From a bacterium (GTDB lineage: Bacteria; Patescibacteriota; Gracilibacteria; JAHISY01), in assembly GCA_021779375.1 (NCBI GenBank), contig JAJYAT010000001.1, positions 104,724 to 168,723 on the forward strand: 64,000 bases of DNA. The letters are read 5' to 3'. Positions within the stretch are counted from its first letter, which is position 1, and each line of letters opens with the position of its first letter. Made by a program: the position numbers and the translations under genes. The notes below the pieces were generated by a model. It was not told the DNA's origin, searched no databases, and saw nothing but the letters and a program-made list of their open reading frames with translations. Shown here piece by piece: positions 1 through 64,000 of this stretch.

Positions 1-202
1 CCGCACCATCGTCCGTGACGAAAACTTCTCCGTGTTGAAAAGGCGACATCGTGCCCGGATCCACATTGAGATACGGATCGAGCTTCATCGGAAAGACAGA
101 AAAACCAGCCGACTTCAAAAGCGCGCCGATGGAAGCTGTCGCAATCCCCTTCCCGAGAGAAGAGCAGACTCCGCCGGTGACGAAGATAAATTTAGTTTTC
201 AT
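1..202 (-). CDS. pyrG: CTP synthase, N-terminal fragment (continues beyond window)
   Basis: The first 67 residues read [11 protein letters not shown], then CSSLGKG, then [15 protein letters not shown] and [11 protein letters not shown]. This is the amidoligase (synthetase) domain start of CTP synthase, which makes CTP from UTP, ATP and glutamine. The P-loop-like [10 protein letters not shown] and the Asp/His motif that follows are intact; the usual GVVSS is GVCSS here. Start is the ATG at 200-202. A TACAAT box lies about 15 nt upstream, predicting a very short leader. The rest of the gene lies outside the window. Recognition is firm. Confidence 0.96.
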
Positions 203-313
203 CAAAAAACGGAAGGGATTGTATCACAAAATTATTAGAATTTTTGGTCGAACGCGCAGCAGGAGGAAATAACTGTCTCCAGCAAATTTGCCGAAAATGG
301 TTTTGGCGTGGTC

Positions 314-319
314 TATAAT
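314..319 (+). promoter_or_regulatory. -10 box TATAAT of the GT87 gene, leaderless arrangement
   Basis: Consensus TATAAT ends 6 nt before the ATG at 326, so transcription should begin at or next to the start codon. No convincing -35 box is seen. Confidence 0.55.
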
Positions 320-325
320 TTCTGT

Positions 326-1546
326 ATGAAATTTGCCCGCGCTGACAAAGTGGTGCTGACGATTCTCGTGCTTCTGCATCTTTTGCTCGTGGGACTTTTA
401 CTGACTAGATTTTTAAATTTTCTGTTTGTCGATGCGGCACTCATGGTCGGACCCGGCTCGGATTTTTTTTCCATCTACGAAGCCGGCAACCGTTTCTTAC
501 ATGGACTCAGCCTGTATGTGAAAGACCACGCGATTGCGCGCGCGCCCTTTTTTTGGAATTACCGTTATCTGCCTTTCATCGGTTACTCCGCCGGCGCGCT
601 GCTGAGTAAATTGCCACCATTTGTGGCTTACTACGGCTGGATTTTTTTGAATGAATGTTTGCTCGGTCTCAATCTTTATCTGACCGCCAAGCTCGCCAAA
701 ACGGCCAAGGTTTTTTTGGTCGCCGCAGTTCCCTGGCTCATTTTTTCGCCTTATCTGGTCGAACTCTCGGTCGGTCAGTGGAGCTTCTTGCTAGCAAGTC
801 TGATTTTCTGGTCGATTTATGGAGTGCTGAAAAATTCGAAATCAATCTACGCCTACGTGCTGGCTCCGCTCGTGAAACCCAACGCGTTCATCTTGCTGCC
901 GTACTTTTTGCAATTGAAAAAATACCGACTGCTCTGCTGGACAGCCGCCGCCACGCTAATTACCTCCGCGCCTTATTTTTGGTATTTCCATGATTTCAAG
1001 AATTTCGTTCAAATCAATCTCGTTGATGATTTTTACTCGCGAGGCGGACACTTCGGGTTTAAGAGTTTGTATTACTTACTGACGATGCAGTACTTACAAC
1101 TGCCCGCCGCAAAAATTTGGTTTTGGGTTTTTACAGCGGCACTTTTAATTTTTACGCTTTACGCGACATTCCGTTATCGCGACAAAGTAGCAAGTTTCGC
1201 CTTGTGGATTTGCTGTTTCTTTTTCATTTACAAAGACGTTTGGGAACACCATTACGTTTTGTTTATGCCTGTTTTTGCGCTGCTACTCATCCAAGCTCGG
1301 GCGACTTTCGGAAAACTTTTTAGTAAAAAACTGCTGCTTCTGACAATTGCTTTTTTGCTCATCGCCCTGCCTTCGCTTTTTTTCACAGAATATTTTTTCG
1401 TCCCACACTTCCCCGTCGATCCAGAAAAACTCAATCCGTTCTTCGTCGTGCTTTATCACACACTGAAAATCAGTGGTGTCGCCGCGCTTTATCTTTTCAG
1501 TTTTCTGCAATTAAAAAACGCGCACAAAAAAACTACCGCGCGCTAA
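326..1546 (+). CDS. Membrane glycosyltransferase, GT87 (DUF2029)-like
   Basis: A protein of about 406 residues with around ten hydrophobic segments. After the first segment comes a loop with GPGSDFFSIYEAGNRFL, and further on NYRYLPFIGY and a polytopic body, the layout of GT87/DUF2029 polyprenyl-phosphate-sugar mannosyltransferases. These transfer sugars to envelope glycans or glycoproteins on the outer face of the membrane. I prefer the ATG at 326 over the GTG at 308, because TATAAT at 314-319 ends six bases before it, which fits a leaderless mRNA. The donor sugar and acceptor cannot be told. Confidence 0.72.
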   Translation: MKFARADKVVLTILVLLHLLLVGLLLTRFLNFLFVDAALMVGPGSDFFSIYEAGNRFLHGLSLYVKDHAIARAPFFWNYRYLPFIGYSAGALLSKLPPFVAYYGWIFLNECLLGLNLYLTAKLAKTAKVFLVAAVPWLIFSPYLVELSVGQWSFLLASLIFWSIYGVLKNSKSIYAYVLAPLVKPNAFILLPYFLQLKKYRLLCWTAAATLITSAPYFWYFHDFKNFVQINLVDDFYSRGGHFGFKSLYYLLTMQYLQLPAAKIWFWVFTAALLIFTLYATFRYRDKVASFALWICCFFFIYKDVWEHHYVLFMPVFALLLIQARATFGKLFSKKLLLLTIAFLLIALPSLFFTEYFFVPHFPVDPEKLNPFFVVLYHTLKISGVAALYLFSFLQLKNAHKKTTAR

Positions 1547-1558
1547 ATCACGACTCAA

Positions 1559-1774
1559 TTAACTTTGCTGAATCTGACTATCTAGCTCGCCCAGCAATTT
1601 ATCGCGAGAAATATCCGTGTCATTTTCCATTTGGATCAAGGCATTTTTTTTGATTAACTGTAGCTTCGTGTCCAAATGTTTCTGCGCCGTCGCTAAATTT
1701 TGTCGCAACTCCGCGACCGCATCTGCGACCTGCGCTTGCTGAGAATCCGAACTCTGATTTGCTTGTGGATTCAT
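1559..1774 (-). CDS. Small hypothetical helical protein
   Basis: A 71-residue Gln/Asp-rich protein, mostly predicted helix (AELRQNLATAQKHLDTKLQ), with no signal peptide or recognised domain. It lies 9 bp after the stop of the larger low-complexity gene at 1784-3409 and on the same strand, so the two probably share a transcript. The composition resembles the neighbour, suggesting they act together. Function unknown. Confidence 0.55.
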   Translation of the reverse strand: MNPQANQSSDSQQAQVADAVAELRQNLATAQKHLDTKLQLIKKNALIQMENDTDISRDKLLGELDSQIQQS

Positions 1775-1783
1775 GAGGAATGA

Positions 1784-3409
1784 TTAAACATTAAGTGTAG
1801 GACGTTTTTCAAATGTTGGAACTGAATTCGATGCTGGTGCTGCCTCAGGTTTTTTTTGCGCTAAATAAGTCTCTAGCGCAACAATTGTATTTTTACCCAT
1901 CAATCCGTCTGTCTCTAGCGCTTCTCCATCAGCACCCGGAATGTTTTTGCTTTTCAAAAAAGTTTGTAATTCGACGATACCCTGCAGACCTGTTTTTTTG
2001 GTGCCAGCATTTTCTTCTAAATCTGTAGCCTTAATTCCAAGTGCTGCCAAAGTTTTAGGATTAGCCTTGAGAGATTCAATCAAACTCTTACCATTGGTAT
2101 TGAGCTCTGCTTTCAAGATAGCCTCAGGCTTTAAACTCAATGACTTCAAATCAATGTCTGCGAGCGGATTGTCCGATTGGTCTGGTTGGTCGAGTGTAAT
2201 ATCCGCTGGAGTGACTAGACTAGCTGGCTCTACTAAACCTGATAAGTCCGGGCTAAGCTTGGCACGCGGTCCAAATGCCTCTGGGCTAGATTGGCTTGTC
2301 TGGGTTTCCGACGGAGCAGCCGCCGGTTTGCTAGGGTTATTCGATATCTCTTTGCTCTTTTCTAAAAATGTTTTGGCATTATTAAAGCGAATCGCGTCAT
2401 TAAAATATTGAGGTGCTTTTCCTTTTTCGTCTCCTAGGCTGTCAATAAATTTTTTGCCATCTTCATTCAAACCAGCCTGAAGATCTTTAAAATCCTTGAA
2501 GGTATTTTCTTGACCGGGATTTTTTAAATATTTTTGAATATTGCTAAATTCTTCTAGTGGTTTATTGTTCGCTAAAAACTGTTCGGCCTTTTTAGAATCG
2601 CTCATATCAAACCCATCCAGGATCTTATCCCCATAAAAATTCTTCAAATCGGCAGTGGCTTTCTGGTCTCTCTTATCCTCCAAGTGATTCTCGAAAACCT
2701 TCGAGAATGTTTGCTCAATGTTTTTTTGACCGTCAGCATAAACCTGATCACGATCTTTTTTGACAGCTTCTTTAATTCGCTGTGCGCTTTCCGCAAGCTT
2801 TTTTTCTAGACCTTTAATTTTATTATTTTGAGCTAACGCCTCAAGCCCAGTCTTGGGGTCTTTTTTGGCAGCATCCAAATCATCTTTGGTTGTCTTCCAC
2901 TCATTGTAAGCCTCGGCTGTTTTGCTACCTTCAGGAGCATTCTTAATGTCGTCATCCCAATTCAAAAATCTACCTCCTTCCTTGCCACCATACTGTTCCT
3001 CACTATTCAAGTCCTCCATTCTTTGGTCAAAAGTATCTTTAGCTGTATCAGCTTCCTCTTGATATTCTCCCAAAGCCTTTTTAGTTTCTTTATCGACATC
3101 AGGCGTCGCAATACCCAATTCCTTCGCCATATCATTAAGCGCTTTTTCTATCGCCTCTGTTTTTTTAGTTGCATCCTTGGCGTTTTCTCCCAAATCTTTG
3201 TCGGCAACTTCCTCGGCTTTTTTGATTAATTCTTTGCCTGTGAGATTTCCCAACTCAGCTTTTTCCTTCAAGCTCATGCCATCTGTTCCCTTTTCGTTTA
3301 GGGCTTCTTGGACAGGAGTTTTTTGCGCGACATCTGGTGAACCTCCTCCTGTCAAAAAAATGGGACGCTGCTCGTGTGCCGAGGCAAAATTATTTCCGAG
3401 GAATTGCAT
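1784..3409 (-). CDS. Low-complexity, highly charged protein with C-terminal peptidoglycan-binding-like segment
   Basis: A 541-residue soluble protein rich in Lys, Glu, Asp and Ala, largely helical, with no signal peptide. Near the C-terminus, about residues 465-515, the stretch VELQTFLKSKNIPG followed by TDGLMGKNTIVALETYL matches the pattern of peptidoglycan-binding domain 1 (LQ..L...G...DG.fG..T..al). That match is by eye and is the only functional hint. Start is the ATG at 3407-3409; ATTTTA at 3431-3436 (TAAAAT on this strand) gives a leader of about 15 nt without a Shine-Dalgarno. It is first in a two-gene unit with 1559-1774. Confidence 0.6.
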   Translation of the reverse strand: MQFLGNNFASAHEQRPIFLTGGGSPDVAQKTPVQEALNEKGTDGMSLKEKAELGNLTGKELIKKAEEVADKDLGENAKDATKKTEAIEKALNDMAKELGIATPDVDKETKKALGEYQEEADTAKDTFDQRMEDLNSEEQYGGKEGGRFLNWDDDIKNAPEGSKTAEAYNEWKTTKDDLDAAKKDPKTGLEALAQNNKIKGLEKKLAESAQRIKEAVKKDRDQVYADGQKNIEQTFSKVFENHLEDKRDQKATADLKNFYGDKILDGFDMSDSKKAEQFLANNKPLEEFSNIQKYLKNPGQENTFKDFKDLQAGLNEDGKKFIDSLGDEKGKAPQYFNDAIRFNNAKTFLEKSKEISNNPSKPAAAPSETQTSQSSPEAFGPRAKLSPDLSGLVEPASLVTPADITLDQPDQSDNPLADIDLKSLSLKPEAILKAELNTNGKSLIESLKANPKTLAALGIKATDLEENAGTKKTGLQGIVELQTFLKSKNIPGADGEALETDGLMGKNTIVALETYLAQKKPEAAPASNSVPTFEKRPTLNV

Positions 3410-3430
3410 TTTTTATTTTTAAATCGGGAT

Positions 3431-3436
3431 ATTTTA
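3431..3436 (-). promoter_or_regulatory. -10 box TAAAAT, short-leader arrangement
   Basis: TAAAAT ends 21 nt before the ATG of the gene at 1784-3409. The predicted leader begins GATTTAAAAAT and has no Shine-Dalgarno. The gene at 39474 has the same 21-nt spacing and almost the same leader. Confidence 0.45.
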
Positions 3437-3481
3437 GAAGAAATAAGCTGAAAAAACAAGGCTCTGCTAGTGTTTTTTTGC

Positions 3482-3487
3482 TAAAAT
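3482..3487 (+). promoter_or_regulatory. -10 box TAAAAT of proS, leaderless arrangement
   Basis: TAAAAT ends 7 nt before the proS ATG at 3495, so the transcript should start at the start codon. A -35 box is not evident. Confidence 0.55.
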
Positions 3488-3494
3488 CTCTCTG

Positions 3495-4703
3495 ATGAAA
3501 CTCTCTCAATCACTCTCCCAAACGAGCAAAACCGTCGCGCACGACGCCGATTCCGTGAACGCGAAATTATTGACGCAAGCCGGCTTCGTAAAGAAAGAGG
3601 CGGCTGGCGTTTATTCTTACCTGCCTTTTGGTCGGAAAGTTCTGGCGAAAATCAAGCAAATCGTCCGCGAGGAAATGAACGCCGTCGGTGGCGAAGAGAT
3701 TTTGATGCCGGCGCTGACACCGCTCGAGAACTGGAAAAAAACGGGACGCGACAAAGTCGACATCGCCTTTCACCCGACGGAGAAAACTGTACTTGGCTGG
3801 AGTCATGAAGAAATCGTCACGCCGCTCGCAAAAACGCGAGTCAAAAGTTATCGCGATCTACCGCTCTGCGTTTACCAAATTCAAACTAAATTTCGGAATG
3901 AGCCGCGGGCGAAATCCGGACTCATGCGCGGCCGCGAATTCCTGATGAAAGACATGTATTCCTTCCACGCGACGAAGGAAGATTTCGAGCAATACTATGA
4001 GCGCGTGAAAGCTGCTTATTTCAAAGTGTTTGAGCGCGTCGGCTTAAAAAGTTTTTTGGTGAAAGCCGGCGGCGGCGAATTCACGGAAAATATTTCCCAC
4101 GAATTCCAAGTGCTAACCGAGGCGGGCGAAGACCGACTCAAGATTTGTGAAAAGTGTGGGCTCGGCTGGAATGCGGAAATGGAAATCGCCAAATGTGAAA
4201 AGTGCGGCGGTGAATTGATTGAAAAAAAGGGCGCGGAAGTCGGCAATATTTTCGACCTCGGCACGAAATACTCGGATGCGTTTAAGCTGAATTTCGCCGA
4301 TGAGAAAGGTGCCCAACGAAAAGTTTTGATGGGCTGCTACGGCATCGGTGTCTCGCGCCTCGTCGCGACCATCGCCGAAACCTGTCATGATGAAAAAGGG
4401 CTGATTTGGCCGGAAAGCGTCTCACCATTTCAGATTCATTTAATCGTACTTGGCGACGACAAAAAAGTCTTGACAGAAGCTGAAAAAGTTTACGAAGAAT
4501 TATCAACGAAAACCGAGGTACTTTTCGATAATCGCGACCTGCCAGCCGGCGTGAAGTTCGCTGACGCTGATTTAATCGGTATTCCACTGCGTTTGGTGGT
4601 TTCGCCGAAAACGCTCGCAACTGATAGTGTCGAAATCAAAAAGCGCTCGGCGGAGACTTCTGAATTGGTCTCGCTAAAAAATTTGCTTGCAAAAACGTTT
4701 TGA
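3495..4703 (+). CDS. proS: Prolyl-tRNA synthetase, short form lacking the editing insert
   Basis: Class II synthetase that charges tRNA-Pro. Motif 2 (TKFRNEPRAKSGLMRGREF), motif 3 (MGCYGIGVSRL) and the C-terminal anticodon-binding domain are all present. At 402 residues it is much shorter than E. coli ProRS (572), because the roughly 180-residue INS editing domain between motifs 2 and 3 is replaced by a short segment with two CEKC pairs, which looks like a small zinc ribbon. So cis editing of Ala-tRNA-Pro should be absent. It ends with a TGA stop, good evidence that UGA is not recoded. A lipoprotein gene follows after 39 bp. Confidence 0.95.
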   Translation: MKLSQSLSQTSKTVAHDADSVNAKLLTQAGFVKKEAAGVYSYLPFGRKVLAKIKQIVREEMNAVGGEEILMPALTPLENWKKTGRDKVDIAFHPTEKTVLGWSHEEIVTPLAKTRVKSYRDLPLCVYQIQTKFRNEPRAKSGLMRGREFLMKDMYSFHATKEDFEQYYERVKAAYFKVFERVGLKSFLVKAGGGEFTENISHEFQVLTEAGEDRLKICEKCGLGWNAEMEIAKCEKCGGELIEKKGAEVGNIFDLGTKYSDAFKLNFADEKGAQRKVLMGCYGIGVSRLVATIAETCHDEKGLIWPESVSPFQIHLIVLGDDKKVLTEAEKVYEELSTKTEVLFDNRDLPAGVKFADADLIGIPLRLVVSPKTLATDSVEIKKRSAETSELVSLKNLLAKTF

Positions 4704-4742
4704 AATACTAAAATTCGGGTAAATTTTTTAACCCCTCAAAAA

Positions 4743-5000
4743 ATGAAGAAATTGCTCACGGTCACCGGTCTCACTTTGCTCGCCCTCGCTGGTTGCCAAT
4801 CTGGCGGCGAGCTGAAAGGTGACGATGTCACTCCGGCGGAAGGAACGGTCAATGAAGTGGTGTTGCCACCGGTCAATGTCAACGAAGTGTCTCCGACCAG
4901 TGCTACGGAGTCGACTGGTCCAGGAAGTGCGGTCAACAGCGAAGCTCCTGTCGTTGACGACAGCGCAGCTCCAGCGGCTACAACCCAGGCTAACTACTAA
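4743..5000 (+). CDS. Small lipoprotein
   Basis: An 85-residue secreted protein. A lysine-led hydrophobic signal ends in the lipobox LALAGC (Cys at about residue 18), so the mature protein should be lipid-anchored at the outer face of the membrane. The mature part is acidic, rich in Val, Pro, Ser and Thr, and probably disordered; no domain is recognised. The leader upstream contains TTTAACCCC and no Shine-Dalgarno. A strong hairpin terminator follows the stop. Confidence 0.7.
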   Translation: MKKLLTVTGLTLLALAGCQSGGELKGDDVTPAEGTVNEVVLPPVNVNEVSPTSATESTGPGSAVNSEAPVVDDSAAPAATTQANY

Positions 5001-5026
5001 TTAGGTCTTTTACACAGGGTAAAATA

Positions 5027-5055
5027 AACCACCCTCTTAACCGGGGGTGGTTTTT
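5027..5055. terminator. Bidirectional rho-independent terminator
   Basis: AACCACCC and GGGTGGTT pair across a 10-nt loop and are followed by a T run; the opposite strand has an A-rich flank that also works. It lies between the convergent lipoprotein gene (ends 5000) and the kinase gene (ends 5054). Confidence 0.8.
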
Positions 5056-5653
5056 AGTTGCCGTTTAAGAAATTACGCAGCAGCAAGATGACCGTACCTG
5101 CGACGAGCGGAACAGTCACGTTGTCATTTAAAAGCTTTTGATTAAGGCGAATTTCCATCGCCTCGAAAATCATCGCGATAATCGCGCAAACGAAAGCCTC
5201 GAAGGGTGTGACGAAAACCATCGCCGCGGCGCCACCAAAAGCCGCACCAGCAATTGTGCCTTCGAAAAGTTTTTTGTCAGAAAGTTTGGTTTTGAGATGA
5301 CCAAATGGTCCGACGAGTGAACTCACGCCATCCCCGACCGCCAGCACGAGAATCGCGGCATAGGCGATATCGCGCGGAAAAAGTTCAAGCGCTAAAATCA
5401 CGCCGATGAAATAAGTAATCACGCCTTTGCCGGGACGCACTTGTTTGCGTTCGAACTTGTCGAGAAACCAACCGATGATTGGCAAGCGCCGCCGCGTCGA
5501 AATCCACGAGACTAAAATACCGGCAGCCAAAATCCAAAATAAATCGCGCGCAGCCAGAATACCGTGACTCAGCAGACAGACGAGCACGATGCCAAGCAGG
5601 ATGTGAAAAAGTTGGCGGCGAATCTCGAGTGGTGTCACCGGCATCTTGGTCAT
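5054..5653 (-). CDS. Diacylglycerol/polyprenol kinase family membrane protein (SEC59/VTE5-like)
   Basis: A 199-residue membrane protein with about six segments. AVGDGVSSLVG followed by KLFEGTIAGAAFGG matches the CTP-dependent lipid kinase / phosphatidate cytidylyltransferase-like family that includes dolichol kinase. It probably phosphorylates a polyprenol or similar lipid alcohol to feed lipid-linked glycan synthesis. Its start overlaps the stop of the RNHCP gene by 4 bp, and a PAP2 phosphatase lies upstream in the same run, so a kinase and a phosphatase for lipid phosphates may be co-expressed. The exact substrate cannot be read from sequence. Confidence 0.75.
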   Translation of the reverse strand: MTKMPVTPLEIRRQLFHILLGIVLVCLLSHGILAARDLFWILAAGILVSWISTRRRLPIIGWFLDKFERKQVRPGKGVITYFIGVILALELFPRDIAYAAILVLAVGDGVSSLVGPFGHLKTKLSDKKLFEGTIAGAAFGGAAAMVFVTPFEAFVCAIIAMIFEAMEIRLNQKLLNDNVTVPLVAGTVILLLRNFLNGN

Positions 5654-5967
5654 TGTTGAAGCGCAGTTAAATTGAGTAGCGCCTCGAAGCTATCATCCGG
5701 GGCGCATTTGTTGGGAAGTTCTTTGCCACATTTTTCGCAGCGGTGAATCACGGTCCACTCGTCGCGTTTCTGAAAAAGCGCGACTGGCTCCATCTTGCCG
5801 CGACAGTCAGCGGCACGATCCCCCGGCACGACAGAATCAACGTGCAAACTCCATAAGCAAAACGGACAATGGTTGCGCGCGGTTTTGGCAGCAGGCGAAA
5901 CAGTGCGTCCGCAATTGGCGCAAGTAAAACCAGAATTCGTCGAATTTTTGTCACGCATATTTTTCAT
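5650..5967 (-). CDS. RNHCP domain protein
   Basis: A 105-residue protein with the family signature RNHCPFCLWSLHVD, followed by PGDRAADCRGKMEPV. Two further Cys pairs (CANC, CEKC) suggest bound zinc. RNHCP proteins are small cytosolic proteins of unknown function, often near translation or envelope genes. It sits between the PAP2 gene (1 bp upstream) and the polyprenol kinase gene (4-bp overlap), which suggests translational coupling. The family call is firm; the role is unknown. Confidence 0.85.
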   Translation of the reverse strand: MKNMRDKNSTNSGFTCANCGRTVSPAAKTARNHCPFCLWSLHVDSVVPGDRAADCRGKMEPVALFQKRDEWTVIHRCEKCGKELPNKCAPDDSFEALLNLTALQQ

Positions 5968-5968
5968 C

Positions 5969-6532
5969 TCAAAAACCTAGAAACATGAGCAGCGATGAAT
6001 CAAGAACAAAATTCACAACCAAATATGCCAGCAAAATTCCCCCCATCACATCTGACAAAAAATGTAGCTCGAGATAAATTCGCGAGAATGCAATCAGCGA
6101 CGCAAGAACAAAAAATGGCGCGCTCCAAGCTGGCCAAAAGTAAGAGAGCGTAAAAGCTGCCACGAAACTGCCGGCCGTGTGCGCTGAGGGAAAGGCTGAG
6201 TCAATTTCACCAAGATATGTTCGGTGACCAAGTGGTCGCGTGCGACCAAAAATATATTTCATCACAAAAGCGGAACCGGTCGCCAGCAAGCAAGCAATCG
6301 TAAGCGCTACTGCGGAAAAAAATCCAAGATACACAAAAACAAAAATAAGCGGAATTACAAAAAGAGTTGCAACAACGAAAGGCGTAAATGAAATCGCACG
6401 GAAGAAATGCAAAATGACCGGATGAAATTGGAGGCGAAACTTCTGAACAACTCTGATGGCAAGAGCATCTAAATAAAAATACCCGGCAAGTGCAATCGAC
6501 AGGAGAATCGCAATGAAATACCAATTCAGCAT
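5969..6532 (-). CDS. PAP2 family phosphatase, membrane-bound
   Basis: A 187-residue protein with about six membrane segments. The three acid-phosphatase motifs are present: KYIFGRTRP, PSAHT, and SRIYLELHFLSDV, where Arg, His and Asp/His form the active site. Members remove phosphate from lipid pyrophosphates such as undecaprenyl pyrophosphate or from phosphatidic acid. It leads the run with the RNHCP and polyprenol kinase genes. Its promoter (TAAAAT about 10 nt before the ATG) is squeezed into the 29 bp shared with the divergent epimerase gene. Confidence 0.88.
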   Translation of the reverse strand: MLNWYFIAILLSIALAGYFYLDALAIRVVQKFRLQFHPVILHFFRAISFTPFVVATLFVIPLIFVFVYLGFFSAVALTIACLLATGSAFVMKYIFGRTRPLGHRTYLGEIDSAFPSAHTAGSFVAAFTLSYFWPAWSAPFFVLASLIAFSRIYLELHFLSDVMGGILLAYLVVNFVLDSSLLMFLGF

Positions 6533-6548
6533 TTTTTATATTTTATGC

Positions 6549-6554
6549 TAAATT
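6549..6554 (+). promoter_or_regulatory. -10 box TAAATT of the epimerase gene, leaderless arrangement
   Basis: TAAATT ends 7 nt before the ATG at 6562. The 29-bp gap also carries the -10 box of the divergent PAP2 gene, so RNA polymerase can hardly occupy both at once. Confidence 0.5.
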
Positions 6555-6561
6555 TGGCGCC

Positions 6562-7611
6562 ATGAAAAAACAAACTTTTTTGATCACTGGCGGCACGGGA
6601 TTCCTCGGCTGTCATCTCGCGCGTAATCTCGTGCAGCGCGGACACCGCGTGAAGCTACTCGACCTCGAGACGCTGAACGAACCCGATCTCTGGGGCAAGG
6701 TCGAGAACTATGTCGGCGATATCCGCAATCGCATTTTGGTCGACCGACTGATGGCAGATGTCGATGTCGTGATTCACGCCGCTGCTGCTCTACCGCTCGC
6801 GAAGCCGAAAGAAATTATCGACACGACGGTGCGCGGTACGAAAATTATTTTGGAAGAAGCGAAGAAAAATAAAGTGTCGCGCGTGGTTTATATTTCTTCG
6901 ACGGCGGTCTACGGCGTGCCGATGAAGCACCCCATCGTCGAGACTGATCCGCGCGTCGGTGTCGGACCGTATGGTCATGCGAAAATCGCAGCGGAAGAAT
7001 TGTGTGAAAAATTTCGCAAAGAAAAAATGGTAATCACAATCATTCGTCCGAAAACTTTCATCGGAACTGGTCGCCTCGGCGTCTTCCAAATTCTCTTCGA
7101 CTGGGTGCGCCGCGGCGCGAGAATCCCCGTCATCGGTAACGGTCAAAATCGCTACCAACTAATGGATGTCGAAGATCTCGCGAATGCCGTCTGGCTCGCC
7201 GCGAGCAAACCGGCGAAACTCGCGAACGATACTTTCAATGTCGGTGCAAAAAAATTCGAAACTGTCGCCAAAGATTTAAATAGTTTTTTTCGCAAAGTCG
7301 GCAGCAAATCACGCGTGCTAAAAACTCCAGCAGGATTAATCAAAGGCACGCTCGCGCTCTTCGAGCGCCTCGGACTCTCCCCGCTCTACGCCTGGGTCTA
7401 TGCGACCGCAGACAAAGATTCATTCGTCTCGACGGAGAAAATCGAGAAGCAGCTCGGCTGGCGCGCGAAGTATTCGAATTCGGATACGCTCATCCGGACT
7501 TTCGAGTGGTATGCGAAACACTGGAAAGAGTACGAATCAGCAACCGGGATCACACACCGCGTCGCTTGGAAGCAAGGCATCCTGAAGATTGCTCGCTTCA
7601 TTTTGCAGTAA
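6562..7611 (+). CDS. NAD-dependent epimerase/dehydratase (extended SDR)
   Basis: A 349-residue enzyme with the NAD-binding motif GGTGFLG at residues 10-16, the extended-SDR Ser-Thr pair in VYISSTAVYG, and the catalytic Tyr-Lys motif YGHAK. These enzymes act on nucleotide sugars (epimerases, dehydratases, reductases) or on sterol-like substrates. The protein runs about 30 residues past the usual core. The gene is leaderless by promoter position, and its last 75 bp overlap the 3' end of the convergent HD gene. The substrate cannot be assigned. Confidence 0.85.
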   Translation: MKKQTFLITGGTGFLGCHLARNLVQRGHRVKLLDLETLNEPDLWGKVENYVGDIRNRILVDRLMADVDVVIHAAAALPLAKPKEIIDTTVRGTKIILEEAKKNKVSRVVYISSTAVYGVPMKHPIVETDPRVGVGPYGHAKIAAEELCEKFRKEKMVITIIRPKTFIGTGRLGVFQILFDWVRRGARIPVIGNGQNRYQLMDVEDLANAVWLAASKPAKLANDTFNVGAKKFETVAKDLNSFFRKVGSKSRVLKTPAGLIKGTLALFERLGLSPLYAWVYATADKDSFVSTEKIEKQLGWRAKYSNSDTLIRTFEWYAKHWKEYESATGITHRVAWKQGILKIARFILQ

Positions 7612-8343
7612 GAAAGTCTCGGCAACTTGCAGCCGTATACTTAGTTTGAAATTTAGACTTTTTAGTTTTTTCGTTAATTTTGCATAGTGGTTCTCGGCAA
7701 GCGGAATAACAAATTGGTCAGTTTCCTGAATCTGCGTCCGCACAAAACTTACAGCTGTTGCAAATTCTTGCTGGGAAACATTAGCCGCCTGATCCAAAAT
7801 TCGACCACACGACATTAGATTTTTGAGGCGATCAATAGCTTTGATGAAAACTGCTTCTGGCTCTTGATTGAGCTTTTCAAAATATCGAGGCAGACTAAGC
7901 TTGATTACTCTTCCTTTTGGCGACAAACGATATTTCGAAACTAGGCGAGTCAAAACTTCGACCACTCGACCGCGAAAAAGTTTAACCAATTCATCGCGTT
8001 TTCTTTTCTTAACCCACTTGTCGTCTTCACGAATATCGTGCAATAAAGCGGCCATGACAGCAGCTGGTCCGCCACCCATTTCCAAAACAGAGAGCGCGAC
8101 CTCAAGCGGATGAATCACATAGGGCAACAATTCACCTTTTGAATTTTTTTCTTTACGCTTTTGCCCTTTGTGAAAAAGACAAGCCTGCGCCCAGGCAAAC
8201 CGAATCCTTTTCTTGTCCTCATCTTGAAAGTCGACACTATCGAGGGCAAGCTTAAATCGCTTTGAAAATTCGCTTAACTCATAAGCGAAGGGATAATAAA
8301 AATCGTCGTGAAACGGCAGCTCCGGTCTTTCGGCTTGTCCCAA
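7537..8343 (-). CDS. HD-domain hydrolase resembling the SpoT/Mesh1 (p)ppGpp hydrolase domain
   Basis: A 268-residue protein with the metal-binding pattern of the RelA/SpoT hydrolase domain: a histidine in ACLFHKGQ, YVIHPLEVA (His78), ALLHDIREDD (His102-Asp103) and, downstream, IKAIDRLKNL. No synthetase or TGS domain follows, so it is hydrolase-only, like small alarmone hydrolases; (p)ppGpp hydrolysis is inferred from the family. The only plausible start is TTG at 8341-8343, with an in-frame TAA four codons upstream. The last 25 codons overlap the convergent epimerase gene. Confidence 0.72.
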   Translation of the reverse strand: MGQAERPELPFHDDFYYPFAYELSEFSKRFKLALDSVDFQDEDKKRIRFAWAQACLFHKGQKRKEKNSKGELLPYVIHPLEVALSVLEMGGGPAAVMAALLHDIREDDKWVKKRKRDELVKLFRGRVVEVLTRLVSKYRLSPKGRVIKLSLPRYFEKLNQEPEAVFIKAIDRLKNLMSCGRILDQAANVSQQEFATAVSFVRTQIQETDQFVIPLAENHYAKLTKKLKSLNFKLSIRLQVAETFLLQNEASNLQDALLPSDAVCDPGC

Positions 8344-8468
8344 ATTTAAAATTTAAGTGGGATATTTTAACCTGAAAAGCAAATTTTAGAAAATCGTGCA
8401 AAACCAAAAAACAAGAGCACGTTAATGACACTTCTTTTTTATTTTTTCGCTAACAACTGCGAACTCCT

Positions 8469-8544
8469 TGGTGGGTCGGGTGGGACTTGAACCCACGACC
8501 ATCAGCTTAAAAGGCTGTTGCTCTACCGGCTGAGCTACCGACCC
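8469..8544 (-). tRNA. tRNA-Lys (anticodon UUU)
   Basis: Cloverleaf with acceptor stem GGGTCGG/CCGACCC, D arm AGCTCAGCCGGTAGAGC, anticodon loop CTTTTAA and T arm GTGGGTTCAAGTCCCAC. The discriminator A and the CCA end are encoded. It decodes AAA and AAG. This U34 is the kind of wobble uridine that Elp3-type enzymes modify. Confidence 0.95.
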
Positions 8545-8589
8545 AAAAAAGTGGACGGATTTTAGCAAAAAATCCCTCGTTGCGAAAAT

Positions 8590-10137
8590 CTATTGCGCCA
8601 ATTTTGCTTTTAGCAAAACGACAATCTTGGCGACCTGCGCACGCGTCAAGGTGTCGCGGATGCCAAATGTGCCGTCCTCGTAGCCCGAGATGATAGCATT
8701 GGCTTTCGCCCAAGCAATCGCCGCCGCGTAAGGATGCGACAGAGACACGTCTGGGAAGGGTTTAGTGGTGATTGCTGGCATCTCGACGCCCGCCGCCGTG
8801 AGCAGCGTCCAAACGGCCTCACCGCGCGAGACACCGTCGGCCGGATGAAATTCGGTAGCCGTCGTCCAAATCGCGCCAACTCGTGCGAGCGCGCCGACAA
8901 AGGGCGCATACCATGCGTCAGCAGGAACATCTGAGAAATTTTCGGTCGCAGTCGTGAGGCTAAATGAATTGGTCGCAATCTTCGCGAGCTCAGCGCGATT
9001 GATCTTCGCATCGGGACGAATCGTCCCGTCGGGATAACCCGCGACGATGCCGTCCGAATCCAAACGCGCAAGAAAACCAGCCGACCAATGCGCGAGCGGC
9101 AAGTCGGAATATTTCTGAACTGCAGCATCAAGCTGACCAACCGTGATTCCCGCCTCCGTTGCCTTTTCACTCTTGGCATCCGATTCATCGACAACTGGAA
9201 TTTCGTTGTCAACGACGCACTCGCCATTCACATAGCTAGTAATGCCCGCCGCCTTCGCGTTGCAGGCATTGGAATAAGTCTTGCCGTCGCTGCCGCAAAC
9301 CGGAGTGTAATCCGTCGTGCATACGACCGGCTCGGGATTCGCGACAAGCGTAAGCGAAACTTCTGCCGATAGCGGACTGAGATTGCGACCATCGCTCGCA
9401 CGCAAAACGTAATGAATTGTTTGTCCGACGGCGACAGCTGTATCGGTGAAAGTTTGGTCGCCGCGTCCGACCGCATCATAAGCTGTACCCGCAACCGGCA
9501 GCGGATCGACACCGCGCAGAATTTGAATTTGATTCACATCCATGTCCGGCGGATCAATCCAAGTCAGTCGAACTGAAGTCGCCGAAGTTTGTGTGATTTG
9601 AAGATTTTTCGGAGCCTGTGGCTCGTAATTGTCGGCGTTGCTGCTGGTCCAAACTTGGAGACTTTTGGAATCAGTCGCGACGACAGATCCAGCTGGCTGC
9701 AGAACCAATCTGAGATTGGCATTTGCCGCCGCAAAGTAAAACCCGTTGAAGACCAGTCCGGAAATCGTGACGCTCTCACCTGCGGCGAAATTCGCCGCGA
9801 CAGCGACGACCGCCGTCTTGGCGTAATTCTCGTAGGTGACACTCGCAGTCGCACCGCCAAAACGACCGGCATCGACAGCCGAACCGTAGACATTGACTGA
9901 GACAACACGGTCATCCCAAATGATTGGAAAATCGGTCGGAATAGTAATGCGGATGCCACCGCTCGCGGTAATCGTCGGACTCGTAGCATCGTCAGTAATG
10001 GTGATGTCGCGCGCCTGCTGAATGTTTTGGTATTGATCGAAAGACTGATCCGCGGCGGAATTAATCGTCGCGGCAGCGAAGACCGGCGTAACCGCAAGGC
10101 AAAAAAATGCGGCGGCGAGAAGTGTTTTAATTTTCAT
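8590..10137 (-). CDS. Secreted SLH protein with fibronectin-type and Kazal-type domains
   Basis: A 515-residue surface protein. Residues 1-22 are a signal peptide ending VFAA. A beta-rich region follows, then a fibronectin III-like domain (PQAPKNLQITQTSATSVRL) at roughly 178-270. A Kazal-type inhibitor module at roughly 270-310 contains VCGSDGKTYSNAC and a final GEC. Three SLH repeats from about 333 to the end include GYPDGTIRPDAKINRAELAK. SLH domains anchor proteins to cell-wall polymers, and Kazal modules block serine proteases, so this may protect the cell surface. It overlaps the upstream TPR lipoprotein gene by 11 bp. Confidence 0.88.
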   Translation of the reverse strand: MKIKTLLAAAFFCLAVTPVFAAATINSAADQSFDQYQNIQQARDITITDDATSPTITASGGIRITIPTDFPIIWDDRVVSVNVYGSAVDAGRFGGATASVTYENYAKTAVVAVAANFAAGESVTISGLVFNGFYFAAANANLRLVLQPAGSVVATDSKSLQVWTSSNADNYEPQAPKNLQITQTSATSVRLTWIDPPDMDVNQIQILRGVDPLPVAGTAYDAVGRGDQTFTDTAVAVGQTIHYVLRASDGRNLSPLSAEVSLTLVANPEPVVCTTDYTPVCGSDGKTYSNACNAKAAGITSYVNGECVVDNEIPVVDESDAKSEKATEAGITVGQLDAAVQKYSDLPLAHWSAGFLARLDSDGIVAGYPDGTIRPDAKINRAELAKIATNSFSLTTATENFSDVPADAWYAPFVGALARVGAIWTTATEFHPADGVSRGEAVWTLLTAAGVEMPAITTKPFPDVSLSHPYAAAIAWAKANAIISGYEDGTFGIRDTLTRAQVAKIVVLLKAKLAQ

Positions 10138-10714
10138 TTTGGGCTGGGGTTGAAGGTTGAGTTTTTAAACGCGCCTGGCGAATAAGTTCGAATTGGTCGG
10201 AAATTAATTTCTGCATTCCGGCATCAGTGTTAGCGGAATTGTAGCGTGCGAAATTTTCGAGATTGGTCTGCGCATCGTCGAGATGTCCCGCGGCGACTAG
10301 CGCGCGCAGTGCGTCTTCCAGTGCCTCAGCATTGCTCGGATTAGCTTCGAGCAATTTGCCGTAATATTTCGCAGCTTCGAGATAGTCGCCAACCTCTTCG
10401 TAAATCACGCCGAGATTATTGAGTGCCGCAAAATGCTTCGGATCAAGCTCGAGAATTTGTTTGTAAAACGGAATCGCGAGATCAAGTCGTCCAAGCTGAT
10501 CCTGCGCGAAAGCAATCTCAAGCAACGCTCGCGTCTTCGCAGCATCGTCCTGCGCCGCCGCCAAAGCTTGCTCGCCGTTTTTTAATTGTGTCTCAAGCTG
10601 AGTGCGTAGCGCCTCGGGCATGCCCTCTCTTTCAATGCGAAACTTATTGCCACAACCAGCAAGTGAAAACGCGACCATTCCGATAAGCAGAATGCTAAAA
10701 ATTTTGCGAGACAT
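10127..10714 (-). CDS. TPR-repeat lipoprotein
   Basis: A 195-residue lipoprotein with a signal ending in the lipobox FSLAGC (Cys about residue 21). The mature part has at least three tetratricopeptide repeats, for example AIPFYKQILELDPKHFAAL and AAKYYGKLLEANPSNAEAL, the scaffold type used in envelope assembly and protein contacts. Its 3' end overlaps the SLH/Kazal gene start by 11 bp, so the two should be made together and may act on the same surface complex. A TAAAAT box lies about 30 nt upstream of the ATG. Confidence 0.82.
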   Translation of the reverse strand: MSRKIFSILLIGMVAFSLAGCGNKFRIEREGMPEALRTQLETQLKNGEQALAAAQDDAAKTRALLEIAFAQDQLGRLDLAIPFYKQILELDPKHFAALNNLGVIYEEVGDYLEAAKYYGKLLEANPSNAEALEDALRALVAAGHLDDAQTNLENFARYNSANTDAGMQKLISDQFELIRQARLKTQPSTPAQNEN

Positions 10715-10770
10715 TTTGGGAAAGAATTAAAGCGAATCTATTTTAACTTTATGCGCAAGGTCTGTCGACA

Positions 10771-10802
10771 AAAAAAGCCCCACCAAACGGCAGGGCTTTT
10801 TT
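10771..10802. terminator. Rho-independent terminator, bidirectional shape
   Basis: AAAAAAGCCC pairs with GGGCTTTTTT across a 12-nt loop. It ends the SLH gene at 10820-12874 and separates it from the TPR lipoprotein promoter. Confidence 0.85.
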
Positions 10803-10819
10803 AAATTTTCTGAGAGAAA

Positions 10820-12874
10820 TTATTTCGCCAACTTCTTGATGAGCGTGACAATCTTCGCGACCTGACCACGCGTGAGCGTGTCGCCAGGACCGAAGTTACC
10901 ATTGTCATAACCATTGATTGTGCCATTCTTCGCGGCGTAGGTAATCGCTGCAGCGAAGCGGTGTCCTGTGCTCACATCCGGGAAGAGTTTTTCCGAAGTG
11001 ACTTTCGAGAGATCGACACCGGAAGCTTTGAGCAAAACCCAAATCGCTTCACCACGTGTCACATTGACCTCAGGATGGTAAAGCGAGGAAGTCGTCCACG
11101 AAGCACCAGCGACCTCGAGCGCGCCGACGAATGGCGCGTACCAAGCGTCATCAGGCACGTCAGTGTAGGTCTCGGTCGCGTTCGCCAGCCCAAATGCTTT
11201 CGCGGCGATCTTCGCGAGCTCAGCACGATTGATCGTGTTGTCTGGTTTCACTGAGCCATCAGGATAGCCATCGAGAATTCCGAGATTACGCATACGCGCA
11301 ATGAAAGGCGCAGTCCAATTGTCTTTCAATAAATCGGAAAATTTACCAACCGTCGAATCAACTTCTGCCTCTGTGACTCCAGCCTGTTCATAGCGATTTT
11401 CGTTTCTATTTTGGTTTTGCTCTCCATTGGAATTCGTGTCCGTCGAACCAGTCGTCGTATCATCTGATCCTGAGGTCGTGGAAGTGGTGCTCGTCGTGTC
11501 ATCCGATGTAGTCGAACCTGTCGAAGAAGATGACGAGTCATCGCTGTGCTGCGCACCACGGCTAAGCGCGACAGCAGAAGCCGAGGCTGAACCGAGGAAT
11601 GGACCAGCTGTTCCCGAGCAGGCTGCAGTCAGTGCGCCACTTGTGTATTTAAGATAGATTGTTTCGATCGTGTCGTGCTGCAAAGCTGTGAAAGTCGCGA
11701 CGCCGGCTACTGCAGCTTTAGTGGCGCCAGAAAGCGTGCCGCTCCCCGCTGATGAACAATCCGCCAGAAGATAATCTGTCGCTGTAATGGTGTCTGTATC
11801 TGCCGTCGTATTACCATAAGCATCTGTAATATGAACAATCGGTTGAGGGTTGAAGGGATTATTAATCGCTGCGGTCACCGCAGCTTGCTGGGCAATCATC
11901 AGCTTATTTTTCGCGCCGACTGTGACAGTGAGATCGAGATCGTCCGCCGCTGAACCGGTCGACGAAAGCGTGCCATCCGTGACGTCAATCGTAGTCACTT
12001 CAACTTTTTTGGCAGTGAGTGTAAGAATCCCACCACCAGCCGCACCACTCGTGAAAGTAACCGACTGAGCTGTACCGATAGCAATGCCTTCGATATTGCC
12101 AGTCGAACCGTCTGGAGAAAGAGTCGGACCACTGAAGGTCAAACTTTTTGCACCAGCGTAATCAAGGTCAGCATTATTATTGGAATCTCTCGCTGTCACT
12201 GTCAGCTCATTGGTCGCACCCGTGACCTGTGTCGCCGACGCACCTGTCACTTTCAATTTGGTCGCTACGACTGCCACGGTTTTCGCGCTAGTGGCTTGTA
12301 CTGCTGCGGCTGCGAAAGTGTCGCCCGTACCGGCGGTGGCGTTAGTAGTAAATCGAATAGAGTGACCATCAACCACGTTTCCAGAAGTCGAGAAATCGAT
12401 CACGATAAATACCGTAACGCTTTTGCCTGCACCCACTACCATCGCAGAATCCAAACTAGCCGTGAGGGGTCCAGTACCACTGGTAATGCCAACTGGCGAG
12501 GCGTTCGTGTCAATACAAGCATCCGAACCTAAGTCGTAAGTTCCATTCTCACCAGTGTTGTCACCATCATTCGCGCCATCGACACAAATCCGCAGACTCG
12601 CGATTTCCGCATCGACGAGTGATGCACTTGTATTTACGATTGTCATCGTAGTAACTGTCGAGTCCGTCGTCGCGGTGTAGGTTAGTTTTTGTACGACATT
12701 ATTCGCAGGCGAAGTCGCCGGATTGATGCTGCTCGCACCAAGATCGACATCGACTTCTCCTAAATCAGCCGCGAGAACCGAAGGAGAAAGCGCAAGCGCG
12801 AAAGCGAATGCGGCAACCGTACAACCAAAAAACGCCAGTGGGCGCGACCAGATATTTTTAATTTTTCTGGACAT
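10820..12874 (-). CDS. Large secreted SLH protein with Thr/Ser-rich linker
   Basis: A 684-residue surface protein. A signal peptide ends about residue 36 (LSPSVLAADLG). Then come about 430 residues of beta-rich sequence with repeated ATxVTG- and TLTAKK-type strands that look like Ig-like modules, a low-complexity linker of Ser, Thr, Asp and Asn (about 440-490), and three SLH repeats at about 505-684 including GYPDGSVKPDNTINRAELAK. It probably forms part of the outer layer anchored by the SLH region. The upstream region carries TTGACA and a leader containing TTTAACCCC without a Shine-Dalgarno. A terminator follows the gene. Confidence 0.86.
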   Translation of the reverse strand: MSRKIKNIWSRPLAFFGCTVAAFAFALALSPSVLAADLGEVDVDLGASSINPATSPANNVVQKLTYTATTDSTVTTMTIVNTSASLVDAEIASLRICVDGANDGDNTGENGTYDLGSDACIDTNASPVGITSGTGPLTASLDSAMVVGAGKSVTVFIVIDFSTSGNVVDGHSIRFTTNATAGTGDTFAAAAVQATSAKTVAVVATKLKVTGASATQVTGATNELTVTARDSNNNADLDYAGAKSLTFSGPTLSPDGSTGNIEGIAIGTAQSVTFTSGAAGGGILTLTAKKVEVTTIDVTDGTLSSTGSAADDLDLTVTVGAKNKLMIAQQAAVTAAINNPFNPQPIVHITDAYGNTTADTDTITATDYLLADCSSAGSGTLSGATKAAVAGVATFTALQHDTIETIYLKYTSGALTAACSGTAGPFLGSASASAVALSRGAQHSDDSSSSSTGSTTSDDTTSTTSTTSGSDDTTTGSTDTNSNGEQNQNRNENRYEQAGVTEAEVDSTVGKFSDLLKDNWTAPFIARMRNLGILDGYPDGSVKPDNTINRAELAKIAAKAFGLANATETYTDVPDDAWYAPFVGALEVAGASWTTSSLYHPEVNVTRGEAIWVLLKASGVDLSKVTSEKLFPDVSTGHRFAAAITYAAKNGTINGYDNGNFGPGDTLTRGQVAKIVTLIKKLAK

Positions 12875-12976
12875 TAGGGTGGGGTTAAAAAATTTGCTTA
12901 GAGAATTCTACTATTTCTGTCAAAAAACTATATCGAATAGGACATTTTTTTATTTTAGCGGCAAGGGAATTTTATT

Positions 12977-13446
12977 GTCATTGCGAGGAGCGGAGCGACG
13001 AAGCAGCCACTCTGTCATTGCGAGCGAGTGTGGCGAGCGAAGCAATCCCGTCCACCAATCCACGGGTTTGCTTCACCACTTCGTGGTTCGCAAGGACAAT
13101 AGCTTTCTTGTCATTGCGAGCGAATGAGCGAAGCAACCCCACTCTGTCATTGCGAGGAGCGGAGCGACGAAGCAATCTATTCTGTCATTGCGAGGGCGCA
13201 GCCCAAAGCAATCCCGCCGGACAATAATCGAACCGCACGAGACTGCTTCGTCCGCTGAGGCGGGACTCGCAGTGACAGTAGGTTTTGTCATTGCGAGCGC
13301 AGCGAAGCAATCTCTTTCCGTTTTTCACGAGACTGCTTCCCTCCGCTTTCGCGGATGTCGCAGTGACAGTAGGTTTTGTCATTGTGAGGGCGACGAAGCA
13401 ATCCCGAACATTGTCATTGCGAGCGAATGCAGTGAGCGAAGCAAGC
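12977..13446. repeat. Cluster of REP-like palindromic repeats (GTCATTGCGAG family), eight copies
   Basis: Eight copies begin GTCATTGCGAG and end GAAGCAATC or a close variant, near 12977, 13014, 13110, 13147, 13183, 13288, 13378 and 13411. Several are paired with an inverted partner that begins CACGAGACTGCTTC and ends CGCAGTGACAG, so the pairs can fold into long hairpins like bacterial BIMEs. No gene is seen in the cluster. Reading frames inside it are just translations of the repeat. Confidence 0.88.
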
Positions 13447-13460
13447 CCGTGGTAGCAGAA

Positions 13461-13748
13461 TTATTCCCCTAGTAAATCTTTCCAATCAGGATTCATCGCC
13501 TCAATCAGCGCAATTTTCTTTGCGCGCGACCCAGCCTTGATTTGCTTTTCTCGGTCGATCGCCGCACCGATGTCATCCGTCGATTCACACCAAACCAATT
13601 TTTCGATATTGTATCTAGCCGTAAATGATTTGGGATTTCTTTTCTCGCGATGAGTTTGTACACGCGCTTCGATATTGGAAGTAACGCCAGTATAGAGGAC
13701 TGTGTTACGCTGATTCGTCATGATATAAACCCAATATTCGCGTGGCAT
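13461..13748 (-). CDS. GIY-YIG nuclease family protein
   Basis: A 95-residue single-domain protein. The N-terminal WVYIMTNQRNTVLYTGVT carries the paired Tyr motif (as VYI and YTG); a conserved Arg (EARVQTHRE) and a C-terminal Glu region (IDREKQIKAG) complete the nuclease fold. It belongs to the small stand-alone GIY-YIG group (COG2827-like), whose cellular role is poorly known. It lies wholly inside a repeat region, with the nearest REP copy within about 25 bp on each side. This raises the possibility that nuclease and repeats form one mobile unit. Start ATG at 13746-13748. Confidence 0.88.
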   Translation of the reverse strand: MPREYWVYIMTNQRNTVLYTGVTSNIEARVQTHREKRNPKSFTARYNIEKLVWCESTDDIGAAIDREKQIKAGSRAKKIALIEAMNPDWKDLLGE

Positions 13749-13770
13749 GTTTGGATTTTATATTAACTCT

Positions 13771-13889
13771 GTCATTGCGAGGAGCGAAGCGACGAAGCAA
13801 TCCCGAACATTGTCATTGCGAGCGCAGCGAAGCAATCCAGACCTCACGAGACTGCTTCGTCCCGCTAAGCGGGACTCGCAGTGACAGTT
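13771..13889. repeat. REP-like repeats downstream of the GIY-YIG gene
   Basis: Two more GTCATTGCGAG copies (13771 and 13812) and one inverted partner ending CGCAGTGACAG. Together with the larger cluster they bracket the GIY-YIG gene. Confidence 0.85.
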
Positions 13890-13906
13890 GTTTTTCCCCC
13901 AAATAA

Positions 13907-13937
13907 AAAAGCCCCCCGACATTGCCGGAAGGCTTTT
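13907..13937 (-). terminator. Rho-independent terminator after the S-layer gene
   Basis: AAAAGCC and GGCTTTT pair around an inner CCG/CGG hairpin; flanking A and T runs are present on both strands. It lies about 100 bp after the stop of the 1507-residue gene. Between them, at 13980-14025, two smaller inverted repeats (AAACCA/TGGTTT and GGGCG/CGCCC) may stabilise the mRNA end. Confidence 0.7.
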
Positions 13938-14035
13938 CTAATTTTTTAAGCTATTTCCATAGTCTCAAATGATAATTGCTCAAACCAAAAGTGGTTTGGG
14001 CGACCCACAGGGAGCCGCCCTTCCCACCAATTTTA

Positions 14036-17000
14036 TTAGTACTTGAGCGTGTTACCGTTGAGTGTGGAGCTCGCGACCTGACCCAACCATTTGACGGTTG
14101 CGTTGGTCTCGTTCCACCAGAGATCACCAGCCGTGACCGTACCATTTGTCGAGCTACCGAGAGCGATGCTCGGAGTGAGCAAATCGTCTGTACCAGCCTG
14201 ATCAGTGATCAAAGTGGTCGTAGCTGTTTCGACAGTGAAGGTCTTGCTTGTGCCTTTGGAAACTTCGATTGCAGTGGTCGGGACGAAAGTCGCCGTAGCT
14301 GCGCTCGTGGAAGTCTCGCTGATGTAGCCAGTCGCTACAGTGGAGCCACCCTCTTTGAGGTAGACCGCTTGAGCGTTGCCACCAGCAGCCAAGGAAGCAT
14401 CCGAAGCGAGATTGACCTTGAGTTTCTCCGTGTAGAGAGTGACTTGGTCGAGATCGATTGTGTCGAGGTTGGCAGAGCCAGCCGCAGACCAGGCGAGAGT
14501 CGTAGTCGCAGCCAAGTTGACACCAGCCGCACCTTTCACCGCAGTAGTGAATGGGAAGTCAACGAATGTCCAAGTAGCAGCCGACGGAGTTGTCGCTTTA
14601 GTTTGATCCGCTCCACCAGCGTCGATGGTCAAAATAACTTCTTCAGCTACACTGTTGCGAATCCAGTAAGAGATGCCTTCGTAACCAGAGAGATTGGCAG
14701 CTGCAGCAAATGTATCAGTGATAGCAGAACCTGCTCCTGAAGCTGTGTCTCTGAGGTAAGCCGAGTCACCGACACCACCAGAAGTCGGAGCAGTGAGAGC
14801 ACCAGTACCAGCCGTGAATGTGCCGTCGAGGGCAGCATCCTGGAAGTCGGTTGTGGCAGCAGTACAATCATTAATTTGACCTGCGCGGAGTTGAACTTTT
14901 TCAGCCGCGTCAGCCGAGATCGTGAAGATGAAGATACCGTCCGCAGCAGCGACCGTGCGGCTTCCGCTTGGTGAGCTGCTCGCGAGAGCGATAGTCGGTT
15001 TGCTTTCGTAAACCACCATTTGATTGGTAGCTGTGAGGTAACCAGTACCTGGGAGAGCGTACCAAACATCTGCTGAAGCAGCAGCCGTGTCGCCGTCATC
15101 AGCTATCACACCGATGAGCGAAGTGTCGCCATCTGTGTATTTAGTCGTGAGAACGAGAAGGATGTCAGTCGCCGCTTTGGTAGCTGTGTCGCCACCAAGT
15201 TTGACGATTGTACCGACCGGTAAAGAAATATTAAGATCCGGAGTTGTGATGGTCGTAGAGCTTCCCAAAACCACAGTCTGAGCACCAGCCGCGAGAGCAA
15301 GTGTTGTGTCGGTGTAGGAAATCGTACCGAAGTCCAAGTCGGAAGATGCCGAGACACCTTCGTCGAGCTTGCTGACTTTGTAAGTTTCGCCTGAACCTTG
15401 TGCGACAGCTTCGAAGTCATTGAACGCGAGGTCCAAGTCAACGAATCCACCAGCGGTTGCACCAGCTGCGATTGTGTTCAGCGTAGCAGTGACCGTGAGC
15501 ACGGCATCATTGTCCGCAGGGACAGCGATATCGAGACCCGAGAAGTCGGCAGTACCATTCGTGAGGTAGCCAGTCTTCGTCTCAGTCGCACCGGAAGAAT
15601 TGGTGTAGCTGAGCTTGATCGAGACGACATTGTTGTCGTAGTCGCCGAGATTAGCAGCGAGAACACCGCTTTGGCGGTTGTTGATGCTGAGTTTCTGGAC
15701 TTTGAAAGCTTCGTCAGTCGAAGTGAATTTGAACTTGCTGATTGAGACATCAGACGTGCCAGCGACGACGATATTTTCTTTCGCCGTGTCAGCATCGACA
15801 GCGATCGTGAGCGATCCGCCAGTCGAGACAGTGAGCAAAGGATTCTGAGTAGCTGCACCATTGAGCGCAGTCGAACCAGTCGCTGCGACGGTGTTGCCAT
15901 CTTTGTCCTCAGCCGTGATATCCGTGCTTGGGACGATATCCGCTCCGATGTAAGTCGTTGCCGAAACATTGGTCGAGAGGTCACCCTTCACGACGACTTG
16001 GACAGTCGAGCCAGCCGGGATGGTGTAGCTCATGTTGTCGAAGGTCGCTTTGTAGTAACCAGTCGCCTGGGCGCCAACCAAAGTCAGACCTTTCGGTCCG
16101 GCGACTTTAGTACCACCAATCCAGAGTTCGAGATTGTTGACATAGTCACTCGCTGCGAGTTGACCAGCCAAGAAAGTTGTATTGTCATCCGCACGAACGC
16201 GAATCACCATTTCAGTGATCTTCGCTTCGGAAGCCGCACCAGCAGCCATCGTGAGTCCGATGAGCGGAACATCCTGAGTTCCTTTCACAGCTGTGTCAGA
16301 GACCGGAGTCGAAGACTTAGTGACTGTGAGAGAAGCTGATTTGACCGACATTGTTTTGCCGTCGATATTACCAGTCGGGACGACAGAGACACTATTGGTG
16401 ATTGTCTTGTTGTTCACGTCTTTGATTTCGAGTGTGGCATCAGAAATGACGATAGTTGCATTGACCGTGTCGTTGATGAAAGCCGCCGCTGTGTTGTTCG
16501 CGAGATCAGTCGTGATTGCGAGATTGAGACTCTCACCCGCTGTCATCGTGAATTCATCTTGGAATGTGTAAGCACCAGCATCGTCTTTCCCAACAGCTTC
16601 TGTAACTGTATCAGTACTAATAGTAGGAGCATCGTACTGCTTCATCACATTGGCATCAATCGGTCCGAGGACGACTGCGCCCGTATCGCGATTGATAATC
16701 TTGATGTCAGTGTAGTTGGAGGTCGTACCATTGAGGAGACCACCAGCCGTATTGCCAGCATCATTCGTCGTCAAAGCGATACCAAGTTTCTTGACAGTGA
16801 TATCCGAGACGGAAGTGATATTGAAGTCGAGGAGGTGGACATCTTTCGCGTTGACCGCGATATCAGCTGCCGTCGGGCCACTGGAAGAGAGAGTGACATC
16901 ACCACCTTGGAGTGTGGATTCTGAGTCATCAGTTCCCGGAGTTGCTCCATCGTAGTCGCCGGAAGTGACACTCATGCCGAAACCGTAAGTGCCGCCAGTG

Positions 17001-18559
17001 GCAGAAAGATCCGTGTTTTCGTCGAGGTAGATTTTGACCGTATCACCACCACGACCCGTATTGAAGTCAGCTTTGACTTCGAAATTGCGGCTATCGCCTT
17101 TGGCAATTTCAAACGGAGTCGCGAGGTTGAAGACGAGCAAGTCTTTGCTGTTCGTACCAGTGGTCGAAGCGAGCAAAGTGGTGCCTTGGTAAAGTTTCGC
17201 ATTTTGGACGTCAGTTGGCGAGATAGTGCCATCGACGAGCAAAGCGATTTGCTTGACTGAAGCTGCTTCACCAGAAGTTGTGAGTTTGAATTTCGCGATT
17301 GTTGCGTTGTCCTCACCGACTTTCGGGTTGGTGATTGAACCGTTCTTCGCAATCGTGATCGAACCAGCCGTCACAGACGTGTCAATTTTTTGCAAGTTGG
17401 AAAGGATTGGGAAGCTACCCGAAACGCTTTTCGCGTTCGTGGTGATTTTCGCCGCTGCTTCGATAGAGAAGTAGCTTTCACCGCCAACAAGGGTGGCATC
17501 CGTGTCAGTATCAGCTCTGAGTGTGAGCGTCTTGGTCGTACCAGCCGGCACTGTGACGTTAACGCCGTTGAAGGTCGCTTCGTGTGAAGTGGAGTTGATA
17601 GTTTTGCCCGAAGACAGGCGGTTTTCACCGTCGTACAGGTAAAGTGTCCAGCCAGTGTCTTTACCGACACCAGTGCGTTTGATGATGACATTCTGAATCA
17701 CGATCGCGTCACCAGTGGCTGTGAAGTTGTAAGCCGCGACTGGTACAGAAGCTGCACCCATCGGGAAAGTCTGAGCTGCTGGGGAGCTTGGCGATTTGAC
17801 GACAGTCAAAGTGCCATCCGAAGTCGGGACTGTAGTTCCACCACCATCAGACGTGACGGAAGAAGCCGCACCCGCAGTGTAAGTCGCACGGCGTTTGCTG
17901 CCATCAGCAGCTTCGTCAATCGAAGCTTTGGCAATCACCGCGACTTGTTCACGAGTGATAGCGTCGGCCGGACCGAAGTTGCCGTTGTCATAACCATTGA
18001 GAATTCCGTGTGCGTAAGCTGTCTCGACATAGTCATAGTACCAAGCCGAAGAAGCTACGTCTGGGAAGTTCGGCGGAGTACCAGCGTAGGCAGTCTCGAG
18101 CTCGAAAGCATCGACCAAGATCTTCGAACCTTCAGCGCGGTTGAGCGTGCCAGCCGGGTTGTAAGTCGCGAGACCATTGGAATCGAGAGCGCCGCCATTG
18201 ATACCACCGACGACACCGTTGTTGTAAAGAGTTTCAACGAAAGAGTAAAACCAATCGCTTGATTTCACATCGTTGAAGTGAGGGGCACCAGTGGTGTCCT
18301 GGGTCAAACCAGCTGCAAGCATGGCAACTTTCGCCATTTCTGCGCGGTTGAGATTACCCTGAGGATCGAAGGATCCGTCTGGGCGTCCGGAGAGAACTCC
18401 AGAGTCAGCCAAAGCAGTGACCGAATCCGACGCCCACGAAGCAATCTTCGAAGCATCGGTGAAAGTTGTTGCCGCTACCGCGACACTGAACGTGAAGACC
18501 GAAGTCGACACGACTGTGAGCGCAGAGATCGCAGCGGTGAATCTTCTAAAATAACTCAT
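14036..18559 (-). CDS. Very large SLH surface protein, probable S-layer protein
   Basis: A 1507-residue secreted protein, the largest in the window. A signal peptide of about 30 residues ends VAVAATT. Three SLH repeats occupy roughly residues 32-220 (SGRPDGSFDPQGNLNRAEMA, then NGYDNGNFGPADAITREQVA), so the wall anchor is N-terminal here, unlike the two neighbouring SLH proteins. The remaining 1280 residues are Thr, Ser, Ala, Gly and Val-rich beta repeats with almost no Cys, typical of S-layer lattice proteins. A long upstream gap and a possible TTGACT/TGTTTA promoter imply a leader of about 85 nt containing TTTAACCTC just before the ATG. It has its own terminator. Confidence 0.85.
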   Translation of the reverse strand: MSYFRRFTAAISALTVVSTSVFTFSVAVAATTFTDASKIASWASDSVTALADSGVLSGRPDGSFDPQGNLNRAEMAKVAMLAAGLTQDTTGAPHFNDVKSSDWFYSFVETLYNNGVVGGINGGALDSNGLATYNPAGTLNRAEGSKILVDAFELETAYAGTPPNFPDVASSAWYYDYVETAYAHGILNGYDNGNFGPADAITREQVAVIAKASIDEAADGSKRRATYTAGAASSVTSDGGGTTVPTSDGTLTVVKSPSSPAAQTFPMGAASVPVAAYNFTATGDAIVIQNVIIKRTGVGKDTGWTLYLYDGENRLSSGKTINSTSHEATFNGVNVTVPAGTTKTLTLRADTDTDATLVGGESYFSIEAAAKITTNAKSVSGSFPILSNLQKIDTSVTAGSITIAKNGSITNPKVGEDNATIAKFKLTTSGEAASVKQIALLVDGTISPTDVQNAKLYQGTTLLASTTGTNSKDLLVFNLATPFEIAKGDSRNFEVKADFNTGRGGDTVKIYLDENTDLSATGGTYGFGMSVTSGDYDGATPGTDDSESTLQGGDVTLSSSGPTAADIAVNAKDVHLLDFNITSVSDITVKKLGIALTTNDAGNTAGGLLNGTTSNYTDIKIINRDTGAVVLGPIDANVMKQYDAPTISTDTVTEAVGKDDAGAYTFQDEFTMTAGESLNLAITTDLANNTAAAFINDTVNATIVISDATLEIKDVNNKTITNSVSVVPTGNIDGKTMSVKSASLTVTKSSTPVSDTAVKGTQDVPLIGLTMAAGAASEAKITEMVIRVRADDNTTFLAGQLAASDYVNNLELWIGGTKVAGPKGLTLVGAQATGYYKATFDNMSYTIPAGSTVQVVVKGDLSTNVSATTYIGADIVPSTDITAEDKDGNTVAATGSTALNGAATQNPLLTVSTGGSLTIAVDADTAKENIVVAGTSDVSISKFKFTSTDEAFKVQKLSINNRQSGVLAANLGDYDNNVVSIKLSYTNSSGATETKTGYLTNGTADFSGLDIAVPADNDAVLTVTATLNTIAAGATAGGFVDLDLAFNDFEAVAQGSGETYKVSKLDEGVSASSDLDFGTISYTDTTLALAAGAQTVVLGSSTTITTPDLNISLPVGTIVKLGGDTATKAATDILLVLTTKYTDGDTSLIGVIADDGDTAAASADVWYALPGTGYLTATNQMVVYESKPTIALASSSPSGSRTVAAADGIFIFTISADAAEKVQLRAGQINDCTAATTDFQDAALDGTFTAGTGALTAPTSGGVGDSAYLRDTASGAGSAITDTFAAAANLSGYEGISYWIRNSVAEEVILTIDAGGADQTKATTPSAATWTFVDFPFTTAVKGAAGVNLAATTTLAWSAAGSANLDTIDLDQVTLYTEKLKVNLASDASLAAGGNAQAVYLKEGGSTVATGYISETSTSAATATFVPTTAIEVSKGTSKTFTVETATTTLITDQAGTDDLLTPSIALGSSTNGTVTAGDLWWNETNATVKWLGQVASSTLNGNTLKY

Positions 18560-18648
18560 ATATTGAGGTTAAAGGGTTGGAAGCAGTTCTTGGTCAATCT
18601 CGCCTTGCAGCTTGATCGACGCCAAATGCATTCTCAACTGGGAATTTT

Positions 18649-18677
18649 TAAACAGGTTGCCCTGTGAATTAAGTCAA
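18649..18677 (-). promoter_or_regulatory. Possible promoter of the S-layer gene
   Basis: On the minus strand TTGACT (18677-18672) and TGTTTA (18654-18649) are 17 bp apart, which would give a leader of about 85 nt. The -10 match is weak, so this is tentative. Confidence 0.3.
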
Positions 18678-18856
18678 TTCCGACTCCCAGTAGCGAGAGT
18701 GAATCCCGAAATGATGATCGAGAAGCGAGGGTTGAGCCTCCAGAATCTAAATTTAATTGAAAGTTTAGAAATATCTTTAATTTTGTTCGAGTTGTTCGAA
18801 ATGTTCTAAATGTTGGATGAACAGTTAGAACGAGTTCCGCGCAAACGGGAACTACT

Positions 18857-18990
18857 GTCATTCCCGTGAAAACGGGAATCCAGAATTACTATTTTCCCAC
18901 CGAATTTCTCTCTTTGAGAATCAGTTTCGTGGGGCGAGATTTCAAGGAGCGAAGCGTCTCTGTCATTCCCGCGGAAGCGGGAATCCAGAA
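18857..18990. repeat. Two dRS3-like inverted repeats (ATTCCC-N8-GGGAAT)
   Basis: CTGTCATTCCCGTGAAAACG followed by GGAATCCAG at about 18857, and a second copy with CCGCGGAAGCGG at about 18961. The core has the form ATTCCC-N8-GGGAAT, the same shape as the Neisseria dRS3 repeat, though no relationship is implied. Confidence 0.8.
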
Positions 18991-19440
18991 TTATTTAATC
19001 TTTCGTTATTGTTTCAAAGCGTCATGAGACGCAAGTTTAGCTCCGCCATTTACCATTTTTTTGGAGGAGCCTCAGGACTTTTTTCACTGAAATTTAAGGA
19101 TTTTCAGGGAGTTTATTGGTGTGCGCAAACCGTGTCAAATCTTTGGTTTCAGGATTGCCCACGCACGCGACCAGTTTTAACCAAATTTTTCACCATTTTC
19201 CCAACATGGATGTAGTCGCTTTTACCACTTTGGGGCTTATTAAAGCGATTTTTTGTCTGGTCTGAGCTTTTCTCAGTTCGCTTATTAGAACTCTTTTCCC
19301 AGTTTTTCGTTTCAAATTTTGGCTTGCGAGAATTTGGCTTTTATTTCCTGGCTTCAGCCAAATTTTGTTGCGGCGAAAATTTTAGTTCAGAAAAACCAAA
19401 AGTGAAATCTTCCGCCTCAGCCAATCTCGCTTGAATTACG
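18991..19440. other. Gene-free AT-rich spacer
   Basis: I see no convincing gene, RNA or terminator here. Short frames have no start context and no family resemblance. Confidence 0.5.
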
Positions 19441-19489
19441 CGAATTCTCTTGCACCTGTACAAATTCTTTTTTCACGACTTTTTCTTTG

Positions 19490-19735
19490 TCTTTCCCGCG
19501 AAAGCGGGAATCCAAAACAAACCCCTTGTAATTCCCGTCCTCACTGTCATTGCGAACGCAGTGAAGCCCCGAAGGGACCACTTCGTGGCAATCCCGATTG
19601 TCCATCACGAAACTGCTTCTGGGCACAGGCGGGAATCGGGAAAAACCCCTTATCATTCCCGCTCCCCTTTTTTGTCATTCCCGCGCAGGCGGGAACCCAA
19701 AAAAACACTAACTGCGGGAATCCAGAAAAAAACTA
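19490..19735. repeat. Mixed repeat patch: dRS3-like, REP-like and CCACTTCGTGG hairpin units
   Basis: TTTCCCGCGAAAGCGGGAA at about 19493, a hybrid at about 19550-19640 that starts GTCATTGCGAA, runs through GGGACCACTTCGTGGC and ends in a GGGAATCGGG unit, and further dRS3-like copies at about 19675 and 19710. The families are nested or fused, which suggests repeated insertion at the same place. Confidence 0.75.
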
Positions 19736-19863
19736 AAAACTAATTTTGCAGCTTGAGCGACAGTGTCGAGCGCAAAAACAAAAACCCGTCATACGCAAAA
19801 ATTGGGGCGGCGACTCGGGAGCGCGCGGCAAAAAATCCTCACCTGTTCAAATTCGAGCCGTAG

Positions 19864-19883
19864 GGAACGGACATGTCCGTTCC
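19864..19883. repeat. Perfect 20-bp palindrome followed by T run
   Basis: GGAACGGACATGTCCGTTCC is perfectly self-complementary and is followed by TTTTT, so it could also act as a terminator on the plus strand. No gene precedes it. Confidence 0.7.
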
Positions 19884-19947
19884 TTTTTCTCCAAAAACAG
19901 CTTAAAACAAGGCAAAATTAACCAATGTCTTTTTTTCCTTCTTTTAA

Positions 19948-19989
19948 TCGGGGCATTCATGCCCCGATCCACGGCATAAATGCCGTGGA
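19948..19989. repeat. Two adjacent palindromes
   Basis: TCGGGGCAT/ATGCCCCGA (19948-19967) and TCCACGGCAT/ATGCCGTGGA (19968-19989) abut with no gap, each with a 2-nt centre. Confidence 0.75.
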
Positions 19990-20050
19990 TAAAAAATTCT
20001 GGTTTTATTCTAATTCTCGAATTCGGAAACAAAGTTGGACATCCCACCTG

Positions 20051-20092
20051 CTCCGTGTTCCATGCTCCATGTTTTATGTTCCATGCTTCATG
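20051..20092. repeat. CATG-type short-word repeat (TGTTCCATG family)
   Basis: The words GTTCCATG, CTCCATG, TTTTATG and CTTCATG follow one another. Part of this lies inside tgt and supplies its final codons and stop. Related copies are at 29618 and 45021. Confidence 0.65.
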
Positions 20093-21222
20093 AAATCGCG
20101 CTTAAATTCCGCAAATTCGTTCTTCCGAATCGCCGCGCGAATCGCACTCATGAAGTCGTGAATCCAGGTCAAATTGTGCAGCGTGAAAAGTCGCATCCCG
20201 AGAATTTCATTGGAAAGGAAAAGGTGGCGCAAATATCCGCGACTGAAATTTTGGCAGGCCTCGCAACGACAACCTTGAATTAAAGGCTTTTTATCTGTTT
20301 TGAATTTGGCGTTGCGAATGCTCACCCGCCTGCCGAAGCGATCGAAAAATGCACCGTGTCGCGCGAGCCGCGTCGGAATCACACAGTCGAACATGTCGAT
20401 TCCCCGCCCGACCGCCTCGAGAATATCACGCGGATCGCCGACGCCCATCAAGTAGCGCGGCTTATTTTCAGGCAAAAGCGGACAAACCAAGTCAATTGTT
20501 TTGAGAAAATCCGCCTTCGACTCCCCGACCGCCAGTCCGCCAATCGCGATTCCCGGCACTGGCAAATCAGCGCAAAACTCGGCTGATTGCTTGCGCAAAT
20601 CCGGAAAATTGACTCCTTGGACAATTGGAAAAAGTGCTTGTTTAGAAGTGTTTTCTTGCCCTACGGAGTTCGCGTTAGCGAACGAAGGACGGGTGTGAGA
20701 CTTCAAAGTTTCCTCCGCCCACTTCATCGTGCGCAGCAGCGCGACCTCGGCGACCTGGCGCGAAGCATCACCGGGTGCACATTCATCGAGCTGCATCGCG
20801 ATGTCAGAACCCAGTTTTTGCTGAATTTGTAGGGCTTTTTTCGGAGTGAGGTAAATTTTGGAACCATCGAGCGGCGAGCGAAATTCGACTCCCCGATCGG
20901 AAATCTGACGCATTTTCGCCAAAGAAAAAACTTGAAATCCGCCCGAGTCGGTCAGGATCGGACCGTCCCAATGCATAAATTTATGCAGTCCGCCGAATTT
21001 TTTGATTAAATCCTCTCCTGGTCGTAAGTGCAAATGAAAAGTATTCGCGAGAATTATTTCGCTTCCACAAGCCCGCACCTCCTCAGGAGTCAGGGTTTTG
21101 ACTGCACCGTAAGTCCCGACCGGCATGAAAACTGGCGTGCGAATCGCACCATGCGGCGTGTAAAATGTCGCTGTTCGCGCTGCCGTTTTGCGATCTTTCC
21201 GCGAAATTTTAAACTCAAACAC
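20074..21222 (-). CDS. tgt: tRNA-guanine transglycosylase
   Basis: A 382-residue enzyme that swaps guanine for preQ1 (or queuine) at position 34 of tRNAs with GUN anticodons. It has the catalytic Asp92 in TDSGGFQVFSL, the second Asp in GIDMFDCVIPTR, the zinc ligands CRCEAC plus a downstream His, and the substrate loop IGGLAVGES. The start is GTG at 21220-21222: TAAAAT ends six bases before it, giving a leaderless GTG. The last residues (FMKHGT) are encoded by a dispersed CATG-type repeat, so the C-terminus seems to have been extended by repeat DNA. Together with queH it points to queuosine in tRNA. Confidence 0.95.
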   Translation of the reverse strand: MFEFKISRKDRKTAARTATFYTPHGAIRTPVFMPVGTYGAVKTLTPEEVRACGSEIILANTFHLHLRPGEDLIKKFGGLHKFMHWDGPILTDSGGFQVFSLAKMRQISDRGVEFRSPLDGSKIYLTPKKALQIQQKLGSDIAMQLDECAPGDASRQVAEVALLRTMKWAEETLKSHTRPSFANANSVGQENTSKQALFPIVQGVNFPDLRKQSAEFCADLPVPGIAIGGLAVGESKADFLKTIDLVCPLLPENKPRYLMGVGDPRDILEAVGRGIDMFDCVIPTRLARHGAFFDRFGRRVSIRNAKFKTDKKPLIQGCRCEACQNFSRGYLRHLFLSNEILGMRLFTLHNLTWIHDFMSAIRAAIRKNEFAEFKRDFMKHGT

Positions 21223-21228
21223 CGCTGG

Positions 21229-21234
21229 ATTTTA
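21229..21234 (-). promoter_or_regulatory. -10 box TAAAAT of tgt, leaderless GTG
   Basis: TAAAAT ends 6 nt before the GTG start of tgt. It is one of the clearest cases in the window in which a non-ATG codon would be at the mRNA 5' end. Confidence 0.5.
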
Positions 21235-21362
21235 TCTTGAAAATTGAATATTTAAAAATTTTCTTCTTAAGGCTCGGTCCGGCACAAATCATAAAACCAC
21301 TATTTTTAGCAGCCCAGTGACTTAATGACTCAGTGACTCAAAGACTTAATAACTCTCCCGTC

Positions 21363-21472
21363 TTGTCATTCCCGCGCCCCTTCTGTCATTCCCGCGAAGG
21401 CGGGAACCCAAAAACAAACAACTTTGTCATTCCCGCCCTCTCTTGTCATTCCCGGCTTGACCGGGAATCCAG
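21363..21472. repeat. dRS3-like repeat cluster
   Basis: Several TGTCATTCCCG units, two of them complete with a GGGAA right arm (about 21381-21410 and 21440-21471). There is no gene between tgt and queH other than this repeat DNA. Confidence 0.8.
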
Positions 21473-21504
21473 TAAAAAACAAAACGGCTTAAAACAATGC
21501 AAAT

Positions 21505-21574
21505 TTAGCCAATGACCCAGTGACCAACGACCCCCTGAACCCATTAGCCAATGACCTCCGAACCCATGACCAAA
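21505..21574. repeat. Short-word repeat (CCAATGACC/GAACCCAT family) before queH
   Basis: A string of near-repeats such as CCAATGACC, CAGTGACC, GAACCCATTAGCC and CGAACCCATGACC. It runs up to the queH start and is related to the inverted repeats around the gene at 49906-50292. Confidence 0.7.
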
Positions 21575-22126
21575 ATGACTAAACTCCTCCTCCACTCCTG
21601 CTGCGCACCCTGCCTCACTCACCCACTCACGGAATTACAGAAAGATTTTGAGGTCGTTTTGTTTTTTTACAATCCGAATATTCAACCCCGTGCAGAATAC
21701 GATATACGGCTCACTGAAGCCAAAAAATACTGCCATGGTAAGTGCGAAATTTTGGAAGGAAATTACGATCCCGAAGTTTGGTTTGAGAAAATTAAAGGAT
21801 TCGAAAACGAGCCCGAGCGCGGCGCACGCTGTCGGATTTGCTACGAAATGCGACTTGCCAAAACAGCCGAGCTTGCGGCAAAATCGAGTTTCCAGTTTTT
21901 CGCGACAACACTCTCAATCTCCCCACACAAAAATTCAGACTGGTTAAATGAGATTGGTCGAGAATTGTCAAGTAAATACGGCGTCAAATTCCTCGAGTCC
22001 AACTGGAAAAAATGTGACGGCTTCAAAAAATCACTCGAACTTTCAGCCGCCGCCAATCTGAAACGACAAAATTATTGCGGCTGCGTCTTCAGCCGAAAGA
22101 CAGCTGGCGAAAAATCTGTCGAGTAG
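21575..22126 (+). CDS. queH: Epoxyqueuosine reductase QueH
   Basis: A protein of about 183 residues, the non-cobalamin enzyme for the last step of queuosine synthesis. The motifs HSCCAPC near the N-terminus, GARCRICYEMRL in the middle and YCGCVFS near the C-terminus bind the iron-sulfur and metal centres. Three ATGs are possible (21551, 21566, 21575); 21575 gives the usual family start (MTKLLLHSCCAPC) and the earlier ones lie in repeat DNA. The stop codon TAG at 22124-22126 lies inside the first AGTAGACAA repeat, so the repeat defines the C-terminal end. Confidence 0.93.
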   Translation: MTKLLLHSCCAPCLTHPLTELQKDFEVVLFFYNPNIQPRAEYDIRLTEAKKYCHGKCEILEGNYDPEVWFEKIKGFENEPERGARCRICYEMRLAKTAELAAKSSFQFFATTLSISPHKNSDWLNEIGRELSSKYGVKFLESNWKKCDGFKKSLELSAAANLKRQNYCGCVFSRKTAGEKSVE

Positions 22127-22290
22127 ACAAAAAAATTGTCCAGTGGACAACATGTAGACAACCAGTAGACAAATGAGTAGACAAAATCACTCCCCTATCC
22201 CGTCGAAAATGTCGAGTAGACAACCAGTTTTGTCGACTCAACAAAAGTTCTTTTGGGCCCGACCGAGTCGACAAGTGGTCGACATTTTTC
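22120..22290. repeat. AGTNGACAA repeat swarm, first block
   Basis: Eight or nine copies of AGTAGACAA, AGTGGACAA or AGTCGACAA in both orientations within 170 bp, including the palindromic arrangement TTGTCCAGTGGACAA. It covers the queH stop and the first codons of the NlpC/P60 gene. Confidence 0.9.
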
Positions 22291-22919
22291 GTAAGCCTGT
22301 GAGTAACTTCGAGCGACTTTCTGAGGCCGCGAAAACCCGTAATCGCCAAACCCAAACCACTCTCACTGATCCGGCTTTCCGAGTCCTACGACAAGAGAAC
22401 GACTGGAGTCTGGTTGAGCTCGCCGACGGCACATTTGGTTGGCTGCCAAATTCAAGCCTCAAACGCGTAAGAAACTTGGATTATTGGGTAAAAATAAAAC
22501 CAGCGCCACGCGAAAAGCTGATCGAAATCAAAGCTCCCGGCAAAGCAAAAGTTCGCAAAATTTTGGCTGAATTCGCAGGCATCCCCTACCTCTGGGGCGG
22601 CACGACACAGCGCGGCATGGATTGCTCGGCTTTTAGCCAAAAATTATTCTGGCAACTTGGCAAAATTCTGCTCCCACGTAACTCCCGCGAACAAAAAAAG
22701 TGCGGCCGACCTGTCCGGTCGACAAAAATCAAAGATCTTGACTTGCTCTTTTTTGTCCACTCGACGACTGGTCGTCATCACGTCGCTGTCTACTGGGATG
22801 ATGAAGTTTGGCACTTGTGTCTAGACAGCCAAGGGCTGACTGCTGAATCACTGGAATCAATCAAAAAAAGATATAATCACCTCGCTACGCGAAGAATTTT
22901 TAAACTCCAAAATGCTTGA
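22173..22919 (+). CDS. NlpC/P60 family peptidoglycan hydrolase with SH3-like domain
   Basis: About 248 residues. An SH3-like segment (WSLVELADGTFGWLPNSSL) at about 72-95 precedes an NlpC/P60 domain with catalytic Cys in GMDCSAF and His in RHHVAVYWDDE. These cysteine peptidases cut peptide stems in peptidoglycan. No clear signal peptide is seen, partly because the N-terminal 40 residues are encoded by AGTNGACAA repeats, so the true start is uncertain (ATG at 22173 or 22209). Its 3' end overlaps the murD start by 8 bp, linking it to wall synthesis. Confidence 0.85.
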   Translation: MSRQNHSPIPSKMSSRQPVLSTQQKFFWARPSRQVVDIFRKPVSNFERLSEAAKTRNRQTQTTLTDPAFRVLRQENDWSLVELADGTFGWLPNSSLKRVRNLDYWVKIKPAPREKLIEIKAPGKAKVRKILAEFAGIPYLWGGTTQRGMDCSAFSQKLFWQLGKILLPRNSREQKKCGRPVRSTKIKDLDLLFFVHSTTGRHHVAVYWDDEVWHLCLDSQGLTAESLESIKKRYNHLATRRIFKLQNA

Positions 22920-24438
22920 TCGAATCAAGGCTGCGAAGAACATTCACGTCGTCGGCGTGAGCGGCACCGAGGGCGCCGCAATCGCCGCCTTTTTGCAAAA
23001 TCTCGGCGTCAGTTTTGTCGCGCACGACTTCAGCGAGGAAAAAGTTTTCTCGCGTAATTTCAATGCCAATCATTTTGGCTATTTGGCTTCTAGAAGAACC
23101 AAATTACTTAAAAAAGTCTTTGCAAACCCGCAAATCTGTTTCCAAAAAAACTACCTCGACGGTATCGAAAAGGCCGATTTGATCTTCGTCTCTCAGAACT
23201 GGGAGGCTTACTCCCCGAACCAAAAGCTAAAAGCTGTTTTTGAAAAAAATCCGAGTATTTTTTCGACCATCACCCAGCTTTATTTCCAGCTTTTCCCAGG
23301 CAAAATTCTTGCCGTGACCGGCACGAATGGCAAGTCGACAACCACCAAACTGATTGCCGAAATCATGTTGTCGAGCCTGCCTGCCGGTAGGCAGGTAGAC
23401 AAAGTAGTAGACACCAGTAGACAAGGAGTAGACAAGTCGTCTGGAAAAATTTATTTCACGGGAAACGACCGGCGAAATATCCAAATTCTTGATCAGTTAA
23501 AAAATTGGCGTAAAACCGACTGGCTCGTAGTCGAAGTTTCGAATCGCCAACTTAAATTCCCACTTGGCCGCGCACCGAAAGTTGGCGTAATTACGAATGT
23601 CAGCCCAAACCATTTGAATGAATATATAAGAGGATTTTCAGCTTACAAAAGCGGTAAGTTCCGACTAATCGCTGAGCAGAAAAAAGGGGATATTGCTGTC
23701 TTGAATTATGACAATATAGTCACGAAAAACTTTATTAAAAAAGCCCGCGCATCGTCAAAACCTTTCTCAACAAAAAACCATTTGTCTACTGGTGTCTACA
23801 TCGATAATGGTTGGATTGTCGAAAAACGCCAGGCTGTCGACCTGCCCCGCAGAGGCGGGGCTCGACAAACTCGTATTTGTCCACTCGACAAGATCAAAGT
23901 TCTGGGCGAGCACAATCTAGCGAATATCTTGGCGGCTGTCGCTGCGACTCGTTCCGCCGGGGTTAGCGCGAAAGTAATTTGTGCGGCGATTGCGAAATTT
24001 CGCGGAATTCCTCAGCGACTTGAAGTCGTGCTTGAGCGAAATGGTGTGAAGTTCATCAATGATTCCGCCTCGACGACGCCCGAATCGACCATTGCTGCGT
24101 TGAAAAGTTTTCCGAAAGGTAGTGTCCAGTTGATCGCAGGCGGGGAGTCAAAAGGTATGGATTACACGATGCTAACGCGCGAAATCAGACGCCAAAAAAC
24201 GCACCTCGTTTTACTCGAAAGTCCGCTCGCCGAAATTTTGGGACCGAAGCTGCGCAAGGAAAAAATTTCTTTCACGCTGGTCAAAACCTTGCAGGAAGCC
24301 GTCAAGATTTCAGCTCAAAATGCGGTAAAGAGCGACGCTGTGCTGCTTTCTCCCGCCGCAGCTTGGTTTTGCTATTTCGCTGGCAAAATCCCACTCGGCG
24401 GACGCGGATTCGAGCAATTCGTGAAAACCCTCACGTAA
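22912..24438 (+). CDS. murD: UDP-N-acetylmuramoylalanine-D-glutamate ligase
   Basis: A 508-residue Mur ligase. The N-terminal Rossmann domain has VVGVSGTEG; the central ATPase has the P-loop GTNGKSTT at about 137-144; the C-terminal domain has NDSASTTPESTIAAL and LLSPAAAWFCYF, then a RGFEQFV end as in MurD. It adds D-Glu to UDP-MurNAc-Ala. It is longer than E. coli MurD (438) partly through repeat insertions: LPAGRQV plus VDK/VDT repeats at about 155-178, and a hairpin-encoded DLPRRGGARQTR near 310. All remain in frame and sit in loops. Its stop abuts the stop of the LysW-like gene. Confidence 0.9.
   Translation: MLDRIKAAKNIHVVGVSGTEGAAIAAFLQNLGVSFVAHDFSEEKVFSRNFNANHFGYLASRRTKLLKKVFANPQICFQKNYLDGIEKADLIFVSQNWEAYSPNQKLKAVFEKNPSIFSTITQLYFQLFPGKILAVTGTNGKSTTTKLIAEIMLSSLPAGRQVDKVVDTSRQGVDKSSGKIYFTGNDRRNIQILDQLKNWRKTDWLVVEVSNRQLKFPLGRAPKVGVITNVSPNHLNEYIRGFSAYKSGKFRLIAEQKKGDIAVLNYDNIVTKNFIKKARASSKPFSTKNHLSTGVYIDNGWIVEKRQAVDLPRRGGARQTRICPLDKIKVLGEHNLANILAAVAATRSAGVSAKVICAAIAKFRGIPQRLEVVLERNGVKFINDSASTTPESTIAALKSFPKGSVQLIAGGESKGMDYTMLTREIRRQKTHLVLLESPLAEILGPKLRKEKISFTLVKTLQEAVKISAQNAVKSDAVLLSPAAAWFCYFAGKIPLGGRGFEQFVKTLT
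23376..23395. repeat. Palindromic insert (CCTGCC...GGCAGG) inside murD
   Basis: CCTGCCTGCCGGTAGGCAGG, read in frame as LPAGRQ. The reverse complement of the same 20-mer occurs between genes at about 43993. Confidence 0.85.
23391..23440. repeat. AGTNGACAA repeats inside murD
   Basis: Four copies (GGTAGACAA, AGTAGACAC, AGTAGACAA, AGTAGACAA) directly after the LPAGRQ palindrome, read in frame as VDK/VDT/VDK. Confidence 0.88.
23780..23890. repeat. AGTNGACAA copies and a GTCGA-flanked hairpin inside murD
   Basis: TTGTCTACTGGTGTCTAC at about 23783, then TGTCGA-CCT-GCCCCGC-AGAG-GCGGGGC-TCGACA at 23835-23867, then TTGTCCACT. The hairpin arms are fused to the repeat core, and the whole stretch stays in frame. 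Confidence 0.8.
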
Positions 24439-24591
24439 CTATTTTTCTTCATCGACCGGCTCGTACTTGAGCGGGTCGAGCGATGTAATCAGTATTTCGC
24501 AGCCACAATTTTCGCACTCGACAACCTCGCCAGCCTCGAGGGGCTCGTGCTCAATTTCGGACTCGCAATCGGGGCAAATAATCGTTATCAT
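24439..24591 (-). CDS. LysW-like amino-group carrier / zinc-ribbon protein
   Basis: A 50-residue protein, CPDC then 21 residues later CENC, with the surrounding pattern EAGEVVECENCGCEI and LDPLKYEPVDEEK that follows LysW, the carrier protein which holds alpha-aminoadipate or glutamate on its C-terminal Glu during lysine or arginine synthesis. The canonical EDWGE tail is absent; the protein ends DEEK. So it may be a carrier with an altered tail, or only a zinc ribbon. It has the best promoter in the window (TTGACA, 16 bp, TAAAAT, 8 nt to ATG) and starts 13 bp from the divergent threonine-synthase-like gene. Confidence 0.72.
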   Translation of the reverse strand: MITIICPDCESEIEHEPLEAGEVVECENCGCEILITSLDPLKYEPVDEEK

Positions 24592-24593
24592 TT

Positions 24594-24600
24594 GGGAGGA
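24594..24600 (+). promoter_or_regulatory. Strong Shine-Dalgarno (GGGAGGA) fixing the start at 24605
   Basis: GGGAGGA lies 4 nt before the ATG at 24605. It is one of very few clear Shine-Dalgarno sequences in the window, so the ribosome can use them although most genes here do not. Confidence 0.7.
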
Positions 24601-24627
24601 TTTTATGAATTTAATTTTGAATGTCAA
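24600..24627 (-). promoter_or_regulatory. Near-consensus promoter of the LysW-like gene, inside the start of the divergent gene
   Basis: TTGACA (24627-24622), 16 bp, TAAAAT (24605-24600), then 8 nt to the ATG at 24591. The -10 overlaps the start codon of the gene at 24605 and the -35 lies in its eighth codon. This supports a leaderless mRNA. Confidence 0.75.
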
Positions 24628-25633
24628 CAAAAATTTTGACGATTTTTGCGACCGCGAGCGACGTGATCTTTGGCGCTACGCAAAACTGCTCGGCAAACTG
24701 AAAAATACGAGCCAAGTTAACTCGGGACAAACCGAATTCACACCGCTTGAAAAAGTGGGGAAATGGCTTGTTAAACGCGAAGATTGCAGCATAACGGGCT
24801 CGCATAAGTTTCGCGCGCTCGCTTTTCAATTGAGCTGCCTGCTCGCTGAAAAAATCGACCGCGCCGTTCTCTCAAGCTCGGGAAATGCGGCGATTGCGGC
24901 AGCCAAAATCTTGCCGCACAGTGCTAATTTAAAACTTTTTACGTTTCTGTCGAGACGAACGCCACCGGAAAAATTAGCTGCGCTCGAATTTTCAAAAAAT
25001 TTCGTGCCAATTCTCTCCGACCGCCCCCTGCGCATGGCCAAATATGCCACAAAACACTTTAAATTAAGAGATTTACGTCCATCGCAAGATCGGAATGCCG
25101 TCGTCGGCTTTCGCTCGCTTGGCTTCGAAATTTTTGAGCAAAACCCCAAAATCGAGAATATTTTTAGCTTCGCGACCAGCTGCGCGAGTGTTCGGGGCAT
25201 GGCCGAAGCGTTTGAAATTTTGGTAAAGCTTGGTGCACTGAAAAAGGCACCACGAGTGTTCGCGGTAGTCTCAAATGGAAAGCTCGCTGGCGAATTGAGC
25301 GGACGCATAGTCGACAAAAATCTTTGTCGAGTGGACAAAAAAATTGTCGAGTGGACACAAGTAGACACGAGTAGACAACCAGTAGACAACAAGATTTGTC
25401 GGGTCGACATCTCCGACGAAGAAATCTTAGCTGCTCACCAAAAGTTTAACTCGCTGGAAACCTCAAACGAAGGCTTCGCCAGCCTAGCTGCAGCTGAAAA
25501 AGTCCGACCGTCAGGGGAGTCGCTCGTAATTTTGACCGGAAGAAATTGGAAAAGCGGGAAGATTGATTTGGCGCGTTTTGAAAAAGCTGACAATTTTGCG
25601 GAAGTTGATAGAATACTTACTCCAAATGGATAA
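24605..25633 (+). CDS. PLP-dependent enzyme, threonine-synthase-like (fold type II)
   Basis: A 342-residue protein. SITGSHKFRA carries the PLP lysine, SSSGNAAIAAA the substrate/phosphate loop, and VILTGRNWKSGK resembles the C-terminal TG-G-KD motif of threonine synthases. The glycine loop is ATSCASVRG rather than GGGG. It differs strongly from the window's true threonine synthase (47616-49475), so another beta-replacement or elimination reaction is possible, for example making a non-standard amino acid. About 35 residues (234-268) come from in-frame AGTNGACAA repeats. It overlaps the ATP-grasp gene by 8 bp. Confidence 0.78.
   Translation: MNLILNVNKNFDDFCDRERRDLWRYAKLLGKLKNTSQVNSGQTEFTPLEKVGKWLVKREDCSITGSHKFRALAFQLSCLLAEKIDRAVLSSSGNAAIAAAKILPHSANLKLFTFLSRRTPPEKLAALEFSKNFVPILSDRPLRMAKYATKHFKLRDLRPSQDRNAVVGFRSLGFEIFEQNPKIENIFSFATSCASVRGMAEAFEILVKLGALKKAPRVFAVVSNGKLAGELSGRIVDKNLCRVDKKIVEWTQVDTSRQPVDNKICRVDISDEEILAAHQKFNSLETSNEGFASLAAAEKVRPSGESLVILTGRNWKSGKIDLARFEKADNFAEVDRILTPNG
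25305..25415. repeat. AGTNGACAA repeats inside the threonine-synthase-like gene
   Basis: Seven copies in about 110 bp (AGTCGACAA, AGTGGACAA, AGTGGACAC, AGTAGACAC, AGTAGACAA twice, GGTCGACAT), encoding repeated VDK, VDT, VDN and RVD without a frameshift. Confidence 0.9.
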
Positions 25634-26657
25634 CTTCCCCCGCAAAACGATTCTCTTGGTCTCGCCCGATCCTCGCAAAATCGAGGGGCTCGAGCTCGCG
25701 TGGCCGCACTTCAAAATTTTCGTTTCGAAGATGAGTCCCGCCCTGCGCAAAGCCGAAAGGCGAGGAGCCGAAATCATAAATTTGAAGCTACCAAAAATTA
25801 AAAAAACGAGTGATTTGCTGGCAGAAATGGTCGGACGAAACTTGGTCAAAAGGGGGAGTCGCGTTTTGGTTTTCAAAAATTTGGCGAAAATCGAGAAGCT
25901 CGCCGCCAAACGCAAATTCGAAATTTTGATGCCAGAGTCAAAATTTCTAATCTTGCTCGAAGATAAAATTAACTTCGTCCAGTTCTGCCACGAATTTGCG
26001 CTGCCGATTTTGCCAACCAAGGTTCGCGAATTAAATCTCGTACGCTTCACCGAACCAATTGTCGTGCAAACGCGGCGCGGTCACGCTGGTGAATCGACTT
26101 ATTTCATCCGGTCACCACGCGAGCTAGAAAATCTGAAACACAAAATGGGGGACTTCACGGTCAAAGTGACACCGCTCAAAAAACTGCCGACTTTCTCGCT
26201 GGATTTCTGCGTGACACGCAACGGGATTTATTCGACTCAACCCTTTTTCCAAATCACGGGCGACCCGAGACTAAATCCGCTGCCAGGCGGCACAGGCGGA
26301 ATCGACTTCGATATCGCCGCTCAGCTGTCAGTCGAGACGAAGGAAAGAATCGGCGCGCTGGTCGAGATGGTCGGAGCAGCTTTGAAAAAAATTGGCTACC
26401 GCGGCATCGCGGGAATTGATTTCCTCGTTGATGATGCGAACTCGCGGATTTATTTGCTCGAGCTGAATCCCCGACTGCTCTCGAATCTCGGTTTCGTCAC
26501 GCGCAAACAAGTCGAGGCAGGGGAGCTGCCGCTCGCGACGATTCATTTGCTTGAATTCCTAGGGGAAGATTTCACTAAATTTAAAGCCGAAAGATTGAGC
26601 CGAGTAAATTCTGGACGCTTCGAAAATCCGCATCCGGACGCGCAGTTAGCTTTTTGA
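25626..26657 (+). CDS. ATP-grasp ligase of unknown substrate
   Basis: A 343-residue enzyme. VVQTRRGHAGESTYFI looks like the ATP-grasp glycine loop, and GYRGIAGIDFLVDDANSRIY followed by LLELNPRL is the Mg/ATP-binding end (Asp, Glu, Asn). These enzymes join a carboxylate to an amine via an acyl phosphate. Family members include LysX (which loads LysW), D-Ala-D-Ala and D-Asp ligases, and PurK/carboxylases. The nearby LysW-like gene favours the first, and murD the second. The start at 25626 follows TAGAAT by 11 nt and overlaps the preceding stop by 8 bp. Confidence 0.75.
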   Translation: MDNFPRKTILLVSPDPRKIEGLELAWPHFKIFVSKMSPALRKAERRGAEIINLKLPKIKKTSDLLAEMVGRNLVKRGSRVLVFKNLAKIEKLAAKRKFEILMPESKFLILLEDKINFVQFCHEFALPILPTKVRELNLVRFTEPIVVQTRRGHAGESTYFIRSPRELENLKHKMGDFTVKVTPLKKLPTFSLDFCVTRNGIYSTQPFFQITGDPRLNPLPGGTGGIDFDIAAQLSVETKERIGALVEMVGAALKKIGYRGIAGIDFLVDDANSRIYLLELNPRLLSNLGFVTRKQVEAGELPLATIHLLEFLGEDFTKFKAERLSRVNSGRFENPHPDAQLAF

Positions 26658-26658
26658 G

Positions 26659-26664
26659 TAGAAT
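26659..26664 (+). promoter_or_regulatory. -10 box TAGAAT of the DUF2127 gene, leaderless arrangement
   Basis: TAGAAT ends 7 nt before the ATG at 26672. It overlaps the end of the ATP-grasp gene (stop ending at 26657) by only a few bases. Confidence 0.5.
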
Positions 26665-26671
26665 CTCTACG

Positions 26672-27169
26672 ATGAATAAAACAAGTCTCAAGCTTAAATT
26701 GCTGCATCAGGCTTTCGAGCTGAGTGTTTTGTTAAAAGGTCTCGATGGAATCTTGGAAGCTGTCGGCGGGATACTTTTATTTTTTATTAAACCGTACCAA
26801 ATCAACGCTGTCATCGTCTGGCTAACGCAGCACGAATTGATTGAAGACTCGCATGATTTAATTGCAAACTACCTAGTGAAATTGGGCGCAGGTCTTTCGT
26901 TAGACGCCCAAATCTTCGGCGCGATTTACTTACTCATTCATGGGATTATCAAATTCGGACTGATTGTCGGCTTATGGAAAAAGAAGCTTATGGCTTATCC
27001 AATTGCGATAGTTTTTCTCGCACTTTTCATCGTTTACCAAATTTACCGCTACGTTTACCATCCTGCGCTTTGGCTAATCGTCTTGAGCGTATTCGATGCT
27101 TTAATGATTCTCCTAACCTGGATTGAATATCAAAGACTCAAGAAAAACTTTGGTGTCAGCGCTCGTTAA
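26672..27169 (+). CDS. DUF2127 membrane protein
   Basis: A 165-residue protein with four membrane segments. The N-terminus KLLHQAFELSVLLKGLDGIL and the following GG is the DUF2127 signature. Function is unknown for the family. It appears to have its own leaderless promoter rather than belonging to the ATP-grasp transcript. The last 14 bp overlap the 3' end of the convergent DHQ synthase gene. Confidence 0.82.
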   Translation: MNKTSLKLKLLHQAFELSVLLKGLDGILEAVGGILLFFIKPYQINAVIVWLTQHELIEDSHDLIANYLVKLGAGLSLDAQIFGAIYLLIHGIIKFGLIVGLWKKKLMAYPIAIVFLALFIVYQIYRYVYHPALWLIVLSVFDALMILLTWIEYQRLKKNFGVSAR

Positions 27170-28154
27170 TCGTCTCTTTCACTTTCACGCCGAAGTGCCG
27201 ACCGGCATCTTCGACGAAAGCGAGAACCTCGTCGCCTTTTTTTAATTTCGTAATTGAAATTGGCTTACCGTTTGGTTTGGTCAGACGAATCGTCTCGGCA
27301 TTTTGCATTACGAGCGAAATCGGCTTCGCGCCGATCTTGCCACGCACGTGTAGCATCGGGCGTTTTTCGATTTTGGCACGACCGACTGCGAGCGGAAAAG
27401 TGTTGCCCTTTTCGTCCACAATCAAAACCTGCTTACCTGCGGTGACCTCATTTAAATAACCAGTCTTGTTGTCAGGCAGACGGACATAAGCGTGCACCGC
27501 GCCGACATTGACGCGAAATGGTCGCGGATCGCAGTAAGGGCTTTCAGCATTTTCATTGAAGACGAGAAACATCGCCGAGCTCGAATCCCCCGCGAGGATA
27601 CCCTGCCCGGGTGCGAGAATCGCCGTCGTATCGACGCAAACGCGGTCAGCCACGCCGACAGCCTCGGTCGACTCAATCGTCGCACGCACGAGCTGCAAAC
27701 GCTCGTTGTTCGCTTCGCGGACGACCTTGCCCGTCGTGACAATTTCCGCGGGTTTCGTGGTCTCGAGAAGAATGCCGTCCGCGCCGACCTCCATCGTCGT
27801 CAGCGCCAGCAGGGCTTTTTTCGAATCGCCTACTGTTTGGATGATGTTTGAAGTTTTGGAGATTAAATTTTCAAGCGGAATGATTGACCAATCCTTGTTG
27901 CGAATAATTTTGAAAACCTTGGCACCAGCTGCGACGACGTCGTTCTCGACCGCCTTAGCGGTGATTGTGAATTCCTGAACGTCCTTGCCTAATTTCAAAT
28001 CACCATCAGTCGCGACCGTCTGAATCAGTCCGAGCTCTTTGGCTTTTTTCGAAAAACCGGTCGGCAAAACGAGCGCATCGGCGCCGGATTCGATCGCTGT
28101 CGCGACGAGTTCTTTGTTCCATTTCGGAATCGAAACCCAGAAAAGTTTTTTCAT
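27156..28154 (-). CDS. 3-dehydroquinate synthase II (archaeal type)
   Basis: A 332-residue protein of the DHQS (PF01959) family: an N-terminal KKLFWVSIPKW, the middle GADGILLETT, CVDTTAILAPGQGILAGDSSSA, and the C-terminal MQNAETIRL with KKGDEV. In methanogens this enzyme converts 2-amino-3,7-dideoxy-D-threo-hept-6-ulosonate to 3-dehydroquinate, bypassing DAHP and the AroB route to chorismate. It is uncommon in bacteria and implies either the partner ADH synthase elsewhere or a different job. No aro neighbours are visible. TAAAAT lies 21 nt before the ATG. Confidence 0.88.
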   Translation of the reverse strand: MKKLFWVSIPKWNKELVATAIESGADALVLPTGFSKKAKELGLIQTVATDGDLKLGKDVQEFTITAKAVENDVVAAGAKVFKIIRNKDWSIIPLENLISKTSNIIQTVGDSKKALLALTTMEVGADGILLETTKPAEIVTTGKVVREANNERLQLVRATIESTEAVGVADRVCVDTTAILAPGQGILAGDSSSAMFLVFNENAESPYCDPRPFRVNVGAVHAYVRLPDNKTGYLNEVTAGKQVLIVDEKGNTFPLAVGRAKIEKRPMLHVRGKIGAKPISLVMQNAETIRLTKPNGKPISITKLKKGDEVLAFVEDAGRHFGVKVKETINER

Positions 28155-28259
28155 TGGAAATTTTTAGACCCGTAAATTTTAGCATTTCTTGAAATAAGCG
28201 AGAGACGGGCGAAGACCTAAGCTAAGTTGTGCTAAAATTTTTTCTTGTAATTTTTTACC

Positions 28260-28829
28260 GTGGAGGAATCTTTTGAGATATTGAAATTTCCAGTCGAACA
28301 AGAAAGCCAGGTTTTTTACGAAATTTTAAAAACACTTCTTAAAGGTTTTGTCGCTGGCAAAATCGTAAATGAAGAACGGAATGATGTTCTTTTAAATTAC
28401 AAAACCGGCAAGCCAGCTAGCCGACCAGCGCTAAGAGAATTCGACAAACGGATCGAAAAAGCTGAATTATTTGAATTTATAAATCCAAGTCCAAATCGTC
28501 CTTCAGCGATAAATCAATGGCTTTGCTTGGCAGAAGAAACAACCGCCAAAAAAATTGTCTCTGCTTCAAAAAGTTTTAAACGGAGGGAGAACTTTTTTGC
28601 CTTCAATAATGATTACATGTTGGAGTTCGCGATACAAAACAACCTGAATCCGCGTCAAATCTTAAATTTCATGAAATATCTTGGCAATCTTATGCGAGCA
28701 TATAATTTGAAAGATCTCTCGGGAATTGCTTTAAACCTAAAAAACTTACAATTTGTCGCCCGCCAAGAACTTGAAAAAATATTGTTTAATGAACCAAAGC
28801 TTAGTGCAAGCAAAAGGACATTCCGCTAA
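28260..28829 (+). CDS. Hypothetical cytosolic protein
   Basis: A 189-residue, mostly helical, basic protein with no signal, membrane segment or recognised domain. Features are ILKTLLKGFVAGKI near the N-terminus and LNPRQILNFMKYLGNLMRAY towards the C-terminus. The start is GTG at 28260, about 24 nt after a TAAAAT box, in a T-rich leader without Shine-Dalgarno. The promoter and start of the next gene overlap its end (10 bp after the stop). Function unknown. Confidence 0.6.
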   Translation: MEESFEILKFPVEQESQVFYEILKTLLKGFVAGKIVNEERNDVLLNYKTGKPASRPALREFDKRIEKAELFEFINPSPNRPSAINQWLCLAEETTAKKIVSASKSFKRRENFFAFNNDYMLEFAIQNNLNPRQILNFMKYLGNLMRAYNLKDLSGIALNLKNLQFVARQELEKILFNEPKLSASKRTFR

Positions 28830-28832
28830 AAT
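28827..28832 (+). promoter_or_regulatory. -10 box TAAAAT of the MBL-fold gene, leaderless arrangement
   Basis: TAAAAT ends 7 nt before the ATG at 28840 and overlaps the stop codon of the previous gene. Confidence 0.55.
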
Positions 28833-28839
28833 CCTCTGG

Positions 28840-29409
28840 ATGCAAATTTCTTATTTTGGAAATCTCGGATTCGTGCTGAAAGGCAACGACGCTTCAATCG
28901 CGCTGGCGCTACCAGCCGACAAAATCGGCGACGCCGAAATCGTGATTACCGCGACAGCCGACGAGCAGGTCAAAGCTGCGAAAGGTCAAAATGTTTTCGA
29001 TTGGCCGGGAGAGTACGAATCGCGCGGCGTGAGCGTAGCGCTCATCCCAGTCGGCAAAGACAAACCTTCCCGCATCGCGAAAATTATCGTCGATGAAATT
29101 TCCGTCGTGCATCTCGATGGCGTGACTGAACCGCTCAGCGAAAAAGAGGAGGAGAAAGTCGGCAACGTCGACGTGCTTTTGATCTCGGTTGGCAAGAATG
29201 CCGCGCTCGACGCGAAGCAAATTAAAAATACGATTGAAGCGCTCGAGCCGAAGATCGTGATTCCGATGAATTTCGCAGCGGGCGAGGAGCTCGAATTCGC
29301 GAAAAGTCTCGGCTTCGCCGATCTCGAACCCGAGAATGAATTGAAAATCAAAGCCGCGAGCCTCCCAGTCGAACGCCTGGAATTGAAAATTCTGAGGCCA
29401 CGAAAATAG
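28840..29409 (+). CDS. MBL-fold protein with degenerate metal site (UlaG-like family)
   Basis: A 189-residue protein in the short UlaG-like metallo-beta-lactamase group common in Patescibacteria: MQISYFGNLGFVLKG, then NVFDWPGEYESRGV, and a C-terminal half with VDVLLISVGKNAALDAKQ and PKIVIPMNF. The HxHxDH metal motif is missing; its expected place reads VITATADEQV. It is therefore unlikely to be an ordinary hydrolase and may be a structural or binding variant. The start at 28840 is set by the leaderless promoter and by homology; an upstream in-frame ATG at 28753 lies inside the previous gene. Confidence 0.8.
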   Translation: MQISYFGNLGFVLKGNDASIALALPADKIGDAEIVITATADEQVKAAKGQNVFDWPGEYESRGVSVALIPVGKDKPSRIAKIIVDEISVVHLDGVTEPLSEKEEEKVGNVDVLLISVGKNAALDAKQIKNTIEALEPKIVIPMNFAAGEELEFAKSLGFADLEPENELKIKAASLPVERLELKILRPRK

Positions 29410-29481
29410 TTTGAGGCAGTTTTATTGTTTGGAATCTGCCTCGCTCGAGGTGGAAAATTTTCAGTATCAAATTTTTAAATC

Positions 29482-29487
29482 TAAAAT
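29482..29487 (+). promoter_or_regulatory. -10 box TAAAAT of tRNA-Arg
   Basis: TAAAAT ends 6 nt before the first base of mature tRNA-Arg. Transcription would start at the mature 5' end, with almost nothing for RNase P to remove. Confidence 0.55.
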
Positions 29488-29493
29488 CAGCCT

Positions 29494-29568
29494 GGTCCCG
29501 TAGTTCAATGGATAGAACAATTCCGTCCTAAGGAAGAAATGCCGGTTCGATTCCTGCCGGGGCCACCA
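29494..29568 (+). tRNA. tRNA-Arg (anticodon CCU)
   Basis: Acceptor stem GGTCCCG with CGGGGCC, D arm AGTTCAATGGATAGAAC, anticodon loop GTCCTAA, T arm GCCGGTTCGATTCCTGCCGG. The discriminator A and CCA are encoded. It decodes AGG. Confidence 0.95.
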
Positions 29569-29617
29569 TTCTTCGCGCTTAAGAGTTAAGTACTCACAAA
29601 AAATTAAATCACTTGCT

Positions 29618-29643
29618 CTGCGTTTTATGTTCCATGTTTCATG
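29618..29643. repeat. CATG-type short-word repeat overlapping a start codon
   Basis: CGTTTTATGTTCCATGTTTC ending at the ATG of the phosphoesterase gene. It is the same family as 20051-20092 and 45021-45049. Confidence 0.65.
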
Positions 29644-30138
29644 AATAAAATCGCCATAATTTCAGATTCGCACGGCGCGCTTGATCGCTTGGACGAAGTT
29701 TTGACGAATCTACAAAATGGAGGTGTCACGGAAATCATCCACGCGGGCGACTTCGCCCTCGGAGCGATTGCCGAACTTTTGCAAAAATTTCCTGGTTTGA
29801 ATTTTCGCATCGCGATTGGAAATTGCGACGTCAACTCTGAGCTACTGGAAAAAATCAGCGCCCTGGAAAATGTCGAGCTTGCCGAAATTTTGGGATTCGA
29901 GCTCAGCGGCAGGCAATTCGCAGTCGCGCACCGAATCGAAGACTTGCGAAATAGCGCCGCCGAAATTTTGGTCAGCGGACACACGCACATTCCTTTAGCC
30001 AAAAAAGCCGAGGGAAAACTTTTTCTAAATCCCGGATCACTCCAAGATGACGGCGGCTATTTTTTGCTTGAAACGGAAGCTTTGGGAATCGAGCGAAAAC
30101 TTTTCACAGAAAAAATTTCAACAGACAACAAAAAATGA
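29641..30138 (+). CDS. YfcE/MJ0936 family metallophosphoesterase
   Basis: A 165-residue calcineurin-like phosphodiesterase: ISDSHG (Asp9, His11), AGDF, GNCD, VSGHTHIP and NPGS in the usual order, so the two-metal site is complete. Family members hydrolyse small phosphodiesters in vitro, with unknown physiological substrates. The start ATG lies within a dispersed CATG-type repeat that has taken over the leader; no Shine-Dalgarno is visible. Confidence 0.9.
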   Translation: MNKIAIISDSHGALDRLDEVLTNLQNGGVTEIIHAGDFALGAIAELLQKFPGLNFRIAIGNCDVNSELLEKISALENVELAEILGFELSGRQFAVAHRIEDLRNSAAEILVSGHTHIPLAKKAEGKLFLNPGSLQDDGGYFLLETEALGIERKLFTEKISTDNKK

Positions 30139-30198
30139 TTCTGTGAGAAACTTGTATCTTGCGAACCCTTGACCCAAAATAACAGCGTAAAAAAATAT

Positions 30199-30705
30199 AT
30201 GGATCAAATTGAGATAAAGAAAACTATCGCTATTGTCACCATCAAGCTCATGGCTTTGCAGCTTTTTTTTGCTTTGACCTATTTGACAACATCGTTGATT
30301 AGCGACTCCATAGACCAGTACAACAACGGCACTTTTATGAATGCAATCGCTTACGACAGCCTAACTTTCATTATCATTGCCCTCGTACATTTGGCAATCA
30401 CTGTGTATATCATTTTAGAATGGGTCGCGGAGAAATATATCATTTTGCCGGACAGAATCAGACACCAGCACGGAATTCTCTTTCGGAAAACTGAATCTTG
30501 GGAAATCAGAAATATCGAAACTGGATACATCACCGAAGGATTGGTCGCGAGACTGTTTAATTATGGAACTCTAACTTTTCACAGCCCGACACTCGATAGT
30601 AATATCATCTTAAACGATGTTCCATCACCATCGCTCGTGTTTAACTCTGTCGAAAAAAACCTAGCTCTGCTCGGCAAATCCCCAATCAAATACTTGAAAC
30701 GCTAG
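30199..30705 (+). CDS. Membrane protein with PH-like (bPH2/YdbT-type) domain
   Basis: A 168-residue protein. Two membrane segments (about 12-38 and 58-80) precede a soluble C-terminal domain with DRIRHQHGILFRKTESWEIR, the recurring pattern of bacterial PH (YdbT/YdbS-like) domains. Such proteins sit in the inner membrane and their roles are mostly unknown. The start at 30199 is chosen over an upstream ATG because the extra N-terminus is polar and lacks context. The gene stands alone between the phosphoesterase and a convergent membrane protein. Confidence 0.7.
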   Translation: MDQIEIKKTIAIVTIKLMALQLFFALTYLTTSLISDSIDQYNNGTFMNAIAYDSLTFIIIALVHLAITVYIILEWVAEKYIILPDRIRHQHGILFRKTESWEIRNIETGYITEGLVARLFNYGTLTFHSPTLDSNIILNDVPSPSLVFNSVEKNLALLGKSPIKYLKR

Positions 30706-30757
30706 CATAGCCAAACTCAAACATACGAAAAATTTCTACCGAAAACCTTCGGCTTGG

Positions 30758-31435
30758 CTAGATCAAGTTGAAATAATAAACCGAAGGCGCAACGACAAAG
30801 GCGACACAAATTAAAAAAATAATCGTAAAAAATAGGACGCTGATTGCATGATTGTGGCGCAAAACAAAAAAGGCAGATTCTGGTTTCTTCCAGGCTCGGG
30901 AATTCGCGATGCCCAGAAAGCCTAAAAAAATAAACATCGCTCCCAAACCAAAAGTCAGAATATTACCCATCAGATCTGGCATCCTTCGCGATAAAGCCGC
31001 AAGCCCAATAAGAAGAAAGAACACCCCAAGCCATAAATTAGCCCTCACTTTCGAATTTGGGATTTTCCCGAGTTTTTTAGTTTCAAGCGCTTTCTCAATC
31101 CAACCCATCGCCCACGGCGAAATCGTCTCTCGAGATTTCAGCAGAAGTTTATAAGCCTGATAGCAAAGCCAAACGGCAAAAATCCCAATTAACAGCGGCA
31201 TGATCAAGTTGCCCACGCTTGGGATCGAGATATCAAGAACGTCGAACAGCTTACCAATCACGAGCAGCGCGATTGCGAAAGGAGTGAGAATCAAGGCAGA
31301 TTTTTGCGCCGACTGTTTGGCGGCAAGACTTTTTTCCCAAGATAAATTATTGCTGACAACCAGCTCGTCAATCTTTTTTTTAAACGCCTGATAGTCTCCG
31401 CCATTCAGATTTTCTGCAGCTGGGTTCGTTGGCAT
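30758..31435 (-). CDS. Hypothetical membrane protein
   Basis: A 225-residue protein. The first 45 residues are soluble and charged. Five or six hydrophobic segments follow, in pairs (SALILTPFAIALLVIG, LIMPLLIGIFAVWLCYQAY, LWLGVFFLLIGLAAL, LTFGLGAMFIFLGFLGI, VLFFTIIFLICVAFVV). No family is recognised. It is convergent with the PH-like gene and its ATG follows a purine-poor leader. Confidence 0.65.
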   Translation of the reverse strand: MPTNPAAENLNGGDYQAFKKKIDELVVSNNLSWEKSLAAKQSAQKSALILTPFAIALLVIGKLFDVLDISIPSVGNLIMPLLIGIFAVWLCYQAYKLLLKSRETISPWAMGWIEKALETKKLGKIPNSKVRANLWLGVFFLLIGLAALSRRMPDLMGNILTFGLGAMFIFLGFLGIANSRAWKKPESAFFVLRHNHAISVLFFTIIFLICVAFVVAPSVYYFNLI

Positions 31436-31539
31436 AATCTGGATTTAAATTAGCATCAGCATAATTAATAATCGCGCGTTCTTCAAATCTGATTCGTGTC
31501 GGCTAATGAAAATGTTGGCGATTTAATAATCAGGGGACG

Positions 31540-32523
31540 CTAATTTGCTGAAGATTTATATTTCCAATCCGTAGCTCCTCCGCGTAGAGCTTTGGCGAAT
31601 ATCAAAGTGTTTTGCGCTAATTTTTTCGCATCTTCGACATAGGCAGAGCTGGTCACAAATTTTTTGTCTTTGTAAGTTGGTCTCAAAATAGAAGACATCG
31701 CGTACATGATGCTCCAAGGAGCGAAAGCCATTCCGAAACGGTCGAGCCCCATGAACAAAGACGAAATCACGAGCGCGGCTCCTTCCTCGTGACCAGTCAC
31801 AATGACGCCAGCCGACTTGCCACTGAAGCGACGAAAGAAACCGCTACCCAAAACAGCATCGTCCGCCATCAACTCGACAAATTTTGTGTGCTTGATGTTG
31901 AGCTCTTTATTTTTCGCACCGTTTGGATCAGCCGGCGGCAAGCTTCCATCGAGACTAATGCAGCGGTCGATGAAGAGAGCTAACATCGACGACATTTTGA
32001 AATTATTAACCGGTGTCGCGAAGATGATAATGTCTGCTGCCAGAATCTTGTCGTATAAAACATTGCTCATATCGTCGGCTGTCGCAGTCCCGCGCGGATA
32101 GCAGGAACAGCGGAAGTGGCACTGCGTGTTGGTTGTGGAATAACAAGCCTTGCAGGGTTTGATGTCATATTTGCGCAGCGGAATTAATTCTGTTTTCACG
32201 CCGTGCTTTTTTAATTCTGCCAGCGCCTGCGTGAGTAAAAATTCTGAATTGCTGCTCTCGGCTGCCATATCAAATTGGTCTCGCGCCGATCCAGAAACTC
32301 CAATCGCCCGAAGCGGTCCTTTCTTTTTCTTCAGCCGTTCAGCTTCCTGAATAGTTTGTTTTTGGATCGCCTTGAAGCGCCGCAATGTTTTATCGTCAAT
32401 ATCTAAAAATTTTTTGAGATACGCGTCAGTTCGCAGAGGTGTCACTAAGTCACCGCCGCACTGCGGACACTCGGCGATTTTGCCGGTGGAAACGAGTGTA
32501 CATTTTTCACAAACTTGCGTCAT
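31540..32523 (-). CDS. Iron-sulfur flavoprotein / NADPH-dependent FMN reductase with zinc ribbon
   Basis: A 327-residue protein. An N-terminal zinc ribbon (CEKC and CPQC) precedes a flavodoxin-like domain: AIGVSGSARD for FMN phosphate binding, then the cysteine-rich CKACYSTTNTQCHFRCSC, and IIIFATPVNNFKMSSMLALF as in iron-sulfur flavoproteins. Such enzymes pass electrons from ferredoxin or NAD(P)H to unknown acceptors. It lies 2 bp after the DUF2769 gene, with the 2TM protein and cupredoxin genes upstream, so it ends a probable four-gene redox unit. Confidence 0.83.
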   Translation of the reverse strand: MTQVCEKCTLVSTGKIAECPQCGGDLVTPLRTDAYLKKFLDIDDKTLRRFKAIQKQTIQEAERLKKKKGPLRAIGVSGSARDQFDMAAESSNSEFLLTQALAELKKHGVKTELIPLRKYDIKPCKACYSTTNTQCHFRCSCYPRGTATADDMSNVLYDKILAADIIIFATPVNNFKMSSMLALFIDRCISLDGSLPPADPNGAKNKELNIKHTKFVELMADDAVLGSGFFRRFSGKSAGVIVTGHEEGAALVISSLFMGLDRFGMAFAPWSIMYAMSSILRPTYKDKKFVTSSAYVEDAKKLAQNTLIFAKALRGGATDWKYKSSAN

Positions 32524-32525
32524 AT

Positions 32526-32780
32526 TTACATCGTTAATTTTTCATCAACCTCGTCAGCCGAGCCATGGATACAGTAATACCCAGCCTTGAGGTTGTTTTC
32601 TCGGTGTACGGGACAGCCACCACAAAGGCAGCCGTTCATTTTGAAGGTGCAAGCGCTTTTCCCAACCGCAGCCGCACAGTAGAGTTTCTCTGCTTTCGTC
32701 TCTGCACAGGTATTGTAGCTGGGACAGTGTGGGCAAACACATTTATTCAAATTGTTTTCCGTCTTTTCGACTTTGGGCAT
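32526..32780 (-). CDS. DUF2769 cysteine-rich protein
   Basis: An 84-residue protein with ten or more cysteines: CVCPHCPSYNTC, YCAAAVGKSAC, CLCGGCPV and YYCIHG, the DUF2769 pattern. The clustered Cys strongly suggest iron-sulfur or zinc centres. The family is found mainly in archaea and anaerobic bacteria and has no known role; next to an iron-sulfur flavoprotein an electron-carrier role is reasonable but unproven. Confidence 0.85.
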   Translation of the reverse strand: MPKVEKTENNLNKCVCPHCPSYNTCAETKAEKLYCAAAVGKSACTFKMNGCLCGGCPVHRENNLKAGYYCIHGSADEVDEKLTM

Positions 32781-32789
32781 ATTTTAATT

Positions 32790-33026
32790 TTAAAAATTGA
32801 ACTGAATCGATAACCCTAAAAGTCCGTGGAGAACTGCAACGATTATCGTGATAAGCGCCAAACGCGGATGCCACTTAAAGGGAATCACATAAATCCCTTT
32901 GAAAGTCAGAGCACCGATAGTCGCCGTGGCAAGTAGTAGTGTGAACGTCAAAATCCCACCATACATCACGAGCGGCTTGCCAAGAAACATTATCAAAGCA
33001 ATTTTGTGAATCATCTTATTCGACAA
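32790..33026 (-). CDS. Small two-helix membrane protein, histidine-bearing
   Basis: A 78-residue protein with two or three hydrophobic segments. Histidines sit at HKIALIMFLGKP, FKWHPRLALITIIVAVLHG, a spacing seen in cytochrome-like and DUF4405-type quinol or haem membrane proteins. Its start overlaps the stop of the cupredoxin gene by 11 bp. Haem binding is only a possibility. Confidence 0.6.
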   Translation of the reverse strand: MSNKMIHKIALIMFLGKPLVMYGGILTFTLLLATATIGALTFKGIYVIPFKWHPRLALITIIVAVLHGLLGLSIQFNF

Positions 33027-33384
33027 TTATTGTTCCCGTCATAGACGGATGAATCGCGCAGGAATAATCAAAAGTTCCAGCCTCGTTGAAGGTGAAAACG
33101 AAGCTCTGACCATTGCTTAGCTCAGGCGAATTAAATGTTGCCGATTTAATCTGGTGCGGAGCGGAATCGTTATTGGTCCAAGTCACACTAGTACCTTTTT
33201 TGACAGTTAGCATCGCCGGATTGAAAGAAAAATTTTGGATGTTTATCGTGTTGGCTGCCACCGGTGACACTGGGTTGGCAACTGATGTCGGAGAAGTCCC
33301 GGGCGAAGTGTTTTGTGTTCCGTTGTACGCGCTACAACCACCCAAAAGAACCAGCGCCAAAGATATGGTGAGAATTTTTTTCAT
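33016..33384 (-). CDS. Cupredoxin (blue-copper) lipoprotein
   Basis: A 122-residue lipoprotein with lipobox LLGGC (Cys at about 17) and a Thr/Ser/Pro linker. The cupredoxin domain has copper ligands His in NNDSAPHQI and Cys-x4-His-x2-Met in YSCAIHPSM. It is a plastocyanin-like electron carrier anchored outside the membrane. It leads the redox run with the two-helix protein, DUF2769 and flavoprotein genes. The start is ATG at 33382-33384. The promoter and signal-peptide region resemble those of the next lipoprotein upstream (33468-34274). Confidence 0.9.
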   Translation of the reverse strand: MKKILTISLALVLLGGCSAYNGTQNTSPGTSPTSVANPVSPVAANTINIQNFSFNPAMLTVKKGTSVTWTNNDSAPHQIKSATFNSPELSNGQSFVFTFNEAGTFDYSCAIHPSMTGTIIVE

Positions 33385-33467
33385 GAGACTTTGGGTTAAA
33401 TAATGCACCTCTCATTGTAAGGTATCTGAATTAATTAACCTAAAGTTTTTCTTTGACAACAAATTCT

Positions 33468-34274
33468 CTACTTGAATAATTCAGCTTTGCAATTAGGAAC
33501 GCTATATTTGTATGCTGGATATGAAATTTCAATCAAGTCACATACTTTACTTTTTTTTGAGGAATTAGCGAGGGTATACAAACATTCGCCTCTTTTCGAG
33601 CCAACTTGAGCGGCAGGTTCTTCGCTTTGCTGCAGGCATGCGAATAGGTCGCGATAAAATTCTGGAGCATTATCAAGTTTGTATTTTAGAAAACAATTTC
33701 TGACCTCATCACTGCTTGTATAAAGACTACCAAATTGTTCGTAGCAAAATGTATATGACTCATTTTTTTGAGACAAAACTTTTTCGAGAACGAGTTGGCA
33801 CTCTTGTTGTAGATTTGGATGGCTGGAACGATCAATACTTTGACACAATGTTGAGTCTTCGTTCACCAGCGCTGTACAAAATATCCTCCATTGGTTAAGA
33901 GACGGAGCACTCATATAATAATCACCAAAGAAAAATTGTTGAGGCTTAGGTGTCGGAAGTGAATTGCAAATTTCAACATTTTTTGATTCACGAGCTTTTC
34001 TTGTGAGTTCAACAAATTGTGGTATGTCGCCTCGCGACTCTGGCTGACTTGGCAAAATATCCGTTAATGATTGATCAAATTTCGATTCAGTAGGGCTTGG
34101 CATTAGAGCTGGCACAGAAACTGTCTCCGGATTGGTGATGGGTGCTGGCGTGAGCTCTGGGACCAACTTCGGATTAGCAACTGGAGTTGGAATAACTTCG
34201 GACGAAGTGCTTTGCGTGCTACAACCGCCTAAAAAAACTAACGCTATCAGGAATAGGGTAATAATTTTTCTCAT
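33468..34274 (-). CDS. Hypothetical lipoprotein, cysteine-containing
   Basis: About 268 residues. Lipobox FLGGC at about residue 18 follows a signal closely similar to that of the cupredoxin lipoprotein, and the linker shares the VANP motif. The mature domain has about ten Cys (for example IFCTALV, LCQSID, FCYEQF, NCFLKY, ECLYTL) and an irregular helical pattern (SQKNESYTFC), suggesting disulfides. No family is recognised. The start is ATG at 34272-34274. Confidence 0.65.
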   Translation of the reverse strand: MRKIITLFLIALVFLGGCSTQSTSSEVIPTPVANPKLVPELTPAPITNPETVSVPALMPSPTESKFDQSLTDILPSQPESRGDIPQFVELTRKARESKNVEICNSLPTPKPQQFFFGDYYMSAPSLNQWRIFCTALVNEDSTLCQSIDRSSHPNLQQECQLVLEKVLSQKNESYTFCYEQFGSLYTSSDEVRNCFLKYKLDNAPEFYRDLFACLQQSEEPAAQVGSKRGECLYTLANSSKKSKVCDLIEISYPAYKYSVPNCKAELFK

Positions 34275-34397
34275 AATAACGGTAGTTGAATTAAAAATAA
34301 TTGCATTTGCCATTGTAGAGTATCCGAATTAATTTATCTAAAAATTTTTAACAAAAAATTGCAGGCCAAAAACCTTTAGCTAAAAACTAATTTATCA

Positions 34398-34487
34398 TGG
34401 CGGAGGGAGAGGGATTCGAACCCTCGAGGCGGTTACCCGCCTATCCGCTTTCCAAGCGAACGCACTCGGCCGCTATGCGATCCCTCC
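34398..34487 (-). tRNA. tRNA-Ser (anticodon GGA)
   Basis: Acceptor GGAGGGA/TCCCTCC, long variable arm (GGCGGGTAACCGCC), anticodon loop with GGA in CTTGGAAAG, T arm GAGGGTTCGAATCCCTC. The discriminator G and CCA are encoded. It decodes UCC and UCU. Confidence 0.95.
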
Positions 34488-34572
34488 GTTTAGATTTTTA
34501 GACTTTCAATAATTTTGGCTTTTGTGGGTTTCGGTTTTGGATCCAAAAATTTTACTCAGCAACAATCAATAT

Positions 34573-34618
34573 CTTAATCCTTAATCCTTAATCCTTAATC
34601 CTTTTTTCTTAATCCTTA
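34573..34618. repeat. Seven-base tandem repeat (CTTAATC)n
   Basis: Four perfect CTTAATC units, a T-rich interruption, then one more unit. Lies between tRNA-Ser and rpmB. A similar single word is at about 36053. Confidence 0.8.
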
Positions 34619-34672
34619 CTTGTCAAAATAGGCGAGCTGACTCTCACCTCGTCGCGCGAAGTGAAAGTCGAA

Positions 34673-34900
34673 TTATTTCGCGGAGGAAACTGCTGCCTCG
34701 GCTTGCGGCGCCTCAACCTTTTTCGTTTTCAAGGGCTTTTGCAGCGTGCGCAAACAGCTCGTGCAAATCAAAATTTTCACACCAGAGAATTTTTTGGAAA
34801 CGAGATTCGGCTCGAAACGACGACGCGTGCGGCGTTTCGAATGCGAAACATTGTTACCGGCGACCGGTCTCTTAGCGCAAAGGCTGCAAACTTTACTCAT
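34673..34900 (-). CDS. rpmB: 50S ribosomal protein L28
   Basis: A 75-residue protein: [29 protein letters not shown] and CTSCLRTL are the L28 signature. It is a zinc-type L28 with two Cys pairs and an acidic Ala-rich tail of about 15 residues. The gene stands alone, divergent from the M50 protease gene with a 46-bp gap that holds both promoters. Confidence 0.95.
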
Positions 34901-34946
34901 TGGGGAATGTTAAAATGAATCGAGCCGGGGGATTTTACGCGAAAAA

Positions 34947-35582
34947 ATGTTTTTACTCAACTTGTCATCTCTCGAAATTCTGAGCTGGGCTATCGGCTTC
35001 TTGGTCGCGCTCACTGTCCACGAAGCTGCCCACGCCGCGACGGCAAATTATCTCGGCGATCCGACGGCGAAGTGGGCAGGGCGCATCTCACTCAATCCGC
35101 TGCGCCATCTCGATCCAATCGGAACACTGATGCTAATCTTCGCCGGATTCGGCTGGGGCAAACCTGTACCAATCAATCCGCGCAATTTCGCGAATCCGCG
35201 CGCCGGAGAAATTCTCACCTCACTCGCTGGTCCGCTCGCGAATTTCGTCGTCGCGCTCGCACTCGCCGTCCCGCACAATTTGCTCGACCCGGGCTCAAAT
35301 GCCTTTATTTTCGTGCAAAATATGATGTTCGTGAACATCGTGCTAATGGTTTTCAATCTGCTGCCCATCCCACCGCTCGACGGCGGCGGTGTCGCGGTGA
35401 ATTTTTTGCCGCCGGAGCTGGGCGAGAAATACCGCCGCAACGGTCCAATTTTGCTCTTGGGACTCATCGCCTTCGATTGGGCCTTTAAAACCAATCTTTT
35501 GTGGGGAATTCTCGGCGGACTCGTCAACATCGTGTTTGCTGCAATCAATCTGAGCACAACATTTGGTGGTGGTTTACACTGA
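34947..35582 (+). CDS. Site-2 protease family (M50) membrane metalloprotease
   Basis: A 211-residue protein with five or six membrane segments. HEAAH at residues 25-29 gives two zinc ligands and the catalytic Glu; NPLRHLDPIGTL and the NLLPIPPLDGG motif supply the third ligand region, in the M50B arrangement. Such proteases cut within the membrane, usually in signalling or signal-peptide removal. No PDZ domain is present. The structured RNA gene follows 80 bp downstream. Confidence 0.9.
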   Translation: MFLLNLSSLEILSWAIGFLVALTVHEAAHAATANYLGDPTAKWAGRISLNPLRHLDPIGTLMLIFAGFGWGKPVPINPRNFANPRAGEILTSLAGPLANFVVALALAVPHNLLDPGSNAFIFVQNMMFVNIVLMVFNLLPIPPLDGGGVAVNFLPPELGEKYRRNGPILLLGLIAFDWAFKTNLLWGILGGLVNIVFAAINLSTTFGGGLH

Positions 35583-35628
35583 AAATAGGTCGCGAAAATA
35601 ATTTCAAAAGTCACGCAACCCGATTTGA

Positions 35629-35656
35629 TTGCACACAAATATTGTTCGGGTAAATT
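35629..35656 (+). promoter_or_regulatory. Promoter of the structured RNA
   Basis: TTGCAC, 16 bp, TAAATT. The start is predicted near 35663, just before the long-range stem of the RNA. Confidence 0.45.
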
Positions 35657-35662
35657 GAAGAC

Positions 35663-35879
35663 AATTCTTTCACATTCCCCAATGGGGAGCCGACCAAACA
35701 TCGGCTCGCGAACTCAGCGTGAGGCCAAATCGCTCACAAAAAATAAGGGGCTTCGTACATTCCACTCGGTCGTAAAAGATCGAGGGAAGAATCCCCACCT
35801 TGATTACAGGATTGCTGCTTTCCGGAGAGACGGTGTGAAAGAACCCATCAGAAACCCTACCTAATCGGTGGGGTTTTTG
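35663..35879 (+). ncRNA. Structured noncoding RNA candidate, class unknown
   Basis: A free-standing unit of about 215 nt with promoter and terminator and no frame that looks coding. TTCTTTCACA at 35665-35674 pairs perfectly with TGTGAAAGAA at 35834-35843 to close a multibranch. Inside are CCCC/GGGG, GAGCCGA/TCGGCTC, GTGAG/CTCAC and a long GGGG..TTCC..CTCG/CGAG..GGAA..CCCC arm. A RNase P, SRP or tmRNA signature is absent. The layout resembles a stable regulatory RNA such as 6S, but I cannot name it. The sense-strand ORFs over it have no start context. Confidence 0.6.
35854..35879 (+). terminator. Rho-independent terminator of the structured RNA
   Basis: ACCCTACC pairs with GGTGGGGT around TAATC and is followed by TTTTT. 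Eight-pair stem. Confidence 0.85.
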
Positions 35880-36081
35880 TCTAATAAGGATTAAGGACTA
35901 AGTAAAAAGAACTAAGCTAGGTTGATTTTGATGGTGAAGGTGAAGTTTGTGGACGAAAAAGACGCTTCACGGAATTTTTTGTAGTGGTGAATGAGCCATA
36001 AAAAGACAAAACACCAGGTTGAATGACCCATGCGAGACATTTCTGTATACTTCTTAATCCTGTTTTCTTGCTTCTTATTTC

Positions 36082-39000
36082 TTACTTCACATACTCATCC
36101 CACGCCTTGATTGGCAATTCCTCGTCTTTGTATTTTTCGAGCGAATCGACGACGAGCTTCGCGACCTGCGGATTCACGAAGAGCGGAATGCCGAAGTCGG
36201 TCGCACGCCGGCGAATGAGGTAGCCGTTGGTTAATTCTTCGGCTTGGTAATTTTTCGGAATGTTGATAACCATGCCGACTTTTTTCGCCGTGAAAAGATC
36301 GAGCACGTTTGGCTTTTTCTTTTCGAGCGGGAAGTGGACGAGCGAATTTGCCACGCCGTTTTCCGTAAGAAATCTCGAGGTGCCCGGCGTCGCGAAAATC
36401 GTGAAGCCCATTTGAATTAATTTTTTGGCTGACGGAAGAAAGGTCAATTTGGATTCCAGCGAGCCAGTCGAGATCAAAACATTTTTCTTGGGCAGGCGGA
36501 AACCGACCGCAATCTGCGCCTTGAGAAAAGCTTCGTGCAGATTTTCACCGAAGCAGGCGACTTCGCCCGTCGACGCCATCTCGACACCGAGCGTCGGATC
36601 CGCACCCTTGAGCCGCGAGAAAGAAAATTGCGCCGCTTTCACGCCAACGTGATTGAGGTCGAGCGTTTGGTAATTTTGTTTGCGCCAAGCTTTGGGCTGG
36701 ACTTTGCCGAGCATCGCTTCGATCGCAATCGCGATGAAATTGTGACCCGAAACTTTGGACACGAAAGGGAAGGAGCGACTTGCGCGCAAATTCATCTCGA
36801 TGACAGCGATGCGATTTTCTTTCGCGAGGAATTGGATATTGAACGGTCCGGTAATCTGGAGCTCGACGACCAATTTTTTGGCAATGTCTTTGATACGGCG
36901 AATCGTCTCGATGTAGGTTTTTTGCGGCGGGAGCACGAGCGTCGCATCGCCGGAATGAACACCCGCATTTTCGACGTGTTCGGAAACCGCGAAAATCACG
37001 AGCTTGCCCTCAGCGGCGACTCCGTCGAAATCAATTTCGCGCGCGCCGGTTTCGAATTTGGAAATCACGACTGGTGCCTCGGTCGAAACTTTGGTCGCCT
37101 TGGCGAGATAATTTTGGAGCTGCTCGGCAGTGAAGGCGACTGACATCGCCGCGCCGGAAAGAACATAGCTCGGACGCACGAGCGCGGGGTAACCAACTTT
37201 TTTGGCGAACTTGAGTGCTTCGGAATTTTGGGTGAATTCCGCCCAGAGCGGCTGGTCGATGCCGAGCGTGTCGCAAAGCTTGGAAAATTTTTCGCGCGAC
37301 TCGGCGCGATCAATCGAGGCTGGGGCAGTACCGAAGATTGGAATTTTTTCCGCTGCCAGTTTGCCGACGAGGTTATTCGGAATCTGTCCGCCCGTCGAGA
37401 CGACGACGCCGCGTGGCTGCGTGAAGTCGAGAATGTCGAGCACGCGTTCGACAGAAAGCTCGTCGAAGTAAAGCTGATCGCAGGTGTCGTAATCCGTCGA
37501 GACTGTCTCCGGATTGTAATTGATCATGATGGTCTCGAAGCCATTTTTCGCCAAGGTCTGCACGGCCGAGACACAGCACCAATCGAATTCGACTGACGAG
37601 CCAATACAATAAGCGCCGCTGCCCAAAACGACCGCGCGCGGCTTCTGCGTGAATTTGATTTCGTCCGACTGGTCGCCGTGATAAGTGAGATAAAGATAAT
37701 TCGTCCGAGCGGGAAATTCGGCGGCGAATGTGTCGATCTTTTTGACGACTGGCAGAATGCCAAAATCTTTACGAATTTTACGAATCGCCATTTCGTGACT
37801 ACCTGCACGCCACGCGATTTGCGAATCGGAAAAACCGAGTCGTTTGGCACGCAGCATAATTCTTTTCGCTTCACTAGCGTTAACCCCCGAGATATCTCGG
37901 GGGTTAACTTCAAAGAGTTTTTTGGCTTTCTGTTTCAAAATATCTTTTTCGAAGTCGGCAATATTTTTACATTTTTCCAAAAACCACTCGTCGATGCCGG
38001 AGAGTTTGTGAATTTTCGCGACTGACCAACCGTCGCGCAGCGCGCGCGCAATCGCGAAAATGCGCTCGGGTGTCGGCGCAGCAATTTCTTTTTCGAGTGA
38101 AGCGAAATTGAAATTGGCGTGACTGAAACCGTAAGCCCCGACCTGCAACATGCGCAGTGCCTTTTGGAGAACCTCTTCAAACGAACGGCCGATTGCCATG
38201 ACTTCGCCGACGGACTTCATCTCGCTGCCAATCTCGGCGGAAACTTTGCGGAATTTTTGGAGATCCCAGCGCGGAATCTTGAGAACGAGATAATCGAGCG
38301 CCGGCTCGAAACAAGCGGTCGTGTTGCCGGTCACGGCGTTCGGCACTTCGTCGAGACGATAACCGAGCGCGAGCTTCGCCGCGACGTGAGCGAGCGGGTA
38401 GCCCGTCGCTTTCGACGCCAAGGCGGACGAACGCGAGAGCCGCGCATTCACCTCGATCACGCGGTAATCAATCTCGTGCGGATCGGCTGGATCCGGACGC
38501 AGAGCGTATTGAATGTTGCATTCACCGACGATGCCAAGATGGCGAATCACTCGAATGCCAATCTCGCGCAGCTTGTGATATTCGAAATTATTTAAAGTTT
38601 GTGATGGCGCGACGACAATCGACTCGCCGGTGTGAATCCCGAGCGGATCGAAATTCTCCATGTTGCAGACTGTCAGGCAGGTGTCCGCACAGTCGCGCAC
38701 GACTTCGTATTCGATCTCCTTCCAGCCGCGCAAATCCTCTTCGATCAAAACTTGCGGCGAAGCCGCGAAAGCAACTTCGAGTAATTTTTTGAGTTCGTCC
38801 GCATTTTTGGCGAAACCCGAACCTTTGCCGCCGAGCGCGTAGGCCGCGCGCACGATCACCGGAAAACCGATTTTTTTGGCGGCGGCGAGACCCTTCGAAA
38901 TGTCGTCAATCGCAATCGCCCGCGCCGTCGTGACGCCAATCTCGCTTAATTTTTTGACGAAAAGCTGGCGATCCTCCGTCGCCTCAATCGCGGCGATTTG

Positions 39001-39342
39001 TGTACCGAGCACGCGCACACCGTGCTTTTTGAAAACGCCGCGCTTTTCCAATTCGACACCGCAATTGAGCGCGGTCTGTCCACCGAAAGCGAGCAAAATC
39101 CCGTCCGGTTTTTCTTTCTCGATAATGCGCTCGACGAAACGGGGAGTGACGGGCAGGAAGTAAACGCGGTCCGCGACGCCCGCCGACGTTTGGTTGGTCG
39201 CGATATTCGGATTGACGAGAACGGTGGAAATTTTTTCTTCCTTCAGTGCCTTGATTGCCTGGCTGCCCGAATAATCGAACTCGCCCGCCTCGCCGATTTT
39301 GAGCGCGCCGGAACCGAGTACGAGCACTTTTTTAAGCTTCAT
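36082..39342 (-). CDS. carB: Carbamoyl-phosphate synthase large subunit
   Basis: A 1086-residue enzyme with both ATP-grasp halves (VLGSGALKIGEAGEFDYSGS and VVLGSGAYCIGSSVEFDWCC), the oligomerisation region between, and a C-terminal MGS-like allosteric domain (MGFTIFATPGTSRFL). It makes carbamoyl phosphate for pyrimidine and arginine synthesis. The partner carA is not in the window. Residues about 479-488 (NPRDISGVN) come from a 30-bp perfect palindrome inserted in frame in the oligomerisation domain. TAAAAT ends 7 nt before the ATG at 39342, so the mRNA should be leaderless. Confidence 0.96.
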   Translation of the reverse strand: MKLKKVLVLGSGALKIGEAGEFDYSGSQAIKALKEEKISTVLVNPNIATNQTSAGVADRVYFLPVTPRFVERIIEKEKPDGILLAFGGQTALNCGVELEKRGVFKKHGVRVLGTQIAAIEATEDRQLFVKKLSEIGVTTARAIAIDDISKGLAAAKKIGFPVIVRAAYALGGKGSGFAKNADELKKLLEVAFAASPQVLIEEDLRGWKEIEYEVVRDCADTCLTVCNMENFDPLGIHTGESIVVAPSQTLNNFEYHKLREIGIRVIRHLGIVGECNIQYALRPDPADPHEIDYRVIEVNARLSRSSALASKATGYPLAHVAAKLALGYRLDEVPNAVTGNTTACFEPALDYLVLKIPRWDLQKFRKVSAEIGSEMKSVGEVMAIGRSFEEVLQKALRMLQVGAYGFSHANFNFASLEKEIAAPTPERIFAIARALRDGWSVAKIHKLSGIDEWFLEKCKNIADFEKDILKQKAKKLFEVNPRDISGVNASEAKRIMLRAKRLGFSDSQIAWRAGSHEMAIRKIRKDFGILPVVKKIDTFAAEFPARTNYLYLTYHGDQSDEIKFTQKPRAVVLGSGAYCIGSSVEFDWCCVSAVQTLAKNGFETIMINYNPETVSTDYDTCDQLYFDELSVERVLDILDFTQPRGVVVSTGGQIPNNLVGKLAAEKIPIFGTAPASIDRAESREKFSKLCDTLGIDQPLWAEFTQNSEALKFAKKVGYPALVRPSYVLSGAAMSVAFTAEQLQNYLAKATKVSTEAPVVISKFETGAREIDFDGVAAEGKLVIFAVSEHVENAGVHSGDATLVLPPQKTYIETIRRIKDIAKKLVVELQITGPFNIQFLAKENRIAVIEMNLRASRSFPFVSKVSGHNFIAIAIEAMLGKVQPKAWRKQNYQTLDLNHVGVKAAQFSFSRLKGADPTLGVEMASTGEVACFGENLHEAFLKAQIAVGFRLPKKNVLISTGSLESKLTFLPSAKKLIQMGFTIFATPGTSRFLTENGVANSLVHFPLEKKKPNVLDLFTAKKVGMVINIPKNYQAEELTNGYLIRRRATDFGIPLFVNPQVAKLVVDSLEKYKDEELPIKAWDEYVK
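37879..37908. repeat. 30-bp perfect palindrome inserted in carB
   Basis: Arms GTTAACCCCCGAGAT and ATCTCGGGGGTTAAC. Identical base for base to 61753-61782 inside the Trm9-like gene; the ends are shared by 44796-44825. Confidence 0.95.
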
Positions 39343-39349
39343 CCGGTGG

Positions 39350-39355
39350 ATTTTA
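39350..39355 (-). promoter_or_regulatory. -10 box TAAAAT of carB, leaderless arrangement
   Basis: TAAAAT ends 7 nt before the carB ATG at 39342. No riboswitch or attenuator structure is visible upstream. Confidence 0.55.
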
Positions 39356-39446
39356 ACGAATTTCTGAGATAATTCCACCGCTTGACAAAATTACCCGTAA
39401 GTTTTACGAAACAGCTATTTTCATTGAAAAAAAAGTCGATTCTTGC

Positions 39447-39452
39447 TAAAAT
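39447..39452 (+). promoter_or_regulatory. -10 box TAAAAT of the 39474 operon, short-leader arrangement
   Basis: TAAAAT ends 21 nt before the ATG. The leader begins GATTTAAAAACAAAAA, almost the same as upstream of the gene at 3409. Confidence 0.5.
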
Positions 39453-39473
39453 ACTCGGATTTAAAAACAAAAA

Positions 39474-39992
39474 ATGGATTCTCAAAACAAAATCGTGTCC
39501 GCGCCAAAAACTCACTCCGTGCACCATGGTGAAATTCGGCACACCTTTTATTCGCCCGAGTTTTTGGAGTATCGGCGTGGTCCGATGTGGTATCTCGTCG
39601 CCGGATTCGTCGGTCTCGGCATCATCGCGCTCGGCGTACTCACGCACGCGATTACGCTCACGCTGGCGTTTTTAATTTTCGTCGGTGTCTACTGGCTGCT
39701 CCACGCGCGCGAACCGAAAATTTTGGAGGTCGCCATCACGCAGCACGGCATTCATGTCGAAAACGAAGCCTTTTTGCCCTTCGGCGAAATTGTGGAATTT
39801 TGGATTGTACATAATCCGCCTTTCGTCGCCGAGCTGAAATTGAAAGTGCACCACAAGTGGAATTCTGTTCACACGATTTATATTTTTGGACAAGACCCCG
39901 ATGAGCTGCGCCGACTGCTCACGCCACACGTCAAAGAAACTCCGCGAGCGGAAGCGCTCAGCGATCTCATCGTCCGCGCCCTACGAATTTAA
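39474..39992 (+). CDS. Conserved-type two-helix membrane protein with PH-like C-terminal domain
   Basis: A 172-residue protein with two adjacent membrane helices (YLVAGFVGLGIIALGVL and TLTLAFLIFVGVYWLL, about 40-80) and a beta-rich soluble domain (EVAITQHGIHVENEAFLPFG). This resembles small PH-like proteins widespread in Patescibacteria. It opens a three-gene operon, followed with a 1-bp gap by the EF-hand protein and then the VirB6-like protein. Confidence 0.68.
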   Translation: MDSQNKIVSAPKTHSVHHGEIRHTFYSPEFLEYRRGPMWYLVAGFVGLGIIALGVLTHAITLTLAFLIFVGVYWLLHAREPKILEVAITQHGIHVENEAFLPFGEIVEFWIVHNPPFVAELKLKVHHKWNSVHTIYIFGQDPDELRRLLTPHVKETPRAEALSDLIVRALRI

Positions 39993-39993
39993 A

Positions 39994-41523
39994 ATGAGCC
40001 TCGATTCTAAAATCTCGACTGACAAATTCACCCGCCCGGATCTGGCTTCTGATGTTGCTAAAAATTGGAGCAAACCGGAGAAAAGCCAAGAAACCGCCGC
40101 CAAAAACACCGAGCAAGTTTCGGTACAAGAGGCGATTGCCAGCCTAAAAGACGATGTCGTGACGCAACAAACACGCACATTTTTAACAAACCATGGCTTC
40201 GACCTCGAGATTGAAACGCGCACTGATGCGCTGAAGCTTATGCCTGAGTTTGCACACCGCAAGGCGATTTACGAACAGATGCTTTTTAGTCAAAAAAATG
40301 GGGCGCGAATTATCCTCGCAAGTGAACTCAGAAAAGCTTTCGAAAAAAATCCAAAGATTGGTGACGCCGAACTCATAAATGTGGCGACTAAAACAATCAA
40401 TGATTGGTTTGCGACACTCGCGACACTCGATCGAAATTACGATGGCAAATTGAACTATGAGGAAATCACGCCAGACGACGCCGCAGAAGCGGAATTCATC
40501 AATCGGGTTTTTGGGATCCTACCGTTTTGCACTGAGTTAAAACATAATCCTGACTTCGATGATCCAACTACCAAAGTCACTCCGGAAATCAGGCTGAAAC
40601 GAATCGATTTTATTAAAGATTACATCACGCGCTACGCTGCGACTTTAATCGATCCAAAAACGAATGAGCCAACCGTCGGATCCGGTCGCCAGCTTAGTCG
40701 GGTTTTACAGTCAATCAATCTTGGTGTCGTCGGCGGAGTTTTTCTAAAAAATGAAGACTTCGGAACGATGTGGGGCAATCTTTTGGACGAAAGCAACCTT
40801 GCAAAAGATAAAAAGCCTTCTGAAAAGATTAGTGCTGTCGCCAAAGTTTTCAGTGAGGGTGGCGAACGCGAGCAGACAAAATTCACGAACTTGCTGGAAG
40901 AAGATGATTTGAAAATTCGCGGAATGCGCATGGATGCCGACCAAGCTATGCTAGATGCGCTAGATCTCGAGAAAAGCAATCCCTACGGTTTCATGCTACG
41001 TAAACGTGGCGATGGGAAAAGCATCTTTATTTATAATGCTTCGACCCCATTGCTTTTGACGGGCGGTTTGAATGTTGCACTGGCGGGATTTGATCTCACA
41101 AAAGTCGCTACCAATCCAGTAGCGTGGGTGACGATGCTGTTAGCTTACGGCAGCGTAAAACATTTCAATCCGAATTTTATGAGCGGTCCATCACCAGCGG
41201 TGAAAGCGGAACGCGACGATTTGAAAGAAAAATTTCGTGACGCGCCGAAGCCCGTCCAGGACTGGATCACGCTGTTTTCAAAAAAAGACCTCGATCCAAA
41301 ATCACCGCTCGACAAATTGCTCATCGAGAAAAGTCGCACGGGAATAATCACCTCAGCTGAGCTCGCGGAAATTTTGGACGACCCTAAACGCAAACTCAAA
41401 TACGAAAAACCTACCAGCACGATTGACGCGACATCGACTAATAACGAAGCGCACCAACTGTATTTATTTTTACGCGCTTGTCAGCAGCGCGAGCTCAATC
41501 CTAAAACCCTACTCGATGCTTAA
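39994..41523 (+). CDS. Hypothetical protein with EF-hand-like calcium loop
   Basis: A 509-residue, largely helical protein with no signal peptide. The stretch DRNYDGKLNYEE at about residue 147 is a canonical EF-hand loop, with ligands at positions 1, 3, 5, 7, 9 and 12, so calcium binding is likely. A hydrophobic segment (LLLTGGLNVALAGFDL) occurs near residue 355. The ATG follows the previous stop by one base and the 3' end overlaps the VirB6-like gene by 8 bp. It may be a partner of that membrane protein. Confidence 0.65.
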   Translation: MSLDSKISTDKFTRPDLASDVAKNWSKPEKSQETAAKNTEQVSVQEAIASLKDDVVTQQTRTFLTNHGFDLEIETRTDALKLMPEFAHRKAIYEQMLFSQKNGARIILASELRKAFEKNPKIGDAELINVATKTINDWFATLATLDRNYDGKLNYEEITPDDAAEAEFINRVFGILPFCTELKHNPDFDDPTTKVTPEIRLKRIDFIKDYITRYAATLIDPKTNEPTVGSGRQLSRVLQSINLGVVGGVFLKNEDFGTMWGNLLDESNLAKDKKPSEKISAVAKVFSEGGEREQTKFTNLLEEDDLKIRGMRMDADQAMLDALDLEKSNPYGFMLRKRGDGKSIFIYNASTPLLLTGGLNVALAGFDLTKVATNPVAWVTMLLAYGSVKHFNPNFMSGPSPAVKAERDDLKEKFRDAPKPVQDWITLFSKKDLDPKSPLDKLLIEKSRTGIITSAELAEILDDPKRKLKYEKPTSTIDATSTNNEAHQLYLFLRACQQRELNPKTLLDA

Positions 41524-43912
41524 GAAATTGAACCAACTGCTTGCGAAACTCCCCAGCTTCCTACTGCCCGCACTCTGTTTCATTTTGCTTTTCGTCGTGC
41601 TGAACCAACCGACACTCGCGGCTGGACCAGATCAAACAACAGCCGTCCCGGAAACATTCCTTCAAAGTTTGGGTGGTTTTGCGAAAATTTATTCCAGTGT
41701 GATTCTCGTCATCGTGATGTTGACCTATGTCTTCGCGCTGATGGTGGGCGACCTCATCGACAGCACCTTCATCCTCGACACCGGCATGGGTGACACGCTC
41801 CACATGGTCTGGTCGGTCGTGCGCAATTTCGTGAATATCGGCTTCATCCTAGTCCTACTCGTCATCGCCGCGATGGTCGTCTTCGGCGGCGCGGGCGACA
41901 AAGGACTCGGCATGTTGAAGAAAGTTTTACCGAAATTTATTCTGGCGCTCGTCTTTGTAAATTTCACTTTTTTCGCGGGGCGTTTCATTCTCACGACCAA
42001 CGATGTTTTGGCGACAGCGATTTTCGCCTTGCCAAAAACAGTCGCGGGCGACCGCATGATCAATCTGCCCTGTGCGCCTGGCCTCAGCGCCGAAGCTTGC
42101 CGCGATGAGATTATGAAAACAGTCACCGGCTCCTACGCAGGCGATCAAGAAATTGGCAAGGATCTGAAAGAAAAGCTGACTACAAACATCCAAAAACTGC
42201 AAAACACGATGGCTGAGCACAAAATCGCGGACACGATCGACAAAAAAAATGTTGCACTCTTGCTCGTCTCGAGCATGCTGGATTTGAAAAATTTGGTCAG
42301 CAGCAAGGGCGTGCTGGGCGGCAGCTGGGACACTGCCATCAGCGGAATCATGGCGATCATCACCGCAGGTGCCGTCGGAATCGTGATCTTCATGCTCATG
42401 CTCGCGCTCATCGTACGCATGGTCGTACTCTGGATGTGTCTCGCGCTTTCGCCCGTCGCGGCACTCGCAGTCGTCCTCGGCGATGTGATTCCCGGAGCGA
42501 ATCTGAAAGGCGATCTCGATTTGCTGGGTATTTTCATCAAGCATGCTTTCATGCCAACACTCGTCTCGATCCCACTCTCGATTGGCTTAATCATGATTTT
42601 CACCAACAACACAATCAAGCCTGACTCGGGCGGCGTACTCGGATCCATCGGCGGCTCGGCGGGTGCGGGTAATTTCAATTCGCTGCTCTGGTGGATCGCC
42701 TCGATCATCATCATCTGGTTCGGAGTCAATACGATGATCAAGAAGTCGAGCGAATACGCTTCGAAAATTACGGACAAGATTCACGGCGGCGTGAACTCCG
42801 CAGCGGGCACCGTTGCAGGCACTTTGAAATACGCGCCGATTTTGCCATCTTGGAATGGTGGCGGAAATCGTTCGTTAGCGTCTTATACGCAAATCCCTCG
42901 TGATATAAGTTCTTTGATGGAAGCACAATCTAGTAATCGCGCCAACGAAGATGCAAAAAGAGCTGCGCCTGCTTTCGGTTACGAACCACAAAAAATGAAT
43001 CCTGCGACCTTCAACCAGCAGGCTAAAGGAATTCAAACTACCACCGTAGCTCAATTGATAGCGGCAATCAACGGATTGGTCAAGCAAGGTTTGACAAGAG
43101 ATAGTAACTTCGACAACAACACTGCTGGAAAATTTTTCGAAAACAATAAGACCGCTTTGGAAGAAATAGGAATCAAGAGTGCGGAAGCACTCAAAGAAAA
43201 ATCTGTGCAGTTTATCTTAGATCAGATTAAACATAGCAATCCTGCAATGGCACCGCAAGTCAAAACGGCGGAAGACGGTCTTGATAAAAACGATTCTGAT
43301 TTCAATTCAAGCCCTGCTGACGACAATAAGCCTGAGGATAAGACTGATGTTAAAAATGCTCTGGGCATTGAAGACTTATCGCGATTTGGAGAAAAGATTA
43401 ACCAGAAAGACATAAACGAGGCGGATGTTGAGAAAAAAGAATTTAACATCAATGGTTCGGTGGTTTACAAGATTAAAGACAAGAGCGGCAAGGTTCTCCT
43501 CACGAAAAAAATTGATGGGGGAACTGATGCGCAAGGCAAAAAAGTCGACGATTATTTCGAGGTCCTGGGCGCCGAAAGCGACTTCGACAAACCAATCGAT
43601 CAAGTCGACAACGACGATGGAGCGGCTACAGCGAACCTATTGGCTAATTTAAAGAAATCGAAAGCGCTCCTTTCGCCTGAGCAAATAGCAAAAATTAAGG
43701 AGAATATTCTAGGAGGACTTAACGCTGGAAAGATAACTTCAACCCAGCTTAACGACCTTGAGGGCGGTGTTAGGAATTTCTTTGATGACGAAGAAAAAGA
43801 CAAAACTAATCGCGATGATCTTTTGAAAGCAATCACTGCCCAAAAATCCAAACCACAAGGTCCCAACCCAAATCCAGCACCAACACCTCCGACTCCTCCT
43901 CCCACACATTAA
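41516..43912 (+). CDS. VirB6/TrbL-like polytopic membrane protein
   Basis: A 798-residue protein. A signal-like first helix is followed by about six to eight membrane segments up to residue 430 (VILVIVMLTYVFALMVGDLI, GFILVLLVIAAMVVFGG, AVGIVIFMLMLALIVRMVVL, WWIASIIIIWFGVNTMI), then a long hydrophilic tail rich in Lys, Asp and Asn that ends in a Pro/Thr run. The layout and helix spacing match VirB6/TrbL channel proteins of type IV secretion or DNA-uptake systems in Patescibacteria. No ATPase is in the window. Its start overlaps the upstream gene, so translation is probably coupled. Confidence 0.68.
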   Translation: MLKKLNQLLAKLPSFLLPALCFILLFVVLNQPTLAAGPDQTTAVPETFLQSLGGFAKIYSSVILVIVMLTYVFALMVGDLIDSTFILDTGMGDTLHMVWSVVRNFVNIGFILVLLVIAAMVVFGGAGDKGLGMLKKVLPKFILALVFVNFTFFAGRFILTTNDVLATAIFALPKTVAGDRMINLPCAPGLSAEACRDEIMKTVTGSYAGDQEIGKDLKEKLTTNIQKLQNTMAEHKIADTIDKKNVALLLVSSMLDLKNLVSSKGVLGGSWDTAISGIMAIITAGAVGIVIFMLMLALIVRMVVLWMCLALSPVAALAVVLGDVIPGANLKGDLDLLGIFIKHAFMPTLVSIPLSIGLIMIFTNNTIKPDSGGVLGSIGGSAGAGNFNSLLWWIASIIIIWFGVNTMIKKSSEYASKITDKIHGGVNSAAGTVAGTLKYAPILPSWNGGGNRSLASYTQIPRDISSLMEAQSSNRANEDAKRAAPAFGYEPQKMNPATFNQQAKGIQTTTVAQLIAAINGLVKQGLTRDSNFDNNTAGKFFENNKTALEEIGIKSAEALKEKSVQFILDQIKHSNPAMAPQVKTAEDGLDKNDSDFNSSPADDNKPEDKTDVKNALGIEDLSRFGEKINQKDINEADVEKKEFNINGSVVYKIKDKSGKVLLTKKIDGGTDAQGKKVDDYFEVLGAESDFDKPIDQVDNDDGAATANLLANLKKSKALLSPEQIAKIKENILGGLNAGKITSTQLNDLEGGVRNFFDDEEKDKTNRDDLLKAITAQKSKPQGPNPNPAPTPPTPPPTH

Positions 43913-43923
43913 TCTGTGCAGAC

Positions 43924-43953
43924 CGTAGGGAATGAAAATTTTCATTCCCTACG
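43924..43953. repeat. 30-bp perfect palindrome after the VirB6-like gene
   Basis: Arms CGTAGGGAATGAAAA and TTTTCATTCCCTACG. It could also form a transcription-stopping hairpin. The ends resemble the TAGGGAACGG palindrome at 19864. Confidence 0.85.
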
Positions 43954-43978
43954 AATCACGCACGCGATTCTGTTTGTA

Positions 43979-44111
43979 AAATCTCCCCAACCCTGCCTAC
44001 CGGCAGGCAGGCCCTCTTTACAAAGAGGGGCTCTTGAAACTCTCCCTTTCAAATTCCCTCCTTTCGCCCCAAAGGGACCACTTCGTGGCAAAGGAGGGCT
44101 GGGGAGGATTT
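43979..44111. repeat. MITE-like element with about 16-bp inverted ends
   Basis: The left end AAATCTCCCCAACCCT is matched by AGGGCTGGGGAGGATTT at the right, inverted with a single-base length difference. Inside are CCTACCGGCAGGCAGG and a GGGACCACTTCGTGGC hairpin. Only repeat DNA lies here. Confidence 0.7.
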
Positions 44112-44142
44112 GGGAACAAAAATTTTCCCTCTCCTCTCAAAG

Positions 44143-44171
44143 ATGACATTTCCCGCGGCGCAAATTAAAAT
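44143..44171 (+). promoter_or_regulatory. Promoter of the HTH gene (ATGACA-N17-TAAAAT), leaderless arrangement
   Basis: ATGACA at 44143-44148, 17 bp, TAAAAT at 44166-44171, then 8 nt to the ATG at 44180. One of the best supported leaderless cases. Confidence 0.7.
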
Positions 44172-44179
44172 ACTCTGCG

Positions 44180-44737
44180 ATGTCCGCCCAAAAAGATTTT
44201 TATTCCGTCACGCGCGAAGAAGCTGCTGAAGAATTGGGCGTCTCGACTCGCACGCTCGACCGCTATTTGAAGCGCGGGAAATTGCGCATGAAGCTTTCGC
44301 CGAGCCGTCAGGTTTTGATTCACGAGAAAGATTTGGAGAAATTCGGCGCGCATTTACAGCCGATCAAGAAAGCCAATCCGACACATTCTGGAAAAAATAA
44401 AATGCGCGAAGACCTGCCGCCTGAGGCGATTGAAATTTCGAGCGAAGCCATCGAGGAAAAAATTTTCCGCGAGCTCTATGACGAAGCCGCCAAGGATTTG
44501 CGGGCGAAGCAGGAAAAATTGGAAGCGGCGAGCTTCCGGGTCGGACAGCTCGAAGCCCAGCTCAAGAGCTCCGTCCCGCTGCTCGAATTCAAACAAAAAG
44601 AGCAGACGATGCTCGGCGAGCAGTCGCGACTGAAAGAAAAACTCGTCGCCGCGATTTTGAAAAGTTGGGTCTTCCTCGGACTCGCCGTCACCGCGACAAT
44701 CATCGCGGTCATTCTCGCGCTGGTGAATTATCTTTGA
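44180..44737 (+). CDS. MerR/excisionase-like HTH protein with coiled coil and C-terminal membrane anchor
   Basis: A 185-residue protein. Residues 8-55 form a winged-helix or excisionase-type DNA-binding unit (VTREEAAEELGVSTRTLDRY, then RQVLIHEKDLEKF). A coiled coil of Glu, Lys and Leu residues spans about 95-155, and one hydrophobic helix (VFLGLAVTATIIAVILALV) sits at the C-terminus, so it may tether DNA to the membrane. The gene is flanked by repeat elements: the MITE-like element and the CCCCAACCCTG repeats at 43979 and 44742. Confidence 0.75.
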   Translation: MSAQKDFYSVTREEAAEELGVSTRTLDRYLKRGKLRMKLSPSRQVLIHEKDLEKFGAHLQPIKKANPTHSGKNKMREDLPPEAIEISSEAIEEKIFRELYDEAAKDLRAKQEKLEAASFRVGQLEAQLKSSVPLLEFKQKEQTMLGEQSRLKEKLVAAILKSWVFLGLAVTATIIAVILALVNYL

Positions 44738-44741
44738 GCTC

Positions 44742-44790
44742 TCCCCAACCCTGTCTACCAGCAGGCAGACTCCCCCAAAAGGGAGGGGTT
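44742..44790. repeat. Second copy of the CTCCCCAACCCTG repeat
   Basis: TCTCCCCAACCCTGTCTACC then AGCAGGCAGACTCCCCC, matching the start of the MITE-like element at 43979. The two copies sit on either side of the HTH gene in the same orientation. Confidence 0.75.
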
Positions 44791-44795
44791 TGGTC

Positions 44796-44825
44796 GTTAA
44801 CCCACCACCTAGGTGGTGGGTTAAC
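44796..44825. repeat. 30-bp perfect palindrome with GTTAACCC/GGGTTAAC ends
   Basis: Arms GTTAACCCACCACCT and AGGTGGTGGGTTAAC. The outer 8 bp on each side match the carB and Trm9-like insertions, but the core differs. Confidence 0.95.
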
Positions 44826-44906
44826 TTGTTCATAAATTTGAAAATTCTTTCGCGAGTTCAAGTTTATAGCTTGAGTTGTTCATTTTTCTGTTAGCTCAAA
44901 TATGTA

Positions 44907-44927
44907 GTTCGAATTACAAATTCGAAC
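44907..44927. repeat. Inverted repeat GTTCGAATT-ACA-AATTCGAAC
   Basis: Nine perfect pairs around a 3-nt loop. The 314-bp gap 44738-45051 contains only repeat units and this hairpin; I see no gene. Confidence 0.75.
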
Positions 44928-45020
44928 CTGCACACATCCAAACTGTCCCGGTTTTTTGGTTTCCCGCCTTCGCCCCAAGGGGACCACTTCGTGGCGGGAA
45001 GACAAAATTGTTTGTAGGTT

Positions 45021-45049
45021 CTGCTTCACGCTATATGTTCCATGCTTCA
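45021..45049. repeat. CATG-type repeat next to the 7TM gene stop
   Basis: CGCTATATGTTCCATGCTTCA, ending just before the stop of the gene at 45052. Third copy of the family in the window. Confidence 0.6.
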
Positions 45050-45051
45050 AA

Positions 45052-46599
45052 CTATTCTTCCTCCTCTTTCTGAAGCAGCTCGCGGAAGCGGACATATTCT
45101 GTGAGACGCAGTCCGGTAAATTTGGCGAGCAAGACATCACCCGCGATGAAGAGAAAAATAATTTCGGGATGCGCGAGCATCAAAGTTTGGAAGCCGCTCC
45201 ACTGTCCGACGACGAGATAGCAGGCGAGCGAGACGAGCAGCAATTCACTGAGCATGCGAATAGCCGAGCGCGAACCTTTTTCGGATTGAATCGAGACGAA
45301 TTTTTCGGCAAGTGTAGACATGATGAGCATCGGGAAAATCGAAGCGGCGATGAGGTCGGCGACGCGATAATAGGAGCCGAGCGGCGCGAGCCAAGTCATG
45401 AGCACGATGGCAGCGAAAATCGCGAGCGCGACGAAAGAGAGGACGATGGCGAGCCGTGGCGTGTAGGCTAGACGATAACGCCGCAAAATTTTGCGAATTA
45501 AAACCGAAGCGAAAACAACGACGCACAGCACGATGATTCCGAGCTTCCAGCCGATGGCGAGGAAAGCGAGCGTCAGCACCGAAGGCGTATAGACGCCGAG
45601 CGTCGTCACACCGACGACCTGCTTGAGAAAAGCGACCAGTGTCGCAATCACCGGCAACATCAAAACGAGCAGAATGACCGAGGCGGGAATTCCTGAGGCA
45701 ACGAGATAATTGACGAGGAAAGAAAGTGGCGCGGTGAGTCTGAACGCTTCCAATCCGGAGTCGATGGCCTGGAGTGGAATCGCCTGCAGCTCGAGCGTGG
45801 AAGCGAGCTTTGTAATATCATCCGTGAGCAAAATTTCGCGGAGCGCATCGGAGCGCGTGAGTAAAATTTCGCGCGGTGCGAGTGCAGCGAAATTGCCGCG
45901 GGCGATGCGTGCGAGTGAATCGAGATTGCCGTCTGAGATCACGACGATTTCTTTCGCGGAAAAATCGAGTAGCGGATTGAGTTTCTGCGCAAAACTCGCG
46001 AGTGAATTCAGACCCTCGCTGCCGCGCGTCCAGAGAATAATTAAATTGGTCGAGCGCAGCGCTTCGAATTTCGCCTGCAGCGCCGCAGTGAGCGCATTCT
46101 CACCGGCGAAAAATCCGACCTGATCTTCGACGCCCCAGGCGGTATTGAGGAAAATATTCTGCTCGCGCGCCGCTCCGGACAAAGCCGCAATCTTGTCTTC
46201 GTAAGCGCGTGAGTCGGTGAGCAGGAGTGCCGAGCGCGCGAAAACGAAAAGCTCAAAACTGGTCTCGGCTGTCTCTTTGCCGACGCGCATCGCGAGCGTA
46301 ATTTTGAAAATTCCGGGTTTGGTGAAAACATGAGTGACCGTCTCGCCGCTACCCGTCGTGCCGTCACCAAAATTCCAAGTGAATACTGCCGGTCGTTCGG
46401 GAAAAAGATTGAGTGAATGCGTCGCAGAAAATTCGGTATTCGCACCGAGTGCCGCCGTCTCGTCCGCCGAAATCACCGCCTGCAAAGTTTCGGTTGGTGC
46501 CACCACAGCATCAGATGCCACAGCGGAAGCCGTCGAACCGACGAGCAAAAACGCGAAAAGACTGAGCGAAACCTTTGAGAAAAGTCTGCGAAAGTTCAT
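45052..46599 (-). CDS. PKD-domain plus 7TM (UUP1-type) membrane protein
   Basis: A 515-residue protein. A signal peptide precedes a PKD-like domain (FTWNFGDGTTGSGETVTHVF) at about 65-115. A soluble alpha/beta region of about 170 residues follows, then seven hydrophobic helices from about 295 to 490 with GVTTLGVYTPSVLTLAFLAI, matching the 7TM module that is often fused to inactive transglutaminase domains. Its job is unknown; it probably senses or organises something outside the membrane. The promoter (TAAAAT, 6 nt to ATG) lies in the end of ilvE. Confidence 0.78.
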   Translation of the reverse strand: MNFRRLFSKVSLSLFAFLLVGSTASAVASDAVVAPTETLQAVISADETAALGANTEFSATHSLNLFPERPAVFTWNFGDGTTGSGETVTHVFTKPGIFKITLAMRVGKETAETSFELFVFARSALLLTDSRAYEDKIAALSGAAREQNIFLNTAWGVEDQVGFFAGENALTAALQAKFEALRSTNLIILWTRGSEGLNSLASFAQKLNPLLDFSAKEIVVISDGNLDSLARIARGNFAALAPREILLTRSDALREILLTDDITKLASTLELQAIPLQAIDSGLEAFRLTAPLSFLVNYLVASGIPASVILLVLMLPVIATLVAFLKQVVGVTTLGVYTPSVLTLAFLAIGWKLGIIVLCVVVFASVLIRKILRRYRLAYTPRLAIVLSFVALAIFAAIVLMTWLAPLGSYYRVADLIAASIFPMLIMSTLAEKFVSIQSEKGSRSAIRMLSELLLVSLACYLVVGQWSGFQTLMLAHPEIIFLFIAGDVLLAKFTGLRLTEYVRFRELLQKEEEE

Positions 46600-46603
46600 G
46601 CCG

Positions 46604-47530
46604 CTATTTTACAAAAGTGAGCCACTTTTTGTATTTCGGAATTTCGCCGGCGACTGCCGCGAGGAAAGTCGCGCGCAATTTCGTGGTGAATGGACCAATC
46701 TTGCCATTGCCGATTTTCTTGTCGTCGAGCGAGCCGATGGGCTGAACCTCCGCGGCCGTGCCCGTGAAGAAAACCTCATCGGCAGAATAGAAATCCTTTA
46801 GCTTGAAATCGCCCTCTTTGGTCTTCACTCCCAAATCTTTGGCAATGCTGAAAACCGCGTCGCGCGTGATGCCCGCGAGAATCGAGCCGAGCCGCGGCGT
46901 GTGCAGCAAACCTTTTTTCAGGAAGAATATGTTTTCACCCGGACCCTCCGCGACGAAACCGCGATGGTCGAGGAACAGTGCCTCATCGTATTTCGCTTTT
47001 TTGATCTCGAGTGAAGCGAGAATGGAATTAACGTAGTGTCCGCAAACTTTCGCATCACCGACGACCGAGTCCGGATGGAGCCGAATAAATTTCGAAGTCT
47101 TGACTCGAATCGGTTTGCCGCCGAGATAAGAATCCCACGGCCAACAAGCAACCGCGAGCGAGACTGGTGCGCCGACAGGATTGAGGCCCATCTTGCCGTA
47201 ATCGAAGAAGGCGAGCGGGCGAATGTAGCCCGCCGAAATTTTGTTCGCACGCACAGTCGCGACGATTGCCGCCGCCACCTCTTTTTGCGAATAGGGGATT
47301 TTCATCTCGAGCGCCTTGGCAGAGTAGAAAAGACGCGCGACATGTTCTTTGAGGCGGAAAATCGCCGGTCCATTTTTCGTCGCGTAAAAACGAATGCCCT
47401 CGAAAACGCCCGAGCCATAATGCAGCGCGTGCGCCAGCACGTGAATCTGCGCATTTTGCCAAGCGACCATTTGACCATTCAGCCAAATTTTTTCCGTCGT
47501 TTGAAACGCAGCTTTGGGAAGTTTTTGCAT
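46604..47530 (-). CDS. ilvE: Branched-chain amino-acid aminotransferase
   Basis: A 308-residue class IV PLP aminotransferase: HYGSGVFEGIRFY, RPLAFFDYGKMGL, then DAKVCGHYVNSILASLE with the PLP lysine region, DEALFLDHRGFVAEGPGENI and EVFFTGTAAEV. It interconverts Leu, Ile or Val with their keto acids. The gene lies downstream of the threonine synthase-LeuA gene on the same strand with its own leaderless promoter (TAAAAT, 6 nt to ATG). Confidence 0.95.
   Translation of the reverse strand: MQKLPKAAFQTTEKIWLNGQMVAWQNAQIHVLAHALHYGSGVFEGIRFYATKNGPAIFRLKEHVARLFYSAKALEMKIPYSQKEVAAAIVATVRANKISAGYIRPLAFFDYGKMGLNPVGAPVSLAVACWPWDSYLGGKPIRVKTSKFIRLHPDSVVGDAKVCGHYVNSILASLEIKKAKYDEALFLDHRGFVAEGPGENIFFLKKGLLHTPRLGSILAGITRDAVFSIAKDLGVKTKEGDFKLKDFYSADEVFFTGTAAEVQPIGSLDDKKIGNGKIGPFTTKLRATFLAAVAGEIPKYKKWLTFVK
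46606..46611 (-). promoter_or_regulatory. -10 box TAAAAT of the PKD-7TM gene, leaderless arrangement
   Basis: TAAAAT ends 6 nt before the ATG at 46599. It overlaps the stop codon region of ilvE. Confidence 0.5.
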
Positions 47531-47536
47531 GCGGAG

Positions 47537-47542
47537 ATTTTA
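47537..47542 (-). promoter_or_regulatory. -10 box TAAAAT of ilvE, leaderless arrangement
   Basis: TAAAAT ends 6 nt before the ilvE ATG at 47530. Confidence 0.55.
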
Positions 47543-47615
47543 ACTTTTTGTAGCCGAAAACTAAAATGCGCCGCTCATTGAAAATGAGTTGAATCTTGTT
47601 GGAAAAATTAATCGC

Positions 47616-49475
47616 TTATTTCTTCTGCCCTTTCCAGTAAAGAATGTTGTAGCCTTTTTCAAAAGCGGCAATCGCGGCGGTCAGGATGTCGGGAGAATTC
47701 GCGCGCGAGACGACGGAATTTTGCGCTGAATCTTCCAGCTTCATGCGCACCTCGGTCGTCGCATCCGTACCATTCGCATCGACGAAGACGGCGAAGTCGG
47801 TGAGGCGCGGCTCGAAACTTTTGCCAATCAGCGCTGCACGAATCGCAGAAATAATCGCGTCGACCGGACCGACACCTTTGCTTTCGGCTTTTAATTTTTT
47901 GCCGAAAAATTCCACAACCACTTTCGCGCGCGGTGGATTTTTCTTGTGAATTTCGAGCTCGTAATCGAGCACGCGCATCACGCGCTCATCGGAAGTTAGA
48001 TCGGCGAGCACTTCTTCGATCAGGCTTTGGAGGTCGGACTTCGCGACTGACTTGCCCTTCGCGAGGAAAGTTTCGATGGCGAAAAGCACTTCCTGTAAGT
48101 GTGAATCTTTTAGATTTGCTGAGAATTCTTTTTGCAAAACTTTTTTCAATTCCGTGCGCGTCGGCGTTTTAGCAAAGAGAATTTTTTTGCGCTCAGCGAA
48201 ACCTGCCGACCGAATCGCGTAAAGTTTGAACTCGAGGAAGCGATCGACTTCGGCGAGCTTCGGTTCGACTGCCGGCGGAATCGGATGCGAATCGAGTGCC
48301 GAGCGCGGATCCTTGAGCCCGGTGCCTGTCGCGATCAGGACAACCGTGGCAGACTTTTTGAGAATGCCTTTCTTTTGTAATTTTGTAATCGCAGCCAGCG
48401 GGAGCGCACCCGACGGCTCAGTGAAAATCGCCTCGCGCTCACCCAGTTTTTTTTGCGCCGCGACAACTTCAGCTTCGCTCACGGTGATTGCCGTCCCGCC
48501 CGAATCACGCACCGCCGCCAGAGCTTTCAGGTCGTCGAGCGGGCGACCGATGCCGACCGCGGAACAAATCGTCGCAGGATGCGCGACGAAAGGTGCTTTT
48601 TTAAGTTTCCGGGTGAAAGCCGCGACGACCGTCGAGCAACCGCTCGGCTGAACCGCAACCATCTTCGGTAGTTTTTTGGTGAAGCCGAGTTTTTTAAATT
48701 CGACGAAGCCTTTCCAGATCGCGGAGAGATTCGTCCCGCAACCGACCGGCACGATGACGAAGTCGGGAACTCGCCAATTCAATTGTTCGACAATTTCGAA
48801 GGCGATGGTTTTCTGACCCTCGCTGCGAAAGACATAATCACCCGCGAGGTAGAAGTGATATTTCGCCGCCATTTGCGAAGCGAGCTCGCAGCAGTCAGCG
48901 TAAGTCCCGCGAATCGAGAGCACGCGCGCGCCGTAACTCATCGCTTGGGCTAATTTACCAAGCGGCGTGTTTTCGGGAATCAAGACATAGCAAGGCAGTC
49001 CCGCGACAGCCGAGTACGCCGCGACCGACGCCGCCATATTGCCGGTCGAGGCGACGACGATGGCTTTGGCTTTGAGCTCCACCGCTTTGGAAATTTCGAC
49101 GAGTGAACCGCGATCCTTGAAAACGCCGGTCGGATTCATGCCTTCGTTTTTGACGAATAAATTTGGCTGCTTGAGTTCAGCAGCAATTTTGAGAATCGGA
49201 ATGAGCGGCGTGCCGCCTTCACCCAGTGAGATGATTTTGGCGTGCACTCCAAGTGGAAAAAACGGCAGATATTTTTTGGCAGAAAGTGGCGCGTTTTTTT
49301 GGAATTCTGCCGCGACGCGTTTTTTTAATTGCGCGAAATCAAATTCAACATCGAGCGCCTCACCGCAACGTGGACAAACTGAGACCGAGTCTTTTTCGGC
49401 GACGAGCGCAGCGCAGCCGACACAGCGTAATTTGTAAGTTGAGTTTTTCAAATGCCAAAAAGATAACGCCGCCAT
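47616..49475 (-). CDS. thrC: Threonine synthase fused to a LeuA-type allosteric domain
   Basis: A 619-residue protein. An N-terminal zinc ribbon (Cys18, 21, 34 and 37) and PLP enzyme core with NPTGVFKDRG (Lys120), ASTGNMAAS and VPVGCGTNL give a threonine synthase of the zinc-ribbon type. The C-terminal region from about 490 matches the LeuA (alpha-isopropylmalate synthase) regulatory domain: KGVGPVDAIISAI, then DANGTDATTEVRMKL and SPDILTAAIAAFEKGYN. The linker resembles that of LeuA. It may bind leucine or isoleucine and tune threonine output. The next gene downstream is ilvE. Start ATG at 49473-49475, overlapping the DivIC-like gene by 28 bp. Confidence 0.9.
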   Translation of the reverse strand: MAALSFWHLKNSTYKLRCVGCAALVAEKDSVSVCPRCGEALDVEFDFAQLKKRVAAEFQKNAPLSAKKYLPFFPLGVHAKIISLGEGGTPLIPILKIAAELKQPNLFVKNEGMNPTGVFKDRGSLVEISKAVELKAKAIVVASTGNMAASVAAYSAVAGLPCYVLIPENTPLGKLAQAMSYGARVLSIRGTYADCCELASQMAAKYHFYLAGDYVFRSEGQKTIAFEIVEQLNWRVPDFVIVPVGCGTNLSAIWKGFVEFKKLGFTKKLPKMVAVQPSGCSTVVAAFTRKLKKAPFVAHPATICSAVGIGRPLDDLKALAAVRDSGGTAITVSEAEVVAAQKKLGEREAIFTEPSGALPLAAITKLQKKGILKKSATVVLIATGTGLKDPRSALDSHPIPPAVEPKLAEVDRFLEFKLYAIRSAGFAERKKILFAKTPTRTELKKVLQKEFSANLKDSHLQEVLFAIETFLAKGKSVAKSDLQSLIEEVLADLTSDERVMRVLDYELEIHKKNPPRAKVVVEFFGKKLKAESKGVGPVDAIISAIRAALIGKSFEPRLTDFAVFVDANGTDATTEVRMKLEDSAQNSVVSRANSPDILTAAIAAFEKGYNILYWKGQKK

Positions 49476-49846
49476 TTTTGGGAAGGCGTGAGTAGGGTGA
49501 GGCTTTTGTCTTCTGCAGTCTTGCTAGGTAAAAAATCCGCAATCGTCTGCGTCTCGTCTGTGAGAATGATGACATCTTCGCCCGGCTGTTTTTGACCGAG
49601 CAATTCTTTCGCGACTTTCTCACGGTAACGCGCCGACTGAGCATAAGCCAGTTCGCCGGATCTGCCCGCGAGCTCAGCCCGCTGCGCCTCGATTGAAGTC
49701 GAGGAAGTCGAGATGTATGTCCCGACCTGAAAAAGGTCGCGGTAAGTCGAACGCGCCAGCGCAAACAGCATGAAAACAATCACAATAAAACTCGCACTAA
49801 GTACGATTTTGAAATAAAGCGGCTGGGAATTGGTTCGGGGGGTCAT
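49448..49846 (-). CDS. Septum formation initiator (DivIC/FtsL-like) protein
   Basis: A 132-residue protein with a short cytoplasmic N-terminus, one membrane helix (VLSASFIVIVFMLFALARS) and an extracytoplasmic coiled coil containing YREKVAKELLG, then KQPGEDVIIL, the DivIC/FtsL pattern. These proteins link the divisome to FtsB/FtsQ partners. The ATG at 49844-49846 lies inside a 30-bp inverted repeat, so translation begins in repeat DNA. The 3' end overlaps the threonine synthase gene by 28 bp. Confidence 0.8.
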   Translation of the reverse strand: MTPRTNSQPLYFKIVLSASFIVIVFMLFALARSTYRDLFQVGTYISTSSTSIEAQRAELAGRSGELAYAQSARYREKVAKELLGQKQPGEDVIILTDETQTIADFLPSKTAEDKSLTLLTPSQKWRRYLFGI

Positions 49847-49861
49847 GGGCTGATGGGTTCG
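49832..49861. repeat. Left arm of a 30-bp inverted repeat around the four-helix-bundle gene
   Basis: GGTTCGG, two variable bases, then GGTCATGGGCTGATGGGTTC. It matches the right arm at 50334-50363 (inverted) in 28 of 30 positions. Confidence 0.92.
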
Positions 49862-49905
49862 GGGTTCAGAGGGTCAGTTGGCTATTGGTTCAAGGAGTCA
49901 GATGG

Positions 49906-50292
49906 TCAATTGGTGGTTGGTGAAATAATTTTGGATTGACGCAATTTGGCGCAAAAAGAATTGATCATTTTGCGAATTCGGAAAAGTTTTGCGAGCAAGT
50001 TTTCGACCCGTTCGTCCGAAATTAATTTCTGCTCTCTGGATCGCAACAGCCAAACCTCACTTTCGGCGGCTGAGCCACGAGCAATGATGAAAAAATGGAT
50101 GATGTCTTTTTTGGTTTGTCGGTTGAAACCCTCGGCAATATTGGCACCGATCGATCCGACCGAACGAATTAGTTGGTCACCAATTGTCCACGCCACCCGA
50201 TTTTGAGGAAATTTGTGGAGATCCTCACAAACCGTTTTGAAAACCTCTTCCGCCATTTGCCAAACTTCGAGCTCACGATACGATTGAATCAT
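49906..50292 (-). CDS. Four-helix-bundle protein (23S rRNA intervening sequence / Avd-like family)
   Basis: A 128-residue helical protein with the family pattern YRELEVWQMAEEV near the start, RSVGSIGANIAEGFNR in the middle and GSAAESEVWLL. This family is found in 23S rRNA intervening sequences and is related to Avd, the accessory protein of diversity-generating retroelements. Members are small basic homopentameric proteins thought to bind nucleic acid. Here it is a free-standing gene between two 30-bp inverted repeats, the arrangement of a small non-autonomous mobile cassette. Confidence 0.9.
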   Translation of the reverse strand: MIQSYRELEVWQMAEEVFKTVCEDLHKFPQNRVAWTIGDQLIRSVGSIGANIAEGFNRQTKKDIIHFFIIARGSAAESEVWLLRSREQKLISDERVENLLAKLFRIRKMINSFCAKLRQSKIISPTTN

Positions 50293-50333
50293 CCCACAAA
50301 ACGAATTAACAACCTCGAACCAATTGACCCCTT

Positions 50334-50363
50334 CGAACCCATCAGCCCATGACCATCCGAACC
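50334..50363. repeat. Right arm of the 30-bp inverted repeat
   Basis: CGAACCCATCAGCCCATGAC, then C, two variable bases and CCGAACC. It is the inverted match of 49832-49861. Confidence 0.92.
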
Positions 50364-50388
50364 TAATGACCTAATGACCCAATAACCC

Positions 50389-51489
50389 TCAAATTTTTAG
50401 CGGCATAATCAAATGCAAATAATCCGCCGACTTCGCCGGGCGAATCACGGCTGGAACCATTTTTTCACCGAGTTCGAGTTCGATGTCTTTCGCGCCAATC
50501 GCGGCGAGCGCTTCGAGTAAATAGTTGGCGTTCAGCGCGACGGCATTCTGCACACCCGCAATCGTCGCCGCGACTTCCGCTTCCTCTTCGCCGATTTGCG
50601 TCGCGTCAGAAAGGACGCGCAATTTTTTGTCGGCGGAAACTTCGAGCTTGACCGAGTGGGAATCGTGCGCGAAAAGATTGACGCGCTTCACCGCCGTCGC
50701 GATTTCTTCCGTCTTGAGGGAAATCGTGGTCGCGTGTTTTTTCGGAATGATTTGCTCGTAGTCCGGATAGCTACCTTCGATCAAGCGGCTCGCCAGCTCG
50801 ACATTTTTGTAGAGAAATAAAACCTGATTGGCGGAAACATCGAGCGTCACGGTCTCTTTGCCTTTTTCGAGGATACGCGCGAGCTCATTCACGGTCCGCG
50901 TCGGAATGATGATGGAAATTTCTTTTTCGGGTGGCGTCAGTGGTTTGAGAATTTTTTCGGACAGGCGGTAAGAATCCGTCGCTGCCAGACGAATTTCTTT
51001 TTTCGTCGCGCGCAAATGCACTCCGGCGAGTACTGGACGCACCATGTCGCGCGCTGCCGCGAAAGCGACTTGATTGATCGCGTCGAGCAAATCACCCGCC
51101 GCGAGCGTCAGCGAAACTTCTTTCTTGACCTGCGGAATGAGCGGGAACTCATCCGAGGAAATACCTTTGATTCTAGTCTTGGAACGCGCCGCGGAAATTT
51201 GCAGATCCAAGCCTTCGGTGTTTTTGAGCTCGACTTTGCCGTCGGACAAAAGTCCGACGTAATTCGTGAAAAGCCGCGCTGGAATCGTGAGCGAGCCTTC
51301 GTTCTTGATCTCCGCTTTGATCGCCGTCGTGATGGCGATTTCCAAATTGGTCGCAGCGAAAGTCAATTTCTTGTTTTCCGCTTTGAGCAAGATGTTGTTC
51401 AAAACAGGCAGCGTCGAATTGAGGTTGACGGCTTTCGAGACGGTCGTGAGGGCGGCGAGCAAATCTTTTTGTTCGCAATCTAAAAGCAT
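50389..51489 (-). CDS. dnaN: DNA polymerase III beta subunit (sliding clamp)
   Basis: A 366-residue three-domain clamp: KAVNLNSTLPVLNNILLKA, SSDEFPLIP, the central PVLAGVHLRAT with DSYRLSEK, and the C-terminal YLLEALAAI with PAVIRPAKSADYLHLIMPLKI, a standard clamp ending. It tethers replication and repair polymerases to DNA. No dnaA or recF is next to it, so no replication origin is inferred. Start ATG at 51487-51489; TAAAAC and TAAAAT boxes both lie just upstream, so the leader is very short. Confidence 0.97.
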   Translation of the reverse strand: MLLDCEQKDLLAALTTVSKAVNLNSTLPVLNNILLKAENKKLTFAATNLEIAITTAIKAEIKNEGSLTIPARLFTNYVGLLSDGKVELKNTEGLDLQISAARSKTRIKGISSDEFPLIPQVKKEVSLTLAAGDLLDAINQVAFAAARDMVRPVLAGVHLRATKKEIRLAATDSYRLSEKILKPLTPPEKEISIIIPTRTVNELARILEKGKETVTLDVSANQVLFLYKNVELASRLIEGSYPDYEQIIPKKHATTISLKTEEIATAVKRVNLFAHDSHSVKLEVSADKKLRVLSDATQIGEEEAEVAATIAGVQNAVALNANYLLEALAAIGAKDIELELGEKMVPAVIRPAKSADYLHLIMPLKI

Positions 51490-51523
51490 TTTAGAGTTTT
51501 AATTCACTTTGATTTTAAAGTTT

Positions 51524-51552
51524 TTGCGAGACGAGGACAACTCACCTAAAAT
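51524..51552 (+). promoter_or_regulatory. Promoter TTGCGA-N17-TAAAAT of the lipoprotein gene, leaderless
   Basis: TTGCGA at 51524-51529, 17 bp, TAAAAT at 51547-51552, and 6 nt to the ATG at 51559. Supports a leaderless mRNA. Confidence 0.65.
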
Positions 51553-51558
51553 CAGAGC

Positions 51559-51966
51559 ATGCTGAAGAAACTATTTGTGCTTTTGCTGGCTGTCGGAATC
51601 TTGACCGGCTGTGAAAATGTCAGCTCCGTCACCGAAAACGCTGCCGCGCTGAAGGCGAGCGTCGCCACGACCATCGCCGAAGTCCAGACCGGCGTTAGTA
51701 ATGTCGTCGGCAAAGCGCAGGGCGCTTATGAAACTTTGCTCGAGAAAAAAGCGGAACTCGAAACCACAGTCAGCGAAATCAACGAAGCCGTCGCTGCCGC
51801 GAATAAATTGCTCGGCGGAAAAGATACTGATACGGCGCAAGTCGAGAAATTGCACGCGACCATCACAGAGCTGCAATCCACTCTCGCCGCTGCGGAGGCA
51901 GCCCTGAAAGAAGTTGATGCCGCGGAGCAAAATTTGCAAGACAAGACAGCCGCTACGCAAAATTAA
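51559..51966 (+). CDS. Coiled-coil lipoprotein
   Basis: A 135-residue lipoprotein. Lipobox GILTGC (Cys about 18). The mature part is one long Ala/Glu/Lys/Leu/Thr helix (LEKKAELETTVSEINEAV and EKLHATITELQSTLAAAEAAL) predicted as a coiled coil, so it could act as a spacer or a bundle in the envelope, like Lpp. The dapA gene follows after 9 bp, so both may be co-transcribed. Confidence 0.8.
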   Translation: MLKKLFVLLLAVGILTGCENVSSVTENAAALKASVATTIAEVQTGVSNVVGKAQGAYETLLEKKAELETTVSEINEAVAAANKLLGGKDTDTAQVEKLHATITELQSTLAAAEAALKEVDAAEQNLQDKTAATQN

Positions 51967-51975
51967 TTCTCAAAA

Positions 51976-52857
51976 ATGACTGATTTAAAAGGCAGTTTCG
52001 TCGCCCTCATCACGCCGTTTGAAAAAAAATCACTCGAGATTGACGAGGAGAAATTGCGCGAGCTAGTGAATTGGCAGATCGAAGCCGGCACGGACGGTAT
52101 CGTCGCGGTCGGCACGACGGGCGAATCCGCGACGCTTTCGAAAACTGAACATCGCCGCGTGCTCGAAATCGTGATTCACGAGACGAAAAAAAGGGTGCCA
52201 ATCATCGCGGGCACCGGCTCGAATGCGACGCGAGAAGCGGTCAGCTTGACTGAGTTTGCGAAGGAACACGGCGCGGATTTCGGTCTGGCGATTTCACCGT
52301 ATTACAACAAGCCAACCCAGGACGGTATCGTCGCGCATTATTCGAAAATCGCGGAAGTCGGTCTGCCGACTATTCTCTACAATGTGCCGAGCCGCACCGG
52401 ACGCAATGTCGAAGCTGCCACGACTTTGGAATTGGCGAGCAATCCCAATCTCATCGGTATCAAGGAGGCGAGCGGCGACCTCGCACAAATTCGCAAAATT
52501 TGTGAGAAAAAACCGGATAATTTCGTGGTACTCTCCGGTGAAGATGCGCAGACTTTGGAAATTATCAAAATGGGCGGTGTCGGCGCCATCGGCGTGATTC
52601 AAAATGAAATTCCGGCGGAAATGAAGAAGATGATCGACTTCGCGCTCGCTGGCAAATTTGAGAAAGCCGAGAAAATTAACGCGAAATTCGCGGACTTGAT
52701 GGGTCTGAATTTTGCCGACAACAATCCAATCGATGTGAAGTGGGCACTCGCCGCCATGGGCAAAATCGACTACGCCGTCCGCCTGCCACTCACTCAGCCG
52801 AGTGCTACGAACAAAGTCAAAATCCGCGATGAGCTCGTGAAATTAGGCTTGGCGTAA
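51976..52857 (+). CDS. dapA: 4-hydroxy-tetrahydrodipicolinate synthase
   Basis: A 293-residue TIM-barrel aldolase that condenses pyruvate with aspartate semialdehyde, the first step to DAP and lysine. It has GTTGES, the Schiff-base lysine K163 in IGIKEASGD, Tyr135 in LYNVPSRTG and Arg140, with SPYYNKPTQDG binding pyruvate. DAP is needed for peptidoglycan, so it fits with murD and the NlpC/P60 gene. The gene follows the lipoprotein gene by 9 bp and probably shares its promoter. Confidence 0.97.
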   Translation: MTDLKGSFVALITPFEKKSLEIDEEKLRELVNWQIEAGTDGIVAVGTTGESATLSKTEHRRVLEIVIHETKKRVPIIAGTGSNATREAVSLTEFAKEHGADFGLAISPYYNKPTQDGIVAHYSKIAEVGLPTILYNVPSRTGRNVEAATTLELASNPNLIGIKEASGDLAQIRKICEKKPDNFVVLSGEDAQTLEIIKMGGVGAIGVIQNEIPAEMKKMIDFALAGKFEKAEKINAKFADLMGLNFADNNPIDVKWALAAMGKIDYAVRLPLTQPSATNKVKIRDELVKLGLA

Positions 52858-52860
52858 GAT

Positions 52861-52890
52861 TTGACGACAGAAGCTGGTTCTTGTTAAAGT
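52861..52890 (+). promoter_or_regulatory. Promoter of the Cys-containing hypothetical gene (TTGACG-N18-TAAAGT)
   Basis: TTGACG at 52861-52866, 18 bp, TAAAGT at 52885-52890, then 21 nt to ATG at 52912. The leader starts ACTTTAAG and has no Shine-Dalgarno. Confidence 0.45.
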
Positions 52891-52911
52891 AGCGTACTTT
52901 AAGTTTTTCAA

Positions 52912-53310
52912 ATGTCTCAGCCTCTTGAATCTGTTACGCTCGTCAGCGAGGGAACCGCGCTCTTGAATGCTCTTAGCTCTCGCGGTTGTAGGTCGTGCCA
53001 AAGCCTTAGACAGCTCAGAAGAGAAATCTCAGAACTAACCCTCGTAACGGAAAACTTCAGAAATATGCTTCTTTGTTGTGATCGTGGTATTTATTATTGT
53101 GGTGACCTTGATGAGCCCCCTGTCTTAGCTGAAGCGAGAACGCGCTTAACAAGGTGGATTAAAGATGCTGACGTGGCACGAAAAGCCTTGCTCGAAAACT
53201 GTGAGGATTGTCCGTCGCTCCCGGCTGAGGCAAAGAAAATAGCTGCCGAGCAAAGACAAGTAGTCGGACCACTTCTCGGATCAAAAACATTAATCAATGG
53301 GGCGATTTAG
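52912..53310 (+). CDS. Hypothetical cysteine-bearing protein
   Basis: A 132-residue protein, helical, with seven cysteines (RGCRSCQSL, LLCCDRGIYYC, NCEDCPSL), no signal peptide or membrane helix. The CRSC and CEDC pairs could bind zinc or iron-sulfur, but no family is recognised. Codon choice (more AGA, CTT, GTA) differs a little from the GC-rich neighbours, so transfer is possible. Confidence 0.6.
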   Translation: MSQPLESVTLVSEGTALLNALSSRGCRSCQSLRQLRREISELTLVTENFRNMLLCCDRGIYYCGDLDEPPVLAEARTRLTRWIKDADVARKALLENCEDCPSLPAEAKKIAAEQRQVVGPLLGSKTLINGAI

Positions 53311-53335
53311 GTTTGGTTTAATTTTGTGAGAACGC

Positions 53336-53341
53336 TAAAAT
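53336..53341 (+). promoter_or_regulatory. -10 box TAAAAT of the SLH protease gene, short leader
   Basis: TAAAAT ends 23 nt before the ATG at 53365; the leader contains TTCTTAAC and no Shine-Dalgarno. Confidence 0.4.
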
Positions 53342-53364
53342 CACCAAGTTCTTAACTTTTTGAA

Positions 53365-55050
53365 ATGCAGTTTTTCCGCAAAATGTTCGTCGGTTTTTTA
53401 ATTTTCACCATCGTGGCGAGTCCGAGCCTCGCTTCATTCGACGACGTGAAAGATGCGCTCTCGCCGGATGTGGTTCAATTTTTGCAGGCGTACGGCGTCG
53501 GCAAATCGACTGCCAACTTTTTTCCGAAGCGCCCGATTTCCCTCGTGGAATTTTTGGCGATGGGACTCGCGCTCGCCGGGGTCAAAGATCTGGGCGGGAA
53601 TGCGACGACACGCTTCACAGACGTACCGGCAGATGCTTGGTTCGCACCGGTCGTCGCGAAAGCCGACGAGCTTGATTTGCTCGGAGATTTCCGCGGTACA
53701 ACTTTATTGCCAAATCGAGTACTCAGTCGTGGCGAAGTCGCCGAACTCGGTTTGAAAATTTTTGGCATCGGCGTCCCGACAGCTGCAAATAATGAGGAGT
53801 TTGGGTTCAAGGATGTCGGCAAAAATTACCGGTTTGCGCGTTTTATTTTTCGCGCAGTGAAGATGGGCGTGCTCGATCCGATTTCCGACACTGAGTTTGG
53901 CACAGCACGGCGGGTGAGTCGCGGTGAGGCAGCGCAATTTTTTTACAATCTCGCAAATTTCGTGGAGGGACCGAGCATCGTGATTCAGACCGGGACGACC
54001 AATATTCCCGAGTTCGTGCTTTTCCAGCACGTTTGGGATGAGGCGAAAAATCGCTTCCTGTATCCCGAAAAAGCCAATGATTCGGATATGCTGTATTCGG
54101 CGATTCAGGGCATGGTGAAGTCACTCGATGACCCTTATTCTGAATTTTATACGCCGGAAGAAACCAAATCCGAGACCGCCAATCTCTCCGGCGAAGTCGA
54201 AGGTATCGGCGTCTACATCGAGGCGGATCCGCAGAATCGCGGTCTCGTCATCGTCGCGCCGGTCTATAGCTCACCGGCTGAGCGCGCGGGACTGCGCGCT
54301 GGCGACATCATCACGGCGGTCGACGGCAAGCCGCTCGCTGACTTGCCGCTCGCTGACGCGGCGAATCTCACGCGCGGCCCGACCGGCACCACCGCGAAAT
54401 ACACGATTTTGCGCGACGGGCAAGAATTCACGGTGGAAATTATTAGGCAAAAAATCAAACTCGACATCGCGACAGTAGAATTTCAAAACGACATCGCGAT
54501 CATCGATATCAACCAATTCACGACCGCGCTGCCGGAAGACTTCGCGAAGATTGCAGCGCAAATCTCCGAACACCACATACGTGGAATTATTCTGGATTTG
54601 CGCAACAACGGCGGCGGACTGGTGAATGCCGCGGTGGATTTGCTCGGCTACTTCCTGCCAAAAGGCACGCTCGTCGCTTCGCAAGAATTTCGACCAGAGC
54701 TGGCAGCGGAAAATCTCGATTACAAAACAGAGCGCGATCCGACACTGAGTGGAATACGCACGCTTGTTTTGGTAAATAAGGGGACAGCGAGCGCAAGTGA
54801 AATTGTCGCAGCAGCGCTCCAGGATTACGGCGCAGCGAGCATTCTCGGTGAGCAGACTTTCGGCAAAGGCGTGGTGCAAGAAATCAATTTTTTCAATGAC
54901 GGCACCGCGCTGAAAATGACTGTCGCACACTGGCTCTCGCCGAAAAAGCAGGAAATTCAAGGTGTCGGCGTCAAGCCGGACTTCGCCGCCATCGACGTTC
55001 CCGAGACGCCGACCGACGAAGCAATCGAGGCGGCCCTGGCTTATTTTTAA
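53365..55050 (+). CDS. SLH-anchored carboxyl-terminal processing protease (S41)
   Basis: A 561-residue secreted protein. After a signal peptide (ending about 24, SPSLAS), three SLH-like repeats fill about 28-205 (RFTDVPADAWFAPVV), then a PDZ domain (GVYIEADPQNRGLVIVAPVY, GLRAGDIITAVDG) and an S41 catalytic domain with Ser476 in NKGTASASE and Lys501 in QTFGKGVVQ. CTP-type proteases trim C-termini of exported proteins. The SLH fusion puts the protease on the cell surface and may serve S-layer maturation. Confidence 0.9.
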   Translation: MQFFRKMFVGFLIFTIVASPSLASFDDVKDALSPDVVQFLQAYGVGKSTANFFPKRPISLVEFLAMGLALAGVKDLGGNATTRFTDVPADAWFAPVVAKADELDLLGDFRGTTLLPNRVLSRGEVAELGLKIFGIGVPTAANNEEFGFKDVGKNYRFARFIFRAVKMGVLDPISDTEFGTARRVSRGEAAQFFYNLANFVEGPSIVIQTGTTNIPEFVLFQHVWDEAKNRFLYPEKANDSDMLYSAIQGMVKSLDDPYSEFYTPEETKSETANLSGEVEGIGVYIEADPQNRGLVIVAPVYSSPAERAGLRAGDIITAVDGKPLADLPLADAANLTRGPTGTTAKYTILRDGQEFTVEIIRQKIKLDIATVEFQNDIAIIDINQFTTALPEDFAKIAAQISEHHIRGIILDLRNNGGGLVNAAVDLLGYFLPKGTLVASQEFRPELAAENLDYKTERDPTLSGIRTLVLVNKGTASASEIVAAALQDYGAASILGEQTFGKGVVQEINFFNDGTALKMTVAHWLSPKKQEIQGVGVKPDFAAIDVPETPTDEAIEAALAYF

Positions 55051-55069
55051 GTTGCCGGTTGATCTCGAG

Positions 55070-55097
55070 GTAGAGACGTTGCATGCAACGTCTCTAC
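55070..55097. repeat. 28-bp perfect palindrome
   Basis: Arms GTAGAGACGTTGCA and TGCAACGTCTCTAC. Lies 20 bp after the protease gene and may double as a transcription stop. The core differs from other palindromes of similar length in the window. Confidence 0.9.
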
Positions 55098-55203
55098 GGT
55101 TCTACGATAGCGAAATTCAATCCGAACATAATCGCCTTCTTGGCGTCATTGTCTTTTTTAATTAAAAATGTTAAAATAAACAAAATTAAAACTAAAAATA
55201 AAT

Positions 55204-55989
55204 ATGCAGCAGTCCTACCGCATCGCCGAGCTCAATAAACTTTACAGCTCCGCTGAACTTACGATTGATCTCGCCAAGGCCAAAAAGTCCGAGAGTGATT
55301 TGGTTGCAACACGTGAAAGATATGAACAGCTTTTACGCGAAACTTTTTTGGCGAACTATCTCGACAATTATCGCTTCGCGATTTTCGGCAGTTCGCGCGT
55401 CGAACCCGATTCGGCGACGTTTAATTTTGTGAAAAATTTAGCCTGCAAGGTTGGTAGCGATATGGACATCGACATCGTGACGGGCGGCGGCGGCGGACTG
55501 ATGTACGCCGCGAATCTGGGTCTGAAAAAAGCGCAAGGGCGACGTAAAAACCCCCGCGCCAAAAATTTGGGAATCTTGGTAAATCTCGAACACGAGGAGG
55601 GGCGCAACGACTGTCTCGACGTCACGCGTCAGTTTGAAAATTTCAGCACGCGTCTCGAGAGCTTCATTCATTCTTCGAATGCGATTTACCTCGCCCCGGG
55701 CGGACTCGGCACCGATCTCGAAGCGGCCATGTTTATGCAGCTGAAGCAGCTCCAGAAGCTCGAACCGACTTTTCCGATTTTGGCGCATCCTTTTTGGAAA
55801 CCGATTTTCAATTATGAAAACGGCATCATGTACCAGAAGCAGCTCAAAATGGGACGCACCACTTTGATTGGCAAAGACGATATGGTTCTCGTTCACTTCA
55901 CAGATAATTTAAAAGAAATTGGCCATATCTTGAAAGCGAGCTACGATGGCTGGCTAATGCTGCGCGAAAAAGTAAAATTTATTAATTAA
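55204..55989 (+). CDS. LOG family protein (Rossmann-like)
   Basis: A 261-residue protein. A helical N-terminus of about 55 residues precedes the LOG-type fold: FAIFGSSRVEPDSATF, VTGGGGGLMYAANLGL and the PGG-GT-E motif (LAPGGLGTDLEAAM). Family members include cytokinin riboside 5'-phosphate phosphoribohydrolase, but bacterial LOGs often act on other nucleotide monophosphates such as IMP or AMP. The promoter is a TAAAAT box about 40 nt upstream with an A-rich leader. The ppsA gene follows after 9 bp. Confidence 0.85.
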   Translation: MQQSYRIAELNKLYSSAELTIDLAKAKKSESDLVATRERYEQLLRETFLANYLDNYRFAIFGSSRVEPDSATFNFVKNLACKVGSDMDIDIVTGGGGGLMYAANLGLKKAQGRRKNPRAKNLGILVNLEHEEGRNDCLDVTRQFENFSTRLESFIHSSNAIYLAPGGLGTDLEAAMFMQLKQLQKLEPTFPILAHPFWKPIFNYENGIMYQKQLKMGRTTLIGKDDMVLVHFTDNLKEIGHILKASYDGWLMLREKVKFIN

Positions 55990-55998
55990 TTTTTTCCA

Positions 55999-58425
55999 AT
56001 GAAAACCAAAACAAAAACTGCACCGTTCATCCTTTGGTTCGACGAAATCGGCATCGAGGATGTTCCACTCGTCGGCGGTAAGAATGCTTCACTCGGTGAA
56101 ATGTACCGCAACCTTTCGAAAAAAGGCGTGCGCGTGCCGAATGGTTTTGCCATCACCGCGCAGGCTTACCACTATTTGCTCGAAAAAGGCGGCGTGAAAA
56201 ATGCAATCAAGGAAGCACTGAATGGTCTCGATACGCGCGATGTCACCGACCTCGCTCGTCGCGGTGAGAAAGTGCGCGAGATTATTTTGGCAACGCCGTT
56301 TCCGGCCGACCTCGCGGCGGAAATTAAAACTGCCTACAAAAAACTTTCCCAGAATTACAAAAAGGCGAGTGTCGACGTCGCAGTGCGCAGCTCGGCCACT
56401 GCGGAAGATTTGCCCGACGCGAGCTTCGCCGGTCAGCAGGAAACTTACTTGAACATCACGGGCCCGACTCAGCTCATCATCGCCTGCCAGAAGTGTTTCG
56501 CTTCGCTTTTCACGAATCGCGCCATCAGCTACCGCGAAGATAAAAAATTCGACCACTTCTCAATCGGACTTTCCATCGCTGTGCAAAAAATGGTGCGCTC
56601 GGATCTCGCGTGCAGCGGCGTGATGTTCTCAATCGACACCGAAAGCGGTTTCCGTGAGTCTGTCTTGATCAACGGCTCGTGGGGACTCGGTGAAAACGTC
56701 GTCCAAGGTGCAGTCACACCGGATGAATTTTTTGTTTTCAAGCCAACGCTGAAAAAAGGTAAACGTCCCATTCTGCAGAAAAAAGTCGGCAGCAAAACCA
56801 TCAAGATGATTTATGCGACCGATGGTAATAAGTCGACGGTGAACATTCAGACTCCTGAAGAAGATCGCAAAAAGCTCGTGTTGAACGACGACGAAGTGCT
56901 GCAACTTTCACGCTGGGCGTGCATCATCGAAGATCACTACTCGCACAAAGCCGGACACTTCAAACCGATGGATATGGAGTGGGCGAAGGACGGTCAGACG
57001 GGCGAACTTTTCATCGTGCAAGCACGCCCGGAGACAGTCCAGTCACGCCGTGATTTGTCCGTACTCAGAACTTACAAGCTGAAGAAGACGGGCGCGGTGC
57101 TCACGACAGGCGCACCAGTCGGCGAAAAAATCGGAGCCGGTCGCGCGAAAATTATTAAGAGCGCGCACGAAATCAGCCAGTTCAAAAAAGGCGAAGTGCT
57201 CGTCACCGACATCACCGATCCAGACTGGGAGCCAATCATGAAAATCGCGAGCGCCATCGTGACGAATCGAGGCGGCCGCACTTGCCACGCTGCCATCGTC
57301 TCGCGCGAGCTCGGCATTCCCTGTGTCGTCGGCACGCGTGATGCAACGGAGAAAATTAAAACGGGAGAAGACATCACTGTCTCCTGCGCGGACGGTGAAA
57401 TCGGCAAAGTCTACGCGGGGAAATTGCCATTTGAAGTGAAAGAGGTGAATCTCAAAAACTTGACGCGACCGAAAACGAAAATGATGATGAACCTCGCTTC
57501 GCCGGAGCAGGCTTTCTCGGCGAGCTTCATCCCGAATGACGGTGTCGGACTCGCGCGCGAAGAGTTCGTGATCAATTCCTATATCAAAATTCATCCGCTC
57601 GCCTTGTTAAATTTTGCGCAATTGAAAGACGCAGCCGCCAAAGCGGAAATCGCCGAACTGACTTACGGCTACAAAAATAAAGCGGATTATTTCGTCGACA
57701 AACTAGCGCAAGGCATCGCGATGATTGGTGCGGCGTTTTATCCGAAAGATGTAATCGTACGCTTGTCGGATTTCAAATCGAATGAATACGCCAACTTGAT
57801 TGGCGGACGCGAGTTCGAGCCGACCGAGGAAAATCCGATGATCGGCTGGCGCGGCGCAAGTCGCTACTACGATCCGAAATATCGCGACGCCTTCGCGCTG
57901 GAATGCCGAGCTTTGAAAAAAGTGCGCGAAGAAATGGGGCTCACAAACGTGAAAATCATGATTCCGTTTTGCCGGACAGTCGAGGAAGGAAAAAAGGTGC
58001 AGGCGGAAATGAAGAAGCACGGACTCGCGCGCGGCAAGAATGGACTGGAGATCTACGTGATGTGCGAGATCCCTTCGAATGTGATTCTGGCGGAAGATTT
58101 TTGCAAAATTTTCGACGGCTTCTCGATAGGCTCGAACGATCTCACTCAACTCACGCTCGGCGTCGATCGCGACAGCCAGCTCGTCAGCCACATTTGCAAC
58201 GAGCGCAATCCGGCCGTCAAAAAACTGGTCAGCGATGTCATCAAAATCGCGAAGAAAAATAAATGCAAAATCGGCATCTGCGGACAAGCGCCCAGTGACT
58301 TTCCGGATTTCGCCCGCTTCCTCGCGAGCGAAGGGATTGATTCGATTTCGCTCACGCCCGACTCGCTGCTCAAGACGACCATCGACATTGCGAAGCTGGA
58401 GAAAAGGAAAGCTAGCGGAAAATAA
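55999..58425 (+). CDS. ppsA: Phosphoenolpyruvate synthase
   Basis: An 808-residue enzyme that makes PEP from pyruvate and ATP. An N-terminal nucleotide-binding domain (VGGKNASLGEMYRNL, RSSATAEDLPDASFAGQQ), a phosphohistidine domain (GGRTCHAAIVSRELGIPCVV with His430) and the C-terminal PEP/pyruvate barrel (MCEIPSNVILAEDF, IGSNDLTQLTLGVDR, GICGQAPSD) are in the standard order. The N-terminal extension of about ten residues is unremarkable. It directly follows the LOG gene. The last 14 bp overlap the convergent SLH-CAP gene. Confidence 0.96.
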   Translation: MKTKTKTAPFILWFDEIGIEDVPLVGGKNASLGEMYRNLSKKGVRVPNGFAITAQAYHYLLEKGGVKNAIKEALNGLDTRDVTDLARRGEKVREIILATPFPADLAAEIKTAYKKLSQNYKKASVDVAVRSSATAEDLPDASFAGQQETYLNITGPTQLIIACQKCFASLFTNRAISYREDKKFDHFSIGLSIAVQKMVRSDLACSGVMFSIDTESGFRESVLINGSWGLGENVVQGAVTPDEFFVFKPTLKKGKRPILQKKVGSKTIKMIYATDGNKSTVNIQTPEEDRKKLVLNDDEVLQLSRWACIIEDHYSHKAGHFKPMDMEWAKDGQTGELFIVQARPETVQSRRDLSVLRTYKLKKTGAVLTTGAPVGEKIGAGRAKIIKSAHEISQFKKGEVLVTDITDPDWEPIMKIASAIVTNRGGRTCHAAIVSRELGIPCVVGTRDATEKIKTGEDITVSCADGEIGKVYAGKLPFEVKEVNLKNLTRPKTKMMMNLASPEQAFSASFIPNDGVGLAREEFVINSYIKIHPLALLNFAQLKDAAAKAEIAELTYGYKNKADYFVDKLAQGIAMIGAAFYPKDVIVRLSDFKSNEYANLIGGREFEPTEENPMIGWRGASRYYDPKYRDAFALECRALKKVREEMGLTNVKIMIPFCRTVEEGKKVQAEMKKHGLARGKNGLEIYVMCEIPSNVILAEDFCKIFDGFSIGSNDLTQLTLGVDRDSQLVSHICNERNPAVKKLVSDVIKIAKKNKCKIGICGQAPSDFPDFARFLASEGIDSISLTPDSLLKTTIDIAKLEKRKASGK

Positions 58426-60784
58426 GCGTCACGCGCAGCCCGCCGGTCGAGTCCATGGAGAGCCCAATCGCGATTTGCGATTTGCCGGCGTCGGTCAAGA
58501 TTGAATCACTCAGGCTCGTGGCGATTTGCGAGAGCTGGCTGACCGAGACTAGAAAACTCATGAAAGCGCTCGTCCGATCGACTGCGCGAACATTGTTTTC
58601 GAGTGAATCTGAACCGTTTTTAAAATCGATAAAATTTTCGGCAATCATTTTGTCGCTCCAACTCTGCGCGACTGGCGTGAGCGCTGCATCGAGCGTGAAT
58701 GCGGCGGCGTTGTTTTGGCTGCGCCGTAAATTAATTTCAGCTAAGACCTGATTTCGCGCCGCCGCCAAATTGGCGGACGTGAGCGGATCGGCGGAAAACT
58801 CCTCAACAAAAATCAAACCATTCTCAACCTCCGCGATTCCGAGACCGACGCGTGTCCATTCCGGATCGAGCAAATTTTGGCGATGCGCCGCTGAGCGCAG
58901 CAGTCCGGCGTTGGCGTTTTCCGTCGTGGCATCGCGAGCGAGATTTTCGCCGACCGGCATCTGCAACCCGGCGAGAATCCGACGCGCATCCGGACTCCGA
59001 CCGGCTGGATCCGTATGTCCAAAAAAGTTTTGGGTCGCCATGGCGTCGGCGTAATTCTGTGCGAAGGTGGAAATTTCTGAATCAAGCGTGACTGCCGGCA
59101 GGTTTTGACTCAGACGAAATTCATTAATCAGGCGGAGCAAAATCGTTTTTTCGCGACTAATGGAAATTTTGGAATTCGGATTCGGTGCCTCACGCAAATC
59201 GGCAAAGTCCGGCAACAGCGGAAAAACACCTGGCAAATAAAGCGGCTGATTCAGGACTGCAATTCCGTCAGTCGAATTAATTTCGAGAAAATACGTGCCG
59301 ATACTCGACAAGCTGAGATTGACTGCGAAGCTCTCGCCAGCCGCAATGGTCGCGGCACTGCCGCGAATTGGAGTTTCGGAAACCGAGCCATCCGGCAAGA
59401 TGAGAAAAATTGAATTCTCGAGTTCGGTCTTGGCGGTCGCGGAAAAGTTGATGTTGTCTGTATAAAAAGTCGGCGGATTTGTAATTGTGATTTTATCCTT
59501 GTTGAGCGTCGCGAAGTAGTGGTTGCCGAGATTCAAATCCAGGAGCGGACCGCTCGACCAATTTGTCCGCGGCTCGTAGCTGAATCCGTGTTCCGACTTC
59601 GCGCCAAAAACTTGGACTGTCGCCATACCGCTCGTGAAGTCGACGAAATCAGCCGGATCGAGCGCGACCGAAGTTTGACCGGCGGAAATTAATCTTTCGA
59701 CGCGATTTCGCCCTTGGCGAAGCACCACGCGAAAAATGTTGTTACTGGCGTCCGTCCAGGTGAGCTTCGGTCGATTGTCCTGCACCGCAGTCTGAAGCGT
59801 GGTCGGCGCGAGTTCGCTCTGTGCGAGCGTCGCCGGAGCGCATTCGCGCGGCAGGACATCGAGTGTCGCCGCCGTATTGGAATTGGTGGTCGCAGGAATA
59901 AGTGAGAAATTATAACGACCCGGCGTGTGGAAAAAAACCGGCACGGCGAAATTATTGGCGGAAACATCAGCGGGAAATTGGCGACGCGTCTTGTCATTGC
60001 TGTTTTCCAGTACTGCCGTCAATTCGCCATTTTCAGTGCTTGTTCCGCTGAAGGTGAAGACTTCGTTTTCGTAAAATGTATTGGGCGGTTTTTGCGCGAG
60101 CGTAATTTTTTGAAAATAATCCGTCGGCAGGGTCGCCGCATTTTCCAAAAAGGACGGGCAAACATTTTCGACGCGCGTCTGAAAACGGTAAACAATCTCG
60201 GCAAGCGCGCCACGCGTGAGTGGCGTCGCCGGACGAATTTGATTCGCGGAATTCGGCTCGACGAGGTTGAAGGTTTTAGCGTAAAGCAAAAAGGAGTTGT
60301 ACCAAGCATCTTTTTCGGAGTCGGCGAAAAGCTGGCTCGCGGTTGTGTAATTTTCAAGTGGAATTTCGTTTGTGTTGAGCAAGATCTTGAGCGCCTCAAC
60401 CAAGTTCACGGTTTGCTCGGGACGAAATGAGCCGTCACGATAGCCGTCAACAATCCCGGAGTTTTTGGCGGAAAAAATGAAAGGGGCGAACCAAGCGTCT
60501 GCCGGCACGTCGGGGAAAACGGCGCTCACAGGATTTTGGATTGGGACACCGCTCGCGAGTAGGAGAATCTTGAGCGCCTCGGCGCGATTGACCGGATTCC
60601 CGGGACGAAATGAACCGTCGCCGTAGCCAGCAATTACGCCTTCTTTCGAAAGGTAATCAATCGCCGCGGCATTGGGGCTGCTAATTGGTACGTCGAAAAA
60701 ATTCGCCGCCTGAGCGCTGAGCGCAGTCAGGAAAAAAATCAGGGTCGCGAAAATCAGCTTTCGAAAAGTGTGAACTTTTTTCAC
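58412..60784 (-). CDS. Secreted SLH protein with CAP (SCP/PR-1) domain
   Basis: A 790-residue surface protein. A signal peptide is followed by three SLH repeats (GYGDGSFRPGNPVNRAEAL, GYRDGSFRPEQTVNLVEAL) at about 28-205, then a beta-rich middle, then a CAP domain at about 560-680 with FGHTDPAGRSPDARRI, GENLARDATTENAN and HRQNLLDPEWTRVGLGI. A second weaker CAP-like unit ends the protein (AEINLRRSQNNAAAFTLD). CAP proteins bind lipids or act as toxins or adhesins. The start is GTG at 60784. GAAAAT lies 6 nt before it, so this may be leaderless too. Confidence 0.83.
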   Translation of the reverse strand: MKKVHTFRKLIFATLIFFLTALSAQAANFFDVPISSPNAAAIDYLSKEGVIAGYGDGSFRPGNPVNRAEALKILLLASGVPIQNPVSAVFPDVPADAWFAPFIFSAKNSGIVDGYRDGSFRPEQTVNLVEALKILLNTNEIPLENYTTASQLFADSEKDAWYNSFLLYAKTFNLVEPNSANQIRPATPLTRGALAEIVYRFQTRVENVCPSFLENAATLPTDYFQKITLAQKPPNTFYENEVFTFSGTSTENGELTAVLENSNDKTRRQFPADVSANNFAVPVFFHTPGRYNFSLIPATTNSNTAATLDVLPRECAPATLAQSELAPTTLQTAVQDNRPKLTWTDASNNIFRVVLRQGRNRVERLISAGQTSVALDPADFVDFTSGMATVQVFGAKSEHGFSYEPRTNWSSGPLLDLNLGNHYFATLNKDKITITNPPTFYTDNINFSATAKTELENSIFLILPDGSVSETPIRGSAATIAAGESFAVNLSLSSIGTYFLEINSTDGIAVLNQPLYLPGVFPLLPDFADLREAPNPNSKISISREKTILLRLINEFRLSQNLPAVTLDSEISTFAQNYADAMATQNFFGHTDPAGRSPDARRILAGLQMPVGENLARDATTENANAGLLRSAAHRQNLLDPEWTRVGLGIAEVENGLIFVEEFSADPLTSANLAAARNQVLAEINLRRSQNNAAAFTLDAALTPVAQSWSDKMIAENFIDFKNGSDSLENNVRAVDRTSAFMSFLVSVSQLSQIATSLSDSILTDAGKSQIAIGLSMDSTGGLRVTLIFR

Positions 60785-60815
60785 TTCGGAATTTTCTCAA
60801 ATTTCAGGGGCGCGG

Positions 60816-60821
60816 TAAAAT
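60816..60821 (+). promoter_or_regulatory. -10 box TAAAAT of the small membrane gene, short leader
   Basis: TAAAAT ends 22 nt before the ATG at 60844; the leader begins GATTTAACC and has no Shine-Dalgarno. Confidence 0.5.
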
Positions 60822-60843
60822 CTCGGTGATTTAACCTACCAAC

Positions 60844-61092
60844 ATGCTGAAACCCATCCCTCTCGGCTTGGCGTTCGGGATTTTGTGGGGCGCTGCTTTG
60901 GCGTTCTGCATTATCCTCACCAAATTCACCGGCTATCCCGAACTCGCTTTTTACGCTCCACTCCAGGCCATCTATTTTGGAATCGAAATTTCCTGGTCTG
61001 GCGCATTCTTCGGTGGGCTTTGCGGATTTTTCGATGGCTTTTTCGGTGGATTAATTTTCGCCTGGCTTTACAATCTACTCGCGCGCAAATAA
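60844..61092 (+). CDS. Small bacteriophage-holin-like membrane protein
   Basis: An 82-residue protein with two or three hydrophobic segments. LGLAFGILWGAALAFCII and the C-terminal GGLCGFFDGFFGGLIFAWLYN match a small family annotated as putative holin in archaea and Patescibacteria. There is no lysis gene nearby, so the holin name is only a family label. Its stop codon directly abuts that of the convergent gene at 61093. Confidence 0.65.
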   Translation: MLKPIPLGLAFGILWGAALAFCIILTKFTGYPELAFYAPLQAIYFGIEISWSGAFFGGLCGFFDGFFGGLIFAWLYNLLARK

Positions 61093-61389
61093 TTACTTGC
61101 GCGAAAAAATCCACGGCGGTAGGAGCAGTGCGAGCAGAAACAACCAGCCGTTGTGAAAATTGATCGCGAGAATCGTGAGCGCAAAAAACGCAATCGACGC
61201 AAAGAGACAGTTGCGTTTTAGTTTTTCAAAAGCCAGCGTGAAAACTTTGAACTCCGGCGGCAGCGAGCCTTTGGGCGGCGTATGTTTTTCGGGCGCCTTG
61301 CCCACGATTTCACCTTCGAGAATGCGAGATTCTTCGGAATCGAAGTCCGCCGAAGCATTTTGCGAAGGCGGATCGTTTTTGTGGTTCAT
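61093..61389 (-). CDS. Small membrane protein, hypothetical
   Basis: A 98-residue protein. The first 55 residues are polar and Pro/Glu/Lys-rich, then two hydrophobic segments (CLFASIAFFALTILAI and WLFLLALLLPPWIF). No family is recognised. It overlaps the methyltransferase gene stop by 4 bp (ATGA), so it is probably the second gene of that transcript. Confidence 0.6.
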   Translation of the reverse strand: MNHKNDPPSQNASADFDSEESRILEGEIVGKAPEKHTPPKGSLPPEFKVFTLAFEKLKRNCLFASIAFFALTILAINFHNGWLFLLALLLPPWIFSRK

Positions 61390-62042
61390 TTTTCAGCCAG
61401 AATGATTAGGTTGCGGCCGCGGAAAAAATTGGATTTCTCAGCGTGGCGTGCGTAAAAAATTTTAATGTTTTTGAATCCCGTTGTCGCGAACAGTTTTTTG
61501 AGCTCACTTTTGCGAAATGCGAAAACTTCCCGCACGCCTTCGCCCGCGAAAGGAACTTGGAGTGTGCGAGCGAATTTTTGCGCCAAACGAAACTTCCAAA
61601 AACGGGGCTGCCACAAATTCCAGACTGTGAGAAAAATCCGTCCATCCGGCTGCAAGCTCGCGTAAAGGTTTTCCAGTGCTTTTCTTTGCTCAGCGGAATT
61701 TGTGAGATGGTGCAGTACTGCAACGCAGAAAACCGCGTCGGGTTTTCCATCCGTTAACCCCCGAGATATCTCGGGGGTTAACTCGCGCAGGTCGGCAACT
61801 GCGAACTCTCGAGCAGGAAAATTTTTTTGCGCCAAGGCGATCAAATTCTTGGAAGCGTCGAAGCCGAAATACTCGCCGTGAAAATTGTTGCCCGCAAGCC
61901 AAAAATTGAGACGACCATTGCCACAGCCCGCATCGAGAATTTTTTGAGCGGACAAAAGTTCGCGCGCAAACTCGAATTCGCCCCAGGCGCTGCGCCGTGT
62001 CGCATCCCACTTTTTCGAGATAGAATCGTAAAAATTTTGCAT
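61386..62042 (-). CDS. Trm9-like SAM methyltransferase (probable tRNA cm5U34 methyltransferase)
   Basis: A 218-residue Rossmann methyltransferase. FYDSISKKWDATRRSAWGEF followed by ILDAGCGNGRL, GFDASKNLIALAQ, AVADLRELT and VAVLHHLTNSAEQRKALENL closely follows the Trm9/ABH8 methyltransferase pattern, including the TR-W motif and the VLHH loop. Trm9 methylates cm5U34 of tRNA to mcm5U. The divergent neighbour is elp3, whose product makes cm5U, so the pair is very suggestive. Residues 87-97 (LTPEISRGLT) come from the same in-frame 30-bp palindrome as in carB. The start at 62042 shares the bases CATG with the elp3 start. Confidence 0.75.
   Translation of the reverse strand: MQNFYDSISKKWDATRRSAWGEFEFARELLSAQKILDAGCGNGRLNFWLAGNNFHGEYFGFDASKNLIALAQKNFPAREFAVADLRELTPEISRGLTDGKPDAVFCVAVLHHLTNSAEQRKALENLYASLQPDGRIFLTVWNLWQPRFWKFRLAQKFARTLQVPFAGEGVREVFAFRKSELKKLFATTGFKNIKIFYARHAEKSNFFRGRNLIILAEK
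61753..61782. repeat. 30-bp perfect palindrome inserted in the Trm9-like gene
   Basis: Same arms and core as 37879-37908. It stays in frame, encoding LTPEISRGLT. Confidence 0.95.
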
Positions 62043-62064
62043 GAATTTCGACGAAATCATTCTA
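62021..62064. promoter_or_regulatory. Overlapping divergent promoters of trm9-like and elp3
   Basis: TAGAAT at 62021-62026 (plus strand) ends 14 nt before the elp3 ATG. Its mirror, TAGAAT at 62064-62059 (minus strand), ends 16 nt before the Trm9-like ATG. Each -10 lies inside the other gene, so the two transcripts overlap antisense for about 20 nt. Confidence 0.5.
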
Positions 62065-63552
62065 CGAGCGATTGACGAAAAATGCGCGACTGAAAAGGAT
62101 CTGCGCGAATTGAAAGTTCGCGCGTCCGGACGGACGGGCAGCCTCGCGAAAAATTCCGAACTGGTCGAAGCTTATTTACGACTTTTGAAGGCGAAGAAAA
62201 TTAAGGTAAATCCTGCGCTGGAAAAAATTTTGAAAAAGTCGCGCATCCGGACCTTATCGGGCGTCGCCCCGATTGCCGTCCTGACAAAGCCGATGGGCTG
62301 CCCCGGCAAATGCATTTTTTGTCCGACAGAGGCGCGCATGCCCAAAAGTTATTTGTCGAATGAGCCCGCCGTGATGCGCGCAGTCCGCGCAGAGTTCGAT
62401 CCGTTTCGCCAAGTCAAAGACCGAATCAAAGCCCTGGAAAGCTGCGGCCACTCAACGGAAAAAATTGAGCTGATTGTGATGGGCGGAACTTTTTCAGCGC
62501 ACCCGCGCAATTATCAAACTTGGTTTGTGAGGCGTTGTTTCGCAGCGCTGAACTCGCGGAAGGCGAAATCAAACTCGCTTGAGGATTTGAAAACCGCGAA
62601 TGAAAAATCCAAGCACCGCGTCGTCGGACTCACACTCGAGACACGTCCGGATTTTTTGGACGCAAAGGAAGTGCAAAGATTTTTGAAGCTCGGAGCGACG
62701 CGCGTCGAAATCGGCGTACAAAACTTGGACGACAAAATTTTGGCAATTTCCAAGCGCGGTCACGATGCCGCCGACTCCGCCCGCGCCATCGCGCTTTTGA
62801 AAAAAAACGGACTGAAAGTCGGAATTCACCTAATGCCGAATCTGCCGGGTGCGACACCCAGGTCGGACTTGAAAATGTTCGAGGAGGTTTTTGGCAATGA
62901 AAAATGGCGACCCGATCAAATCAAAATTTACCCGACGGTCTTAATCAAAAACACCGAGCTCGAAAAACTGTGGCGCGCGAAAAAATGGCAGCCCTATTCC
63001 GACAAAGTTTTGACTGCGCTGCTCGCGAAAATGAAAAGCATCGTCCCGCCCTGGGTGCGACTGACACGCGTGATCCGCGACATTCCGGCGGAGTCGATTT
63101 TGGCAGGAAGCAAATTAACAAACCTGCGGCAAATTTTGCAGCAACAAAAAGTCGTGTGCCGCTGCATCCGCTGTCGTGAAATTCGTGGGGACAATTTCGA
63201 TGCAACGCAGGCGGAATTAATCCGCCGCGAATATCGGGCGAGCGCCGGACTGGAAATTTTATTGAGTTTTGAAATTGGTGAGAAGCTGATTTCGCTCCTG
63301 CGCCTGCGCCTCGATGAAAATGCGACCATCCGCGAACTGCACACCTTTGGCGAAGAAATCGGACTTTCCAAGTCGGGCAACTCGCAACACCGTGGCTTCG
63401 GAAAAAAATTAATTTCCGAAGCAGAAAAAATTGCGCGCAAGGCTGGCTTCGCGAAATTAAGAATTATTTCGGGCGTCGGCGTGCGAGAATATTATCGGAA
63501 GCTTGGCTACCGACTCGATCGTGAGAAAATTTTTGTTGAGAAAACCTTATGA
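62041..63552 (+). CDS. elp3: tRNA uridine 34 5-carboxymethyl synthase Elp3 (radical SAM plus GNAT)
   Basis: A 503-residue enzyme with a radical-SAM cluster motif CPGKCIFCP (Cys87, 91 and 94), the Elp3 stretch SYLSNEPAVMRAVRAEFDPF, TLETRPDF and ATRVEIGVQNLDDKIL, and a C-terminal GNAT domain ending in RGFGKKLI then GVGVREYYRKLGY. Elp3 builds 5-carboxymethyluridine at tRNA wobble position 34 from acetyl-CoA and SAM. The first 80 residues are helical, as in other Elp3. The product ends with a TGA that overlaps the nadC ATG (ATGA). The bacterial form works without the other Elongator subunits. Confidence 0.94.
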   Translation: MNFDEIILRAIDEKCATEKDLRELKVRASGRTGSLAKNSELVEAYLRLLKAKKIKVNPALEKILKKSRIRTLSGVAPIAVLTKPMGCPGKCIFCPTEARMPKSYLSNEPAVMRAVRAEFDPFRQVKDRIKALESCGHSTEKIELIVMGGTFSAHPRNYQTWFVRRCFAALNSRKAKSNSLEDLKTANEKSKHRVVGLTLETRPDFLDAKEVQRFLKLGATRVEIGVQNLDDKILAISKRGHDAADSARAIALLKKNGLKVGIHLMPNLPGATPRSDLKMFEEVFGNEKWRPDQIKIYPTVLIKNTELEKLWRAKKWQPYSDKVLTALLAKMKSIVPPWVRLTRVIRDIPAESILAGSKLTNLRQILQQQKVVCRCIRCREIRGDNFDATQAELIRREYRASAGLEILLSFEIGEKLISLLRLRLDENATIRELHTFGEEIGLSKSGNSQHRGFGKKLISEAEKIARKAGFAKLRIISGVGVREYYRKLGYRLDREKIFVEKTL

Positions 63553-64000
63553 AGCTTTTTTCGAAGCAAATCGCGCAACTTAATTTACACAATCGAGCGT
63601 ATCGCAATTTTGTTGAGCAACTGCTTGAGTTTTTGCTGCAAGCCGATTTAGGCAGCGGCGATTTGACGACGCAGTTATTGCAAAATCCGCAGCGCAAAAT
63701 CGAGGCGAAAGTAATCGCAAAATCAGCCGGCATTTTGGCTGGCGCAGAAGAAGTCGCGTTTTTCTGGCGCAAACATGGAGTGAAAATTTTGGCAGCGAAA
63801 AAAGACGGCGCGAAAATCAAAGTCGGTGAGACGGTTTTCGCGCTCAGCGGTCCGGCGGCGAAAATTCTCACGACGGAACGCGTCGGGCTGAACTTACTTT
63901 CACGAATGTCGGGCATCGCGACGGCGGCGGAGAAATTGGCGCACAAAATTGGTAGGCGTAAATTCGCCGCGACCCGCAAAACGCCGCTCGGACTTCTAGA
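63549..64000 (+). CDS. nadC: Nicotinate-nucleotide pyrophosphorylase (QPRTase), partial
   Basis: The first 150 residues are present; the window ends in the gene. LQADLGSGDLTTQLL, KSAGILAGAEEV, GLNLLSRMSGIAT and AATRKTPLGLL are the quinolinate phosphoribosyltransferase signature (NadC; ModD is a related alternative). It makes nicotinate mononucleotide from quinolinate and PRPP for NAD synthesis. Coupled to elp3 by a 4-bp overlap. Confidence 0.92.
   Translation, partial: MKLFSKQIAQLNLHNRAYRNFVEQLLEFLLQADLGSGDLTTQLLQNPQRKIEAKVIAKSAGILAGAEEVAFFWRKHGVKILAAKKDGAKIKVGETVFALSGPAAKILTTERVGLNLLSRMSGIATAAEKLAHKIGRRKFAATRKTPLGLL

Follow-up and report, generated by a model that had tools for sequence, protein, structure and literature searches.

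A dense swarm of short DNA words, found in a 64,000-nucleotide stretch of a Gracilibacteria genome (the window), is a real and conserved array that functions at the DNA level. Our analysis suggests that it is probably the binding-site array of a class-specific, membrane-anchored protein encoded in the same window, for which it would act as a centromere-like anchoring or partition site. It also illustrates with rare clarity how selection can maintain a DNA-binding array within coding sequence, with enzyme loops possibly serving as DNA address labels while the enzyme cores are kept. The array segments, their host genes and the candidate protein, hereafter the anchor protein, are listed in Table 1.

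Table 1. Array segments, host genes and the candidate array-binding protein (positions in the window).
Feature	Position	Strand	Description
Array segment 1	22117..22285		nine GTVGACA words; queH/NlpC-P60 intergenic region and 5' coding part of NlpC/P60
Array segment 2	22719..22827		scattered words in the NlpC/P60 gene (22719, 22754, 22787)
Array segment 3	23369..23435		variable loop of the MurD-like ligase (VDK-VDTSRQ-VDK)
Array segment 4	23782..23891		MurD-like ligase, another variable loop; words in opposite orientation
Array segment 5	25309..25410		seven words; PALP variable loop between conserved GKLAGEL and DISDEEIL
queH	21551..22126	+	host gene; stop codon in the first word
NlpC/P60	22173..22919	+	host gene
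MurD-like ligase	22912..24438	+	host gene
PALP (threonine-synthase-like)	24605..25633	+	host gene
Anchor protein (candidate array binder)	44180..44737	+	185 aa; MerR-type winged HTH, linker, coiled coil, C-terminal TM helix
Winged-HTH domain	44201..44374	+	residues 8-65; invariant R12, A15, S22, R24, D27, R28
Long coiled coil	44441..44668	+	residues 88-163
C-terminal transmembrane helix	44669..44725	+	residues 164-182

The word AGTVGACAA occurs 30 times in the genome (1,073,675 bases in 14 contigs). Seventeen copies lie inside 3.27 kb and the other 13 are isolated singletons, a clustering with a binomial p of ~2e-35, and the genome holds this single array. Within the 64-kb window AGTNGACAA has 18 exact matches, 17 of them at 22122-25389, where shuffles expect 1.4; the looser word GTNGACA has 29 matches at 21501-26700. 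The first-pass annotation had described about two dozen copies in 3.3 kb, which is a fair count, and almost none in the rest of the window, and the even spread over the genome that would have spoken against its reading is not found. The 10-11 bp tandems and the head-to-head pairs TTGTC-NAGTN-GACAA that it described are both present, and the 15-mer TTGTCNANTNGACAA, the paired form, has three sites in the genome, all in the swarm. In the first segment the tandem spacing is 10-12 bp and the palindrome TTGTCCAGTGGACAA occupies 22136-22150.

The words also sit inside genes much as had been noticed. The queH stop codon (TAG at 22124-22126) falls inside the first copy, and the PALP loop is filled by seven words. 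Two murD loops are likewise filled (~23396-23435 and 23782-23890), but a copy at 23333 consists of the conserved P-loop codons (GTNGKST) and does not belong with them. It had further been noted that the copies always keep frame. The genes are indeed intact, but this is merely what intact genes require, because GTAGACA is unreadable in the frame of its TAG.

Several other features of the window were observed. Another swarm of REP-like units, CATTGCGAG / GACGAAGCAATC, is dense over ~4 kb at 10400-14300, and a cluster of the unit GTCATTCCCGCG / CGGGAATGAC, a repeat known from many bacterial genomes, lies at 18850-21460. AGGATTAAG has five copies in 44 bp (34573-34616, mostly in 7-bp steps) and two more at 35887 and 36053, with 0.2 expected. 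The CPR-type palindrome CCTGCCTGCCGGTAGGCAGG at 23377-23399 stands in frame in the murD loop beside the words (LPAGRQ), and is also found in the relative G003. A small LysW-like carrier protein (TIGR01206, below cutoff) at 24445-24594 on the minus strand adjoins the PALP enzyme and an ATP-grasp protein (24605-26657); the three possibly form an amino acid pathway that relies on a carrier protein and lies within the array locus.

The array is conserved in the family. Using MurD, we located the same locus in four relatives of the window genome (G000), namely G001, G002, G003 and G005. MurD identity to the window is 66% for G003 and 61% for G005, which belongs to another genus. The queH-nlpC-murD-PALP locus carries 21-32 words on the stretches retrieved from these four genomes, and the outgroup loci checked have 0-2. 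All tandem-pattern matches in the family (f1) lie at this locus or at the G005 gene for the anchor protein. The pooled family site is CNAGTRGACA(A/C), and many copies form the palindrome TTGTCNAGTRGACAA. In protein alignments with the word-coded residues marked, the words occupy three loops, two in the MurD-like ligase and one in PALP, the insertion borders being drawn from comparison within the family. These loops vary in length between ~10 and 55 residues and their words are re-shuffled, while the flanking residues and the enzyme cores are conserved. Homologues sharing the same residues by ordinary descent would have spoken against the first-pass reading; within the family the loop residues differ and the DNA word is retained. 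What is kept is the DNA word, not the peptide.

The spacing of the words points in the same direction. Distances between same-strand words in the family swarms peak at 11, 21, 32, 42, 52, 62 and 73 bp, with a best period of 10.3 bp overall and 10.2-10.45 bp in each of the five main sequences (a further short piece carries no information on the period). At 10.3 bp R/sqrt(n) reaches 10.3, versus at most 3.85 in 500 jitter runs in which each word was shifted by up to 5 bp. A 3-bp period sought in the family swarms gave an R/sqrt(n) of only 1.7. Helical phasing without a 3-bp period indicates selection on DNA, and it places the sites on one face of the DNA, as for cooperative protein binding. Tandem duplication of 10-11 bp units could be a part source of the phasing, but word pairs on opposite strands are likewise phased, which duplication does not explain.

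Scanning 84,980 genomes for the tandem pattern gave the lead to a candidate binder. Among the matches listed were mostly chance singletons, the family itself and one Peregrinibacteria contig, which has 10 words within and immediately upstream of a single gene for a protein with a winged HTH (wHTH), a coiled coil and a transmembrane (TM) helix. The orthologue of its product is the anchor protein of the window, encoded ~19 kb from the swarm; the spacing is alike in G000 and G005. The anchor protein is present in 131 of 192 genomes of the class, nearly always in single copy, and in all six family genomes. In full length it is found in this class only; relatives were not found in 72,556 plasmids, nor was the protein found in phages.

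We predicted the structure of the anchor protein with AlphaFold2 from 40 sequences (mean pLDDT 88.7). The model has a wHTH at residues 8-65, a flexible linker and helices at 88-130 and 134-184, and all 40 homologues have a C-terminal hydrophobic or TM helix. The top Foldseek match in the PDB is the RacA-DNA complex 5i44 (E 2.3e-3, probability 1.00, TMt 0.63-0.65), followed by NmlR, Xis and BldC. A PDB profile search gives weak sequence similarity to RacA (E 0.08), and a Pfam scan returns only HTH families and weak unrelated matches. The recognition helix VSxRTxDRY is nearly invariant among homologues, which fits the use of one word across the class. In several homologues the coding sequence of the linker itself contains words, as the enzyme loops do.

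The word marks the gene of this protein across the class. In 60 neighbourhoods GTRGACA has a density of 2.34/kb beside the anchor gene versus 0.24/kb farther out (~10x), while a reversed-word control gives 0.11/kb and 0.15/kb, respectively. De novo, over ~60 loci, TGTCTAC ranks first of 8026 7-mers near the anchor gene, and the leading ranks are nearly all its variants. Tandem words occur in 63 of 131 genomes with the anchor protein versus 6 of 61 without it (p 1e-7), and a control pattern is not enriched (29/131 and 23/61). The association has exceptions. No GTRGACA was found beside the anchor gene in families f21, f22 and f15, and genus g1 has no array there. In the GC-poor families f10 and f14 the anchor gene shows no enrichment of the word, but in G134 and G070, whose families read through TGA, the words concentrate in dispersed domains of ~55 and ~100 kb. 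The G070 domain holds ordinary chromosomal genes, and we also observed that the TGTCYAC-rich stretch G070:C1:400001-500000 has a markedly weaker strand skew and more mixed gene orientation than its surroundings. Overall, the sequence comparisons strongly support a pairing of the anchor protein with the word GTRGACA/TGTCYAC. The first-pass suggestion of a protein-binding-site array is therefore strongly supported by the conservation at the same locus, the helical phasing and the class-wide marking of one candidate's gene.

The anchor protein might be a membrane-bound transcription regulator with the arrays as its operators, regulating itself at its own gene and controlling queH-murD-PALP in the window family. 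We consider this unlikely, though a serious rival. In many families the array does extend over the anchor gene's own promoter and 5' part, with words within -600 to +300 of the gene start in ~20 genomes; MerR-type wHTH proteins are mostly regulators, and the fold neighbour BldC regulates from direct repeats (PMC5859096). However, the array of the window family runs for 3.3 kb through the coding regions of several genes, well away from promoters, and an operator role accords poorly both with genus g1, which lacks an array at the anchor gene, and with words spread over ~55-100 kb in G134 and G070. If autoregulation is nevertheless true, a binding word will still have been gained for an unnamed protein of about two thirds of the sampled class genomes.

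The first-pass annotation had also proposed a locally expanding word behaving as a mobile or replicating unit. A mobile or self-replicating word, or a neutral local expansion by slippage, seems to us quite improbable. Short tandem copies with fast turnover would suit it, as would the many short repeats of CPR genomes, this window included; but the word fills one genomic locus only, the same one in five species, with both orientations helix-phased, and in other families it appears again at a single protein's gene. Of "locally expanding" one part holds, as copy number turns over in place, but there is no spread beyond the locus. A mobile unit finds no support: there is no genome dispersal, no border or longer unit is seen, and the location is conserved between genera. 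Nor does the array behave like mobile palindromic elements (RPE- or REP-like), whose copies are dispersed over the genome: it occupies one locus only.

We also considered whether the swarm could be a cluster of DnaA-box-like 9-mers, that is, an unconventional oriC or a DnaA-titrating site. Seven of nine letters of TTGTCYACT match TTATCCACA, no canonical DnaA-box cluster exists genome-wide, and the HTH turn of the family's DnaA has lost one residue (F-QRDHST for FGGRDHTT). Nevertheless we judge the reading very improbable. The variable base of the word corresponds to box position 6, a base conserved in DnaA boxes. Across families the word goes with the anchor gene, and it is unclustered at dnaA in the window genome. 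A strand classifier based on codons, 87-95% accurate on held-out contigs, finds no switch of strand bias at the swarm (C12:127-130 kb). As the main reading an oriC was rejected: dnaA is on a different contig (C4) and has no boxes there, no canonical cluster is found and the strand bias crosses the swarm unswitched. The classifier places a weak origin-type switch ~45-60 kb rightward of the swarm and one of terminus type on a different contig, which only suggests that the array is near the origin; the G070 skew is rearranged. As a separate observation, the single 998-kb contig of G102 has a GC skew of one sign (-0.15 to -0.39) in 20 of 20 sampled stretches with genes on both strands, which suggests mainly one-directional replication. 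One-signed GC skew has been reported for some Microgenomates (PMC7143001).

That the repeats act as RNA or as a peptide feature (the VDK/VDT tandems) is extremely unlikely, for although the words often read VD(K/T/N), they occur on either strand, in more than one frame and also in intergenic DNA, with no 3-bp periodicity and in loops whose lengths vary over ~10-55 aa.

Returning to the membrane-anchored array binder, we propose the following mechanism. The wHTH would read the half-site GTRGACA(A), often paired as TTGTCNAGTRGACAA, and neighbouring protomers would occupy one helix face in ~10.5-bp steps and coat the array cooperatively. The coiled coil and the C-terminal TM helix would then tie the nucleoprotein complex to the cell membrane, and the array would serve as an anchor or centromere-like site, much as in RacA-ram, RocS or pSK1 Par. 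Comparative genomics shows that the sites are conserved, turn over, are phased and accompany the anchor gene; that the protein binds them directly, tethers the chromosome to the membrane and takes part in segregation is what we infer. Taken further, the Gracilibacteria/Peregrinibacteria class of CPR may anchor and segregate its chromosomes independently of ParB, by a class-specific system of one transmembrane wHTH-coiled-coil protein and a single helically phased centromere, which can lie at the protein's own gene, over 50-100 kb, or, in the window family, in the loops of housekeeping enzymes; on this wider proposal we find the case evenly balanced. No ParB_N domain was found in G000-G004, i.e. 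five of six family genomes lack ParB, and 28 of 192 class genomes have ParB_N. ParB is somewhat rarer with the anchor protein (13/131 versus 15/61 without it, p 0.014), and co-occurrence exists. The literature searched gives no good account of chromosome holding and segregation in CPR/Patescibacteria, and most genomes of this class have no ParB. The present analysis offers a concrete candidate protein and its site, both accessible to tests with purified components.

Several known systems resemble this pair. ParB-parS also uses clustered palindromic sites as a centromere, but its protein and site are unrelated, and it was rejected for the window genome, which has no ParB_N domain. The pSK1 Par centromere adjoins its own gene, and in this it is like the arrays of families f18 and f26. 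As in the anchor protein, a single gene combining a wHTH and a coiled coil makes up the pSK1 Par partition system (PMC11500499), but Par is plasmid-borne and has a DUF536, whereas the anchor protein is absent from the plasmids searched. RocS of Streptococcus pneumoniae shares the MerR-type wHTH, the coiled coil and a C-terminal membrane anchor, and is reported to serve segregation where ParABS is dispensable (PMC11500499). Its anchor is an amphipathic helix and it has a DUF536, while the anchor protein has a TM helix, according to model and hydropathy, and no DUF536 match. The wHTH of the Streptomyces protein BldC, the fold neighbour mentioned above, forms cooperative multimers head-to-tail on 9-bp direct repeats (PMC5859096), which the 9-12 bp tandem spacing of the array would fit, but BldC is a soluble 68-aa regulator with no coiled coil or membrane anchor. 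RacA/ram of Bacillus subtilis, whose DNA complex is the top fold match, likewise combines a protein with a MerR-type wHTH and a coiled coil with numerous short repeats crowded into one region of the chromosome (PMC6593407). It differs in that RacA reaches the membrane via DivIVA and not by a TM helix, and the ram site is GC-rich, unlike the array word. The NCBIfam equivalog of RacA, NF009647, does not match the window protein, and the Bin_256 homologue scores 14.0 bits against a cutoff of 165. In RacA, RocS and pSK1 Par the wHTH-coiled-coil design segregates DNA (PMC6593407, PMC11500499), and the system described here would be a variant of that anchoring and partition design which stands outside the RacA, RocS, Par and ParB families.

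Follow-up and report, generated by a model that had tools for sequence, protein, structure and literature searches.

A divergent elp3 and Trm9-like methyltransferase gene pair in Gracilibacteria as a candidate route to mcm5U34 in tRNA

MnmE-MnmG is the usual bacterial route of modification at the wobble uridine (U34) of tRNA, and in eukaryotes the methyltransferase Trm9 requires the partner protein Trm112. Elp3 proteins of bacteria, archaea and eukaryotes act on tRNA, and residues K150, K266 and Y517 of MinElp3 are required for acetyl-CoA hydrolysis (PMC6367351). The elp3 and trm9 genes are also clustered in Sulfolobus solfataricus (PMC2584109), and some archaeal putative Trm9 orthologs are fusions with Trm112 (PMC5372719). 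In yeast, the tRNAs Lys-UUU, Glu-UUC, Gln-UUG, Arg-UCU and Gly-UCC bear mcm5U or mcm5s2U, and mutation of Trm9 residues R29, H115, R241, Y243 and N271 impairs both tRNA binding and activity (PMC5372719).

The window (the whole stretch of 64,000 nucleotides that was analysed) carries an elp3 gene head to head with a gene for a class I SAM methyltransferase (MTase; Table 1). This arrangement resembles the archaeal Elp3 and Trm9-like systems of Sulfolobus and Haloferax in that a stand-alone Elp3, without other Elongator subunits, has a Trm9-like partner; it differs from them in being bacterial, in having MnmA as the likely thiolase and in the absence of Trm112. DmcElp3 of Dehalococcoides mccartyi is a bacterial stand-alone Elp3 with the same domains and motifs, but the literature surveyed mentions no Trm9-type enzyme working with it. 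The E. coli MnmE-MnmG-MnmC and CmoM enzymes also act on U34, and CmoM likewise esterifies a carboxylate on the U34 side chain; however, the chemistry is otherwise different, the enzymes are unrelated or distant, and MnmG is absent from the class to which the window belongs. It is likely that the pair forms a two-step wobble-uridine pathway, of a kind already described in yeast and humans, in which Elp3 would produce cm5U34 and a Trm9-like, Trm112-independent MTase would convert it to mcm5U34.

Table 1. Features of the elp3-MTase locus (window coordinates)
Feature	Position	Strand	Remarks
elp3	62041..63552	+	503 aa; ATG = 62041-62043, stop ends at 63552
Trm9-like class I SAM methyltransferase (MTase)	61386..62042	-	218 aa; predicted tRNA cm5U34 carboxyl O-methyltransferase; ATG = complement of 62042-62040, stop TGA at 61388-61386 (sequence)
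CATG carrying the start codons of elp3 and MTase	62040..62043	both strands	read from sequence
Candidate -10 hexamer TAGAAT for elp3	62021..62026	+	within the MTase gene; position occupied by TAAAAT in L006 and L009
Candidate -10 hexamer TAGAAT for MTase	62059..62064	-	within elp3; position occupied by TAAAAT in L006, L008 and L009

The elp3 product scores 524.7 bits against TIGR01211 (cut-off: 350) over residues 8-494, spanning the radical SAM and GNAT domains, and on this match it is a true, full member of that Elp3 family. It aligns with PDB structures of Elp3 from archaea, bacteria and eukaryotes (E-value: 1e-123). The radical SAM cysteines lie in GCPGKCIFC (motif from residue 86), with CRCIRC also present, and the lysine motifs EKIELIVMGG and GLKVGIHLMP are kept. 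At the GNAT end, the protein contains the acetyl-CoA motif QHRGFG and the tyrosine motif REYYRKLGY. When we mapped MinElp3 residue numbers onto the window protein from the PDB alignment, the lysines and the tyrosine of these motifs matched K150, K266 and Y517, and Q461 was found to pair with the Glu of RELHTFG.

For the MTase, a single-sequence search of the PDB gave Yarrowia lipolytica Trm9 (5cm2) as the best match (E-value: 3e-11; next match: 3e-6), and a search with a profile built from 32 members again placed 5cm2 first (E-value: 1e-27; next match: 4e-20). This same profile scored Trm9 at 99 bits, Tam at 43, UbiE at 38, UbiG at 34, BioC at 33 and CmoM at 25, with the full E. coli panel (Tam, UbiE, UbiG, BioC, CmoM, CmoA and CmoB) spanning 43 to 15 bits. 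In the reverse direction, yeast Trm9 used as a query found the MTase as its sole match in the window genome (E-value: 4e-12) and recovered the elp3-linked gene in most genomes of the class (E-values down to 5e-20), while its matches in genomes without Elp3 were weak. By these searches, the MTase is Trm9-like, as the earlier note had proposed, and Trm9 is its closest relative among characterised methyltransferases. In a tree that included the E. coli panel, yeast Trm9 fell inside an unresolved cluster of MTase sequences with the E. coli enzymes outside it; the branches are very long and we regard this placement as weak evidence only.

The MTase satisfies the SAM motif DxGCGNG (DAGCGNGR, residues 37-44), matches Pfam methyltransferase domains and has a confidently predicted structure with a class I fold (pLDDT 80.7, pTM 0.82). 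Four of the yeast residues listed above (R29, H115, R241 and N271) align with MTase R16, H111/H112, R171 and N211, which are invariant in 32 of 32 relatives; yeast residue numbers were carried over to the Yarrowia chain, as we infer it, through the motifs TR, HH, RYY and DNWW. The position of Y243 is occupied by V173 in the window MTase, by V or I in its family and by Y in 24 of the 32 relatives. In the structural comparison that the earlier note had called for, identity is highest (28%) and rmsd lowest (2.3 A) for 5cm2 among the matches listed, but the Z ranking is not specific to Trm9, as 5cm2 reaches a VIA Z of 18.4 and the top match one of 20.6. More than 1000 chains match a class I fold and many Z values are tied, so the fold comparison was not relied upon. 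Overall, the MTase is like yeast Trm9 and the human ALKBH8 MTase domain in its structural identity to 5cm2, its N-terminal TRxxxW, HH pair and terminal Asn, the RYYH-type motif of most of its relatives and its link to Elp3. It is unlike them in being bacterial, in lying head to head with elp3, in having Val at the Y243 position in a genome without Trm112, and in that the fusion partner of some of its relatives is WecG and not an AlkB domain. It probably works like a Trm9, but it was not filed as an orthodox Trm9 since Trm112 is missing and Y243 is replaced.

The earlier note had suggested a survey of other Patescibacteria for the pair, and the genes were found to co-occur and to stay together across the phylum. 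Raw tallies among 242 genomes of the class gave Elp3 in 195 and the MTase in 193; with thresholds applied, 178 genomes have both, 11 have Elp3 only, six have the MTase only (several of these being incomplete) and 47 have neither (Fisher 1e-32). Across 183 genomes of the phylum, the corresponding counts are 47, 20, 0 and 116 (Fisher 5e-28). The phylum-level MTase call extends to an E-value of 2.6e-28, a threshold chosen after viewing the hit list at the point where full-length matches yield to partial matches of generic methyltransferases. As the Fisher values treat related genomes as independent, the spread of the pair over 13 families of the class and 20 beyond it is a better guide. The one-way dependence in the phylum set, in which the MTase occurs only with Elp3, is what is predicted for a second step acting on the product of Elp3. 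Twenty of the phylum genomes (for example in families f40 and f45) carry Elp3 without a recognisable Trm9-like partner.

Divergent neighbours were found in 51 genomes of the class (13 families) and in 33 of the 38 MTase-bearing genomes outside it (20 families), and no co-directional elp3-MTase neighbours were seen among the adjacent pairs. In two f24 genomes the genes face each other at a distance of approximately 3-4 kb (convergent), and in the large families f7, f9, f10, f14 and f22 both genes are present and unlinked. Family f5 is largely without both genes: strong MTase matches occur only in its Elp3-bearing members G080 (E-value: 8e-50) and G179 (E-value: 1e-49), where elp3 and the MTase gene are divergent neighbours, while other f5 members reach at best approximately 1e-17. 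In-frame TGA codons are numerous in the Elp3 and MTase genes of f10, f14 and f22, which fits lineages that have recoded TGA; TGA is a stop codon in the window itself. On the two points that the earlier note had named as decisive against its reading, the MTase scores with Trm9 and not with UbiE/COQ5, and related genomes do keep the pair together.

The remaining U34 machinery of these genomes was also surveyed. No MnmG above the cut-off was found in any of the 242 class genomes; among the 183 phylum genomes it is present in four, none of which has Elp3. MnmA occurs in 105 of 107 genomes, including that of the window. Trm112 (PF03966) was not found in the window genome and is present in five of the 242 class genomes, so that it is missing from 237. 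A scan of stretches of the window genome showed that it encodes the same five tRNAs (Lys-UUU, Glu-UUC, Gln-UUG, Arg-UCU and Gly-UCC) that are modified in yeast. The chemistry, substrate and step order of the pathway, as we infer them, would be as follows. Elp3 would use SAM-derived radical chemistry and acetyl-CoA to carboxymethylate U34 at C5 (cm5U34). The MTase, acting without Trm112, would then use SAM to turn the cm5U34 carboxylate into its methyl ester, mcm5U34. MnmA would probably thiolate the Lys, Glu and Gln tRNAs, giving mcm5s2U34, and the Elp3-MTase route would replace the MnmE-MnmG route in these bacteria.

A different role for the MTase is suggested by the glycosyltransferase gene that often accompanies it. 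Many families of the class have the gene order elp3, MTase, wecG. A single polypeptide unites the MTase and a WecG/TagA/CpsF (GT26) domain in f2, f15 and f27 (L072:1483-2937, L073:2992-4485 and L075:1242-2822). Both arrangements would fit an MTase that serves, together with WecG/TagA/CpsF, a pathway of the cell envelope or of glycans and is only incidentally adjacent to elp3. We consider this unlikely. WecG is present in 231 of the 242 class genomes, including f5 genomes with neither Elp3 nor the MTase, and the class genomes with Elp3 and without WecG mostly retain the MTase. In the family of the window, wecG is located elsewhere (C14) and not at the elp3-MTase locus, and a sample of six loci from outside the class showed that the Pfam-named gene near the MTase encodes another type of protein. 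The retention of the tRNA-binding residues of Trm9, and the lack, among the 183 phylum genomes, of any with the MTase and without Elp3, also argue against an envelope role. WecG is found both in genomes with the MTase and in genomes lacking it, and for this reason it was ranked below Elp3 as the true partner; the MTase-WecG association is treated as a puzzling feature at the level of the class.

Two further readings concern the reaction itself. The MTase might act on U34 after Elp3 and yield something other than the methyl ester, with another side-chain derivative formed or another atom methylated; the missing Trm112, the loss of Y243 in the window family and the description of archaeal U34 derivatives as similar, not identical, to mcm5s2U (PMC2584109) are all in keeping with such a product. 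However, there is no variation at the equivalents of R29, H115, R241 and N271, residues that the yeast work connects with the orientation of cm5U34 for methyl transfer, and we think a different product improbable. That the MTase is an ordinary UbiE/COQ5-, UbiG- or CmoM-type enzyme, placed beside elp3 by chance, is very improbable: it has the common class I fold and a PF01209 score of 21.5 bits, barely above a broad cut-off of 20.1, but the specific NCBIfam models score far below their cut-offs. UbiE/COQ5 was rejected at 30.8 against 158 bits (TIGR01934) and 28 against 216 bits (NF001244), and CmoM and CmoB at 19.7 against 366 and 22.8 against 209 bits, respectively. Furthermore, the 32-member profile prefers Trm9 by more than 55 bits and the neighbourhood with elp3 is conserved phylum-wide.

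Formation of mcm5U34 by Elp3 and a Trm9-like MTase remains the preferred reading. We think it reasonably probable that it extends across the Patescibacteria, with Elp3 and a Trm112-independent Trm9-type enzyme making mcm5U34, a wobble base of the eukaryotic and archaeal type, MnmA contributing to mcm5s2U34, and the whole replacing MnmE-MnmG. This phylum, mostly uncultured, appears to be largely without MnmG, and its Elp3 carriers usually have a Trm9-like partner, mostly in an adjoining position. If the reading is correct, mcm5U would not be confined to eukaryotes (and perhaps archaea), and a Trm9-like methyltransferase could function without Trm112. Small stand-alone enzymes would then also offer a way to test how the Elongator pathway arose in evolution.

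Direct reading of the sequence bears out the observation of the earlier note that both genes start in a single CATG. An alternative in-frame ATG for the MTase at 62060 would give a protein of 224 aa and a 20-base overlap with elp3; an equivalent second ATG is found in the relative L009 and not in L006 or L008. The divergent pair is present in six of six genomes of the order, so its presence there is more than chance, and the exact CATG is kept in four of the six (the window, L006, L008 and L009). In L005, a 7-base gap separates the two starts. In L004, a member of the genus, a toxin-antitoxin pair that is RelE-like by eye (L004:959-1477) is inserted between intact elp3 and MTase genes. Shared CATG starts were seen in nine of approximately 58 distinct genomes inspected, from five families (f1, f60, f72, f97 and f102); in the other pairs the starts are usually 0 to approximately 120 bases apart, with a few families at approximately 1.1 kb or more. 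The balancing role that the earlier note proposed for the antisense 5' overlap is not supported because the shared CATG is not general, and such a role is speculation. As a regulatory device the overlap was rejected as a general feature, most pairs being gapped and many families unlinked. Its appearance in several separate families is consistent with genome compaction.

It had also been claimed that the -10 box of each gene lies inside the other. TAGAAT hexamers do occur at these places (Table 1), and since the starts overlap, any -10 box must fall within the other gene. Their identity as promoters is unproven, however, because a consensus scan for sigma-70-type promoters found none at the hexamers and the region showed no excess over shuffles.

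At their far ends, elp3 and the MTase gene both run into tightly packed genes, as indicated by overlaps of stop and start codons. The ATG of a 98-aa ORF (61389-61093, minus strand; no Pfam or NCBIfam match) overlaps the MTase stop (ATGA), and beyond it, at 60844-61092 on the plus strand, an 82-aa protein scores 67.5 bits against NCBIfam NF037947 (holin_4), just below the cut-off of 70. On the other side, the ATG of a gene at 63549-64000 (plus strand) overlaps the elp3 stop (ATGA); by eye, from its translation alone, the product resembles a NadC-like nicotinate-nucleotide pyrophosphorylase.
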